This document shows, piece by piece, positions 1-38,785 of a stretch of DNA of 38,785 nt. Position 1 is the first letter of the stretch. Each line of letters begins with the position of its first letter. Location of the stretch: positions 1-38,785 of IMG/VR virus record IMGVR_UViG_3300043331_001044; one strand, 5' to 3'. A program made the translations under genes and the position numbers. The stretch is from a virus. Under the pieces are notes generated by a model. It was not told where the DNA came from, did no database searches, and saw only the letters and a program-made list of their open reading frames with translations.

Positions 1-1017
1 ACCCTCGTGCGCGAGGGCGACCGCATGGTGGAGAAGAAGATCTACGAGCAGATCTACCCCGACCGTGTCGTGATCGAGTGGGAGAACAACTATCGGCCTA
101 AGCGGACGGCCTTCAACGGACTCGGCTTCGTCCCGGCGATCGCGCTGCGAAACGACAACGAGGATCACGAGCTCCACGGTAAGAGCGAGCTGGAACCACT
201 CGAACCCTACATGCGCTTCTACAACGACGTCATGCTCCACGCCGGCTCGGCGTCGCAGCTCCACTCCACGGCGAAGCTCGTCATCCGCGCGAAGAACGTG
301 AGCAACTTCATCAAGAACAACTTCACCGACGCCGAGATCGCCGAAAAGACGTTGAAGTTCAAGGGTAAGGACGTCCTCTTCTTCGAGACGGGGCTACCCG
401 ACCCGACGCAGACGGGTTCGGTTCCGCAGGAGGGTGCCGACATCGTGCAGGCGCAGGTTCCCCTCGGCGACACCAACACCCTCCTCGAGTACATCTTCCT
501 CAACATCGTCGACGTCTCCGAGGTCCCGGAGTGGGCGTTCGGCGGCGCGATCGCGTCGTCGAAGGCGTCCGTGTCCGAGCAGTCGGCTCCGCTGGTGCAC
601 AAGGTCAAGCGAAAGCAAACCGCGGTGGAGAACACGTGGGCCCTCGCGGCTCAGATGGGACTGGCGATCGTTAACCAGAGGAGCTCCGTCAAGGCGTCGT
701 GGGACGAACTCGCGCACAAGGACAGCAAGAGCGAGGCGGAGGCGATCAAGACCCTGACCGACGCCCTCACCGCCCTAGTTGACGCGAAGATCGTGTCCAT
801 CGAGACGGCGGTCGCGACGCTGAGACCCTATCTCCCTCACCTTCTCGAGTATATAGTTGAGCGCGACGGTGACGAAAAGGACGACGAGAAGTCTCGGATC
901 GAGTCCGAGCAGGCCGAGAGAAGTACGGCTGAGGCCGACATCCTCAACAGGCTACTGAACGGAGACGACGGTGACAACGAAGACGATAGAGCAACGGGTC
1001 TCGCAGCTGTCGGGTGA
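1..1017 (+). CDS. Portal protein, C-terminal part (cut by window edge)
   Basis: The reading frame is open at base 1, so the gene begins upstream; an internal GTG at 7 is not the true start. About 338 residues are visible. The portal forms the dodecameric ring at the capsid vertex through which DNA passes and on which the neck is built. The call rests on the order of genes that follow (protease/scaffold, decoration, capsid, connectors, MuF) and on features common in portals: an N-terminal half with WENNYRPKR and FGGAIASSKASVSEQ segments, and a long helical, charged tail (KVKRKQTAVENTW onward) ending in an acidic, low-complexity C-terminus. The last 47 bases overlap the next gene. Terminase should lie to the left. 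The family is inferred mainly from context. Confidence 0.72.
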   Translation, partial: TLVREGDRMVEKKIYEQIYPDRVVIEWENNYRPKRTAFNGLGFVPAIALRNDNEDHELHGKSELEPLEPYMRFYNDVMLHAGSASQLHSTAKLVIRAKNVSNFIKNNFTDAEIAEKTLKFKGKDVLFFETGLPDPTQTGSVPQEGADIVQAQVPLGDTNTLLEYIFLNIVDVSEVPEWAFGGAIASSKASVSEQSAPLVHKVKRKQTAVENTWALAAQMGLAIVNQRSSVKASWDELAHKDSKSEAEAIKTLTDALTALVDAKIVSIETAVATLRPYLPHLLEYIVERDGDEKDDEKSRIESEQAERSTAEADILNRLLNGDDGDNEDDRATGLAAVG

Positions 1018-2011
1018 GTTCGTCGCGGCTCCGGCCACCGACGTTCCCTTCGCCCCCGGCTTCAACCTCGAGGCGCTGAAGGCCGTCGACCCCGATCCGT
1101 GGTTCGCCACCGTGAAGGTCAAGCCAGGTCGCGGCAACGGCGGGAAGGGTCCCAACTACGGGGCCGACGTCATGCGCTCACTCGAGAAGCAGATCAACGA
1201 GAAGCGTCCTCCCGGCTACCGCGGCCACCAGGATCCCGACAAGATCGAGTACGAGTGGCGCGAGCCCGTTACCGCGTGGGTCGGAGCCCACTACAACGAG
1301 GCGGAGCAGATCCTCTACGTCAAGGGCTACGTGCCTCCAACCGCCCCCGAGCTGCGGCAGCAGCTCGCGTTGGCGGCGTCGGGCGCGGACGTCGTGAACT
1401 CCGTCTCCGTCTGGGGGATGCGGAGCGTCAAGGACGACGAGGTGGTTTCCTACGACCTCTGGTCACTGGACTGGACGCCCAAGGGGCGCGCCGGCATGGT
1501 GACGGAGTTGGTAGGAGTTAGCGGAGAGCAAAGACAGGAGGAAGAGTTGGATCGCAACGAGGTAATCGCGTCGCTAAAGGTCGACGAGCTGCCGGAAGCG
1601 TTGCTCGCTCAGGCTAAGGCGCCGGTACAGACCGAGCTCGATCGTCACGTAGACGCGATGGCTCGGCTGCGCGCGGCCCTCAGCATCGGCGAGGACGCCG
1701 AGTTGGACATGGTCGTGGCCAAGGTTTCCGAACTCGTGGTCTCGGACGAGACCGAGGAGCTCGAGGAAAGGATCACAGAGAAGGTGGCCGCCGCCATCTC
1801 GGGTGAACTGATGAAGGCTGCCGTCACGGAGCGGCTCGTATCCCGGCTCAAGCCGGGAGCCACCGACGAGGAGATCGCCGGCGAGATCGAGTCCGCGAAG
1901 GAGCTGCCCCACATCAGCGTTCTAGGAGGTCAGTCCGTACCGACGGTGATCGGTACGGGTGCAGCCAAGCCTGGCAGCGAGCAGCGCCAGGGAACAACCT
2001 GGTCCGACTGA
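971..2011 (+). CDS. Capsid maturation protease / scaffold-like protein
   Basis: A 346-aa protein starting at GTG 971 behind GGAG (961-964), 47 bases inside the portal gene in another frame. The N-terminal ~190 residues look like a prohead serine protease: His86 in a GHQ motif, Ser144/Ser146 in VNSVSVWG and Asp in SYDLWSLDW are plausible catalytic positions. The C-terminal ~150 residues are helical and charged (about 200-310), as in scaffolding domains that fill the prohead and are degraded on maturation. Position between portal and capsid genes fits a fused protease-scaffold. The catalytic assignment is from spacing and motif resemblance only; a pure scaffold is the alternative. Confidence 0.6.
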   Translation: MTTKTIEQRVSQLSGEFVAAPATDVPFAPGFNLEALKAVDPDPWFATVKVKPGRGNGGKGPNYGADVMRSLEKQINEKRPPGYRGHQDPDKIEYEWREPVTAWVGAHYNEAEQILYVKGYVPPTAPELRQQLALAASGADVVNSVSVWGMRSVKDDEVVSYDLWSLDWTPKGRAGMVTELVGVSGEQRQEEELDRNEVIASLKVDELPEALLAQAKAPVQTELDRHVDAMARLRAALSIGEDAELDMVVAKVSELVVSDETEELEERITEKVAAAISGELMKAAVTERLVSRLKPGATDEEIAGEIESAKELPHISVLGGQSVPTVIGTGAAKPGSEQRQGTTWSD

Positions 2012-2021
2012 GAGGTGATGC

Positions 2022-2384
2022 ATGGGCCATAAGGTAAGTGACGGCAAGTCTGTTGTCGTAACCTCCCCAGTCGGAGGTACGGTAAAGGACACGCCGTACG
2101 TGATCTCGAACTACTTCGGGTTCGCGGACGCCGATTCCGACGCGGGCGAGTCAGTCTCGCTCAGCATCGGTCAGGAGGAACGAGAGGTAACCCTTCCCGC
2201 CAAGGTGGGCGGCTGGGCGATCGGAGACCCCGTCTACGTCGTCAACGCCACGAGCGCGTTGACGGAAACGGCGACGGCGAACCGGTTCGTCGGCCGGGTC
2301 ACCCGCGCGGTCGCCGCCGCCGGCGGCGTCGGGTGGATGCTCGTTGCGCCGCAGGCGTTCGCAGATCCGCTAGTGGGCGCGTAA
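2022..2384 (+). CDS. Capsid decoration protein, DUF2190-like
   Basis: A 120-aa protein starting at ATG 2022 after AGAGGTG. It is a small all-beta, Gly/Val/Ala-rich protein with repeated short strands, including VKDTPYVISNYFGFA, REVTLPAKVGGWAIGDPVY and FVGRVTRAVAAAGGVGW. This pattern (a value that is 'available', 'kept in range' and reported as bulk Gly-Val strands) is typical of DUF2190-type head decoration proteins, which sit on the outer capsid at local 3-fold axes and stabilise it. It lies directly upstream of the major capsid gene, the usual place. No cysteine or signal peptide is present. Confidence 0.65.
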   Translation: MGHKVSDGKSVVVTSPVGGTVKDTPYVISNYFGFADADSDAGESVSLSIGQEEREVTLPAKVGGWAIGDPVYVVNATSALTETATANRFVGRVTRAVAAAGGVGWMLVAPQAFADPLVGA

Positions 2385-2403
2385 GGAAAGGAGGAGCTAC
2401 ACA

Positions 2404-3534
2404 ATGGTGCAAGTCATCAGCAAGGAAAACATCCTCGCGCAGCGCCGGGTACAGCGCCTTTCCGCGCCCAACGGCAAGCACGTAAGTCGGTACTCGCTCG
2501 GGGGCGAGGTCAAGACGATGGAGATTCCCTTCGGTCCGTCCGGAGAGATGAAGCGTCTCGTGTTGACCAAGCCCATCGGAGAGTTTATCGGCTCCAGCGA
2601 CATGATCGAGGAGCTCGCCCAGAAGGTGACCGTCGACATCGAGCTGGGCCGGGACGCGGACATTCCGCTCCTGTACGGCTCGCTGTACGCGACGACCGTC
2701 AACGCCAACTTCCCGCGTCTCCTCGACGCGACGCAGATCATCTACGGCAACGTGGTGTTCCTGCAGCACGTCGAGGGTCAGGAAGTTCGGTTCGGCACGG
2801 TCGCCGCCGAGCAGGGCGTCACCGTTCCGATCCTGACCTACACGGCAGGGTTCGAGTGGGACGAGGACGTGGAGGTCTACGACGAGGGTTGGCGGATCGA
2901 CATCGCCAACGAGGCGATCGGGCGCGCGTACAACGCGCTGCTCAACCACCTCCACCTCTCGCCGATCATCTCGTACAACTACGCGGCCATCGGCAACCAG
3001 ACGGCCGCGCAGACCCCGACGGGGAACGAGGTCGAGGACATCCGCGCCACGCTCCGGCAGGCGCTGATCGACGCCGCGCAGAACACCGACGCCCTCGGGC
3101 GACGGAAGGCCATCAGGCCGACCGCGGTGCTCTGCTCAAGCGCCGACGCGATCAAGATCGCGGACGCGCTCTCCCTCGGTAACCGTCCCTCGATCGGAAC
3201 GGTAGCCGGCGGCGGCGACATCGACGCCCTCCTGGGTCGGGTTCCCGACACGACGGGGTTCTCGGTCAACTCGATCACCTCGATCATCGTCTACGACGGT
3301 GAGACTCTCGAGATGGGCGGGTTGGAGTTCGACTACCCAGGCTGCGCGGACGGCGAGGTCTACCTCGTTCAGCCGCGGCGGAACCTCTTCGAGTTCGTGA
3401 AGCACGACCTTCGGGTCGACGTGGATCGGCCGTACGACCTGAGCCGTTTGATCGCCGCTCAGATGGTGGCACGCGCTCGGCGCGGTCTCCTGATGAGCCC
3501 CGACCTGTCGGTGTGGGAGGTGACGCTGCCATGA
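2404..3534 (+). CDS. Major capsid protein
   Basis: A 376-aa protein from ATG 2404, preceded by GGAAAGGAGGAG (2385-2396), one of the strongest ribosome-binding sites in the window, as expected for a very abundant protein. Length, position after protease and decoration genes, and content suggest an HK97-fold capsid subunit: an N-terminal arm (about 1-60), an extended mid region with IIYGNVVFLQHVEGQEV and TYTAGFEWDEDVEVYDEG, then a helix-rich A-domain with DIRATLRQALIDAAQNTDALGRR and a C-terminal beta section that includes LEFDYPGCADGEVYLVQPRR. The fold assignment is inferred. The stop overlaps the next start as ATGA (3531-3534). Confidence 0.82.
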   Translation: MVQVISKENILAQRRVQRLSAPNGKHVSRYSLGGEVKTMEIPFGPSGEMKRLVLTKPIGEFIGSSDMIEELAQKVTVDIELGRDADIPLLYGSLYATTVNANFPRLLDATQIIYGNVVFLQHVEGQEVRFGTVAAEQGVTVPILTYTAGFEWDEDVEVYDEGWRIDIANEAIGRAYNALLNHLHLSPIISYNYAAIGNQTAAQTPTGNEVEDIRATLRQALIDAAQNTDALGRRKAIRPTAVLCSSADAIKIADALSLGNRPSIGTVAGGGDIDALLGRVPDTTGFSVNSITSIIVYDGETLEMGGLEFDYPGCADGEVYLVQPRRNLFEFVKHDLRVDVDRPYDLSRLIAAQMVARARRGLLMSPDLSVWEVTLP

Positions 3535-3809
3535 CGCAGCTGAGGAAGAGCGTACATCAGTGGTTGACGGGAGCCAACGTCCCGACCAACTACCCCGAAC
3601 TCGGTCTAGTCGGCGACAAGGGTGAGACCCCGTCGACCGGCGAGGCCATGGCGGAGGCGCCCGCAAAGAGCGCCGCGAAGGCTGACTGGGTCGACTACCG
3701 GAAGTCGCAAGGCTACACGGACGAGGACCTGAAGGGCCTGACGAAGGACGAACTCATCGACCTCCCCGACGAGGTCGAGGCGGGTGACGACTCAGACACA
3801 GAGTCGTAG
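3531..3809 (+). CDS. Small head-associated protein with SAP/Rho-N-like C-terminus
   Basis: A 92-aa protein. ATG 3531 is preferred over the in-frame GTG at 3513 because it has GGGAGG (3513-3518) at good spacing and makes the ATGA overlap with the capsid gene. The C-terminal part (about 52-80), WVDYRKSQGYTDEDLKGLTK followed by DELIDL, resembles the short helix-turn-helix SAP/LEM/Rho-N type motif often appended to small phage head or neck proteins. The tail is acidic (DDSDTES). The specific role is unknown; a head accessory or neck component is inferred from position. Confidence 0.62.
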   Translation: MTQLRKSVHQWLTGANVPTNYPELGLVGDKGETPSTGEAMAEAPAKSAAKADWVDYRKSQGYTDEDLKGLTKDELIDLPDEVEAGDDSDTES

Positions 3810-3831
3810 GCGACAGGCGCGGAGGTAGGAC

Positions 3832-4254
3832 GTGACCGAACTTGAACGGTTGCGCTTCTACCTCCGCGACCCCGCCGGAGCTAGCCAGTTCTTCTCCGAC
3901 GACGAACTCGACGAGCTACTCGAGTACACCGAGTCGTTCGAGGAGGCGATAGGCCTCGGTTGGTTGGTACGCGCGGCCGCCGGTGCGACGGGTGGCAGCA
4001 GCGGTGCCGCGGGAGCTGTGACGTCTCGCACCATCGGCAAACTTACGGAGTCGTACTCCACGTCCTCCAGCACGTCCCCCTCGACGAGTGCGTTGGCGAT
4101 GGCCAACTACTGGTTCGGTCTCGCCGGCAAGTCCGTCGGACGCTGGTGGTCCCTCGAGCCGAGCGACTCCTTCATCGGCGAGTTGCACACCAAGATCAAG
4201 GCGCTCGCGCTAGACGGCTATTACGACCTGAGTCGGCTTCTCGTACTACCGTAA
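3832..4254 (+). CDS. Head-tail connector / adaptor
   Basis: A 140-aa protein from GTG 3832 behind GGAGG (3821-3825). The opening LERLRFYLRDPAGASQFFSD with DDELDELLE is the usual first helix pair of gp6/gp15-type adaptor proteins that dock on the portal. The centre (about 50-85) is an unusual Ser/Thr/Gly/Ala-rich stretch that may be a flexible loop, and helices return at MANYWFGLAGKSVGRWWSLEP. Placement after capsid genes and before head closure fits. No catalytic motif is seen. Confidence 0.66.
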   Translation: MTELERLRFYLRDPAGASQFFSDDELDELLEYTESFEEAIGLGWLVRAAAGATGGSSGAAGAVTSRTIGKLTESYSTSSSTSPSTSALAMANYWFGLAGKSVGRWWSLEPSDSFIGELHTKIKALALDGYYDLSRLLVLP

Positions 4255-4260
4255 CGAGAC

Positions 4261-7038
4261 ATGGCCGTCATCCCCTGGAGGGCGCCAGGTCCCGACGACC
4301 CGGACCTAGCGTTTTTGCTCGTGCAGGTGCACAAGGCGCAGGAGACTCTCGACCGCGCGGTCTCCGAGGCGCAGGCGCTTCCCGAGACGGACCCGTCTCG
4401 CCTTAGCCGACTGCAACGCTACACGGCCCTGCAGCGTGAGGTCGAGCGCGCGTACTCTGAGGCGACGCGCTTAGCCCGCGGTTGGGCGACTACGAACGTG
4501 TCGAGGCTCTACGCGCAAGGTCACATCGCGGCCGCTATGCAGCTTCGCACCGCGGCGAACTTCACGTTAGCTCACAAGGACGCGATCGCCGAGGTGGTGC
4601 GCGACGCGTACGCCGACGTGGCGACGGGACTGCAGCAGGTTCCCCAGCAGTTTCGACTCAAGGTCGCGGCGCAGCGCCAACTCGAGCGCCTGACGGACGA
4701 TCGCCGGGGACTCATTCAGGTCGCCGGCCGGGAGCTGGTGGCGCAGCAGCTGCTTCTCGGGGAGCTGTCCCCGGCCGACGCCGCGCGTAGGTTGCGCGAC
4801 GAACTCTGGAAGAACGGAGTGCAGATCATCGACAGGTCGGGACGCTTCTGGGACGCCGAGGCGTACTCGCGGATGCTGATCCGCACCAAGAGCGCGAACG
4901 CGTTCAACGTCGGAACGCTTAACAAGTCGCGGCAGGAGGGGGTAAGTCGGGTGCTGGTGTTCGACGGTACCCAGGACTCCGACTGCGCGAGGGCGAACGG
5001 GCAGATCTGGACCCTCGACTACGCGTACTCCCACGTCATCTCCCACCCGAACTGCCGCCGCGCGTTCGCGCCGCAGCCGGGGCGTGGAGCGCTCCACCGC
5101 GCGTCACTCGAGGAGATTGCCCGGTTCGGGGCGCTGACCTTCACCGACGAGCTGGTGCTGGCCACCGCGGTTAGGGCGATCCGGCGTTGGAACGCGGTGG
5201 GTAAGATCGAACTCATCCCGCCGCCGATCCGTGCGGGACTCGACAGCTACGAGGCGACAGCGGCGCTGGTCGGCAGCGTCGAGTGGCTGGAGACGTGGCT
5301 GACCTCGCAGTTCATGCCGCTCGTCGAGAAGGCCGGTGAGGTGCTGGCGCCGGGGATCCCCGCCCGGATGAAGAACGCGGCGATCGCGGGGATCGAGAGA
5401 CGTGCCCTGCCGGTGCGGCAGGCGATCGACGACGTGCTTGGCGTGCGGGTCGCCCACGCCCACGTGTCGCTCGTACCCGACGAGAGCGTTCCCTTGCAGG
5501 CGTTCGCGGACGAGGTTCGGGAAGCGACGCGTACCCTGAGAGGAAGGGACGTCAACACTCTAATTGACAAGGCGTTCGGGATCGACGACTGGGTTGACGA
5601 GTTCATCGCTAGGTATCGCTTGGGGGAAATTTCACTTGGTGATCTCGTAGATGAGATGAAGAAAACTGGAGATCCCACGTTGTTTGGGATCGGCACCGCG
5701 ATCGACAACGAGCCGATCTTCGACGCGCTCGATGTGATCGACATCGCGACCCAGTTTTTCGGCAATAGGTTTACGACTACCCTCGGCGGGGGAGTCAACG
5801 GCTCGATCGCGGTCATCGACAACCGGTGGATCCTGAAGGGTATCAACGGCGAGGTGCAGGAGATCTACCCCGTATACGTCAACGAGGAATGGGGTACCTT
5901 CTTCGCGCGGCTTCTCGGGTTGCCGCGCCCCGACACCGAGCTCGTTCGGGTACTCGAAAACGGGGAGATGGGGATCATCGCGCAGACGTACCTCGACGGG
6001 TGGAAGCCGCTTGGTTACTACACCGCTAACGATACGCGATCGACCGGGAACGTGTTGGACGACCTCTTCGGCGACGGCGACATCCGCGGTCTCGACCAGG
6101 CACGCCGACTTCAGATCCTCAACCTGATCTACGACAACAACGACTCCCACGAGCACAATTGGCTCGTGCAGCCGGGGCGCACGATCGAGGAGATGAACGA
6201 TATTCCCCGAGGCAGACGGAGCCTCTCGGGGGTGTCGGCAATGCCGATCGACCTCGAGCGGACGTTCGGCTCGTGGACCCTGCGAGGTGGGCGCCAGGGA
6301 GCGCCGGCGATGAGCCTCGCCGAGGACGCGCGGTTCGAGGCGATCCAGCGCGAGCTATTCGAACTCGCAAACCTAGATCGACAGCGAAGCCTAATCGGCG
6401 GGCCGGAGTTCGAGCTGATCTTGGGACCGAACCTGTCGCCAGCCGAGTACATAGAAATCGCCACCGTGGAGCTCACCGACGACGAGATCCTATTCATCTA
6501 CAAGCTGCTCGAGGGGGGGTACGACGACGACCTGAGGAGGATCGCGTGGCGACCTTCGCGCGACGCGGAAAATTTCGAGCGTATCATGGACCACCTCGGA
6601 GGACCGGAGGAGTTCGAGCAGCTGCTCGAGTTTCAGATCGAGCGGATCAAGGATCGGATCCGCCGCGCGCTCGCGGTCGGTTACCTCGACGACGGCACGC
6701 GAAGTCTCACCTTCACTCCGCCGCCACACCCACGTACCGGAGCGCACTTTCCCGTGGAGATATCGGTAGGTGACGTCGTGGAGATCGAGCTTCGCGCCCC
6801 GTACAGCAACCCGCTGCAGGTGCGCAACTACGTCGGTAGGCGAAACATCGCAAATCTCGAAAATCTCCCCCAGATTGACGAGTTTATCCAGGGTGAGGTC
6901 TGGCACATGTGGCGGGATCCCCGCGGCACGAAGTGGGTCGCGATCGCGCACATGATCAACAACCCCGACGACGACGTCAGACGCGGGTTCGTGGTGATCC
7001 GCGAGGAGGACATGGTGTCGCTCGATCTCGTGGAGTGA
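4261..7038 (+). CDS. MuF-type minor head protein fused to a kinase-like domain
   Basis: A 925-aa protein from ATG 4261, two to three times the usual MuF length. Residues ~80-275 form a Mu gpF-like minor head domain ending in the hallmark FDGTQDSDCARANGQIW ... HPNCRRAF (234-269). After a helical linker (~280-490), residues ~500-700 look like a PI3/4-kinase or HipA-like kinase fold: Gly-rich TLGGGVNGS (507-515), Lys526 in WILKG, a DNNDSHEHNW catalytic-loop-like segment (625-634) and metal-site-like Asp664 in PIDLERTFG. Residues ~820-925 add a beta-rich tail domain. MuF proteins enter the capsid and can carry toxin or enzyme domains into the host; delivery here is inference. Kinase activity is unproven. 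Confidence 0.7.
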   Translation: MAVIPWRAPGPDDPDLAFLLVQVHKAQETLDRAVSEAQALPETDPSRLSRLQRYTALQREVERAYSEATRLARGWATTNVSRLYAQGHIAAAMQLRTAANFTLAHKDAIAEVVRDAYADVATGLQQVPQQFRLKVAAQRQLERLTDDRRGLIQVAGRELVAQQLLLGELSPADAARRLRDELWKNGVQIIDRSGRFWDAEAYSRMLIRTKSANAFNVGTLNKSRQEGVSRVLVFDGTQDSDCARANGQIWTLDYAYSHVISHPNCRRAFAPQPGRGALHRASLEEIARFGALTFTDELVLATAVRAIRRWNAVGKIELIPPPIRAGLDSYEATAALVGSVEWLETWLTSQFMPLVEKAGEVLAPGIPARMKNAAIAGIERRALPVRQAIDDVLGVRVAHAHVSLVPDESVPLQAFADEVREATRTLRGRDVNTLIDKAFGIDDWVDEFIARYRLGEISLGDLVDEMKKTGDPTLFGIGTAIDNEPIFDALDVIDIATQFFGNRFTTTLGGGVNGSIAVIDNRWILKGINGEVQEIYPVYVNEEWGTFFARLLGLPRPDTELVRVLENGEMGIIAQTYLDGWKPLGYYTANDTRSTGNVLDDLFGDGDIRGLDQARRLQILNLIYDNNDSHEHNWLVQPGRTIEEMNDIPRGRRSLSGVSAMPIDLERTFGSWTLRGGRQGAPAMSLAEDARFEAIQRELFELANLDRQRSLIGGPEFELILGPNLSPAEYIEIATVELTDDEILFIYKLLEGGYDDDLRRIAWRPSRDAENFERIMDHLGGPEEFEQLLEFQIERIKDRIRRALAVGYLDDGTRSLTFTPPPHPRTGAHFPVEISVGDVVEIELRAPYSNPLQVRNYVGRRNIANLENLPQIDEFIQGEVWHMWRDPRGTKWVAIAHMINNPDDDVRRGFVVIREEDMVSLDLVE

Positions 7039-7047
7039 GGCCATGTG

Positions 7048-7056
7048 TGATACAAT
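7048..7056 (+). promoter_or_regulatory. Extended -10 promoter for a leaderless gene
   Basis: TG (7048-7049), A, then TACAAT (7051-7056), inside the shared motif GTGTGATACAATAGC (7046-7060 region). The GTG start of the next gene follows after exactly 6 nt, so transcription would begin at or beside the start codon. No -35 box is evident 17 nt upstream. Confidence 0.65.
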
Positions 7057-7062
7057 AGCTAG

Positions 7063-7365
7063 GTGAAAGTTCTCGCGTCACTTCGACGCCCCCTCGATCC
7101 CCAGCTGCTGGAGCTTCGGTACTTCAAGACGCTGTCACTCGTGGCCGGCAAGTCTCCTCCCGTGCTGACCGACGGCCACAACGCCGTGTACGTCGGCGTC
7201 GACTGGACCGTTGCCGACGCCAAGGCGTTTGCGGCCATCAGGCACAACATGCCCGAACCCGCGGTGTATGATTGGGACGATGCCACTATTGCAGCTGTCC
7301 TGGCTCGATCGGAGGGCGACGCACCAGCGTCTACCGAGCTCGACCACGAGCGACGGGTACGGTGA
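7063..7365 (+). CDS. Hypothetical protein between MuF and head closure genes
   Basis: A 100-aa protein from GTG 7063, with no Shine-Dalgarno sequence and TACAAT ending 6 nt before it, which points to leaderless translation. I do not recognise the family. It is mixed alpha/beta with a WTVADAKAFAAIRHNMPEPAV segment and a charged C-terminus (ELDHERRVR). The last 86 bases overlap the head closure gene. The location suggests a regulated accessory of the neck region, or an unrelated early gene with its own promoter. Confidence 0.6.
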   Translation: MKVLASLRRPLDPQLLELRYFKTLSLVAGKSPPVLTDGHNAVYVGVDWTVADAKAFAAIRHNMPEPAVYDWDDATIAAVLARSEGDAPASTELDHERRVR

Positions 7366-7636
7366 CGAGTCCGCGGACTACGACGACCTCGCGAGTGACG
7401 TCCCGATCCGGATCGAGCAGCCCGAGGTAGACCCCGCCGACGCGGTTCCCGGAGACGTCGTCAGGTGGACGGGTTGGATCCTCGGCACCGCGGCCGAACC
7501 TAAGCATACCGACAGGTTCGTCATCGTGGGTGGCCCGACCGTGTACGTCGACAAGGTCGAGGACCTGACCGACTTCGACGGTAACCTCGACCACTGGCAG
7601 ATGGCGATGCACGAGATCGACCGGAGGACCAGCTGA
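7280..7636 (+). CDS. Head closure protein (head-tail joining)
   Basis: A 118-aa protein with ATG 7280 (MPLLQLSWLDRRATHQRLPS) chosen; ATG 7268 would add four residues. Small beta-barrel proteins at this place, with an N-terminal strand pair, a DGYGDES loop, DVPIRIEQPEV and a late TDRFVIVGGPTVYVDKVED hairpin, act as head closure (stopper) proteins under the adaptor ring. The start lies 86 bases within the preceding gene. A TATGAT box (7267-7272) sits 7 nt before ATG 7280 and could give a separate leaderless transcript, though it may be chance. The next gene starts on the last base of the stop codon. Confidence 0.62.
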   Translation: MPLLQLSWLDRRATHQRLPSSTTSDGYGDESADYDDLASDVPIRIEQPEVDPADAVPGDVVRWTGWILGTAAEPKHTDRFVIVGGPTVYVDKVEDLTDFDGNLDHWQMAMHEIDRRTS

Positions 7637-7959
7637 TGCCGGACCCGCAACTTTCGATCCAGCTGACGAGTCTCGACCTGCGCAAGCTCACCCGCTCGGG
7701 TGAGGTGCGGGACGCACTCGAGAAGGCGTGTCAGATCACCGAGAGGGCCGCGAAGGACCACGCCCCGGTAGACACCGGTAACCTCAGACGCTCGATCTAC
7801 CACGAGGTAAGCCTCGAGCTGCAGTGGGTCGGGCGCGTGGGAACGAACGTGAAGTACGGGTTGTTCCAGGAACTCGGCACGATCCACCACCCGGCTCATC
7901 CGTTCCTACGTCCCGCGCTCAACGAGTTGCGCGCGCGCCTCAGCTCGGGTCGACTCTAG
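7636..7959 (+). CDS. HK97 gp10-like tail completion protein
   Basis: A 107-aa protein from ATG 7636. The signature of the gp10/neck family is clear: ITERAAKDHAPVDTGNLRRS (about 35-54, the AP-DTG-LR core) followed by YGLFQELGTIHHPAHPFLRP (about 75-94, the Y-x-E-GT ... PFLRPA core). These proteins complete the tail at the head-proximal end. It overlaps the stop of the previous gene by one base and shares its last base with the next start, showing translational coupling. Confidence 0.85.
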   Translation: MPDPQLSIQLTSLDLRKLTRSGEVRDALEKACQITERAAKDHAPVDTGNLRRSIYHEVSLELQWVGRVGTNVKYGLFQELGTIHHPAHPFLRPALNELRARLSSGRL

Positions 7960-8393
7960 TGCCGGGCATCGTCATCCCGTCGGCGTCGGTCGCGTGGGTC
8001 GCGTGGGCGAAGGCAAACGCTCCGATCACCGCGCAGGTAGGCAGCCGGGTTTTCTCCACGAAGCCCACCAACATTACCTTTCCGTTCGTCACGGTAGGAC
8101 GCATTACCGGAGTGCCCCAGATCCGCGAGGCGCCGATCGACTTCGCGCGCCTGCAACTCAACGTCTGGGGCGGAACTAAGGACAACGGCTTACCCAACTG
8201 GGTGCTGGCGGACGAGCCGGCCCGGGTGATCGAAGCCGAGATCAGAGCATTTGCGGGCGCTAGCATCGGCGACGCGTACATCAGCGAGATGGCGCCGTTC
8301 GAGGGGATGCAGCAGCTCGAAAATCCCGACACTCGGGACGCGCGCTTCTGGATGGATGCGCTCGTAGTAGTGAGGAGGGCCGATGGCCAGTAG
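7959..8393 (+). CDS. Tail terminator protein
   Basis: A 144-aa protein with GTG 7959 overlapping the previous stop (TAGTG). It has the layout of tail terminators (gpU / DUF3168-like): an N-terminal helix VAWVAWAKANAPITAQVGSR, a strand with FPFVTVGRI, DFARLQLNVWGG, a long helix around EPARVIEAEIRAF, and closing strands with ARFWMDALVVV. The protein caps the growing tail tube and joins it to the neck. Position just before the tube gene supports this. Assignment by fold pattern and position. Confidence 0.68.
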   Translation: MPGIVIPSASVAWVAWAKANAPITAQVGSRVFSTKPTNITFPFVTVGRITGVPQIREAPIDFARLQLNVWGGTKDNGLPNWVLADEPARVIEAEIRAFAGASIGDAYISEMAPFEGMQQLENPDTRDARFWMDALVVVRRADGQ

Positions 8394-8634
8394 CAAGAAG
8401 TACGCGCAGATCAACCCGAGGCTTCGGTTGCTCAAGAAGCACACCCTCGCCGACGGCAAGACGGTGATAACTCAGGATCCGAGTGAGGTCACCGCGACGC
8501 AGCTGAAGGAGGTGTTAGAGTACCAGGTCAACGGGCAGCCCGTGGCCGTCGAAGTCTCAGCCGAGGACGCCAAGGCGTTCATCGAGTCGAGAGGTGGAGA
8601 GGTCACCGCCGATAACGCGGAGGGTGAAGCCTAA
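8383..8634 (+). CDS. Small hypothetical protein before the tail tube gene
   Basis: An 83-aa protein from ATG 8383, overlapping the terminator gene by 11 bases. It begins with a basic stretch (MASSKKYAQINPRLRLLKKH) and ends acidic (ADNAEGEA). No family is recognised. The composition, with QDPSEVTATQLKEVLEYQVN in the centre, suggests a small mixed alpha/beta domain. Small genes here in related phages are often tail accessory factors; that is inference. Confidence 0.6.
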   Translation: MASSKKYAQINPRLRLLKKHTLADGKTVITQDPSEVTATQLKEVLEYQVNGQPVAVEVSAEDAKAFIESRGGEVTADNAEGEA

Positions 8635-8660
8635 GGACGCCTACCTAGAAGGGATAACCT

Positions 8661-9233
8661 ATGGCAAAGACCACGGGCGAAGTGCTGCTTGGTCCCGGCA
8701 CTATGTACACCGCCCCCGAGGGTGAGGCGTTTCCCGCCGACCCCACCACCGCGGTAGCCGGCAACTGGGAAGACATCGGCTACTCCGAGGACGGGTGGAA
8801 CATCGTCGCCGACCTGACGTACGAGTTCTTCACCCCCGCCGAGGAAGTCGACCCGATCGCGACCCTAAAGGCCGGCCAGGAGATGCACGTCCGCGGGGTG
8901 GCGGTGCAGTTCTCACTCGAGAACCTGCAGCTCGCTCTGGGCGGCGGCACGATCGCAACGGCCGTCGGTCCCCCGTCGACCAAGACGTACACGGCTCCGT
9001 CGACGACCGACTACGACACGTTCGCGGTGCTCTTCCGCACGAAGGCTCCCGAGCTTGCGGTAGGCGTCGACAACTTTCGCGACGTCAAGGTCCCGAAGGT
9101 CGTGTCCGCGTCGTCGATCGACATACCCCACACCAAGGGCGCCAACCCGTCCGCGATCGCACTCGACTTCAGGGCGCTGAAGCGCACGGGCGACGACCTC
9201 TTTGAGGTCACCGAAACCACGTTGGTGGCGTAG
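8661..9233 (+). CDS. Major tail (tube) protein
   Basis: A 190-aa protein from ATG 8661 after AGAAGGGA. The N-terminus GEVLLGPGTMYTAPEGEAFP followed by GNWEDIGYSEDGWNIVAD is typical of siphovirus tube proteins (an early 'LGxG' strand, then 'W...iG...dG'). The mid region FSLENLQLALGGGTI and the late DIPHTKGANPSAIALDFRAL strand complete the tube-protein beta-sandwich. Its position directly before the frameshifted chaperone pair is the canonical order. Confidence 0.82.
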   Translation: MAKTTGEVLLGPGTMYTAPEGEAFPADPTTAVAGNWEDIGYSEDGWNIVADLTYEFFTPAEEVDPIATLKAGQEMHVRGVAVQFSLENLQLALGGGTIATAVGPPSTKTYTAPSTTDYDTFAVLFRTKAPELAVGVDNFRDVKVPKVVSASSIDIPHTKGANPSAIALDFRALKRTGDDLFEVTETTLVA

Positions 9234-9532
9234 TGAACGTGAAGGACTACGACCAGGCCGTTGAGGAGGTAGACGACAAGTACTACGAGTTCCTCTTCGG
9301 CGGGGAGAAGTTCTCGGTACGCCTCAACCTCAACGGAGGCATGGTCCTCTCGTGGATGGAGGGAGCTACGTCCAACCGCTCGATGGTGGACCTGCTCAAG
9401 ATGATCTTCGGGGACGAGGACTACAAGCGTCTTAAGGATACGAGACGCCCGTGGTCCCAGTACGCGATGCTCATCAACGACATCTTCGAGCAGCTGGGCG
9501 GCCCGGGAAACCCGCAACCCAGTCCCTCCTGA
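9233..9532 (+). CDS. Tail assembly chaperone, short form (gpG-like)
   Basis: A 99-aa protein from GTG 9233, coupled to the tube gene stop (TAGTG). It is the zero-frame product of the frameshifted chaperone locus that coats the tape measure during tail building. It has a beta hairpin early (YEFLFGGEKFSVRLNLN) followed by helices (MVLSWMEGA, MVDLLKMIFGDEDYKRL). The frame ends at TGA 9530-9532, 21 bases past the slippery heptamer. Confidence 0.85.
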   Translation: MNVKDYDQAVEEVDDKYYEFLFGGEKFSVRLNLNGGMVLSWMEGATSNRSMVDLLKMIFGDEDYKRLKDTRRPWSQYAMLINDIFEQLGGPGNPQPSPS

Positions 9533-9882
9533 GGTTCCTCACCAGGTACCGAGGCATCCTCGGTACCTGGGCTGAGGTTGAAGCCTACTTCGCGGCCGAA
9601 TATGGGTTGGAGGTAAAGCAGGTGCTGGGTATGAGTTGGCGGCGCTTTCGCGTGCTCCTAGCGCGTGGGTTCGTCATCGACCCGCAGCACCCACTTACGG
9701 AAGCTCCGCAGATGCCGGGGATCACCCCCTCGGTGGAGAACGGCTTCAAGTCGATGGATCCTCGCTACGCCAAGTATGGTGGATTCGACTGGAACGCCGC
9801 CTTGGATAAGGCCGTCGGGCGCGAGACTCCGACCAACGTAGTACGCATGTCCTTAGACCAGATGCTGAAGGCTTCTCGCTGA
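9233..9882 (+). CDS. Tail assembly chaperone, -1 frameshift fusion (gpGT-like)
   Basis: Ribosomes that shift -1 on GGGAAAC (9505-9511) leave the short form after residue 93 (Gly-Asn) and read on as PATQSLLRFLTRYRG to TGA 9880-9882, giving about 216 aa. In the lambda paradigm the T part links the chaperone to the tail tube subunit. The added part includes LTRYRGILGTWAEVEAYFA, MSWRRFRVLLARGF and ends SLDQMLKASR. It has no good independent start, which supports expression by frameshift. The tape measure starts at 9882, overlapping the stop. Confidence 0.82.
9505..9511 (+). promoter_or_regulatory. -1 programmed frameshift slippery heptamer GGGAAAC
   Basis: In the zero frame the heptamer reads G GGA AAC, the exact X XXY YYZ arrangement. 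Both tRNAs can re-pair on GGG AAA, entering the frame that continues to 9882. It sits 21 bases before the zero-frame stop. Confidence 0.88.
9537..9577 (+). other. Strong hairpin downstream of the frameshift site
   Basis: CCAGGTACCGAGG (9542-9554) and CCTCGGTACCTGG (9558-9570) are perfectly complementary, a 13-bp stem with a 3-nt CAT loop. A further 5-bp stem, CCTCA (9537-9541) with TGAGG (9573-9577), extends it across a 2-nt GC bulge. It lies 30 nt past the slippery site and just after the zero-frame stop, in the coding sequence of the fusion form. Confidence 0.85.
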
Positions 9883-12800
9883 TGGCGTTCTCGATCGGCG
9901 ACGCGTTTCTCACGATCAACCCGCGGTTGGCCGCCAACTTCGGGGGCGTCGTCGCCACGCAGCTCAACGACACGATCGGCAACATCTCCGACAGGATCGG
10001 GAACATCGGGCGCGAGCTTTCCCTCAAGGTTACCTTGCCGATCGCGGCCGGCATCGGGGCAGGCGTTACCCAGTTCGCGGCACTGGATGCGAAGCTGCAG
10101 GAAACCGCGACTCTGTTCTCGGCAGTCGGCGATCGGGCAACCCGCTTCACCAGCGAGTTTCGCGCGGGAGTCTCTAGCGTCGCTGACGACGTCGGGCTCT
10201 TCGAGAGGGACATCGCGCCCGCCCTCTACCAGGCGATCTCCGCCGGTATCCCGAGAAACAACGTCTTCGAGTTTCTCGACGTCGCGGCGCGAGCCGCGGT
10301 CGGCGGCGTTACCGACATCCAGACGACTGTCAACGGCCTCACCACCGCGGTCAACGCGTTCGCGTCGCAGGGGTTGACGGCTGAGCACGCGGCGGACGTG
10401 CTTTTCCGCGGCGTTGCCCGCGGTAAAACTACCTTCGGGGAGCTGTCTCAGGAGATGGCGACGGCCGCGCCCCTCGCCGCCGCCGCCGGCGTGGCGTTCG
10501 AGGAGTTCGTGGCGATCATCGCGACGATGGCGCTGTCCGGTACCACGACCTCCGAGGCGATCACCCAGGTCCGAGCCGCGATCAACGGTCTCCTCCGACC
10601 TAGCGTGGAGATGGCGGCGATCATGGGGGAGGCCGGATTCGAGACGGCCGGGCTTGCGGTGCAGCAGATCGGCCTGCAGAAGACGCTCGGTCTGGTGGTC
10701 GAGGCGACGCAGGGGGAGACCGGCGAGCTCATCAAGCTCCTCGGCGGCGCGGAGGCCGCGAACGGCGCCCTGCAGATCACCGGCGACAACGCGGAGCGCT
10801 TCAACTCGATCTTCCGCGACACGTCCAACGCGACGGGTGCCGCGAGTGCCGCGTTCGAGACGATGTCGAAGACCGCGAGTCAGACGTTCAAGAACCTCTT
10901 CGTACAGTTCGACAGGTTCGCCTCGTCGGTCGGACAGATCGCCTTCACGGTCGTCGGTCCCCTCGTGCGGGGACTGACGAGCGTCGTCCGCGTCGTGAAC
11001 GACGTCGTCGACTCGGTCGCGCGTGGACCTGACGTCATCAAGGCACTCGTCGGCGGGTTCGTCGGACTCACCGCCGCGGTTGGTCCTATCCTGCTCATCG
11101 GCTCGAAGCTGCTCGCGCTGTTCGGCGTCAAGATGGCGGCGCAGTTAGCTACCGGTACGCGCGCGATGGGTACCCTCACCGCGGGCGCCCGGCTTCTCGG
11201 CGGCGGCCTGGCTCTCATGCTGGGCCGCGCGATCAGCATCGTCCCCGCGCTGTCGGGAGCGTCGACGGCGATGACCAACCTCGGTCGCCGAGGGCTGGCG
11301 CCCATGACCGCGCAGCTGGGGGGAGCTAGCCGCGCGTTCGGCGCCATCGGCGCGGCGCTGGCAGTCGGAGCACTCGGTCTGGAGGTCTACAACGACTGGC
11401 TGCACCGCACGATCGAGAACGCGAAGTTCGCGACGACGGGTGCCAAGACGCTGGCCGACTCCCTAGGTCTCGTGGTTAAACCGGCGGAGGCGCTGGAGGC
11501 GCTGTCCGAGCAGGAGATCAACCTCGACTTTCGCCTGACCAACTACGGCGTGGTAAAGCAACTGATCGAGGTGCGGGACGACCTCGTCGGGCTCGAGGAC
11601 CGAACGATCCTACTTACGTACCAGCTCATCCAGCTCGGCAACACACCCGAGGAGGCGATCGCGGCGGCGAAGCAGGCGTTTGAAAGCGCCAACCCCCAGA
11701 TCCCCTTCTCCCTCGTGCCGGAAGACATCAACGTCGACAGCGTTAGGGAGGCTATCCTCCGCGAGGCTGAACGCCTGCAGACCGAGATCGACCAGGCGCT
11801 CGGCGGGAACGCCGGAAGGCTCGACAACTTCTCGTCGTCGATCGTCGACTTCTTCAGTACTACCCGCAACGAGCTGAAGGGTGAGATCCAGCAGCTCGGC
11901 GAACTCGCCTCCACAGTATTTCGCGACCCCGAGCTGGGCGGGTTCGAGAACGCGCTGACGATCCTCAAGCAGTTGGAGGACCAGTTCGGAGCCGATAGCG
12001 AGGCCGTAGACGAGCTCAACGACGCGTTCCTCTACGGACTAATGGAGGGGAACGACGCGCTGAAGCTGACGACCGTCGGTTTCACCAGCGTCGACGAGGT
12101 CATCCGCGAGCTGCGGGAAAACCTAGTACTGACGGCTGACGAGATCGCGCTGCTCGAGGAGGCGGGTGTGCAGGCGGCGTCCGCGATCGGGCAGGCGGCT
12201 CCCGAGTTCACCCCCGAGCAGATCAAGGAGCAGGTCAACACGATCGCGAGCGCGATGGAGGAGCTCGACGAGACGATCCTCGGGGTACAGCAGCGCATCA
12301 ACCAGCGCCTCGTCGACATCACCGATGGCCTCGTCTCGCAGATCCCGTTCTGGGGTGAATACGCGGGAGCCGCTGAGCAGTCATCCCGCGACGTCATCGA
12401 GAGTCTCGACAGGTTCAACGCCGACCTCGTCGCGTGGGGTGAGCTGTCGCGGTCGCTGATCGGCGAGGTCCCCGAGGGACTTCGCGCCGAGCTAGAGAAG
12501 ATGCCGCTCGAGCAGAAGGCGTGGCTGACGCAGCTCGCGAACGAGGCGCCGGACAGGTTCGACGCGGTGATCGCGGCGTACGAGGATTCGTTCGCACTCG
12601 TGGAGGGGGAGGCGGTCAAGACGTGGCAGACGGAGCTGCCCGATCTGATCGCCGAGGGGAACGCGGAGATCGCGGCGAAGGCGAGGGAGCTGGAAGGCGA
12701 GTTCGGGAAGATCGGCACCAACGTCGCGAACCAGTGGCGTCGTCATTTCGAGACCGCGGCGGCAACGTGGGCCGACGCGGTCGCGCACTACGCGGGACGC

Positions 12801-13091
12801 GCGAGAAACGCGGCGCTTGCCGCGCTGCTTCTCACCGACGCACAGCTCCCCCCGGTCCCGACGCTGCCGCCGATTCCGACGTACCCGCAGCCGGTTGGTG
12901 GCGGCGGGCCGCCGGTGCGCTACACCTTGCCTTACCAGGGCGGCGGTGAGACGTCGATCGGCACGTCCTACACCTACAACTACGAGTACCACATCACCCC
13001 CGGACCGACGAGCAGCATCCAGCGCGAGGTTGAGAAGGTCGTGCAGGTGGCGCGCACCCAGGAGCTAGTGAACAGGATCCAACAGAATTGA
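9882..13091 (+). CDS. Tape measure protein
   Basis: A 1069-aa protein from ATG 9882, the longest gene here. It follows the chaperones and precedes the distal tail gene. Residues ~60-330 match the TP901-type core pattern (GVSSVADDVGLFERDIAPAL, then AISAGIPRNN, then GKTTFGELSQEMATAAPLAA). Hydrophobic segments around 388-410, 440-460 and 485-500 may be membrane-inserting during DNA entry. Long coiled-coil-like helices follow (~560-960), then a Pro-rich linker (PPVPTLPPIPTYPQP) and a C-terminal Tyr/Thr segment. At roughly 1.5 angstrom per residue (the ruler rule) the tail would be about 160 nm. No lytic motif was seen inside it. Confidence 0.92.
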   Translation: MAFSIGDAFLTINPRLAANFGGVVATQLNDTIGNISDRIGNIGRELSLKVTLPIAAGIGAGVTQFAALDAKLQETATLFSAVGDRATRFTSEFRAGVSSVADDVGLFERDIAPALYQAISAGIPRNNVFEFLDVAARAAVGGVTDIQTTVNGLTTAVNAFASQGLTAEHAADVLFRGVARGKTTFGELSQEMATAAPLAAAAGVAFEEFVAIIATMALSGTTTSEAITQVRAAINGLLRPSVEMAAIMGEAGFETAGLAVQQIGLQKTLGLVVEATQGETGELIKLLGGAEAANGALQITGDNAERFNSIFRDTSNATGAASAAFETMSKTASQTFKNLFVQFDRFASSVGQIAFTVVGPLVRGLTSVVRVVNDVVDSVARGPDVIKALVGGFVGLTAAVGPILLIGSKLLALFGVKMAAQLATGTRAMGTLTAGARLLGGGLALMLGRAISIVPALSGASTAMTNLGRRGLAPMTAQLGGASRAFGAIGAALAVGALGLEVYNDWLHRTIENAKFATTGAKTLADSLGLVVKPAEALEALSEQEINLDFRLTNYGVVKQLIEVRDDLVGLEDRTILLTYQLIQLGNTPEEAIAAAKQAFESANPQIPFSLVPEDINVDSVREAILREAERLQTEIDQALGGNAGRLDNFSSSIVDFFSTTRNELKGEIQQLGELASTVFRDPELGGFENALTILKQLEDQFGADSEAVDELNDAFLYGLMEGNDALKLTTVGFTSVDEVIRELRENLVLTADEIALLEEAGVQAASAIGQAAPEFTPEQIKEQVNTIASAMEELDETILGVQQRINQRLVDITDGLVSQIPFWGEYAGAAEQSSRDVIESLDRFNADLVAWGELSRSLIGEVPEGLRAELEKMPLEQKAWLTQLANEAPDRFDAVIAAYEDSFALVEGEAVKTWQTELPDLIAEGNAEIAAKARELEGEFGKIGTNVANQWRRHFETAAATWADAVAHYAGRARNAALAALLLTDAQLPPVPTLPPIPTYPQPVGGGGPPVRYTLPYQGGGETSIGTSYTYNYEYHITPGPTSSIQREVEKVVQVARTQELVNRIQQN

Positions 13092-13819
13092 GCACCGGCT
13101 GGTCGATCAACGCGCTGGACCTGCGGCAGGTCGGCTACAACCTCGAGTTCACCGACGGCTGGGACTCGATGCCCGAGGCGCGCAGCGCGCGCAATGAGCA
13201 CGGCTTCAGGCACGGTGAGCGTCGCGGCACGCGGGTGTTCTACCGGCCGCGCCCACTCATCCTCGCCCTGGCGCTCCTGGGGGTGGCCAACTCAGGTGAT
13301 CCACCCGGGTTGACGCGTGAGGAGTACTTCCAGCTTCACGTCGACGAGATCTTCGGGGCGCTCCACTCGCCCAACGCGCCGATCCAGGTGGTACGCACGA
13401 TCGCGGGCGTGGGACGGACAGCCCTCTGCGCGCTCGACGACGCTTTCACCGTGACGCACCGTTCGCCCGCGTCGCGGTCGATGGCGATTCGGCTCACGAT
13501 GATCAACCCGTTTTGGCTCGGGGCGTCGTTCAACCAGGCGGTGTCGACCGGCGACTTCAACAACCTCGGCAACGCGCCGATCAACGACATGAACATCGTC
13601 TTCGGCGGCGCCGGCTCGGTCCAGAATGCGGGCGACGTGGTGACCGCGACCGGGGCGTGCACCGTCAACCTGCGCGAGGACATGGTCCTGCAGGGTGGAG
13701 TGCCGGTCAACGGGCTGGTGACTTGCACGAGCCCGTGGATCCTTGAGCTGCAGCCGGGGCTCAATAGCCTGGTCGTGTCGGGGTCGGTGACCCTGCAGGG
13801 TAACTACCCCTACTTCTGA
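13088..13819 (+). CDS. Distal tail protein (Dit-like)
   Basis: A 243-aa protein. TTG 13088 overlaps the tape measure stop (TTGA) and gives MSTGWSINALDLRQVGYNLE, a normal start for Dit proteins ('W.ing.dl...gy.v'). The next part, RGTRVFYRPRPLILALALLG and VDEIFGALHSPNAPIQVVRT, corresponds to the N-terminal hub domain. The C-terminal beta domain is Gly/Val-rich with LELQPGLNSLVVSGSVTLQG, a common closing motif of Dit-like proteins. It forms the ring connecting tube and baseplate. Confidence 0.78.
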   Translation: MSTGWSINALDLRQVGYNLEFTDGWDSMPEARSARNEHGFRHGERRGTRVFYRPRPLILALALLGVANSGDPPGLTREEYFQLHVDEIFGALHSPNAPIQVVRTIAGVGRTALCALDDAFTVTHRSPASRSMAIRLTMINPFWLGASFNQAVSTGDFNNLGNAPINDMNIVFGGAGSVQNAGDVVTATGACTVNLREDMVLQGGVPVNGLVTCTSPWILELQPGLNSLVVSGSVTLQGNYPYF

Positions 13820-16521
13820 TGCCCGATCCCTACACGGACTGCCGGCTCGAGGCGTGGACCCTCCCCTCCTCGGGGGCCCTCACCCAGGTTATCGACCTGC
13901 CGATCCCATACTCGCTGCTGACCTACGAGCAGAAGCTTCGCGGGGTAACGACCGGGCGGTTCGAGGTCAGCGGACTCTACGAGAAGCTGAACCTCATCTG
14001 CGACCCTGAGAACGAGGTCGAGTGCCTGATGCGGGTGTTCGAGCGCAACCCCTGGACCGACACGTGGCACAACGTGCAGTCGTTCATCTCCCGCTTCGTG
14101 GATGACGAGTACCAGGTCAACAACGACGCTGTGATCAGCGGCCCCGACATCAAAGACGAGCTCGACCACTACCTAGTCTATCCGTTCGACTGGGCGACCT
14201 ACGACACCGGCGAGGGGTCATCCGTCACGGGCATCTCGACGTTCCTCGACACGATCTACGGCGGGCAGAACCTACTCGAGAACCCCGGCTTCGAGGACGG
14301 CGGGTTCAACAATACGACGATCGGCATATCCACCAACGCGGAGACGGGCACGTTCACGCTCACGTTTGATGGGCAGACCACGGGGGCGATCGACGTCGAG
14401 GACGCGCGCGACGACCCGGACGTGATCAAGTCGGCGCTCGAGGCGCTCAGCAACATCGTCGGGGTGGACGTCCGCGGGTCGGGCACCGTCAACTCCGACC
14501 CGTGGATGGTCGAGATCGTCGACCCCGGCCAGCAGCTCAACAACCTCTTCACCTTCGATACCACCAATCTCAACCCGCCGGCGGGGATCACGCTGGTGTT
14601 CAACGTCGTCTACAAGTTCCCGACTGGCGGGACCGCCCGACCCGACCCGTGGACGCGGTCAACCGACATGAACACGGGCGCGGTCTACGGCGGCTACACC
14701 GCCTTCGACGTCGGGTCGGTGGCGCTGTACGGGGACCCGGCGCGCTCGGGTGACCGCGCGCTGGGGATCGACCCGGCTCCGGGGACGAGCTACTCCGGCG
14801 CGCAGCAGATCGTGGACGTCGACGGGCGGGGGGTGTACTACGCCTCGGCGTGGATCTGGGCGTTCAGCGCCAACCAGACGTACCGCCTCGTCATCCGCGA
14901 CCTGAACGAGGTCGAGATCGCGCGGGCTGAGATCACCCCCGCGGCGCAGACGTGGACCCAGGTGGAGATCCCGGCGGTGGCGATCCCCGCGCACGTGAGC
15001 CGCGTCGTCTTCCGCGTCGCCACCATCACCCCCGGTGCGCCGACCGACCTGCCCGCGTTCTGGATCGACGACGCTGAGTTTGCCCCGGGACTCGAGCGCA
15101 CGACGATCGGTCAGATCTTCCTGAACCTGAAGACCACGGCGACCGCGGAGGCGCGCGCGCTCGCGGGGTGGCTCGACTTCGACTTCACCGGGACCCAGGA
15201 CTCGAGTGCCGCCGACTGGGATCGCGACGACGTAACGGTGCTCATCCCGCTGGGGGCGACGTGGCTCAACGTCGTCGAGATCGCAGAACGGCGTGGGTAC
15301 GAGGTCGTGCTCGTGCACAATGCCGGCGACGACCGCTACAAGCTTCGCATGTACAACCCCGGTGCCGCGGGCACCCATCGCGAGGCGGACAGCTACCCGG
15401 TGTTCTCGGTGCCCGCGGTCTCGAACGCGCAGGTGCGAAAGCAGAACCCGCGCGCCAACGTCGTACTGGCCGAGGGGCCCGGCGGCCTGGTGGTCGAGGT
15501 GGTCGACCCGGCGTCGACTCTCCCACGCCGCGAGTCGTTCATCTACGTGGACGAGGCGCTCGATGCGGCCGATCTACTTGCGGCGGCTGAGCACGAGATG
15601 GCGAAGATCCAGGCGGAGCGCTACTCGGTAAAGATCCTTGAGACGTACGTGTCGGTGGGCGAGGGGCTGGACTGCCAAGTGGGGGACACCGTCCACCACG
15701 ACCTGCCCCCGAAATTACCTCCGATGGACCTGCGCGTCGTCACGGCACAGACGACGTGGTCGACTGAGAGCCTCAAGCCCACACGCACGATCGACACCGG
15801 CAAGGAGGTGTTCCGCGAGGAGCGTGGCGGCACGACGTCGTCCGCAACGTCCGAGGCGGTCAATTACCTACTCAGGCAGCTGCGCAAGCCGAAGCGGCGC
15901 GAGGTCGCGGCGGCGCCGGTCGTTGCCGGCGGCCCCTCGGACATCAGCCGGCCGGCGATCCTCTACCCGGAGCCGATCACGTCGGAGTTTACGACCTGGA
16001 CCTTTGACGGGGGCGACGTCTTCTGGGAGATCGTGCACGATCCGGACAAGATCCTGCAGCCGTTCGGGGCGCACACCGACGAGGTCGCATTCGTGGAGCC
16101 GGGGCTGTACCTGATCGAGTACCAGCTTCACTTCAACTACGAGGTCGCCAACACAGGCTGGGCCCAGTGGGAGATCCTGTCCGACCTGTGGACGTCGGGG
16201 GTCGGCGTCTACGGGGTGCGCCGGCCCTGGCAGGGCGACGTCATCTTTACGGTCAGCGCCAACGACAACTTCGGCATTGGCGAGGCCCTGGTTTTTGGAA
16301 CCCACACCGTCGAGGTCAAGTACCCAGAGACCGACGTCTACATCCTGATCTGGCAGATCTGGGACTGGTGGCCGCAGACCCCGGGCGACCCGGTCGACCA
16401 TTTCGCTGACCAGGACGATGTCAGCCTCTTCGGCAACCACAGTGACTTCTCGTGGACCTGGCTCAAGGTCACCCGCCTCACCCGCAAGAGCAGCGAGTGG
16501 GAGGGGATCCCGATCCCGTGA
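13819..16521 (+). CDS. Tail tip/minor tail protein (Gp37-like) with nested carbohydrate-binding-like domain
   Basis: A 900-aa protein from ATG 13819, overlapping the Dit stop by one base. The first ~130 residues and ~430-680 form the hub-like part seen in Gp37-like tail proteins of actinophages (YEQKLRGVTTGRFEVSG; ISGPDIKDELDHYLV; VLAEGPGGLVVEVVDPASTL). Between them, NLLENPGFEDGGF (151-163) and 275-421 (SGDRALGI ... AFWIDDAEF) form a jelly-roll like a CBM_4_9 module. A second beta domain (~175-262, GTFTLTFDGQTTGAI ... ALEALSNIVGVDVRGSG) is inserted into it. The C-terminal ~200 residues are Trp-rich (WQIWDWWP), likely a receptor-contact head. Receptor binding is inferred. Confidence 0.7.
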   Translation: MPDPYTDCRLEAWTLPSSGALTQVIDLPIPYSLLTYEQKLRGVTTGRFEVSGLYEKLNLICDPENEVECLMRVFERNPWTDTWHNVQSFISRFVDDEYQVNNDAVISGPDIKDELDHYLVYPFDWATYDTGEGSSVTGISTFLDTIYGGQNLLENPGFEDGGFNNTTIGISTNAETGTFTLTFDGQTTGAIDVEDARDDPDVIKSALEALSNIVGVDVRGSGTVNSDPWMVEIVDPGQQLNNLFTFDTTNLNPPAGITLVFNVVYKFPTGGTARPDPWTRSTDMNTGAVYGGYTAFDVGSVALYGDPARSGDRALGIDPAPGTSYSGAQQIVDVDGRGVYYASAWIWAFSANQTYRLVIRDLNEVEIARAEITPAAQTWTQVEIPAVAIPAHVSRVVFRVATITPGAPTDLPAFWIDDAEFAPGLERTTIGQIFLNLKTTATAEARALAGWLDFDFTGTQDSSAADWDRDDVTVLIPLGATWLNVVEIAERRGYEVVLVHNAGDDRYKLRMYNPGAAGTHREADSYPVFSVPAVSNAQVRKQNPRANVVLAEGPGGLVVEVVDPASTLPRRESFIYVDEALDAADLLAAAEHEMAKIQAERYSVKILETYVSVGEGLDCQVGDTVHHDLPPKLPPMDLRVVTAQTTWSTESLKPTRTIDTGKEVFREERGGTTSSATSEAVNYLLRQLRKPKRREVAAAPVVAGGPSDISRPAILYPEPITSEFTTWTFDGGDVFWEIVHDPDKILQPFGAHTDEVAFVEPGLYLIEYQLHFNYEVANTGWAQWEILSDLWTSGVGVYGVRRPWQGDVIFTVSANDNFGIGEALVFGTHTVEVKYPETDVYILIWQIWDWWPQTPGDPVDHFADQDDVSLFGNHSDFSWTWLKVTRLTRKSSEWEGIPIP

Positions 16522-16523
16522 GA

Positions 16524-16529
16524 TAGGAT
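16524..16529 (+). promoter_or_regulatory. TAGGAT -10 box, likely leaderless start
   Basis: TAGGAT lies exactly 6 nt before ATG 16536, the same spacing as at 7051/7063 and at 37988/37981. No -35 box and no ribosome-binding site are visible. Confidence 0.45.
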
Positions 16530-16535
16530 GTCACC

Positions 16536-16760
16536 ATGACCCCTAAGCAGCTTGGCAGGTTCATCGACGAGCTCATCGACGTGCGCGATCGGTTCGAGGC
16601 AGCGATTGAGCAGGGGGTACCGAATGAGTTGGCGCTAGTGACGCACCGGATGCGGCTGTGGCTGCGTCGGATCGAGGACGACGCCGGACGCAGGCTCCCC
16701 GACGAGGTGGTGATCCGGGGTCGCAGACCGGCCCGCGCCCGACCGCGGGCGCCGGTGTAG
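16536..16760 (+). CDS. Small helical hypothetical protein
   Basis: A 74-aa protein from ATG 16536. It is helical and charged (GRFIDELIDVRDRFEAAIEQ, ALVTHRMRLWLRRIEDD), with an Arg/Pro-rich tail (RGRRPARARPRAPV). The family is not recognised. It follows the tail tip gene and precedes the lysis region. It seems to be started by a -10 box 6 nt upstream rather than by a ribosome-binding site. Confidence 0.55.
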   Translation: MTPKQLGRFIDELIDVRDRFEAAIEQGVPNELALVTHRMRLWLRRIEDDAGRRLPDEVVIRGRRPARARPRAPV

Positions 16761-16836
16761 GGTGCTAATACCGCCGCGATCCTCGCGCGGCAGACGGTGA
16801 CCGTCGCGATCTCGTGGCCGCACGGTTACGGAATCT

Positions 16837-16865
16837 TTGACGACCCTCCCCTGCGATCCTAGGGT
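16837..16865 (+). promoter_or_regulatory. Sigma-70-type promoter before the lysis genes
   Basis: TTGACG (16837-16842), a 17-nt spacer, then TAGGGT (16860-16865). It lies in the 132-nt gap 16761-16892. Transcription would begin near 16872, just before GAGGAGG (16882-16888) and ATG 16893. The rest of the gap shows only small GC-rich inverted repeats, such as CGCG ATCCT CGCG near 16775 and ACGGTGACCGT near 16794. Confidence 0.68.
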
Positions 16866-16892
16866 TCCCAGCTTAACCGCCGAGGAGGTTAC

Positions 16893-17456
16893 ATGCGAAG
16901 GATCGCAGTACTCGCGATCGTCCTCGGGTTAGCGCTGCCGGCGCAGGCCCATACCAAGCAGGAGCTTTACGAGTGGCACGAGTCGTGGAAGGCCCGGGTC
17001 GCCGAGGCGGGGTACGTCTTTAGCGTCCCACTGGCGGAGGAATACGCCGACATGGTGGCAAGACACCCGTGTCGGATCGCGTACTGCCCCCCTGCGAGAC
17101 GCTCAGAGACCCGTGGCGTGACGGTCCAGGTGTCTTCCGTACAAGTATCCAGGACCTCGGGAGTCGAGCAGTGGCGCGGACTCGTGGCCGCCTACTGGCC
17201 GGCCGAGCTCGTGGAGTGGGCACTGCGGATCATCGCCTGCGAGTCTAAGGGTGACCCGTGGGCTAAGAACGACTACTCGAGCGCCGCCGGGCTGTTCCAG
17301 TTTCTGCAGGATACCTGGGACCGCGGCCCCGCCCCCGCCCTCGGGCTGGGTTCCTACGCCAGCGGAGCCGTCTACGATCCCGCGTCGAACGTCAGGGCGG
17401 CGGCGTGGCTCTACGCCAACTGGGGCGGCACGAGCCAGTGGACCTGTAAGGCGTAA
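16893..17456 (+). CDS. Secreted transglycosylase/lysozyme-like protein
   Basis: A 187-aa protein from ATG 16893 behind GAGGAGG. It has a classic signal peptide (MRRIAVLAIVLGLALPAQA, cleavage likely after residue 19). The C-terminal half is a lysozyme-fold SLT/Rpf-like domain: Glu117 in IIACES is the likely catalytic acid, followed by AAGLFQFLQDTWDRG and the ending VRAAAWLYANWGGTSQWTC. Cys60/Cys65 and Cys116/Cys185 could form disulphides outside the membrane. It would cut peptidoglycan glycan strands, in lysis or cell-wall entry. It has its own promoter. Confidence 0.78.
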   Translation: MRRIAVLAIVLGLALPAQAHTKQELYEWHESWKARVAEAGYVFSVPLAEEYADMVARHPCRIAYCPPARRSETRGVTVQVSSVQVSRTSGVEQWRGLVAAYWPAELVEWALRIIACESKGDPWAKNDYSSAAGLFQFLQDTWDRGPAPALGLGSYASGAVYDPASNVRAAAWLYANWGGTSQWTCKA

Positions 17457-17466
17457 CCCTCACGGT

Positions 17467-17472
17467 TAGGAT
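17467..17472 (+). promoter_or_regulatory. TAGGAT -10 box before holin-like gene
   Basis: TAGGAT ends 8 nt before GTG 17481. The GGAGG in between leaves only 2 nt to the start codon, too close for normal ribosome binding, so a leaderless transcript is an alternative. No clear -35. Confidence 0.35.
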
Positions 17473-17480
17473 AGGAGGGC

Positions 17481-17738
17481 GTGAACGAGTTCGCCCTTGT
17501 CGCGGCGGTGTTGGCCCAGGCCGTGCCCACTCCGGCGTGGGACTCGCTGACCGTAGCTGGACTTTTAGGTCTGATCGTGATGTCGTTTCTAAACGAGTGG
17601 GTTGTGACTGGGAAGGCGTATCGTCGAGAACGGGAGCAACTTCAGAAGGACGTTGACTTTTGGCGAGACCTGGCGCTTGAGAACCTCGGCCTTGCCGACA
17701 AGGCAGTGTCGTTGGCGGAAAAGCAGGTTCGTAAATGA
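17481..17738 (+). CDS. Small membrane protein, holin-like
   Basis: An 85-aa protein from GTG 17481. One hydrophobic segment (about 20-42, SLTVAGLLGLIVMSFLNEWV) is followed by a charged helix with coiled-coil character (YRREREQLQKDVDFWRDLAL). This layout is common for phage holin or holin-associated proteins next to endolysins. The stop overlaps the next start (ATGA). Confidence 0.6.
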   Translation: MNEFALVAAVLAQAVPTPAWDSLTVAGLLGLIVMSFLNEWVVTGKAYRREREQLQKDVDFWRDLALENLGLADKAVSLAEKQVRK

Positions 17739-17902
17739 GGTGGTTTTGGCGGAGGGAGCGGGACGTGGATAAGGAGTCTCAGGAAACCGAGAAGAACGAC
17801 GCCGTGAAGCGCAAGGTCCGCCAGGACCAGGAGTTCATCCGGATCCGGATCCGCAACCTCGAACGTGCGATGAGAGGAGAACCGTGGACGCCGCCTCGTT
17901 AG
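17735..17902 (+). CDS. Small basic/charged protein in lysis cluster
   Basis: A 55-aa protein from ATG 17735, overlapping the holin-like gene by 4 bases. It begins MRWFWRRERDVDKESQE and ends RGEPWTPPR, with a long charged amphipathic helix between (KRKVRQDQEFIRIRIRNLE). No membrane segment. The role is unknown; the tight packing suggests co-expression with the neighbouring membrane proteins. Confidence 0.55.
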   Translation: MRWFWRRERDVDKESQETEKNDAVKRKVRQDQEFIRIRIRNLERAMRGEPWTPPR

Positions 17903-18273
17903 TCTTGGGAATCGTCGGGTTGACGGTGTCACTGTTCACGACCGTGTTGGCGATCGTGCGGGTGCGCCACTTCTGGTTCGAGTATCGAGCGGCTAAGAGG
18001 GAGACCGATCCGGGACCGCTTTGGGAGGTTGAGTTGCAGATCGCTCGTCACCTGTTCTGGGGTCAACAGATTCGAGTGGTCGGCTACGCGGCGATCTTCG
18101 GCGTCTTCGCGTCGATCTTCATTCGATCGTTTTCGTCGGTTGACGCGAGAGCGATTCGGCTCGCTCTGACCATGGTCGTATTAGTTGCCTTCTTCAGCGA
18201 GGAAAACTACCTACTCCGAGCCAAGCGAATTTGGGCGGAGATGCTAAAGGAGCGTCGGAACGGGAGCTCATGA
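17884..18273 (+). CDS. Membrane protein with about three TM helices
   Basis: A 129-aa protein from GTG 17884 behind AGAGGAG (17874-17880), starting 19 bases inside the previous gene. Hydrophobic segments lie at ~5-25 (LVLGIVGLTVSLFTTVLAIV), ~64-82 (VVGYAAIFGVFASIFI) and ~92-106 (LALTMVVLVAFF). It ends in a basic cytoplasmic tail (RAKRIWAEMLKERRNGSS). It may be a holin or antiholin partner; no specific family is recognised. Confidence 0.58.
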   Translation: MDAASLVLGIVGLTVSLFTTVLAIVRVRHFWFEYRAAKRETDPGPLWEVELQIARHLFWGQQIRVVGYAAIFGVFASIFIRSFSSVDARAIRLALTMVVLVAFFSEENYLLRAKRIWAEMLKERRNGSS

Positions 18274-19019
18274 AGCGAAAGCACGCGAGGCGTCAAAACC
18301 CAGTCGCGGTCGTCGTCGCGTCGTTGTTTTTCACGGTTGGATTCATCACTCTCGCCTGGCCACTTAGCTACCTCAACGTAGTATCTCACCCCACGACGAC
18401 GAAAGCACCCGCGGTTACCGTGATCATCGCCGCGCCGGAGGCCGAAGGTAGCGCGCCCACGACTACGACGTTCACGATCCCGGCGCCTACGACCACGACG
18501 TTACCCGGAACTTCGACGACCGAGAGCCTGCCGACGCCAAATACGACCGTCGCAGCTACTTCAACTGCGACCACGGCGCCAGTTCTTTCGGTTGACGTCG
18601 GCGTGGAGGCAACTGTTACCGCGCTAGTTGACGACTTACGCAAGTCGCACGGGCTTCCCGCGTTGCCTACCAACTCCGAGCTGCAGGAGTACGCGCGCGA
18701 CCACGCGTGGCGCATGGCCACTGTTCAAGCCGTGGTGCACTCCGACATCGGCTCACTTCTCGACGGTTGGAAGCAGGTGGGGGAAAACGTCGGGGTAGGC
18801 AACGACGCGGCTACCGTAGTAAGCGCGCTAGCTGCCTCACCCTCTCACCTCGAGATCATGCTGGGGAATTACGAGGCCGACGGTGTCGGGGTCGTAGTCG
18901 ACGGCAGCGGAGCAATCTGGGTCTGCCACGTCTTCGCGTCCACCGAAGCGATCCTCTCGGCAACCGTCACCGTGCCAACTATTCCCAACGCAACCGTGCC
19001 GCGGCTCCCGATCAACTGA
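18270..19019 (+). CDS. Membrane-anchored CAP-domain protein
   Basis: A 249-aa protein with ATG 18270 (behind GGGAG) in ATGA overlap with the previous gene. It has a basic N-terminus (MKRKHARRQN), an anchor helix (12-34) and a long Thr/Pro/Ala-rich linker (42-105, repeated TTTT). Residues ~110-230 are a CAP/SCP domain: His157 in VVHSDIG, Glu172 in VGENVGVG and His193 in SPSHLEIML, then YEADGVGVVVDGSGAIWVCH. CAP proteins are rarely seen in phage lysis cassettes. Its role is unknown; wall binding, holding the lysis complex or protease-like activity are possible. Thr-rich linkers of this type are common in surface proteins of some Actinobacteria. Confidence 0.78.
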   Translation: MKRKHARRQNPVAVVVASLFFTVGFITLAWPLSYLNVVSHPTTTKAPAVTVIIAAPEAEGSAPTTTTFTIPAPTTTTLPGTSTTESLPTPNTTVAATSTATTAPVLSVDVGVEATVTALVDDLRKSHGLPALPTNSELQEYARDHAWRMATVQAVVHSDIGSLLDGWKQVGENVGVGNDAATVVSALAASPSHLEIMLGNYEADGVGVVVDGSGAIWVCHVFASTEAILSATVTVPTIPNATVPRLPIN

Positions 19020-19035
19020 ATATGCTGACCGTGAG

Positions 19036-19782
19036 GTGATCGGTCCCTACTACGTGAACACGGAAGCTCGCCGACGCGCGGCGTGGGGTCCACCGTGTGA
19101 CGTAACCTTTGGAAGCGTCGTAATCGACGGACGCACGTTCAAGGTCGAGAGCCGCGTCGTCCAGGCGTTCCAGATCTGGGAAATCGTGCGGGCGCACCAC
19201 CAGTACCACCTCGAGGGAACCGACACCGGGTTCTACAACTGTCGACACATGCGCCACAACCCGGCGCTTCCGTGGTCGACCCACGCCTGGGCCGCGGCCC
19301 TCGACGTGAACTGGCTCGAGAACCCGGCGGGGTCGCGCCTGATCACGAACATGCCGAAGCTCATGATCGCGCAGCTCCAGCAGATCCGCACCAAGTCCGG
19401 CGCGTACGTGTTCATGTGGGGTGGAGATTGGGACCGCAACCCGCGGACCGGCCACACCTACTATGACGCGATGCACTGGGAGGTAATCGCCCACCCACTC
19501 GACCTCGCGACGGGCTTCGCGCAGGTCGTTCCCCAACCAGCCCCGATAGGAGATGAGTACGTGATCAAGGTACCCGACCGCGGTCCGAAGGTCGCGGCTC
19601 TCCAGCGTAACCTGAACATCTGGCAGCCCGCACTGGACCTGCTCGACGACGGGATCTACGGGGAGAACACGGCCAACGCCGTCAAGCGTTACCAGGAGGC
19701 GGCGGGTCTCCCGGCGACGGGCGTGGTCGACGCTATGACCGCGTCCTACATCAACACCATCCCGCTACGGATGCCAAAGTAA
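19036..19782 (+). CDS. Endolysin: M15 D-Ala/Glu peptidase with peptidoglycan-binding domain
   Basis: A 248-aa protein from GTG 19036. The catalytic domain (~35-160) is of the VanY/L-alanoyl-D-glutamate peptidase type: His83 and Asp90 in STHAWAAALDVNW (the SxHxxxxAxD zinc motif), and His147 in AMHWEV. It cuts stem peptides or cross-links. Residues ~175-240 are a PGB_1 domain (VAALQRNLNIWQPALDLLDD, DGIYGENTANAVKRYQ). There is no signal peptide, so export needs the holin. A TATGCT box 9 nt before the GTG, and no clear ribosome-binding site, suggest a leaderless start or read-through from the CAP gene. Confidence 0.88.
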   Translation: MIGPYYVNTEARRRAAWGPPCDVTFGSVVIDGRTFKVESRVVQAFQIWEIVRAHHQYHLEGTDTGFYNCRHMRHNPALPWSTHAWAAALDVNWLENPAGSRLITNMPKLMIAQLQQIRTKSGAYVFMWGGDWDRNPRTGHTYYDAMHWEVIAHPLDLATGFAQVVPQPAPIGDEYVIKVPDRGPKVAALQRNLNIWQPALDLLDDGIYGENTANAVKRYQEAAGLPATGVVDAMTASYINTIPLRMPK

Positions 19783-19790
19783 GGAGAGCA

Positions 19791-20183
19791 ATGCAACCCA
19801 AGACAAACATGGCGTGGACGGCCGTGGTGCGCACGATCGTGCAGGGCGTCATCGGCATGTTTCTCGCGTCCAACGTCGGAGTGGCGATCGTGAACTGGGT
19901 GGAGAACCTAGGCTTAACGATCAACGTCGAGACGATCACGAACGCGGTAACTCTGTTCCTCATCGGACTCGTGGTCTTCATCGTGAACACGTTCGGTCCC
20001 AAGTTCGCGTGGATCAACAAGATCGTTTCGCTGGGGCTGTCGCGCACCGGTCCGGCGTACGTACCTAACGAGGCCGACGCCGTGGTGTCGGTCGCCAACA
20101 AGACGGACGTCGACGTAATCAAGCCGGTGGACGTGCCCCCGCCAGGTCCCAACGACGAGGCCACGCCCGGTTCCGTCATCTAG
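19791..20183 (+). CDS. Holin with two TM helices
   Basis: A 130-aa protein from ATG 19791 after AAGGAGAG (19782-19789). It has two hydrophobic helices: ~8-32 (WTAVVRTIVQGVIGMFLASN) and ~48-68 (AVTLFLIGLVVFIVNTFGP). A short loop lies between, and a polar, Pro/Asp-rich C-terminus is likely cytoplasmic. This matches type II-like holins of actinophages found next to the endolysin gene. It ends the lysis block. Confidence 0.74.
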   Translation: MQPKTNMAWTAVVRTIVQGVIGMFLASNVGVAIVNWVENLGLTINVETITNAVTLFLIGLVVFIVNTFGPKFAWINKIVSLGLSRTGPAYVPNEADAVVSVANKTDVDVIKPVDVPPPGPNDEATPGSVI

Positions 20184-20219
20184 GTGACGCCTCTTCCGGG
20201 GTTCGAGCGCAGCCTAGTT

Positions 20220-20225
20220 TAGGAT
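20220..20225 (+). promoter_or_regulatory. Candidate -10 box before the nucleotide-metabolism genes
   Basis: TTTAGGATA gives a TAGGAT box in the gap 20184-20251. GGAGGAGGTCA (20236-20246) follows and would serve the CTG-initiated gene. A convincing -35 is not seen. Confidence 0.4.
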
Positions 20226-20251
20226 ACGCTCCCCCGGAGGAGGTCAACACG

Positions 20252-21232
20252 CTGTTCGTCATACTTGAGGGTCCCGACCGTACCGGCAAGACGACCCTCG
20301 CAACCAAGCTTCAGCAGCTCGCTAAGAGTGAGCTCATGTCGGCGGTCGAGCTTCGGCACTCGGCGCAACCCAAAGTTCACCCGCTGCAGGAGTACGTTCT
20401 CAGCCTCGAGGGTGAGAGTCGCTGGCAGCCGCGCGTCTTCGACCGCTGGCACCTCGGCCAGTGGGTCTACCCGCGCACCATCCTCGGGCGCCGCGACGGC
20501 CTGACCGACGCGCAACTTCTTTGGATCGAGTTGTTTCTCATGTCGCGGGGAGCTTACCTGATCCTCCTCACCGACAAGGTCGACTCCATCGTGGAACGCG
20601 TCGACCAGGACGAGGATTCGTACCTGCGGCGCGACGACGTCGCTACGTGCGTCGGCAACTTCTACGAGGCGTGGTACCGGTCGATCCTTCCGGGGATCGT
20701 CACCGACCTGCCGAACGCCGACCCCGAGTTTCTCGTCAAGTCGGCGATGCGCATCCACTTCTCCTACTGTGGCGTAGCCGACGCGCCCAAGCGGGTGATC
20801 GGAAACACGTTCGAACCCGACGCCATCCTCGTCGGGGACGAGCTAGGTAAGCCGCATCCACCGGAGGCGACTCACCGGGTACCATTTGCGGCGTACGGCG
20901 GAGCCAGCGGGCACGTGTTGATGAGCGCGCTCCTCGCCACGCGGCTAACGCGGAGGATCGCGCTCGTCAACTCCCTCACTCCCGAGGGTGAGGTTGAAGA
21001 TTTCCACCATTTACGTGAGACGTATCCACGGGCGCGATTCGTCGCTCTCGGCAACGAGGCGCGCGCACGCATGCTCTCAGCCTTCGGAGCTGAAACCTTC
21101 AGCTCGGTGCCGCACCCACAGTACGTTCGACGCTTCCGCTACGGGCAGCTTTTTAGCTACGCGGCGGCACTCGAGGTCGCGGTCTTCAACAAGACTCCAG
21201 TGGACATGCGCAAGGCGTGGGAAGATGCCTGA
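20252..21232 (+). CDS. P-loop dNMP kinase fused to a uracil-DNA-glycosylase-like domain
   Basis: A 326-aa protein. No ATG/GTG/TTG exists upstream of the P-loop, so CTG 20252 is proposed; it has a strong GGAGGAGG site 8 nt before it, and starting at ATG 20336 would remove the P-loop. Residues 1-~165 are thymidylate-kinase-like: FVILEGPDRTGKTT (2-15), DRW (64-66) and LID-like VERVDQDEDSYLRR. Residues ~190-297 have the order of UDG-superfamily motifs: ILVGDELG (192-199), PF...GGASGHVLMSALL, IALVN (236-240), RFVALGNEA and VPHPQYVRRF (286-295). It is the first gene of a block that includes a TS homologue and dCMP deaminase. It may phosphorylate a modified dNMP; the UDG-like part could act on, or only bind, pyrimidines. 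Confidence 0.7.
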   Translation: MFVILEGPDRTGKTTLATKLQQLAKSELMSAVELRHSAQPKVHPLQEYVLSLEGESRWQPRVFDRWHLGQWVYPRTILGRRDGLTDAQLLWIELFLMSRGAYLILLTDKVDSIVERVDQDEDSYLRRDDVATCVGNFYEAWYRSILPGIVTDLPNADPEFLVKSAMRIHFSYCGVADAPKRVIGNTFEPDAILVGDELGKPHPPEATHRVPFAAYGGASGHVLMSALLATRLTRRIALVNSLTPEGEVEDFHHLRETYPRARFVALGNEARARMLSAFGAETFSSVPHPQYVRRFRYGQLFSYAAALEVAVFNKTPVDMRKAWEDA

Positions 21233-22040
21233 GCTTCACGTCCCCGACATGCGCAACGGCTACGTCGACGTGGTCGAGTGGGTCCGACGCGAGGGCAAGC
21301 CGGTGGCGCCGCGTGGGATGGAAACACTCGAGATCACCAACGCGATGATCCACGTCGCCGACCCGTACGACTGCCTACCCGTCGGGATCGGCCGGAAGAA
21401 CTACTCGAGGCGGTTCGCGGCCTGCGAGGCGGCGCAGCTGATCGGCGGGGTATCGGACGTTAAGTTGACGCTGCGGATCAATCCAAACATGGAGCAGTTC
21501 CTCGACGACGGCAAGTTCCACGGAGCGTACGGACCGCGGGCCCGCTACGCGCTGCGAAACGCCGTTCGCAAGCTGCAGATAGACCCCGACACCCGACAAG
21601 CGGTCGTGCCGATCTTCCAGGAGGACGACGTCAAGTTCACGTGGCGTGACGTGCCGTGCACCCTGAACCTACACCTGTCGATCCGCGACGGGCGACTGCA
21701 CCTCACGACGCACATGCGCTCAAACGACGTGTGGTGGGGACTCGGCTACGACGCGTTTCAGTTCACCCAGCTTCAACTCACGGTAGCCAACGTGATCAAC
21801 GTTCCCGTCGGTACCTACACCCACGTGGCCGACAGCCTGCACCTCTACGAGCGCGACTTCGAGGCCGTTCGGCGCCTCTACAAGACCCGGGACCCGTCGA
21901 TCGAGGCCGTTTACCCGCGCGGGTTCTACGGGGACGACATCAACGAGGCGCAGCTTACCGCGCGGCGCATCATCGCTAACTCGCTGCGGGACGAACCTAA
22001 CGCTAGCGAGACGTGGTACCTGCAGAGGCTACACGGGTGA
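21225..22040 (+). CDS. Thymidylate synthase homologue, predicted dCMP (hydroxy)methylase
   Basis: A 271-aa protein from ATG 21225, overlapping the kinase gene by 8 bases. It is ThyA-like: Cys145 in DVPCTLN (nucleophile), Arg165-Ser166-Asp168 in MRSNDVWWG, His206 and Tyr208 in SLHLYERD. All are offset by one from E. coli ThyA numbering (C146, R166, S167, D169, H207, Y209). The residue matching Asn177, which selects dUMP, is Asp176 (GLGYD). In known enzymes, Asp here marks dCMP specificity (T4 dCMP hydroxymethylase; engineered TS N177D/N229D). The MRSNDV segment also resembles the T4 enzyme. So it likely makes 5-hydroxymethyl- or 5-methyl-dCMP rather than dTMP. This is inference from one key residue plus context. 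Confidence 0.72.
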   Translation: MPELHVPDMRNGYVDVVEWVRREGKPVAPRGMETLEITNAMIHVADPYDCLPVGIGRKNYSRRFAACEAAQLIGGVSDVKLTLRINPNMEQFLDDGKFHGAYGPRARYALRNAVRKLQIDPDTRQAVVPIFQEDDVKFTWRDVPCTLNLHLSIRDGRLHLTTHMRSNDVWWGLGYDAFQFTQLQLTVANVINVPVGTYTHVADSLHLYERDFEAVRRLYKTRDPSIEAVYPRGFYGDDINEAQLTARRIIANSLRDEPNASETWYLQRLHG

Positions 22041-22486
22041 TCCGACCGACCTGGGAGACGACGTGGCACCAGGTCGCACTGGTGATGGCGCAGCGCTCGG
22101 CGTGCGCGCGGCGTAAGATCGGGGCCGTGATCGTCACCGAGCGTAACCGCGTCGTGGCGACGGGTTACAACGGACCGCCGGCGGGACTCGACCAAACCTG
22201 CACCGAGGACTGCCCGCGGTGGAAGACCGACGGGATAGATCCGACGTACGACAACTGCATCTCGATCCACGCCGAGGCCAACGCGCTCATGTTCTGCGAT
22301 CGCAAGGACCGCGAGGGTGGCACGATCTACGTCAACGAGTTGCCGTGCTACAACTGCGCGAAGCTGATCGCGAACTCGGGACTGACGAGCGTGGCCGTCG
22401 CTACCCTCGCTGATCAGGAGCACCGGCCTCTTAGCGAGGTGCTGATGCTGCTCGCGAACGCGGGGATCGACGTCCTAGTCGGATGA
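22037..22486 (+). CDS. dCMP deaminase
   Basis: A 149-aa protein. GTG 22037 (in-frame GTG 22013 also possible) makes a GTGA overlap with the TS homologue. The zinc site is clear: HAE in ISIHAEANALMF and PCxxC in ELPCYNCAKLI. The upstream VMAQRSACARRKIGAVIV and ATGYNGPPAGL are standard deoxycytidylate deaminase motifs. It converts dCMP to dUMP, feeding dTTP synthesis and lowering dCMP. T4 carries the same pair, deaminase plus dCMP hydroxymethylase. Confidence 0.88.
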   Translation: MIRPTWETTWHQVALVMAQRSACARRKIGAVIVTERNRVVATGYNGPPAGLDQTCTEDCPRWKTDGIDPTYDNCISIHAEANALMFCDRKDREGGTIYVNELPCYNCAKLIANSGLTSVAVATLADQEHRPLSEVLMLLANAGIDVLVG

Positions 22487-24243
22487 GCCTACCAGTTGAC
22501 CTCCAGCTCAACCTAGTTGAGACGTTCGATGACGCGCGGGCGTACCTCGACTGGCTCGAACGCTGCAACGCCCCGGTGCTCGGCTGCGACACCGAGACCG
22601 GTGGCCTCAGCGGGTGGTGGCGGGAGCCGCTGCGAATGGTGCAGTTCGGCGACGCGATGACGGGCTGGGCGATCCCGTGGCATCTCTGGCCAGGCCTCGT
22701 CCACGAGACGTTTAAGCGCTGGCCACGAGACTTCGTGCTCCACAACGCTAAGTTCGACGTCGAGTTTCTCGAGCATCGCCAAATTGAGGTGCCACGACAC
22801 CGGATCCACGACTCCCTTCTCCTCGCCCGCGCCGTCGCTCCGCACATGTCCGCCGCGCTAAAGACGACGGCCGATCGACTCGTCGACAGCCGCGCCGGCG
22901 GCATGGGCCGTGCCCTCGACGTCGCGATGATGAAGGGGAAATGGACGTGGCGAACGGTGCCGTGGAACATGGACCTCTACTGGACCTACGCGGCGCTCGA
23001 TCCGGTGCTGACGGTCCGCATCTGGGACGAGCTGCTGAAGGATCCGGCGGCACACTCCCACTGGAGCGCGTACCAGATCGACCTAGCTGTGCAGATGACG
23101 GTTATGGACATGGAGCAGCGGGGGATCGGCGACGACATGGAGTACTGCTCGGACTGGGCGATCAAACTTGAGGCGTACGAGGAACGAGTGCGGGACTGGG
23201 CGACGAGGACGTATGGAATTCACAACATCGGTTCCGACGCCGAGCTTGTCAGCTTCTTCCAGCGCGCGGGTTTCCATCTCACCCAGACGACCGACAAGGG
23301 AAACCTGAGCATGGACAAAAACGTGCTCGCGTCACTCTACCCTCACCCCTTGGCGGTCGCGGTCGCGCAGTACCGCAAGGCCAACAAGCGCCGGACCACG
23401 TACTTCGAACCGTGGATGGACTTCTCGTACGAGGACAGGATCCACCCGAACTTCAACATCTCGGGAGCGCGGACCGCGCGCATGTCGTCCGACAATCCGA
23501 ACCTGCAGAACGTGCCGCGGTCGCGGATGGTACGGCGGGGACTGGTCGCGAAGCCGAACCACGTTCTCGTCCTCGCTGACTACGACCAGATCGAACTTCG
23601 CCTCATGGCGCACTTCGCCGACTCGAAGCCGATGATCGACGCGATCCACGCCGGGGAGGACCTCCACACCTACACCGCGAAACTCGTCTACCGCACGAAC
23701 GACCCTACGAAGGAGCAGCGTCGGATCGCAAAGCACTCCAACTTCGCGAAAATTTACGGTGCCGGGATCGGCAAGTTCGCGTGGACCGCGGGTATCACGT
23801 TCGAGGAGGCGCGGGAGTTTCTGACCCGCTACGACCAGGAGTTTCCCGAGGTACGACAGTTTCAACAGCGCGTGTCGACGGCGGCGTACCAGTCGGCGGC
23901 GCAGTCGGAGGACAAGCTGGCGCACCTGACGAGCTCGTTCGTCGGGCGCCAGCAGGTCGCGGCTCCGAGTGAGGCGTACAAACTTGTCAACTACATCGTG
24001 CAGGGTACGGCAGCCGACGTCCTCAAGGTCAAGATGCTCGACATCGATCGGAGTGACTACGGGTCGGCGATGACGATCCCGATCCATGACGAGATCGCAT
24101 ACGAGGTGCACGAGAACGACGCGGAGGAGTTTGCGCGCGGACTCCCCGAGGTGATGGAAGACCGTGATTCGTTCAAAGTTCCACTCTCGGTGGGAGTGGA
24201 GATCGTGCGCAACTGGGGTGACAAGTACGAGGAGGGGACCTGA
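22483..24243 (+). CDS. Family A DNA polymerase with 3'-5' exonuclease
   Basis: A 586-aa protein from ATG 22483 in ATGA overlap with the deaminase gene. The exonuclease domain (~25-190) has Asp36/Glu38 in GCDTETGG, HNAKFDVEFL and YAALDPVLT. The polymerase domain has the RTARMSSDNPNLQNVPR motif, motif A LADYDQIELRLMAHF (~362-376), motif B QRRIAKHSNFAKIYGAG (~410-426) and motif C PIHDE (533-537). The O-helix residue after AKHSN is Phe, not Tyr. It lacks a 5' nuclease domain. Length matches phage replicative pol I types. It is the replicative enzyme of this phage. Confidence 0.95.
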   Translation: MSLPVDLQLNLVETFDDARAYLDWLERCNAPVLGCDTETGGLSGWWREPLRMVQFGDAMTGWAIPWHLWPGLVHETFKRWPRDFVLHNAKFDVEFLEHRQIEVPRHRIHDSLLLARAVAPHMSAALKTTADRLVDSRAGGMGRALDVAMMKGKWTWRTVPWNMDLYWTYAALDPVLTVRIWDELLKDPAAHSHWSAYQIDLAVQMTVMDMEQRGIGDDMEYCSDWAIKLEAYEERVRDWATRTYGIHNIGSDAELVSFFQRAGFHLTQTTDKGNLSMDKNVLASLYPHPLAVAVAQYRKANKRRTTYFEPWMDFSYEDRIHPNFNISGARTARMSSDNPNLQNVPRSRMVRRGLVAKPNHVLVLADYDQIELRLMAHFADSKPMIDAIHAGEDLHTYTAKLVYRTNDPTKEQRRIAKHSNFAKIYGAGIGKFAWTAGITFEEAREFLTRYDQEFPEVRQFQQRVSTAAYQSAAQSEDKLAHLTSSFVGRQQVAAPSEAYKLVNYIVQGTAADVLKVKMLDIDRSDYGSAMTIPIHDEIAYEVHENDAEEFARGLPEVMEDRDSFKVPLSVGVEIVRNWGDKYEEGT

Positions 24244-24368
24244 TGCCGGTTAGAAAGAGGGGACGCTACTGGCACATCGGAAAGGGGAAGGCGAGATACA
24301 AGTCGAAGAAGTCGGCGAACAAGGCATACCGTGGCTACCTCGCGCGGAAGCACGGGAAGAGGAAGTGA
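24243..24368 (+). CDS. 41-aa very basic protein after DNA polymerase
   Basis: A short frame from ATG 24243 (TGATG overlap) to TGA 24366-24368. The protein is MPVRKRGRYWHIGKGKARYK followed by SKKSANKAYRGYLARKHGKRK. Nearly half of its residues are Lys or Arg. Tight overlaps on both sides (with polymerase and with the GTG of the resolvase) support it as a real gene. It may bind nucleic acid or ribosomes; no family is assigned. Confidence 0.7.
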   Translation: MPVRKRGRYWHIGKGKARYKSKKSANKAYRGYLARKHGKRK

Positions 24369-24811
24369 TCCGAGTCATCGCGCTCGATCCCGGCGAAACG
24401 ACGGGTTGGGCGTACGTTGAGGACGACCGCGTCAAGATCGGGCAGCTGCCGTGGCAGGACGCCGCGTCGTGGGTGCACGACTACGTCGCGGCGGCGGTCA
24501 ATCGGCACAAGACGCACGAGGTCACGCTCGTCAGCGAGGCGTTCGTCGTCACGCAGGCGACGGTCAAGAAGAGCCGCGACACGAGCAGCCTCGAGCTGAT
24601 CGGCGTGTGTCGGTACCTCGCGACGCGCTACCTCGCGAAGCCACTCGTGCTACAGTCGGCGAGTGACGCGAAGTCATTCGTAGACGACGACAAGCTCAAG
24701 CGTCTCGGCTGGTACGTCAAAGGCGAAGATCACGCGCGGGACGCGGCACGTCACCTCGCGCTCTACCTCGTGCGCATCAAGGTGCTCAACCCCCGGAATA
24801 TGATCGACTGA
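24365..24811 (+). CDS. RuvC-like Holliday junction resolvase
   Basis: A 148-aa protein from GTG 24365 (GTGA overlap). It has the RNase H-fold acidic sites: Asp8 in IALDPGETTGWA, Glu58 in LVSEAFVV, and Asp122/Asp126 in EDHARDAARHL near the end. The size and the DPG..TGW opening are typical of phage RuvC-type resolvases that trim branched DNA before packaging. It follows the polymerase, consistent with a replication/recombination role. Confidence 0.82.
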   Translation: MIRVIALDPGETTGWAYVEDDRVKIGQLPWQDAASWVHDYVAAAVNRHKTHEVTLVSEAFVVTQATVKKSRDTSSLELIGVCRYLATRYLAKPLVLQSASDAKSFVDDDKLKRLGWYVKGEDHARDAARHLALYLVRIKVLNPRNMID

Positions 24812-25395
24812 TGTCTCAACGCTTTGGCCTCATGTTCGAATTTCACCCTGATAAACCCGGCACTCCTGCGCAGCAGGAGACGATCCGCAGGGGTATCGAA
24901 AACTTCGGTTACGGCACTAAGCGCTGGCGCCTCATCTGGCTTCTCGCGACGGCGTACAAGAAGAAGCAGGACGAGATCACCGGAGGCCTCGCGGGTAGTC
25001 GGCACCACGCCACGGTCTCCATCGACGGGACGACGGGGTACTCGTTTGCCGTTGCGCTCGTCGTCCCCGACTTCACCGGCAACGACCTATGGTTCTCGTT
25101 CCTCCACGAGGTAGCTCACCTGTACGATCGGTACGTGATGGACCCGGTTAGGCGGGCCCAGCTGATGGACTCGATCAAGGATGTCAACCTCCACGCCGCC
25201 GCCGGCAACTGGCTCGGCGTGTCAACCGACTACTTCAACCAGCCGGACGAGATCTTCTGCTGGAGTTTCATGCGTCTGCTCGTACCCGAGATGCCGGAGC
25301 TTCCGTACGGGTACACCCGCGAGGTTCTCCAGGACGTCCTACCGAGCGCCGACAGAGCCTGGGTCGACGCTGGGTTTGAGATCCTCGACGAGTAG
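24811..25395 (+). CDS. HEXXH zinc-metallopeptidase-like protein
   Basis: A 194-aa protein from ATG 24811, overlapping the RuvC stop by one base. His99-Glu100-Val-Ala-His103 in WFSFLHEVAHLYDRY is a textbook zinc-protease helix. Glu147 in QPDEIFCWSF is a good third ligand ~44 residues later. No signal peptide and no membrane segment, so it acts in the cytoplasm. I do not recognise a named family; phage examples near replication genes have unknown targets. It might cut a host regulator or process a phage protein. Confidence 0.65.
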   Translation: MSQRFGLMFEFHPDKPGTPAQQETIRRGIENFGYGTKRWRLIWLLATAYKKKQDEITGGLAGSRHHATVSIDGTTGYSFAVALVVPDFTGNDLWFSFLHEVAHLYDRYVMDPVRRAQLMDSIKDVNLHAAAGNWLGVSTDYFNQPDEIFCWSFMRLLVPEMPELPYGYTREVLQDVLPSADRAWVDAGFEILDE

Positions 25396-25431
25396 TCAGG
25401 AGAGCCAGACTTCCAAGGGCCCGATATCCGG

Positions 25432-25453
25432 CAGAAAATTTCTCAGAAAATTT
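25432..25453 (+). repeat. Direct repeat CAGAAAATTT x2 upstream of a promoter
   Basis: CAGAAAATTT occurs at 25432-25441 and 25444-25453, 12 nt apart (about one helical turn). The first copy is part of an AGAAAATTTCT inverted repeat (25433-25443). The AT-rich block stands out in this GC-rich genome and reaches the -35 region of the 25475 promoter, so it may be an operator or an UP-like element. Confidence 0.6.
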
Positions 25454-25480
25454 ACTCTCACTCCGCAAGTGTGATACAAT
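25452..25480 (+). promoter_or_regulatory. Extended -10 promoter of the SNF2/recombination operon
   Basis: TG (25472-25473), A, TACAAT (25475-25480), in the shared GTGTGATACAATAGC motif. A weak -35 (TTACTC, 25452-25457) lies 17 nt upstream. The gap 25396-25515 holds this promoter, the AT repeat before it and AGGAGGTCA before ATG 25516. Confidence 0.72.
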
Positions 25481-25515
25481 AGCCTTCGCGGAGAGCCCGC
25501 AAGCAGGAGGTCAGA

Positions 25516-25896
25516 ATGGGAGCAGCGAACTTCATCACCGGAGGCACCGGAGCCACCATGCGGGAGGCGTTTAGCAACGCCGCCCAGCAGGCCGCACACG
25601 AGTACGGCCACGGCGGGTACACCGGCACGATCGCCGAGAAGAACGGCGTCGTCGACCTCGGCAAGTTGCCTGAAGGCCTGACCCCGTACCAGTTCCAGGA
25701 CCTGCTTTTTCAGTATGAGGAATCGTTCGACGAGGATGAGAGCTGGCGAACCAAGCGCGACGTCTACAGGTACGACGGCCCGCATGCCGACCTCGTCAAG
25801 AGGGCGTTCAAGACCTGGGACGACAAGTGGGGCGACGCGATCGGCTTCGAACTCGGCAACGGAAAGTACGTCTTCATGGGGATGGCATCGGAATGA
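25516..25896 (+). CDS. Conserved phage protein of unknown function (YGHGGYTGTIAEK type)
   Basis: A 126-aa protein from ATG 25516 behind AGGAGGTCA, first gene after the 25475 promoter. The N-terminal ANFITGGTGATMREAFSNAA and AHEYGHGGYTGTIAEKNGVV resemble small phage proteins that share the YGHGGYTGTIAEK motif. The rest is acidic and aromatic (FQDLLFQYEESFDEDESW). HEYGH fits the HExxH pattern, but the conserved surrounding Gly-Tyr-Thr-Gly makes a protease reading doubtful. Function unknown. The stop overlaps the SNF2 start (ATGA). Confidence 0.72.
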   Translation: MGAANFITGGTGATMREAFSNAAQQAAHEYGHGGYTGTIAEKNGVVDLGKLPEGLTPYQFQDLLFQYEESFDEDESWRTKRDVYRYDGPHADLVKRAFKTWDDKWGDAIGFELGNGKYVFMGMASE

Positions 25897-27653
25897 TCCG
25901 AGCCGAGATCGTCAACGGCCGGGTCGACATCGACTCCGAGTTCCGCCAGAAGGACCTCGTCAAGCAGGTGCCCGGCACGACCTTCGACCGCGAGCGCCGC
26001 GTGTGGACCGCTCCCCTCTCGTGGGGCACGTGCCTCGCGCTTCGCGGCGTGTTCGGCCCCGAGCTGCAGATCGGCCCACTTCTCGGCGACTGGGCGTGGG
26101 AGCAGCGTCGGCAGTGGATCGACCCCGCGCACTCTCTCCGGCTCCAACTCGACTACCCCTCGCAGACGCTCGCCGACCAGGCGCTCTTTCCCTTCCAGCG
26201 CGCGGGCGTCGCGTTCCTCTCTACCGTCGGCCGCGCCCTCATCGCCGACGAGATGGGCTCCGGCAAGACCGTGCAGCTCATCCGCGCGATCGCCTACCTG
26301 CCCGACGCGTACCCCGCGCTCGTGGTCGCGCCCAACACGGTCAAGTACAACTGGCAGCGCGAGTACGAGCGGTGGAACCCACTCGCCCGCGTGGTCGTAG
26401 TCGACGGCAACGTGACCAAGCGTCGCGAGGCCCTGAAGAAGATCGAGCTCGGCGAGGCCGACGTGGCGATCGTCAACTGGGAGGGGCTGCGGGGGCACTC
26501 CCGCCTCGAGGGCTACGGCAACATCCGACTCAAGCGATGCCTAACCTGCGGCGGCGAGGACGCGACCGTCAAGGACACGGCCTGCGAGAGCCACCCGAAG
26601 GAACTCAACAACATCAAGTGGGGAACCGTCGTCGCCGACGAGGCGCACCGGGCGAAGGACCCGAAGGCCAAGCAGACTCGCGCCCTCTGGGCCGTCGGCC
26701 GCGACGCCAACTACCGCTTCGCCGCCACCGGCACCCCCGTCGCCAACCACCCCGGCGACCTCTGGAGCATCATGAACTTCGTCTCCCCCGACGACTTCCC
26801 GCGCAAGACGTCGTACGTCGACCGCTACTGCCTGCAGTCGTGGAACGCGTTCGGCGGCATGGAGATCGTCGGCGTGCGACCTGAGACGAAGGCCGAGTTC
26901 GCCGCCCTCGTCGACCCGCGGACGATCCGCCGGCTCAAGAGCGTCGTGCTGCCCCAGTTGCCTCCCAAGGTTTACTCAACCCGCCACGTACAGCTGACCC
27001 CCAAGCAGCGGAAGGCCTACAACGAGATGGCGGACCTCATGATCACCCAACTCGACGAGGGCGACGTCACGTACGCGACGAACCCCCTCGCGCGGCTCAC
27101 CCGGCTCACCCAGTTCGCCAGCGCCTACGCCACCCTCGAAGGTGACGACCTGCGGCTGGCTGAGCCGAGCTGCAAGATCGACGGGCTCCTCGACGTCCTC
27201 TCCGAGGCGGAGGGTGAGCAGGTGGTCGTGTTCGCGGAGAGTCGGCAGCTGATCGAGCTCGCCAGCGCGCGACTCGAGAAGGAGAAGATCTCCCACGGCC
27301 TCATCACGGGAGCGATCCTCCCGGCGGAGAGGCAAAACAACGTGGACAGCTTCCAGGCGGGACGCCTGCGGGTGATGCTCTGCACCATGGGTGCCGGAGG
27401 CGAGGGCATCACCCTCACGGCGGCGCGGATCGTCGTCTTCCTGCAGCGGAGCTGGTCGCTAGTCAAGAACAAGCAGGCCGAGGACCGGGTGCATCGGCCC
27501 GGCCAGGACGCCAACAAGGTCGAGATCATCGACGTCGTAAGCGTCGGAACGGTGGACGAGGAGATCATCGACGTGCGGGAACTCAAGGAGGAGCGATTGC
27601 AGGAGGTGGTCCGCGACAAGGAGGCGGTGCGGAAGATGCTGGAACGACGATGA
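25893..27653 (+). CDS. SNF2-family helicase/ATPase
   Basis: A 586-aa protein. ATG 25893 is chosen for its ATGA overlap; an earlier in-frame start lies deep in the previous gene. After an ~85-residue N-terminal domain come Q motif-like LFPFQRAGVAFL, Walker A ADEMGSGKT (118-126), motif Ia LVVAPNTVKYNW, the DEAH box VVADEAHRAK (~245), motif III RFAATGTPV, motif V TMGAGGEGITLTAA and motif VI QAEDRVHRPGQ (~527). A zinc-finger-like insert (Cys216, Cys219, Cys231, His234) sits between lobes I. SMARCAL1-like enzymes of this kind remodel forks or anneal DNA; phage forms probably aid replication or recombination. Confidence 0.9.
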   Translation: MIRAEIVNGRVDIDSEFRQKDLVKQVPGTTFDRERRVWTAPLSWGTCLALRGVFGPELQIGPLLGDWAWEQRRQWIDPAHSLRLQLDYPSQTLADQALFPFQRAGVAFLSTVGRALIADEMGSGKTVQLIRAIAYLPDAYPALVVAPNTVKYNWQREYERWNPLARVVVVDGNVTKRREALKKIELGEADVAIVNWEGLRGHSRLEGYGNIRLKRCLTCGGEDATVKDTACESHPKELNNIKWGTVVADEAHRAKDPKAKQTRALWAVGRDANYRFAATGTPVANHPGDLWSIMNFVSPDDFPRKTSYVDRYCLQSWNAFGGMEIVGVRPETKAEFAALVDPRTIRRLKSVVLPQLPPKVYSTRHVQLTPKQRKAYNEMADLMITQLDEGDVTYATNPLARLTRLTQFASAYATLEGDDLRLAEPSCKIDGLLDVLSEAEGEQVVVFAESRQLIELASARLEKEKISHGLITGAILPAERQNNVDSFQAGRLRVMLCTMGAGGEGITLTAARIVVFLQRSWSLVKNKQAEDRVHRPGQDANKVEIIDVVSVGTVDEEIIDVRELKEERLQEVVRDKEAVRKMLERR

Positions 27654-28105
27654 GCGAGCTGAAGTTCGGGGAGTACGAGGCGTTTGAGAACAAGGAGTTC
27701 GAGAAGGGCACGCCGTGGAGCTCTCCGGGGATCGAGTACCCGCTGCCGCGTCGAGGAGCGTGGCGGCGGCTACGTCCCGGCGCTCGCCCGTACTACGTCG
27801 CGGACCCCGTCCTGCGGGTCCCTAGTCGACTCGCGCGCTGGGGCATGCTCTCGGTCCGCATCTCGTGGCGGGACGCGAATCCGGTGGCGAAGTTGCTCGT
27901 GGATCCGAGCCCTCGCGGCTGGTACGCGCTGTGGTGGCTGCAGAGAAACCCGCTGCAGTTCTCCGCCGACGTCAAGACGGCGGACGACCCCGACTGGCGC
28001 CGGGTGTACCAGCGCGTCGAGGTCGTGGTCGGGAAGCGGTTTCCGGAGGAGCCTTCTCACCCCGGCGACGCTCCCGACTTTTGGGTCGACGACGTGTTAC
28101 AGTAG
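27650..28105 (+). CDS. Hypothetical protein
   Basis: A 151-aa protein from ATG 27650 (ATGA overlap with the helicase gene). It is rich in Arg, Trp and Pro, with RRGAWRRLRPGARPYYVADP, SVRISWRDANPVAKLLVDPS, GWYALWWLQRNPLQF and an acidic C-terminus (DAPDFWVDDVLQ). No motif is recognised. It is co-transcribed with the helicase. Confidence 0.6.
   Translation: MSELKFGEYEAFENKEFEKGTPWSSPGIEYPLPRRGAWRRLRPGARPYYVADPVLRVPSRLARWGMLSVRISWRDANPVAKLLVDPSPRGWYALWWLQRNPLQFSADVKTADDPDWRRVYQRVEVVVGKRFPEEPSHPGDAPDFWVDDVLQ
28095..28103 (+). promoter_or_regulatory. Extended -10-like element before the zinc-finger gene
   Basis: TG (28095-28096), T, TACAGT (28098-28103) in GTGTTACAGTAGG, close to the shared motif of the window. 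It overlaps the end of the preceding gene and ends 7 nt before CTG 28111. No -35. Confidence 0.4.
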
Positions 28106-28110
28106 GTCAC

Positions 28111-28359
28111 CTGACCACCACTCAAGACGCCATATACGAGTGCACCGAGTGCGGCCAGACCTTCGACTCGCCCCTTCGCAGGGCAGGTCACATGGGCGGC
28201 CGACACGGGCGTAAACTCGTCCCCATCCGCCACGGTACCTACAACGGCTACATCCAGCACGTGCGCCGCAAGGTTCCCGTCGACGAGAACGACTCGTGCG
28301 GCTGCAGGGCGGCGCAATCCGCCTACCAGCGGGAGCGGCGCACCCGCCTAGCGGGATGA
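28111..28359 (+). CDS. Small C2H2 zinc-finger protein
   Basis: An 82-aa protein. No ATG/GTG/TTG lies before the first zinc ligand, so CTG 28111 is proposed, perhaps on a leaderless mRNA from the TACAGT box. Residues 11-32 (C-x2-C-x12-H-x4-H: ECTECGQTF ... RRAGHMGGRH) form a C2H2 finger. The second half has HGTYNGYIQHVRRK (41-54), then CGC (63-65) and a basic tail. The HGTxxGYxxHxRR pattern recurs in the 37087 protein. Likely a nucleic-acid-binding regulator. The start codon is the weakest part of the call. Confidence 0.55.
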   Translation: MTTTQDAIYECTECGQTFDSPLRRAGHMGGRHGRKLVPIRHGTYNGYIQHVRRKVPVDENDSCGCRAAQSAYQRERRTRLAG

Positions 28360-29297
28360 GGTACTACACCAACTCGGAGCTGCAGACCTGGCTCCGCTGC
28401 CGGCGGAAGCACTACCTCGGCTACCAGCTCCAGTACGAGCCGGCGCGGGAGCGCCTGATCCCTCCCCGCCTGCGCGGCAACCTCAGCCACGCGGCACTCG
28501 AGCTTTGGTACGCGACGGGGGACGACCCGCTTGCCTTCATCCACGCGGAGAGGGTCAGGATCCTCACGACGTACGAGGCGTCGGTCGAGTACGTCGACGT
28601 CGACGACCTCAAGGAGATCAACTCGACGCTCGACCTCGTCCACGCGATGGTAGAGGGCTACCTGCAGTGGGTCGGGGAGACGGGCGCCGACCAGGACCTC
28701 GAGCTTATCTCGACTGAGCACGAGGTGGCGGTTCCACTGGCGGGGCACGCAAAGGGAAAGCGCTGGGAGGAAGTCGCGCTCCTCGGCAAGCTCGACGCGC
28801 GCTTCAACCAGCTGTCGACGGGGTTTCGACTCTTTATGGATCACAAGACGGTAGGTGACCTAGTGCAGCTGCCGAGGTGGGCGATCATGCACCCGCAGCT
28901 TCTCTTCTACCACCTACTCGAGCGCCTGACCGACACGAAGCAGCACTGCGACGGCGGGATCTTCAACATGCTCCGCACCGTCAAGCGCACGGGCTCGTCG
29001 AAGCCGCCGTACTACGACAGGTGGCCCGTGCCGCACAACCCGGAGCACCTGCGCAACTTCTGGACCCAGACGCTCTCGATCATCGTCGAGATCGAGGAGG
29101 CGAAGGAGATGCTCGAGAACGGGGTAAGCCACCAGACGGCGTGCTATCCCAGTCCGCGGCAGGAGTGCTCGTGGGACTGCGAGTTTTTCGCGGTGTGTCC
29201 GATGATGGACGACGGTTCGGATTACCGCGCGGTCCTCGCCAGTGCGTATAAGGTAGGGAACCCGCTGGAGCGTTACCGGTCGCTCGAGAAGGGTTAG
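28356..29297 (+). CDS. Cas4/RecB-like PD-(D/E)XK exonuclease with likely Fe-S cluster
   Basis: A 313-aa protein with ATG 28356 (ATGA overlap), giving MRYYTNSELQTWLRCRRKHY. The fold marks are Cys15 in the first helix, the nuclease core KLDARF and FMDHKTVG (Asp...Asp-x-Lys), the QLLFYHLL helix (the Q-x-x-x-Y motif) and a C-terminal cysteine cluster (CYPSPRQECSWDCEFFAVCP). One early Cys plus three late Cys is the 4Fe-4S arrangement of Cas4/AddB proteins. It likely resects DNA ends with the annealing proteins next to it. Confidence 0.84.
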   Translation: MRYYTNSELQTWLRCRRKHYLGYQLQYEPARERLIPPRLRGNLSHAALELWYATGDDPLAFIHAERVRILTTYEASVEYVDVDDLKEINSTLDLVHAMVEGYLQWVGETGADQDLELISTEHEVAVPLAGHAKGKRWEEVALLGKLDARFNQLSTGFRLFMDHKTVGDLVQLPRWAIMHPQLLFYHLLERLTDTKQHCDGGIFNMLRTVKRTGSSKPPYYDRWPVPHNPEHLRNFWTQTLSIIVEIEEAKEMLENGVSHQTACYPSPRQECSWDCEFFAVCPMMDDGSDYRAVLASAYKVGNPLERYRSLEKG

Positions 29298-29321
29298 CGC
29301 CCACCGGTAGGAGGAGGTCAG

Positions 29322-30098
29322 ATGACTACGTACGCACCGGAGCAGGTCGCGTACCAGGAACAACCCCAGCAGCTGGCGCCGCAGCCCAACGGCTACGCGC
29401 CCCCGTACCTGCCCCTGACGACCGTGATCCACGGCGAGTCGGGAGCGGGGAAGAGCTGGCTGGCCGACACGTGTCCCGCGCCGCGCCTGATCCTCGACGC
29501 CGAGGGTGGGAGTCGCTGGACGCCGTCGCAGCCAAAGATCGTGTGGTCGCCGTACGAGAACCCACCTGCCTACGACGGGTCGTGGCAGACGACCGTCTGC
29601 TACGTCCGGGACTTTCCGACGATGCAGCGCGTTTACCAGTGGCTCAACTCGGGGCAGCACCCGTGGGTCTCGTGCTCGATGGACTCCCTGACGGAGATCC
29701 AAAAGCGATGCGGGGACGCGATCGCCGGCACCAACCAACTCACCCAGCAGGACTGGGGACAGCTCCTGCGCGACATGGAGTCGCTGGTGCGTCAGTACCG
29801 CGACCTCACCTTCCACCCGACGCGCCCACTTCTCTCCGTCAACTTCGTGACGCTGACCGACAACGACAAGGGCGTGATGCGTCCCTCAGTGCAGGGTCGG
29901 CTTCGCACCACGTTGCCGGGATTCGTGGACGTCGTCGGATACCTATACACCGTGGTCAACGGAGCGGGTCAACTCGAGCGCCAGATGCTTACGCAGCCGG
30001 CGCCAGGCTACCTCGCGAAGGACCGCACCAACCGGCTACCCATGGTAGTCAACGAACCCAACCTCTCGAGGATGATGGAGGTCATCAATGGCAGGTAA
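29322..30098 (+). CDS. Sak4-like RecA-fold ATPase
   Basis: A 258-aa protein from ATG 29322 behind GGAGGAGGTCA. The N-terminal 30 residues are Gln/Pro-rich. Walker A is IHGESGAGKSWLAD (36-49), then LILDAEGG (a RecA-like strand) and VSCSMDSLTEIQKR (Walker B region). Small single-RecA-domain ATPases next to an SSB and an exonuclease are the Sak4 type, ssDNA-annealing recombinases. The stop overlaps the SSB start by 11 bases. Confidence 0.82.
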   Translation: MTTYAPEQVAYQEQPQQLAPQPNGYAPPYLPLTTVIHGESGAGKSWLADTCPAPRLILDAEGGSRWTPSQPKIVWSPYENPPAYDGSWQTTVCYVRDFPTMQRVYQWLNSGQHPWVSCSMDSLTEIQKRCGDAIAGTNQLTQQDWGQLLRDMESLVRQYRDLTFHPTRPLLSVNFVTLTDNDKGVMRPSVQGRLRTTLPGFVDVVGYLYTVVNGAGQLERQMLTQPAPGYLAKDRTNRLPMVVNEPNLSRMMEVINGR

Positions 30099-30846
30099 AT
30101 CGTGGGGGGATCTCCTCGGCCAGGCCGAGGCAGGACCCGAACCCATCCCGGACGGGATCTACGACTTCGTGGTGTCGACCGCGAAGTCCCAACCGGCTAA
30201 GACGGGCGCCCCGATGGTGGTCGCCGTGCTCAAGGTCGTATCAGGTCCCTACGCCGGCAAGACGGTGTGGCACAACTTCGTGCTCACCGAGGACAACCCG
30301 AACGCGCTGGGCTGGTTTTTCAAGCACATGGCGGCACTTGGGATCGACCAGTCGACGATCGCGGCTCTACCGCCGCCCGAGCAGGGTGGGCTGGAGCAGC
30401 TGGCGCAGATGATCGTGGGCCGGTACGTCACGGCCAACGTCGGGCACCGCCTCTGGCAGGGCTCGACCCGCAACCAGCTAGGCGACATCAAGCCGTACGG
30501 TGGCGGGGCCCAGCAGGCCCCTGGAGTGCCGCAGGTGCCCCAGCAGCCGGCCGCGCCCCAGTACCAACCGCAGCCGATGGCGCAGCCGTACCCGCCCGGT
30601 CCGATGGCACCGCAGCCGTACCCGCAGCCCCAGCCGATGCCGGCTCAGCCTACGCAGGCGCCGACCCCGTACGCCGCGCCCTACCAGCAGCCGCAGCAGC
30701 CGGCCTACGCCCCGGCGGCACCCGCTCCCGCGCAGGCTCCGCCGATGCCCGAACCGCAGCAGGCTCCGCAGCCGCAGGCTCCGCAGGTCCCACCCGGGCC
30801 TGACCCGAACCAGCCGCCGTCGGTCCCGCCGCCCCCTCCGTTCTGA
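30088..30846 (+). CDS. SSB-like protein (DUF669-type) with Pro/Gln-rich tail
   Basis: A 252-aa protein from ATG 30088. Residues 1-~140 have the DUF669-like pattern (IPDGIYDFVVSTAKSQPA, VVAVLKVVSGPYAGKTVWHN, ALGWFFKHMAALGI), an OB-fold-like protein that pairs with Sak4. From ~145 on, the chain is a low-complexity Pro/Gln/Ala tail (QPQPMAQPYPPGPMAPQPYP and so on). It ends PPPPPF, recalling the C-terminal Pro-Phe of SSB tips but lacking their acidic residues. The tail may bind partners or form condensates. Confidence 0.72.
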   Translation: MAGKSWGDLLGQAEAGPEPIPDGIYDFVVSTAKSQPAKTGAPMVVAVLKVVSGPYAGKTVWHNFVLTEDNPNALGWFFKHMAALGIDQSTIAALPPPEQGGLEQLAQMIVGRYVTANVGHRLWQGSTRNQLGDIKPYGGGAQQAPGVPQVPQQPAAPQYQPQPMAQPYPPGPMAPQPYPQPQPMPAQPTQAPTPYAAPYQQPQQPAYAPAAPAPAQAPPMPEPQQAPQPQAPQVPPGPDPNQPPSVPPPPPF

Positions 30847-31019
30847 TGAAGGAGTACCGCCGCCGGCGCGGAGCCGACACGTGGCACTTCAACGGCCGGT
30901 GTCAGCACTGGCCACGGGAGGACGAGGAGTTCACGTCACTCCACCTTGAGGAGGGCCAGCGGCCCCGGTCGGGAGAGCTCTGCAACGAGTGCCTCGGCAA
31001 GGAGCGCGCTGAGACATGA
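30846..31019 (+). CDS. 57-aa zinc-binding-like protein
   Basis: ATG 30846 overlaps the SSB stop by one base (TGATG) and the frame ends at TGA 31017-31019. The protein begins MKEYRRRRGADTWHFNGRCQ and ends with GELCNECLGKERAET. Trp13-His14, Cys19, Trp22-Pro23 and Cys46/Cys49 form a pattern (WHxxxxCxxWP ... GExCNxC) typical of small zinc-binding phage proteins. The role is unknown. Confidence 0.68.
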   Translation: MKEYRRRRGADTWHFNGRCQHWPREDEEFTSLHLEEGQRPRSGELCNECLGKERAET

Positions 31020-31312
31020 GACCGGTTCCGATAACCGACGAGCTTCTGGCTCGGTTCGGTGAAGGAGCGGAGCGTCGCGTCTTCAGCTCCCCCTCGGGGG
31101 ACCTGACCGACCCGGTGATCCCGCCTGCCGAGGGCGTGATCTATACGATCCACCCGCACGGAAGTCCCGAGGACGTAACGTGGCCGGTGACGTCGGTCAT
31201 CTGCGTGCTCGAGGAGGGGGAGCTAGAGGCACTCAACTCGGGAGGCAAGGTAGTCATCGGGTGGCCTGGAATCGGGATGCCCGTCTTCATGACACCCTGG
31301 GTGCTGACGTGA
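31016..31312 (+). CDS. Hypothetical protein
   Basis: A 98-aa protein from ATG 31016 (ATGA overlap). It is mostly beta, with RRVFSSPSGDLTDPVIPPAE, VIYTIHPHGSPEDVTWPVTS and VVIGWPGIGMPVFMTPWVLT. No family or active site is recognised. It is embedded in a run of overlapping genes and probably expressed with the SSB and pyrophosphatase genes. Confidence 0.62.
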   Translation: MRPVPITDELLARFGEGAERRVFSSPSGDLTDPVIPPAEGVIYTIHPHGSPEDVTWPVTSVICVLEEGELEALNSGGKVVIGWPGIGMPVFMTPWVLT

Positions 31313-31842
31313 ACCTATCCACCTGGTTCGCGATGCAGCGCAAGCTGCAGGTGGAGGCGTTCGACCTCGACCCGGCTGAGCTCGAGGGAGCTCAGCTGGG
31401 CGAGTACGTCACGTGGAACGCGTTCGCGCTCGAGGACGAGCTTCACGAGTTGATGCAGGAGGTGCAGTGGAAGCCCTGGGCGAACGACCGAGGCACGATC
31501 AAGGATCACGACGCCTGCGTCCGCGAGTTCGTCGACGTCATGCACTTCCTCGGCAACATCGCGCTCGCGCTGCGGCTCGAGGCGAGTGAGATCGACCGAG
31601 AGTACGGCCGTAAGCTGAAGGTCAACCTCGAGCGTCAGCGGCAGCCCGGAGGGTACGACGTACTGGGGGGTTCGAAGTGCCGACACTGCGGCCGTGACCT
31701 CGAGGACGTCGGGGTGAAGCGGATCAAGATGGCGCTGGAGGACATGATCCTCGAGGTCGTGAACTGCGGCGCCTGCGATGAGGAGATCAGCCGCACCGAG
31801 ATACGTCCGGCAAGCCTTCAGGATAGTGTAACCCCGCCGTGA
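31309..31842 (+). CDS. MazG/dimeric dUTPase-like NTP pyrophosphatase with zinc ribbon
   Basis: A 177-aa protein with GTG 31309 (GTGA overlap). Residues 1-~115 are the all-alpha NTP-PPase type: LEDELHELMQEVQWKPW (Glu residues 42-51) and REFVDVMHFLGNI (Glu73-x-x-Asp76) provide the ExxE/ExxD metal sites, in the manner of dimeric dUTPases. T4 gp56 dCTPase/dUTPase belongs to this group. The C-terminus adds CRHC (124-127) and CGAC (153-156), likely a zinc ribbon, unusual for the family. It would hydrolyse dUTP and perhaps dCTP. Confidence 0.74.
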   Translation: MNLSTWFAMQRKLQVEAFDLDPAELEGAQLGEYVTWNAFALEDELHELMQEVQWKPWANDRGTIKDHDACVREFVDVMHFLGNIALALRLEASEIDREYGRKLKVNLERQRQPGGYDVLGGSKCRHCGRDLEDVGVKRIKMALEDMILEVVNCGACDEEISRTEIRPASLQDSVTPP

Positions 31843-33074
31843 GAGCCGTCGACTGCCAAGGACTGGCCGGCGCCTTCACCCTCGGAACCGCGCAGGCGGG
31901 GTGGAACGTCGTCGCCAAGAAGGAGCTGCCGGGTGGATTTGGCGTCGAGAACGTCAGGGCCAACCAGCGGATGGTGAACCCGAAGCTGGAGTACGAGATC
32001 GGCCCGTGGGAGGAGTGGGAGCCGGAGGACGTCGAGTACGTCTTCGGCAACCCACCCTGCTCCGGGTTCTCGCTGATGAACCAGGCCGCGTCGTTCGCTC
32101 GCCGGCGGGGTAAGGAGTCGCGGCAGGCGCGCGGCCCAGACTCGGCGATCAACGACTGCATGTGGGCCTTAGCCCAGTACGCGGGTCGGGTACGGCCGTC
32201 GTACGTCGCGATGGAGTCGGTGCAGCAGGCGTACACGAACGGGCGCTCCCTCATGCAGAAGCTGCGGGCTAAGACCGAGGACATCTCACGCTCGAACTAC
32301 GACCTCGTCCACCTCAAGGTTTCGGGGACGGCGCTGGGCGCGTACCAGCGCCGCCACCGGTACTACATGCTACTGCGCCGAGCCGACGCTCCCCCACTTC
32401 GCTTCGGCAAGGTCGAGCACCGAACGGGTCGCACGTACTGGGACGCGATCGGCGACCTCGTCGGCATGGCCAACACCTGGGAGTCGCAACCCTACAAGTT
32501 TACGGGGCACCCGCTGCAGAGTCCGGACGGGACGGTAGATTCACACGTGTCCCCGACGCTGGAGGCCGGGACGAAGCACTGCACCCAGGTGTACAACCTA
32601 CTCGCGAGCGGGCTGTGGAACCAGGGGGAAGCGATGTCCGTCGCCCTCCGCCGCTACCACGACAGGTACGGAACCGTACCTACCGGCTTCGACCTCGAGC
32701 GGATCGTCGCGAAGAACTGGGAGCTCGGCTTCCACCAGCCCCGCCGCGTCAGGTGGGACCAGGAGGGTTACGTCGTCACCGGCTCGGGAGGATACGACTT
32801 CATCCACCCAAGTGAGGATCGGTTCATGACCGTCCGGGAGGTGGCGCGCCTGCAAGGTTTTCCCGACGCGTGGTCGTTTCGGGGAGCCGGAGATAGGCCC
32901 AACGTGCCGTACGCGTGGATCGGTAAAGGAGTACCGGTGCAGATGGGTAACTGGGTTTCCAGGCAGGTTGGAGCGTCCCTCACGGGGGCCGTGGACCGAG
33001 AGGAGTACGAGCCTGAGGTCATCGGCGACCGCGAGTACCTCTACGACCTAACCTATGCCTGGCGAGCGGCGTAG
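31839..33074 (+). CDS. DNA (cytosine-5) methyltransferase
   Basis: A 411-aa protein from GTG 31839 (GTGA overlap). Motif I is GLAGAFTLGTAQAGW, motif IV GNPPCSGFS with catalytic Cys74, motif VI MESVQQ (Glu126, 'ESV' in place of ENV), motif VIII QRRHR (170-174), motif IX TVREVARLQGFPDAW, motif X GKGVPVQMGNWVSRQV. The variable region between VIII and IX (~190-330) sets the target. No endonuclease is beside it, so it is a solitary phage enzyme: protection from restriction, or a first step of base modification. It is near the MazG-like gene and 9 kb from the TS homologue. Confidence 0.9.
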   Translation: MRAVDCQGLAGAFTLGTAQAGWNVVAKKELPGGFGVENVRANQRMVNPKLEYEIGPWEEWEPEDVEYVFGNPPCSGFSLMNQAASFARRRGKESRQARGPDSAINDCMWALAQYAGRVRPSYVAMESVQQAYTNGRSLMQKLRAKTEDISRSNYDLVHLKVSGTALGAYQRRHRYYMLLRRADAPPLRFGKVEHRTGRTYWDAIGDLVGMANTWESQPYKFTGHPLQSPDGTVDSHVSPTLEAGTKHCTQVYNLLASGLWNQGEAMSVALRRYHDRYGTVPTGFDLERIVAKNWELGFHQPRRVRWDQEGYVVTGSGGYDFIHPSEDRFMTVREVARLQGFPDAWSFRGAGDRPNVPYAWIGKGVPVQMGNWVSRQVGASLTGAVDREEYEPEVIGDREYLYDLTYAWRAA

Positions 33075-33372
33075 GCACCCTCCCCGCTTCCGGGGAGTTC
33101 ACGGGGTCGCGCGGGTCGTCAGCGAGGCGCTGCTCGAGAAGCAGGCGTTCGTCCTCGGAGACTACTTCGACTACACCGCGTGCGTCGCCGAGGCACCTTG
33201 GCTCGGCATGTGGGACGGCACCCGTGCCGACCAGCAGCGGGTACTCAGCATCGACCGCGAGTCCCGCACCGCGAGATACCTAGCGCGCGACTGGCACGTA
33301 CTTCCTATGGTGTGGATCGCCGTCTTCGCCGGCCGCATCCCGGGAGCGACGCCGGAGGACCTCGGACTGTGA
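33055..33372 (+). CDS. Hypothetical protein
   Basis: A 105-aa protein from ATG 33055, overlapping the methyltransferase by 20 bases. Basic N-terminus (MPGERRRHPPRFRGVHG), then VVSEALLEKQAFVLGDYFDY, an aromatic middle and a hydrophobic end (LPMVWIAVFAGRIPGA). No family is recognised. No clear ribosome-binding site precedes it. The stop overlaps the primase start (GTGA). Confidence 0.55.
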   Translation: MPGERRRHPPRFRGVHGVARVVSEALLEKQAFVLGDYFDYTACVAEAPWLGMWDGTRADQQRVLSIDRESRTARYLARDWHVLPMVWIAVFAGRIPGATPEDLGL

Positions 33373-35861
33373 CAGATTGGCGAACTCTCCTCGACACGAG
33401 CGAGCTCACCCTCGACGACGTCAAGGAACGTCTCCCCCTCGAGTGGGTCATCCTCGAGGCGGGCGTCGTGCTCGAGCGTCGGGAGGACGGGCGACTCGTC
33501 GGCATCTGCCCGTTCCACCTCGACAGCAACCCGTCGTTTGCCGTCTTCGGCGAGGACCTGCAGCGGTGCGGCTGCTGGTCCTGCGACTTCTCCAACGGCG
33601 ACGTCTTCGACTTCATCGGGAGGTGGAAGGCGCTCGACTTCAGGGCGTCACTCAAGGAGGCGATCGCGCTGCTGCGGAGGTACGAGGCGACGGCGTCGTC
33701 GTGGACTCCCGCCCCGGCCCCGACGCGCCAGGTGGTCGACCCCGAGGTGCTCGCCGCGAAGGCGCGCGCCGCGTACCAGCTCGCCGGATCGGACCTGCGG
33801 GTGCTCGGCGGGTTCCTCGTCGCGAAGGGGATCCCGGTCCCGGCGCAGTTCCTGCACGAGTCGTGGTGGGTCGGGGCGCTCGACTCCGAGACGATCCTCG
33901 TCCCACACCTAGTCGACCGCGAGGACAGGCTGCAGGTGACGGCTTACAAGACGCGGACGGCGCGCACCCACCTCTACTCGGCGGCGGGCTCGAGGTTCGA
34001 GGACCTCTACGGCGCGTGGCGCGACCAGGGGCGCGAGGAGATCATCCTCTGCGAGGGTGAGTCGGACGCGTGGCTCCTCTCGTACCTGTTCCCCGACTCG
34101 GACGTCGTCGCGCTGCCGGCGGGGGCGAACCAGCCCCCGAAGCCGGAGTGGGTCGACAGGTTTCGCCACCGCGAGGTCGTCATCCTCACCGACGCCGACG
34201 GGCCGGGGCGCGCCGCGGCGAAGCGCTGGCACGAGGCGCTCGTGCCGCTCGCGCGGTCGGTCAGGATCGCGGCGCTCGAGGACGGGGCCGACGCGTGCTC
34301 CACGCAGCTGGACCTGAGCCGCGTCGTGCGCGACGCCGTCGAGGTGCCGCTGTGGACGGGGCAGGTGCGCGTCTCCCCCGAGGGCACGCACTACGTCCGC
34401 ACCAACACCGGGCAGCCCGTCAACAACTGGGCGATCCGTCCGACCCGCCTCGTCGCGATGGACGAGGGGGGCAGCGCGATCGAGGGGGTGCTGCAGGGTA
34501 CGCGCGAGACGGTGGTCATCACCGGCGACGACATGAGCATGGAGAGTGCGGCCCGCCGGTGGAGCCTGCGACACGACCGGGTGTGGCTCGGCACGACTAA
34601 GGACGCGCAGGCGCTGTGGGAATACCTGCTGCGCGAGGGGCCGTTCCTCGCTCGAGGCGAGGGCACGACCGTGGCGGGCTGGCACGACGGCCACTTCGTC
34701 CTGCCCGGCCGTACCACCGGGCCGCGCCACTGGGTGTACGTGCCGCCCGTGACCGAACCCGACGTGCCGCGCCTCGTCGGGGCGCTGAACGGCCCGATCG
34801 AGACGGGGCGGCGCGCGCTGCTGGCGGGCTTGTCACTCCACCAGCCCGCGGTGGTGTCGCCGATCGCGGCGTGGCTGGCGTCGGCGCCGCTGCGCGCGCT
34901 GTTTCGGACCTTCCCGCCGCTCGCCGTCGTCGGCGGCGCCGGCTCGGGTAAGACGACGCTCGTCGCGGAGATGCTGCGGATCTTCGGGTGGTCGGGGCTG
35001 GAGCACAACATCACGTCGACGACGCCGTACGGGGTCGCCGCGATGGTTTCGGCCACAAACGGGGTCCCGGTGTGGTTCGACGAGTACCGCCGGGGCGCTA
35101 GGCGCGACACCAAGGAGGCGTTCGACCAGGCGTTGCGTGACGCGTGGACGGCGAGCGCCGCGGTCAGGGGAGGCACGAAGTCGAACGCGTCGTCGCTGGC
35201 GACGTTCCGGGTCTCGGCGCCGCTGATCGTGTCCGGGGAAGACGCGTTCAGCGAGACCTCACACGGGGAGAGGCTGGTGATCGTCACCGTCAACCGAGGA
35301 GGACGCAGCGTCGACGCGCTCGAGTACCTGCGGCGGCACCCCGCGAGCGTCGGGGACGCGTACGCTCACTGGCTCGTGGAGGGGTGGCACGCGGGGACGC
35401 TCCCGCGGGTGCAGACCCCGGACGCCGACAGGCCCTCGCAGGCGCGGTACGCTCTCGAGTTCGGCTGGGCACTCCTCGAGAGGTTCGCCGGCGAGGTGCT
35501 GAACGCCGAGCTGCCGGACCTCGACCTGACCCGCGTCGAGCAGGAGAGGGACGAGGTCCTCGCGGTGCCGCCGATCCTCGACGCCGTCGCGTGGGCGCTG
35601 TTCGAGGTCGACCGTCGAGGCAACCCACTTGCCTGGGTGCAGGAGAACGACGTGATCGTGCGGGTCCGATCCCTGGTAGCTGAGTCTAGGCGGGAAGCTC
35701 TAGTTGAGCTCCCCGGCGGGGAACGAGCTACCACGTCGTGGCTGCGGGAGGAGTTCCCGTCGCGGCGCGAGCGGACGCCGTACGGACTTGCCCTCCGCCT
35801 CGTGGGCGTGCGGAAGCTGATCGAGGCGATCGGCACCGAGCCCGCCGAACCTACCGAGTAG
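33369..35861 (+). CDS. DnaG-type primase fused to a helicase-like ATPase
   Basis: An 830-aa protein from GTG 33369 (GTGA overlap). Zinc domain: Cys47/His50 in ICPFHLDSNPSF and Cys69/Cys72 in CGCWSC. Toprim: Glu/Asp in LCEGESDAWLLSYLFP (~222-237) and VVILTDADGPGRAAAKRW. Residues ~500-700 form an ATPase domain with Walker A VVGGAGSGKTTLVAEML (~519-535) and a Walker B-like VPVWFDEYRRG (~565). It is most likely a bifunctional primase-helicase that drives replication with the family A polymerase. The C-terminal ~100 residues are helical and unassigned. Confidence 0.88.
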   Translation: MTDWRTLLDTSELTLDDVKERLPLEWVILEAGVVLERREDGRLVGICPFHLDSNPSFAVFGEDLQRCGCWSCDFSNGDVFDFIGRWKALDFRASLKEAIALLRRYEATASSWTPAPAPTRQVVDPEVLAAKARAAYQLAGSDLRVLGGFLVAKGIPVPAQFLHESWWVGALDSETILVPHLVDREDRLQVTAYKTRTARTHLYSAAGSRFEDLYGAWRDQGREEIILCEGESDAWLLSYLFPDSDVVALPAGANQPPKPEWVDRFRHREVVILTDADGPGRAAAKRWHEALVPLARSVRIAALEDGADACSTQLDLSRVVRDAVEVPLWTGQVRVSPEGTHYVRTNTGQPVNNWAIRPTRLVAMDEGGSAIEGVLQGTRETVVITGDDMSMESAARRWSLRHDRVWLGTTKDAQALWEYLLREGPFLARGEGTTVAGWHDGHFVLPGRTTGPRHWVYVPPVTEPDVPRLVGALNGPIETGRRALLAGLSLHQPAVVSPIAAWLASAPLRALFRTFPPLAVVGGAGSGKTTLVAEMLRIFGWSGLEHNITSTTPYGVAAMVSATNGVPVWFDEYRRGARRDTKEAFDQALRDAWTASAAVRGGTKSNASSLATFRVSAPLIVSGEDAFSETSHGERLVIVTVNRGGRSVDALEYLRRHPASVGDAYAHWLVEGWHAGTLPRVQTPDADRPSQARYALEFGWALLERFAGEVLNAELPDLDLTRVEQERDEVLAVPPILDAVAWALFEVDRRGNPLAWVQENDVIVRVRSLVAESRREALVELPGGERATTSWLREEFPSRRERTPYGLALRLVGVRKLIEAIGTEPAEPTE

Positions 35862-35869
35862 CGGGAGTA

Positions 35870-35878
35870 TGATACAGT
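35870..35878 (+). promoter_or_regulatory. Extended -10 promoter of the accessory gene run
   Basis: TG (35870-35871), A, TACAGT (35873-35878), within GTATGATACAGTAGC, a copy of the shared motif. Transcription would start near 35885, before AAGGAGGTCA (35890-35899) and ATG 35906. No -35. Confidence 0.7.
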
Positions 35879-35905
35879 AGCTCTCAACCAAGGAGGTCAC
35901 ACCCT

Positions 35906-36295
35906 ATGGCGACGAGAGTGCTGGTGTCGAGGAGGCACCCGCTGGTAAGGGACGCGGCCCTGCAGGAGGCGTCGCGCGCGCACCCGCTCGTGAGGGCGGG
36001 CGTGGAGGCGTGGTACCTGCCGCGCGCCGTGCGGATCGCGATCGGTAAGGAGATCGGCGACCCGACCGCGAACGTGCTCGTCGTCTCGAACGTTCGAGAC
36101 GCCGGGCTGGCCTGGCCGGGGTCTACCCTGGTCGGGCCGTCGGACGAGCTGCAGGAGATGCCGGGCATGAACGAAGGAGGTCAACGTGGAGGTAAGGAAG
36201 TTTCGCCGGAAGGTAGCGACGATCGAGGTCGTCCAGCTGCCGACGTTCCACGGGAACGAGGCAAACTACGAGAGGGAGTTCCGCGAGGTCGCTAG
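35906..36295 (+). CDS. Hypothetical protein with unusual 3' overlap
   Basis: A 129-aa frame from ATG 35906 behind AAGGAGGTCA. The first ~92 residues look natural (RRHPLVRDAALQEASRAHPL, GVEAWYLPRAVRIAIGKEIG, NVLVVSNVRDAGLAW). From about residue 93 the frame runs 110 bases into the next gene and becomes Gly/Arg/Pro-rich, as a shadow frame would. So the C-terminus may be real but poor, or the original stop was lost. Family not recognised. Confidence 0.55.
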   Translation: MATRVLVSRRHPLVRDAALQEASRAHPLVRAGVEAWYLPRAVRIAIGKEIGDPTANVLVVSNVRDAGLAWPGSTLVGPSDELQEMPGMNEGGQRGGKEVSPEGSDDRGRPAADVPRERGKLREGVPRGR

Positions 36296-36647
36296 GTGGA
36301 GCGGCGGGGACGAGCAGTGGAGCCGCGTCAGGCCCATCGGACTCGGGCTACGCCACCCCAACAAGGGCACGATGAGTGTCGCGGAGGGCGACTGGGTAGC
36401 GAAGGACGACCGGGGCGCGTGGAAGATCTCGGCCGACGTCCTCGGCTCGGGGTACGAGGAGGTGCTCGAGTTTCCCGCGGTGGAGTTCAGCGCCGAGACC
36501 GACTCCGACGGGGCGCGCTGGTGGGCGATCTCGGAGGAGGACGTGCTGGCGATGCTGCGGCGGGTCGCGGCGGGGGAGGACCCCGACGCCGTCTACGCCG
36601 AGGCGTACGTCAACTCGGAGCACGAGGAGGTCGAGGGTGACGAGTGA
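36186..36647 (+). CDS. Phage protein of the 'KFRKK ... EGDWV' type
   Basis: A 153-aa protein from GTG 36186 behind GAAGGAGGTCAAC, a very strong site. The opening VRKFRRKVATIEVVQLPTFH-like segment and VAEGDWVAKDDRGAWKISAD are the two halves of a common small phage protein (K-x-R-K-K ... GDWI-K ... GE-Y). It ends acidic (SEHEEVEGDE). The function of the family is unknown. Confidence 0.68.
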   Translation: MEVRKFRRKVATIEVVQLPTFHGNEANYEREFREVARWSGGDEQWSRVRPIGLGLRHPNKGTMSVAEGDWVAKDDRGAWKISADVLGSGYEEVLEFPAVEFSAETDSDGARWWAISEEDVLAMLRRVAAGEDPDAVYAEAYVNSEHEEVEGDE

Positions 36648-36855
36648 CGACCCGAGGATCGTGAGGAGCGTCGTACTGACGAGGGATCGGCAGATCTTGG
36701 TCAACGGAGAGCCGATCCCGTGGTACACCGCCGACGAGGAGCTGACGGTCAAGGTCGACAGGCGGTACGGCGTCCAGACGATCTACATCCCGCTGCTCGT
36801 GCTCGGGTCGGTGACGGCCGAGGGGCGCGGGCTGCCTCAGGAGGGGGAGTCGTGA
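36637..36855 (+). CDS. Hypothetical protein
   Basis: A 72-aa protein from GTG 36637 behind GAGGAGG, overlapping the previous gene by 11 bases. It is beta-rich: VRSVVLTRDRQILVNGEPIP, YTADEELTVKVDRR and YGVQTIYIPLLVLGSVTAEG. No motif is recognised. Confidence 0.6.
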   Translation: MTSDDPRIVRSVVLTRDRQILVNGEPIPWYTADEELTVKVDRRYGVQTIYIPLLVLGSVTAEGRGLPQEGES

Positions 36856-37094
36856 GCGAGGTGGTCAACGTCTCGGAGGTGCGACTTACCGTCTACGGCC
36901 TGCCGGACGACTTCGGATACCTGAACCACCAGCAGAAGCGCGACCACCTGGTCGGCAGGCTCGAGCCACTCGCCGAGGAGGGCTGGCAGCGGACGGTCGT
37001 CGACTGGCTGAAGGACCCCGCGACGGACGTCTACTTCTTCAAGCCGACGACGGCCCCGATCGGCCAGGTCGAGATCAGGCCCCGGCTTGGGTGA
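36852..37094 (+). CDS. Hypothetical protein
   Basis: An 80-aa protein from GTG 36852 (GTGA overlap). It has VSEVRLTVYGLPDDFGYLNH, QQKRDHLVGRLEPLAEEGWQ and TDVYFFKPTTAPIGQVEIRP, a mixed alpha/beta small domain. No family is assigned. Confidence 0.58.
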   Translation: MSEVVNVSEVRLTVYGLPDDFGYLNHQQKRDHLVGRLEPLAEEGWQRTVVDWLKDPATDVYFFKPTTAPIGQVEIRPRLG

Positions 37095-37482
37095 GCTGGA
37101 GGTCGGGGACCCGGCGTGGTTCGTGCGCTGGGGGCGGAGGTGGACGGGCGTGGTTGCGGGACGCTCCAAGGGGGGTAGGAGCCTCGCGATCCACACGAGG
37201 TGGGGACTATTTCACGTGGCGGCTAGGGACGCGCACGCCCCGGACTGGTGCCCCGGCTGCGGGAGGCGGACGGGCCTCGCTGGACGCCGACATGCGGGGC
37301 ACGTCGGCGGCTGCGTCGGCAGGGGGCACGAGAGTCCTTATAAGGGGGTGCCGCGCAAGGAGATCGCGCACGGGACCAACGCCGGGTACGCCGCGCACCG
37401 CCGGCGGGGCGAGGAGGCGTGCCGGGACTGCAAGGACGCCCACTCGAAGAGAGAGCTGGAGCTTAGGCGCCGGAGAGGATAA
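37087..37482 (+). CDS. Zinc-binding protein with HGTxxGYxxHxRR motif
   Basis: A 131-aa protein from TTG 37087 (8-base overlap); no better in-frame start lies upstream. An N-terminal SH3-like strand set (VGDPAWFVRWGRRWTGVVAG) is followed by Cys55/Cys58 (CPGC), His/Cys at 69-81, then HGTNAGYAAHRRRGEEACRD (95-114) with Cys112/Cys115 and a very basic end (RELELRRRRG). The HGTxxGYxxHxRR pattern matches the 28111 protein. Likely DNA- or RNA-binding. Confidence 0.58.
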   Translation: MGELEVGDPAWFVRWGRRWTGVVAGRSKGGRSLAIHTRWGLFHVAARDAHAPDWCPGCGRRTGLAGRRHAGHVGGCVGRGHESPYKGVPRKEIAHGTNAGYAAHRRRGEEACRDCKDAHSKRELELRRRRG

Positions 37483-37487
37483 GATCC

Positions 37488-37520
37488 CGGGGGCTGGCTC
37501 CCCGTTCTCGTTCCTCCTTT
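37488..37520 (+). terminator. Possible terminator after the rightward genes
   Basis: CGGGG (37488-37492) and CCCCG (37500-37504) flank a 7-nt loop. A T-rich run (TTCTCGTTCCTCCTTTT) follows. It sits between converging gene sets, where a terminator is expected. The stem is short. Confidence 0.45.
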
Positions 37521-37553
37521 TAGTTGGGTCACACAGCGAAAGGGGACGGGGCG

Positions 37554-37778
37554 TCAGCTCCCGAAGGTGACCAACGCGAGAAACTCGCGGGTTTCCTTGA
37601 GGGTGTCGAACGTGGCGACCCGCTCGCGGTCGCGCCGCTCCCAGTACGCGCGGTCGGGGTTTGCGATCCGGTAGACGTGGAAGCGGTCCTTGCGAAACGT
37701 GGCGTCGTAGGTGACGTCGACCTGGAAGACGCCGTCGGCGGTCTCCCACCCGATCCCGGTGCGGCGGCGGAGCTTCAC
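37554..37778 (-). CDS. Small minus-strand hypothetical protein
   Basis: A 74-aa protein from GTG 37778 to TGA 37554, coupled to the upstream minus-strand gene by a 4-base overlap; AAGGTGG precedes the start. It reads MKLRRRTGIGWETADGVFQV, then FRKDRFHVYRIANPDRAYWE, then RVATFDTLKETREFLALVTF. It is beta then helix, rich in Arg and aromatic residues. No family is recognised. Earlier in-frame starts would add an Arg-rich stretch and were rejected. Confidence 0.58.
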   Translation of the reverse strand: MKLRRRTGIGWETADGVFQVDVTYDATFRKDRFHVYRIANPDRAYWERRDRERVATFDTLKETREFLALVTFGS

Positions 37779-37981
37779 TTTGCCACCTTGGCGGCCTTGA
37801 CGGCCCGCTCGAACGCGGCCTTGTGCTCCGGGGCGGCGTACCGCAGGTTGGCGCGCCCCTGGGCGGGGTCGGCCACGGCGTAGTGGGCCATGACGTGGGC
37901 GGGGACGACGCAGACGGCCATCCACGGGATGCCGGCCAGCTGCTCGGCAGCCGCGGCGTAGGGGTCGGTGGGTGCTTGCAT
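37775..37981 (-). CDS. Small minus-strand hypothetical protein, leaderless
   Basis: A 68-aa protein from ATG 37981 (reverse strand). It reads MQAPTDPYAAAAEQLAGIPW, MAVCVVPAHVMAHYAVADPA, then LRYAAPEHKAAFERAVKAAK. Helical and Ala-rich. The TACAAT box ends 6 nt before the ATG, so the mRNA should be leaderless. It heads a two-gene minus-strand unit. Function unknown; a regulator of the phage switch is one possibility, without direct evidence. Confidence 0.6.
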   Translation of the reverse strand: MQAPTDPYAAAAEQLAGIPWMAVCVVPAHVMAHYAVADPAQGRANLRYAAPEHKAAFERAVKAAKVAK

Positions 37982-37984
37982 GAG

Positions 37985-38020
37985 GCTATTGTATCATACT
38001 CGCGCACGGTGTGCAAATCG
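37985..38020. repeat. 36-nt promoter repeat, copy 1
   Basis: This segment and 38448-38483 are identical at 32 of 36 positions and in the same direction. The first 17 bases (GCTATTGTATCATACTC) are identical. Each copy holds a complete minus-strand promoter. Confidence 0.85.
37988..38016 (-). promoter_or_regulatory. Minus-strand promoter of the two small genes
   Basis: On the minus strand: TTGCAC (38016-38011), 17-nt spacer, TACAAT (37993-37988), preceded by TGA as an extended -10. ATG 37981 follows after 6 nt. The -35/-10 geometry is ideal. Confidence 0.8.
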
Positions 38021-38021
38021 A

Positions 38022-38444
38022 GGTTGTGGCCCGCTGGTAGTCCCGCTCAACTGACGGCCGGGCCGAGAGCGGCGACCCCGGCATAACCCGGCCGGGTCGG
38101 GAACCTCCAAGCCCCGGCGGGAGCGGCCAGAGCAACTCAGAGCAGGCCGGGTGGTGCGCTCCTCTCGGTACCGTCTCCGAGTTAGCCGGGTTAACGGCTC
38201 AGGCCACTTCCTCCTGGCTAGGTTGGTTGGCTCGCTCCCGTCGGGGCTCGAGTCGAGGTCCTCGCGGGAGGACTCGAGGCGGGCTCCAACCCTCGAGCGG
38301 ACCGTTCCCCGTCTCCGGGGCCTAGGAGCTTCGACCGCTCCTGCGCGCGTCGTTTCCGGGTGCTCCCCTCTCGGGGTCTTCGTTACCGGCGCCCTGCCGG
38401 CGTCCGACGCGCGGGTCCTTGCGTATCCTCCCGCGAGGATCTCG
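38022..38444 (-). ncRNA. Candidate large structured non-coding RNA
   Basis: No convincing protein is encoded between 37982 and 38532. A full promoter at 38479-38451 points into this region. On the minus strand many perfect stems tile it (plus coordinates): 38425-38430/38435-38440; 38386-38390/38396-38400; 38365-38368/38373-38376 (GAGA loop); 38324-38329/38337-38342; 38307-38311/38316-38320 (GAGA loop); a nested set 38225-38230/38286-38291, 38237-38240/38280-38283, 38247-38252/38273-38278, 38259-38263/38268-38272; 38184-38188/38195-38199; 38164-38168/38177-38181; 38028-38033/38059-38064. GNRA loops appear only when read on the minus strand. I do not recognise a known RNA family. Confidence 0.5.
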
Positions 38445-38447
38445 GTT

Positions 38448-38483
38448 GCTATTGTATCATACTCCCGCGCGGCGTGCAAACCG
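38448..38483. repeat. 36-nt promoter repeat, copy 2
   Basis: Second copy of the 37985-38020 repeat, 32 of 36 bases identical. Differences fall between the -10 and -35 boxes and just beyond, leaving both boxes intact. Confidence 0.85.
38451..38479 (-). promoter_or_regulatory. Minus-strand promoter of the structured RNA
   Basis: On the minus strand: TTGCAC (38479-38474), 17-nt spacer, TGA then TACAAT (38456-38451). Unlike the copy at 37988, no start codon follows 6 nt downstream, so the product is probably RNA. The plus strand of the same element reads TATTGT and TATCAT, so weak rightward firing toward the sigma gene is also possible. Confidence 0.75.
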
Positions 38484-38487
38484 CACG

Positions 38488-38517
38488 GTGAGGGCAACCG
38501 TGAGGGCACGGTGAGGG
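38488..38517 (+). repeat. Three GTGAGGG repeats upstream of the sigma gene
   Basis: GTGAGGG occurs at 38488-38494, 38500-38506 and 38511-38517, spaced 12 and 11 nt, about one helical turn. They lie between the minus-strand promoter and the sigma-like start and could be an operator; the last copy is also Shine-Dalgarno-like. Confidence 0.6.
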
Positions 38518-38532
38518 AGTTAACGTGACCTC

Positions 38533-38785
38533 GTGGTGGACGTGACCGAGCACGTGGACTGGGCCCGGCAGCTGGCCCGGCGGGAGACCCGCGGCTGGCC
38601 CCGCTTCCTGCGGGAGGACGCCGAGGGCGACGCGCTGGAGGCCCTGGTCTGGGCGGGTCGGGAGTACGACGCGGCGCACGAGGCGGGGGCGACGTTCAAG
38701 ACCTTTGCCCACTACCGGGTCAAAGGTGCCGTCGTGGACGGGCTCAGGGCGTGGACGAGGGGGAGGTACGAGCGCCAGCGGGTGG
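38533..38785 (+). CDS. Sigma-70-family factor, N-terminal part (cut by window edge)
   Basis: The frame is open to the end of the window. GTG 38533, 38536 or 38542 could start it; TAA at 38521 closes the frame upstream. About 84 residues are seen. VTEHVDWARQLARRETRGW, then LREDAEGDALEALVWAGREY, then ATFKTFAHYRVKGAVVDGLR fit sigma region 2: the 'eD..q.a..gL..A...yD....F.tyA..ri.gai.D.lR' core with polymerase- and -10-binding helices. The rest (regions 3-4) lies outside. A phage sigma could redirect host polymerase; which promoters it reads is unknown. Confidence 0.75.
   Translation, partial: MVDVTEHVDWARQLARRETRGWPRFLREDAEGDALEALVWAGREYDAAHEAGATFKTFAHYRVKGAVVDGLRAWTRGRYERQRV

Follow-up and report, generated by a model that had tools for sequence, protein, structure and literature searches.

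At the right end of a phage genome fragment of 38,785 nt (IMG/VR record IMGVR_UViG_3300043331_001044, the whole of which is referred to here as the window), we identify, on the minus strand from position 38444 to at least 38254, a candidate gene for an early, stable, trans-acting phage non-coding RNA, a reading to which we assign a probability of slightly under one half (about 0.48). The locus is non-coding, contains promoter-like sequence and is structured in excess of expectation, and the structure starts at the predicted transcription start; from these features we infer transcription, its timing, the stability of the RNA, its action in trans and a protein target. A preliminary description had proposed a structured RNA of approximately 420 nt. 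The promoter, the non-coding status and the excess of structure all hold for that stretch, whereas a well-defined fold on the minus strand is limited to its first ~191 nt. The locus is thus a good candidate for a non-coding cassette with a defined domain of about 190 nt, rather than for an ornate RNA of 420 nt.

The gene-free stretch and its neighbours

By its gene content, the window comes from a tailed phage: the encoded proteins include portal, head and tape measure proteins, thymidylate synthase, a family A DNA polymerase, an SNF2-like helicase, an exonuclease, a Sak4-like annealing protein, a cytosine methylase and a primase. Because the nearest matches of the helicase belong to phages of actinobacteria, an actinobacterial host is probable. 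The same phage is represented, at 99.98-99.99% identity, by two contigs of sister metagenomes (L114, IMG/VR 3300036839, and L115, IMG/VR 3300036838), and the L115 record extends approximately 13.6 kb upstream of the portal gene.

The rightward genes of the window stop near 37482 and are followed by two small leftward genes (37554-37981), 551 nt without a gene and a rightward sigma-like gene that runs off the contig. As the preliminary description had recognized, this gene-free stretch (37982-38532 by codon-usage gene calling) is the largest in the window. All six frames of 38022-38448 score negatively when evaluated with the codon usage of the phage itself (-0.27 to -0.63 bits per codon); four nearby genes score +0.23 to +0.59. 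The open minus-strand frame, already suspected of being a shadow, is indeed best regarded as such because its G+C content is flat across the codon positions (0.66/0.70/0.70), compared with approximately 0.9 at the third position of real genes. Together, codon usage and codon-position G+C rule out a coding frame in 38022-38448, and the segment is non-coding. An overlapping ORF at 37087-37482, with a weak WhiB-like similarity (PHROG E 2e-5), shows codon usage near background (-0.04 bits per codon).

The first of the two small genes (68 aa, 37775..37981, minus strand) starts with an ATG located 7 nt past the -10 box of a promoter-like sequence, P2, so that its message would apparently be leaderless, and the second (74 aa, 37554..37778, minus strand) starts with a GTG that overlaps the stop codon of the first (GTGA). 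Leaderless messages are common in actinobacteria. No relatives of either gene were found, and both are orphans; six viral-contig loci considered as relatives of the 68-aa gene turned out to be spurious, antisense matches inside a capsid-like gene. Contrary to the earlier characterization of these genes as divergent, they share the orientation of the candidate RNA and are preceded by a separate copy of its promoter type. The gene that does diverge (38533..38784, plus strand, cut by the contig end) is present where a sigma factor had been proposed, but the similarity to sigma-70 region 2 is weak (PHROG 32691, E 9.5e-4; Pfam PF04542, 15.5 bits, below the cut-off of 24).

Promoters and upstream repeats

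The sequence and a promoter scan agree on the minus-strand promoter reported previously, P1 (38451..38479), which consists of a -35 box TTGCAC (38479-38474), a 17-nt spacer and a -10 box TACAAT (38456-38451) preceded by the TG extension. Transcription is predicted to start at about 38444, 7 nt past the -10 box. The scan yielded three sites in the region compared to 0.1 in shuffles. At 37988..38016, on the same strand and 463 nt downstream of P1, lies P2, a second TTGCAC-17-TACAAT copy that also carries the extended TG. The 39-nt blocks around P1 and P2 are identical at 32 of 39 positions, spacer included, which exceeds the needs of sigma recognition alone. Because the second copy would drive the two-gene unit behind it, the candidate RNA would form its own cassette, bracketed by two promoter copies.

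The window contains five copies of the TRTGATACARTAG box, one of them at P1, and a 19-nt pattern around this box has four matches in the window and none in any of the window shuffles. Six further TRTGATACARTAG boxes, one of which has a mismatch, are present in a second contig, which aligns with the window over 9.8 kb at 99.98% identity and contains additional sequence upstream of the portal gene. By these sequence criteria, P1 is predicted to be a strong promoter and one of a phage-wide set. Members of this family map to 7046, 25470 and 35868 on the plus strand and to 37986 and 38449 on the minus strand of the window, and to 1853, 2816, 4103 and 5925 in L115. In several of the TRTGATACARTAG promoters, TTGCACACCGTG is found at the -35 position and in the spacer, and the conservation of the spacer suggests an overlapping operator. 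Immediately upstream of P1, between this promoter and the divergent sigma-like gene, sequence inspection and a motif scan revealed three near-copies of CCCTCACCGTGC (38483..38517, minus strand, in the arrangement CCCTCACCGTGC / CCCTCACGGTTG / CCCTCACCGTGC). The CACCGTGC core reappears, according to the motif scan, within P2 as well as in one of the second contig's promoters, and the repeats upstream of P1 are candidate operator sites.

Folding of the predicted transcript

The region is rich in hairpins, as had been claimed. We counted 20 perfect stems in 38022-38448 (at least 6 bp, loop of 3-29 nt), compared to 7.1 +/- 3.5 in dinucleotide shuffles, only 3 of 1000 of which reach 20, and to 5.4 +/- 3.2, with a maximum of 17, in 427-nt stretches elsewhere in the window. 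The two hairpins with GAGA (GNRA) loops noticed on the minus strand are likewise real and have no counterpart on the plus strand; the shuffle mean is 0.14, and 12 of 1000 shuffles reach two. Although the G+C content of the region is 71%, the shuffle tests reveal an excess of hairpins beyond that expected from GC-rich DNA, the ready hairpin formation of which had been raised as a caveat. When folded as a whole, the 427 nt yield z-scores of -3.9 on the minus strand and -4.6 on the plus strand against dinucleotide shuffles (0 of 100 in each case), whereas 88 similar-sized windows elsewhere have a mean z of -0.65 with a standard deviation of 1.4, two of them lying beyond -4.2.

The structure is concentrated in a 5' domain of ~191 nt (38254..38444, minus strand), which is predicted to consist of a long-range closing helix (38427-38444 paired with 38254-38271, 13 + 4 bp) and a multibranch core whose hairpins include both GAGA tetraloops. 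Within the closing helix, 38427-38439 pairs with 38259-38271, and two further predicted helices are 38405-38413/38344-38352 and 38337-38342/38324-38329. On the minus strand, this domain has a z of -5.06 and an ensemble diversity of 0.085 per nt compared to 0.243 in shuffles, 1 of 100 of which is as low; for 38252-38446, z is -5.2 and the centroid is almost the same as the minimum-energy fold. When the 5' end is slid in 4-nt steps, z changes from -3.8 at 38440 to -5.7 at 38444, -4.9 at 38448 and -2.5 at 38456, so that the best fold score coincides with the predicted transcription start at 38444. We consider this agreement the strongest single argument for an RNA because the folding calculation is ignorant of the promoter.

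Among 482 minus-strand windows, the 5' domain ranks first, and the overlapping segment 38092-38286, which spans the domain boundary, ranks third (z -5.0). However, four minus-strand windows elsewhere, at least some of them in coding genes, reach z values between -4.7 and -5.1, so that the fold alone is no proof. The 3' part (38022..38253, minus strand) folds more weakly, with a z of -2.2 and an ill-defined centroid for 38022-38251 compared to -3.0 on the plus strand. A sequence scan found no intrinsic (U-tract) terminator between the candidate RNA and the downstream genes. The plus strand of the 5' domain folds comparably to the minus strand (z -5.4 versus -5.1); thus, plain energy slightly favours the plus strand. 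Evidence for the minus strand comes from the promoter, the GAGA tetraloops and the lower ensemble diversity that the 5' domain has there. The gap at 7039-7288, behind another TRTGATACARTAG promoter, contains more perfect stems than shuffles, but was rejected as a similar structured RNA given that its first 141 nt fold unremarkably (z -0.8). A strong folding excess on both strands was also observed at 9401-9600, where a coding region ends (z -5.1 and -4.0).

Proposed RNA, rival explanations and comparison with known RNAs

Under the model that we favour, the host RNA polymerase begins at P1 early in infection, and the 5' end of the nascent transcript would immediately pair as one strand of the long-range closing helix, creating a compact, nuclease-resistant branched domain of ~190 nt. 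Transcription probably would continue past this domain, perhaps to about 38020. The RNA would be abundant and stable and would act in trans, for example through binding to a protein of the host or of the phage, whereas the downstream genes would be independent of it thanks to P2, their own promoter copy. We prefer a trans-acting RNA because separate promoters are predicted for the locus and for the genes behind it and because the domain starts at the first predicted transcribed bases; the non-coding status of all six frames and the apparent membership of a strong P1 in a phage-wide set lend further support. The low ensemble diversity of the domain on the minus strand, its first rank among the minus-strand windows compared and the presence of GNRA loops on that strand only also speak for this reading. 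The reading is weakened by the lack of a homologue, the equal folding of the plus strand, the similar z-scores of several other windows and the lack of an intrinsic terminator.

This lack of a terminator also bears on a different interpretation, under which transcription from P1 reads through P2, and the resulting structured leader of ~460 nt regulates the two small genes through attenuation, stability or translation, with P2 providing a separate leaderless message. The position of these genes, directly after the RNA and on its strand, fits such a cis-acting role. Nevertheless, we regard a leader as unlikely: a start codon 7 nt past the -10 box of P2 implies expression free of the leader, the best-defined structure lies far 5', ~270 nt ahead of the first gene, and no anti-terminator/terminator pair was seen.

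The equal folding of both strands is what perfect inverted repeats acting as double-stranded DNA would produce, and the CCCTCACCGTGC repeats just upstream of P1 resemble protein-binding sites, so that an operator cluster, a replication origin, or a recombination or packaging site could in principle account for the locus, with RNA structure as a by-product. We judge such a DNA-level element distinctly improbable given that the structure begins exactly at the predicted transcription start, the GNRA loops are confined to a single strand, and the region, with its high G+C content, displays neither an AT-rich unwinding stretch nor tandem iterons. The same alignment of the domain with the transcription start, together with several measures of structure that exceed those of dinucleotide shuffles, argues against a functionless, hairpin-rich spacer, that is, a decayed gene or DNA inserted between two promoter copies. 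The failure of all searches to detect a homologue, the propensity of GC-rich sequence to form hairpins, the few other windows of the phage with similar z-scores and the flanking 39-nt direct repeats, which could mark an insertion, would all be compatible with a spacer. However, phage genomes rarely retain 430 nt of idle DNA, and we hold this explanation, too, to be improbable.

The closest analogue of the candidate RNA, although unrelated in sequence, appears to be the Pleft RNA of cluster A mycobacteriophages (L5, D29, StarStuff), a leftward early non-coding transcript of ~500 nt that is extremely abundant, stable and processed, is encoded in a locus toxic to the host and has no known function (PMC5712189). 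In both cases, a promoter close to the end of the gene map, here a candidate one, faces leftward and is followed by a non-coding stretch (~500 nt for Pleft, within a gene-free stretch of 551 nt here) ahead of small leftward genes, and promoter-like or operator repeats occur in and around the stretch. Used as a yardstick, the first 450 nt of the D29 region downstream of the leftward Pleft, the transcription of which has been published (PMC5712189), fold with comparable strength (z -5.4). Comparison of this region with the candidate gave only chance-level blastn pieces (E >= 1.5) and no nhmmer match. Unlike Pleft, for which transcripts have been demonstrated in L5 and D29, the RNA described here is predicted from sequence; the promoter and repeat sequences differ as well, and a second promoter copy parts the RNA from the genes.

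The packaging RNA (pRNA) of phi29, a phage RNA shorter than 200 nt, combines a closing helix with a branched core, and the 5' domain of the candidate resembles it in these respects. However, the candidate matches no Rfam family, and the tape measure protein indicates that the phage is long-tailed, unlike phi29. A role in particle assembly, which had been suggested earlier, is not supported by any evidence. With GOLLD and ROOL, also invoked previously, the candidate shares a phage location, the character of a large structured non-coding RNA and the lack of a known protein partner, but it is much shorter (GOLLD often exceeds 800 nt) and, whereas these RNAs often, if not obligatorily, lie near tRNA islands (PMC12286853), no tRNA or tmRNA genes were found in the window. 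The covariance models of Rfam 15 gave no gathering-level match in the window, and at E <= 10 the region matched only Rhodo-rpoB (15.9 bits, cut-off 33.6) and MEG3_2 (12.3 bits, cut-off 60). Assignment of the RNA to GOLLD, ROOL, OLE or any other Rfam 15 family is therefore not supported, in agreement with the earlier impression that it contains no recognizable motif.

Phages of actinobacteria are already known for very abundant early non-coding RNAs of unknown function. Should the present locus, with its sharply delimited structured domain and a promoter of its own, prove to be a second, unrelated actinophage example, this would suggest that such RNAs recur as early regulators or as factors directed at the host. 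The size of the 5' domain would make it accessible to structure determination and pull-downs. We consider it doubtful that the domain represents a novel class of compact phage RNA, in which the first nucleotides close a multibranch structure of ~190 nt, expression is driven by a separate copy of the phage-wide promoter, and the RNA acts in trans, either on the actinobacterial host or on the development of the phage.

Sequence searches of phage records and plasmids detected no homologue of the RNA, the plasmid matches being short GC-rich noise. The full records of approximately 55 related viral contigs and phages likewise contain no homologue detectable by sequence or, for most of them, with a one-sequence covariance model; the best outside match to this model (E 0.24 over 1.1 Mb) was judged to be due to chance because it is hardly better than that of the plus strand of the window itself (16.4 bits, E 0.34). 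None of the seven matches in a promoter scan of viral contigs is followed by similar DNA. The portal-based search retrieved four relatives, at 53-61% identity, in addition to two contigs that belong to the phage itself, and none of these carries the RNA; its absence from the four relatives is weak evidence given that they are fragments in which no match to the late-replication genome end was seen. Among the helicase-based relatives (80 loci, with 50 records searched), no similar RNA and only a single near-match to the promoter box were found. The helicase-based relatives examined have the replication module in common with the phage, at 30-50% identity. In the window, this module (20988-30843) comprises thymidylate synthase, polymerase A, helicase, exonuclease, Sak4 and SSB, in an order common to many environmental and actinobacterial phages.
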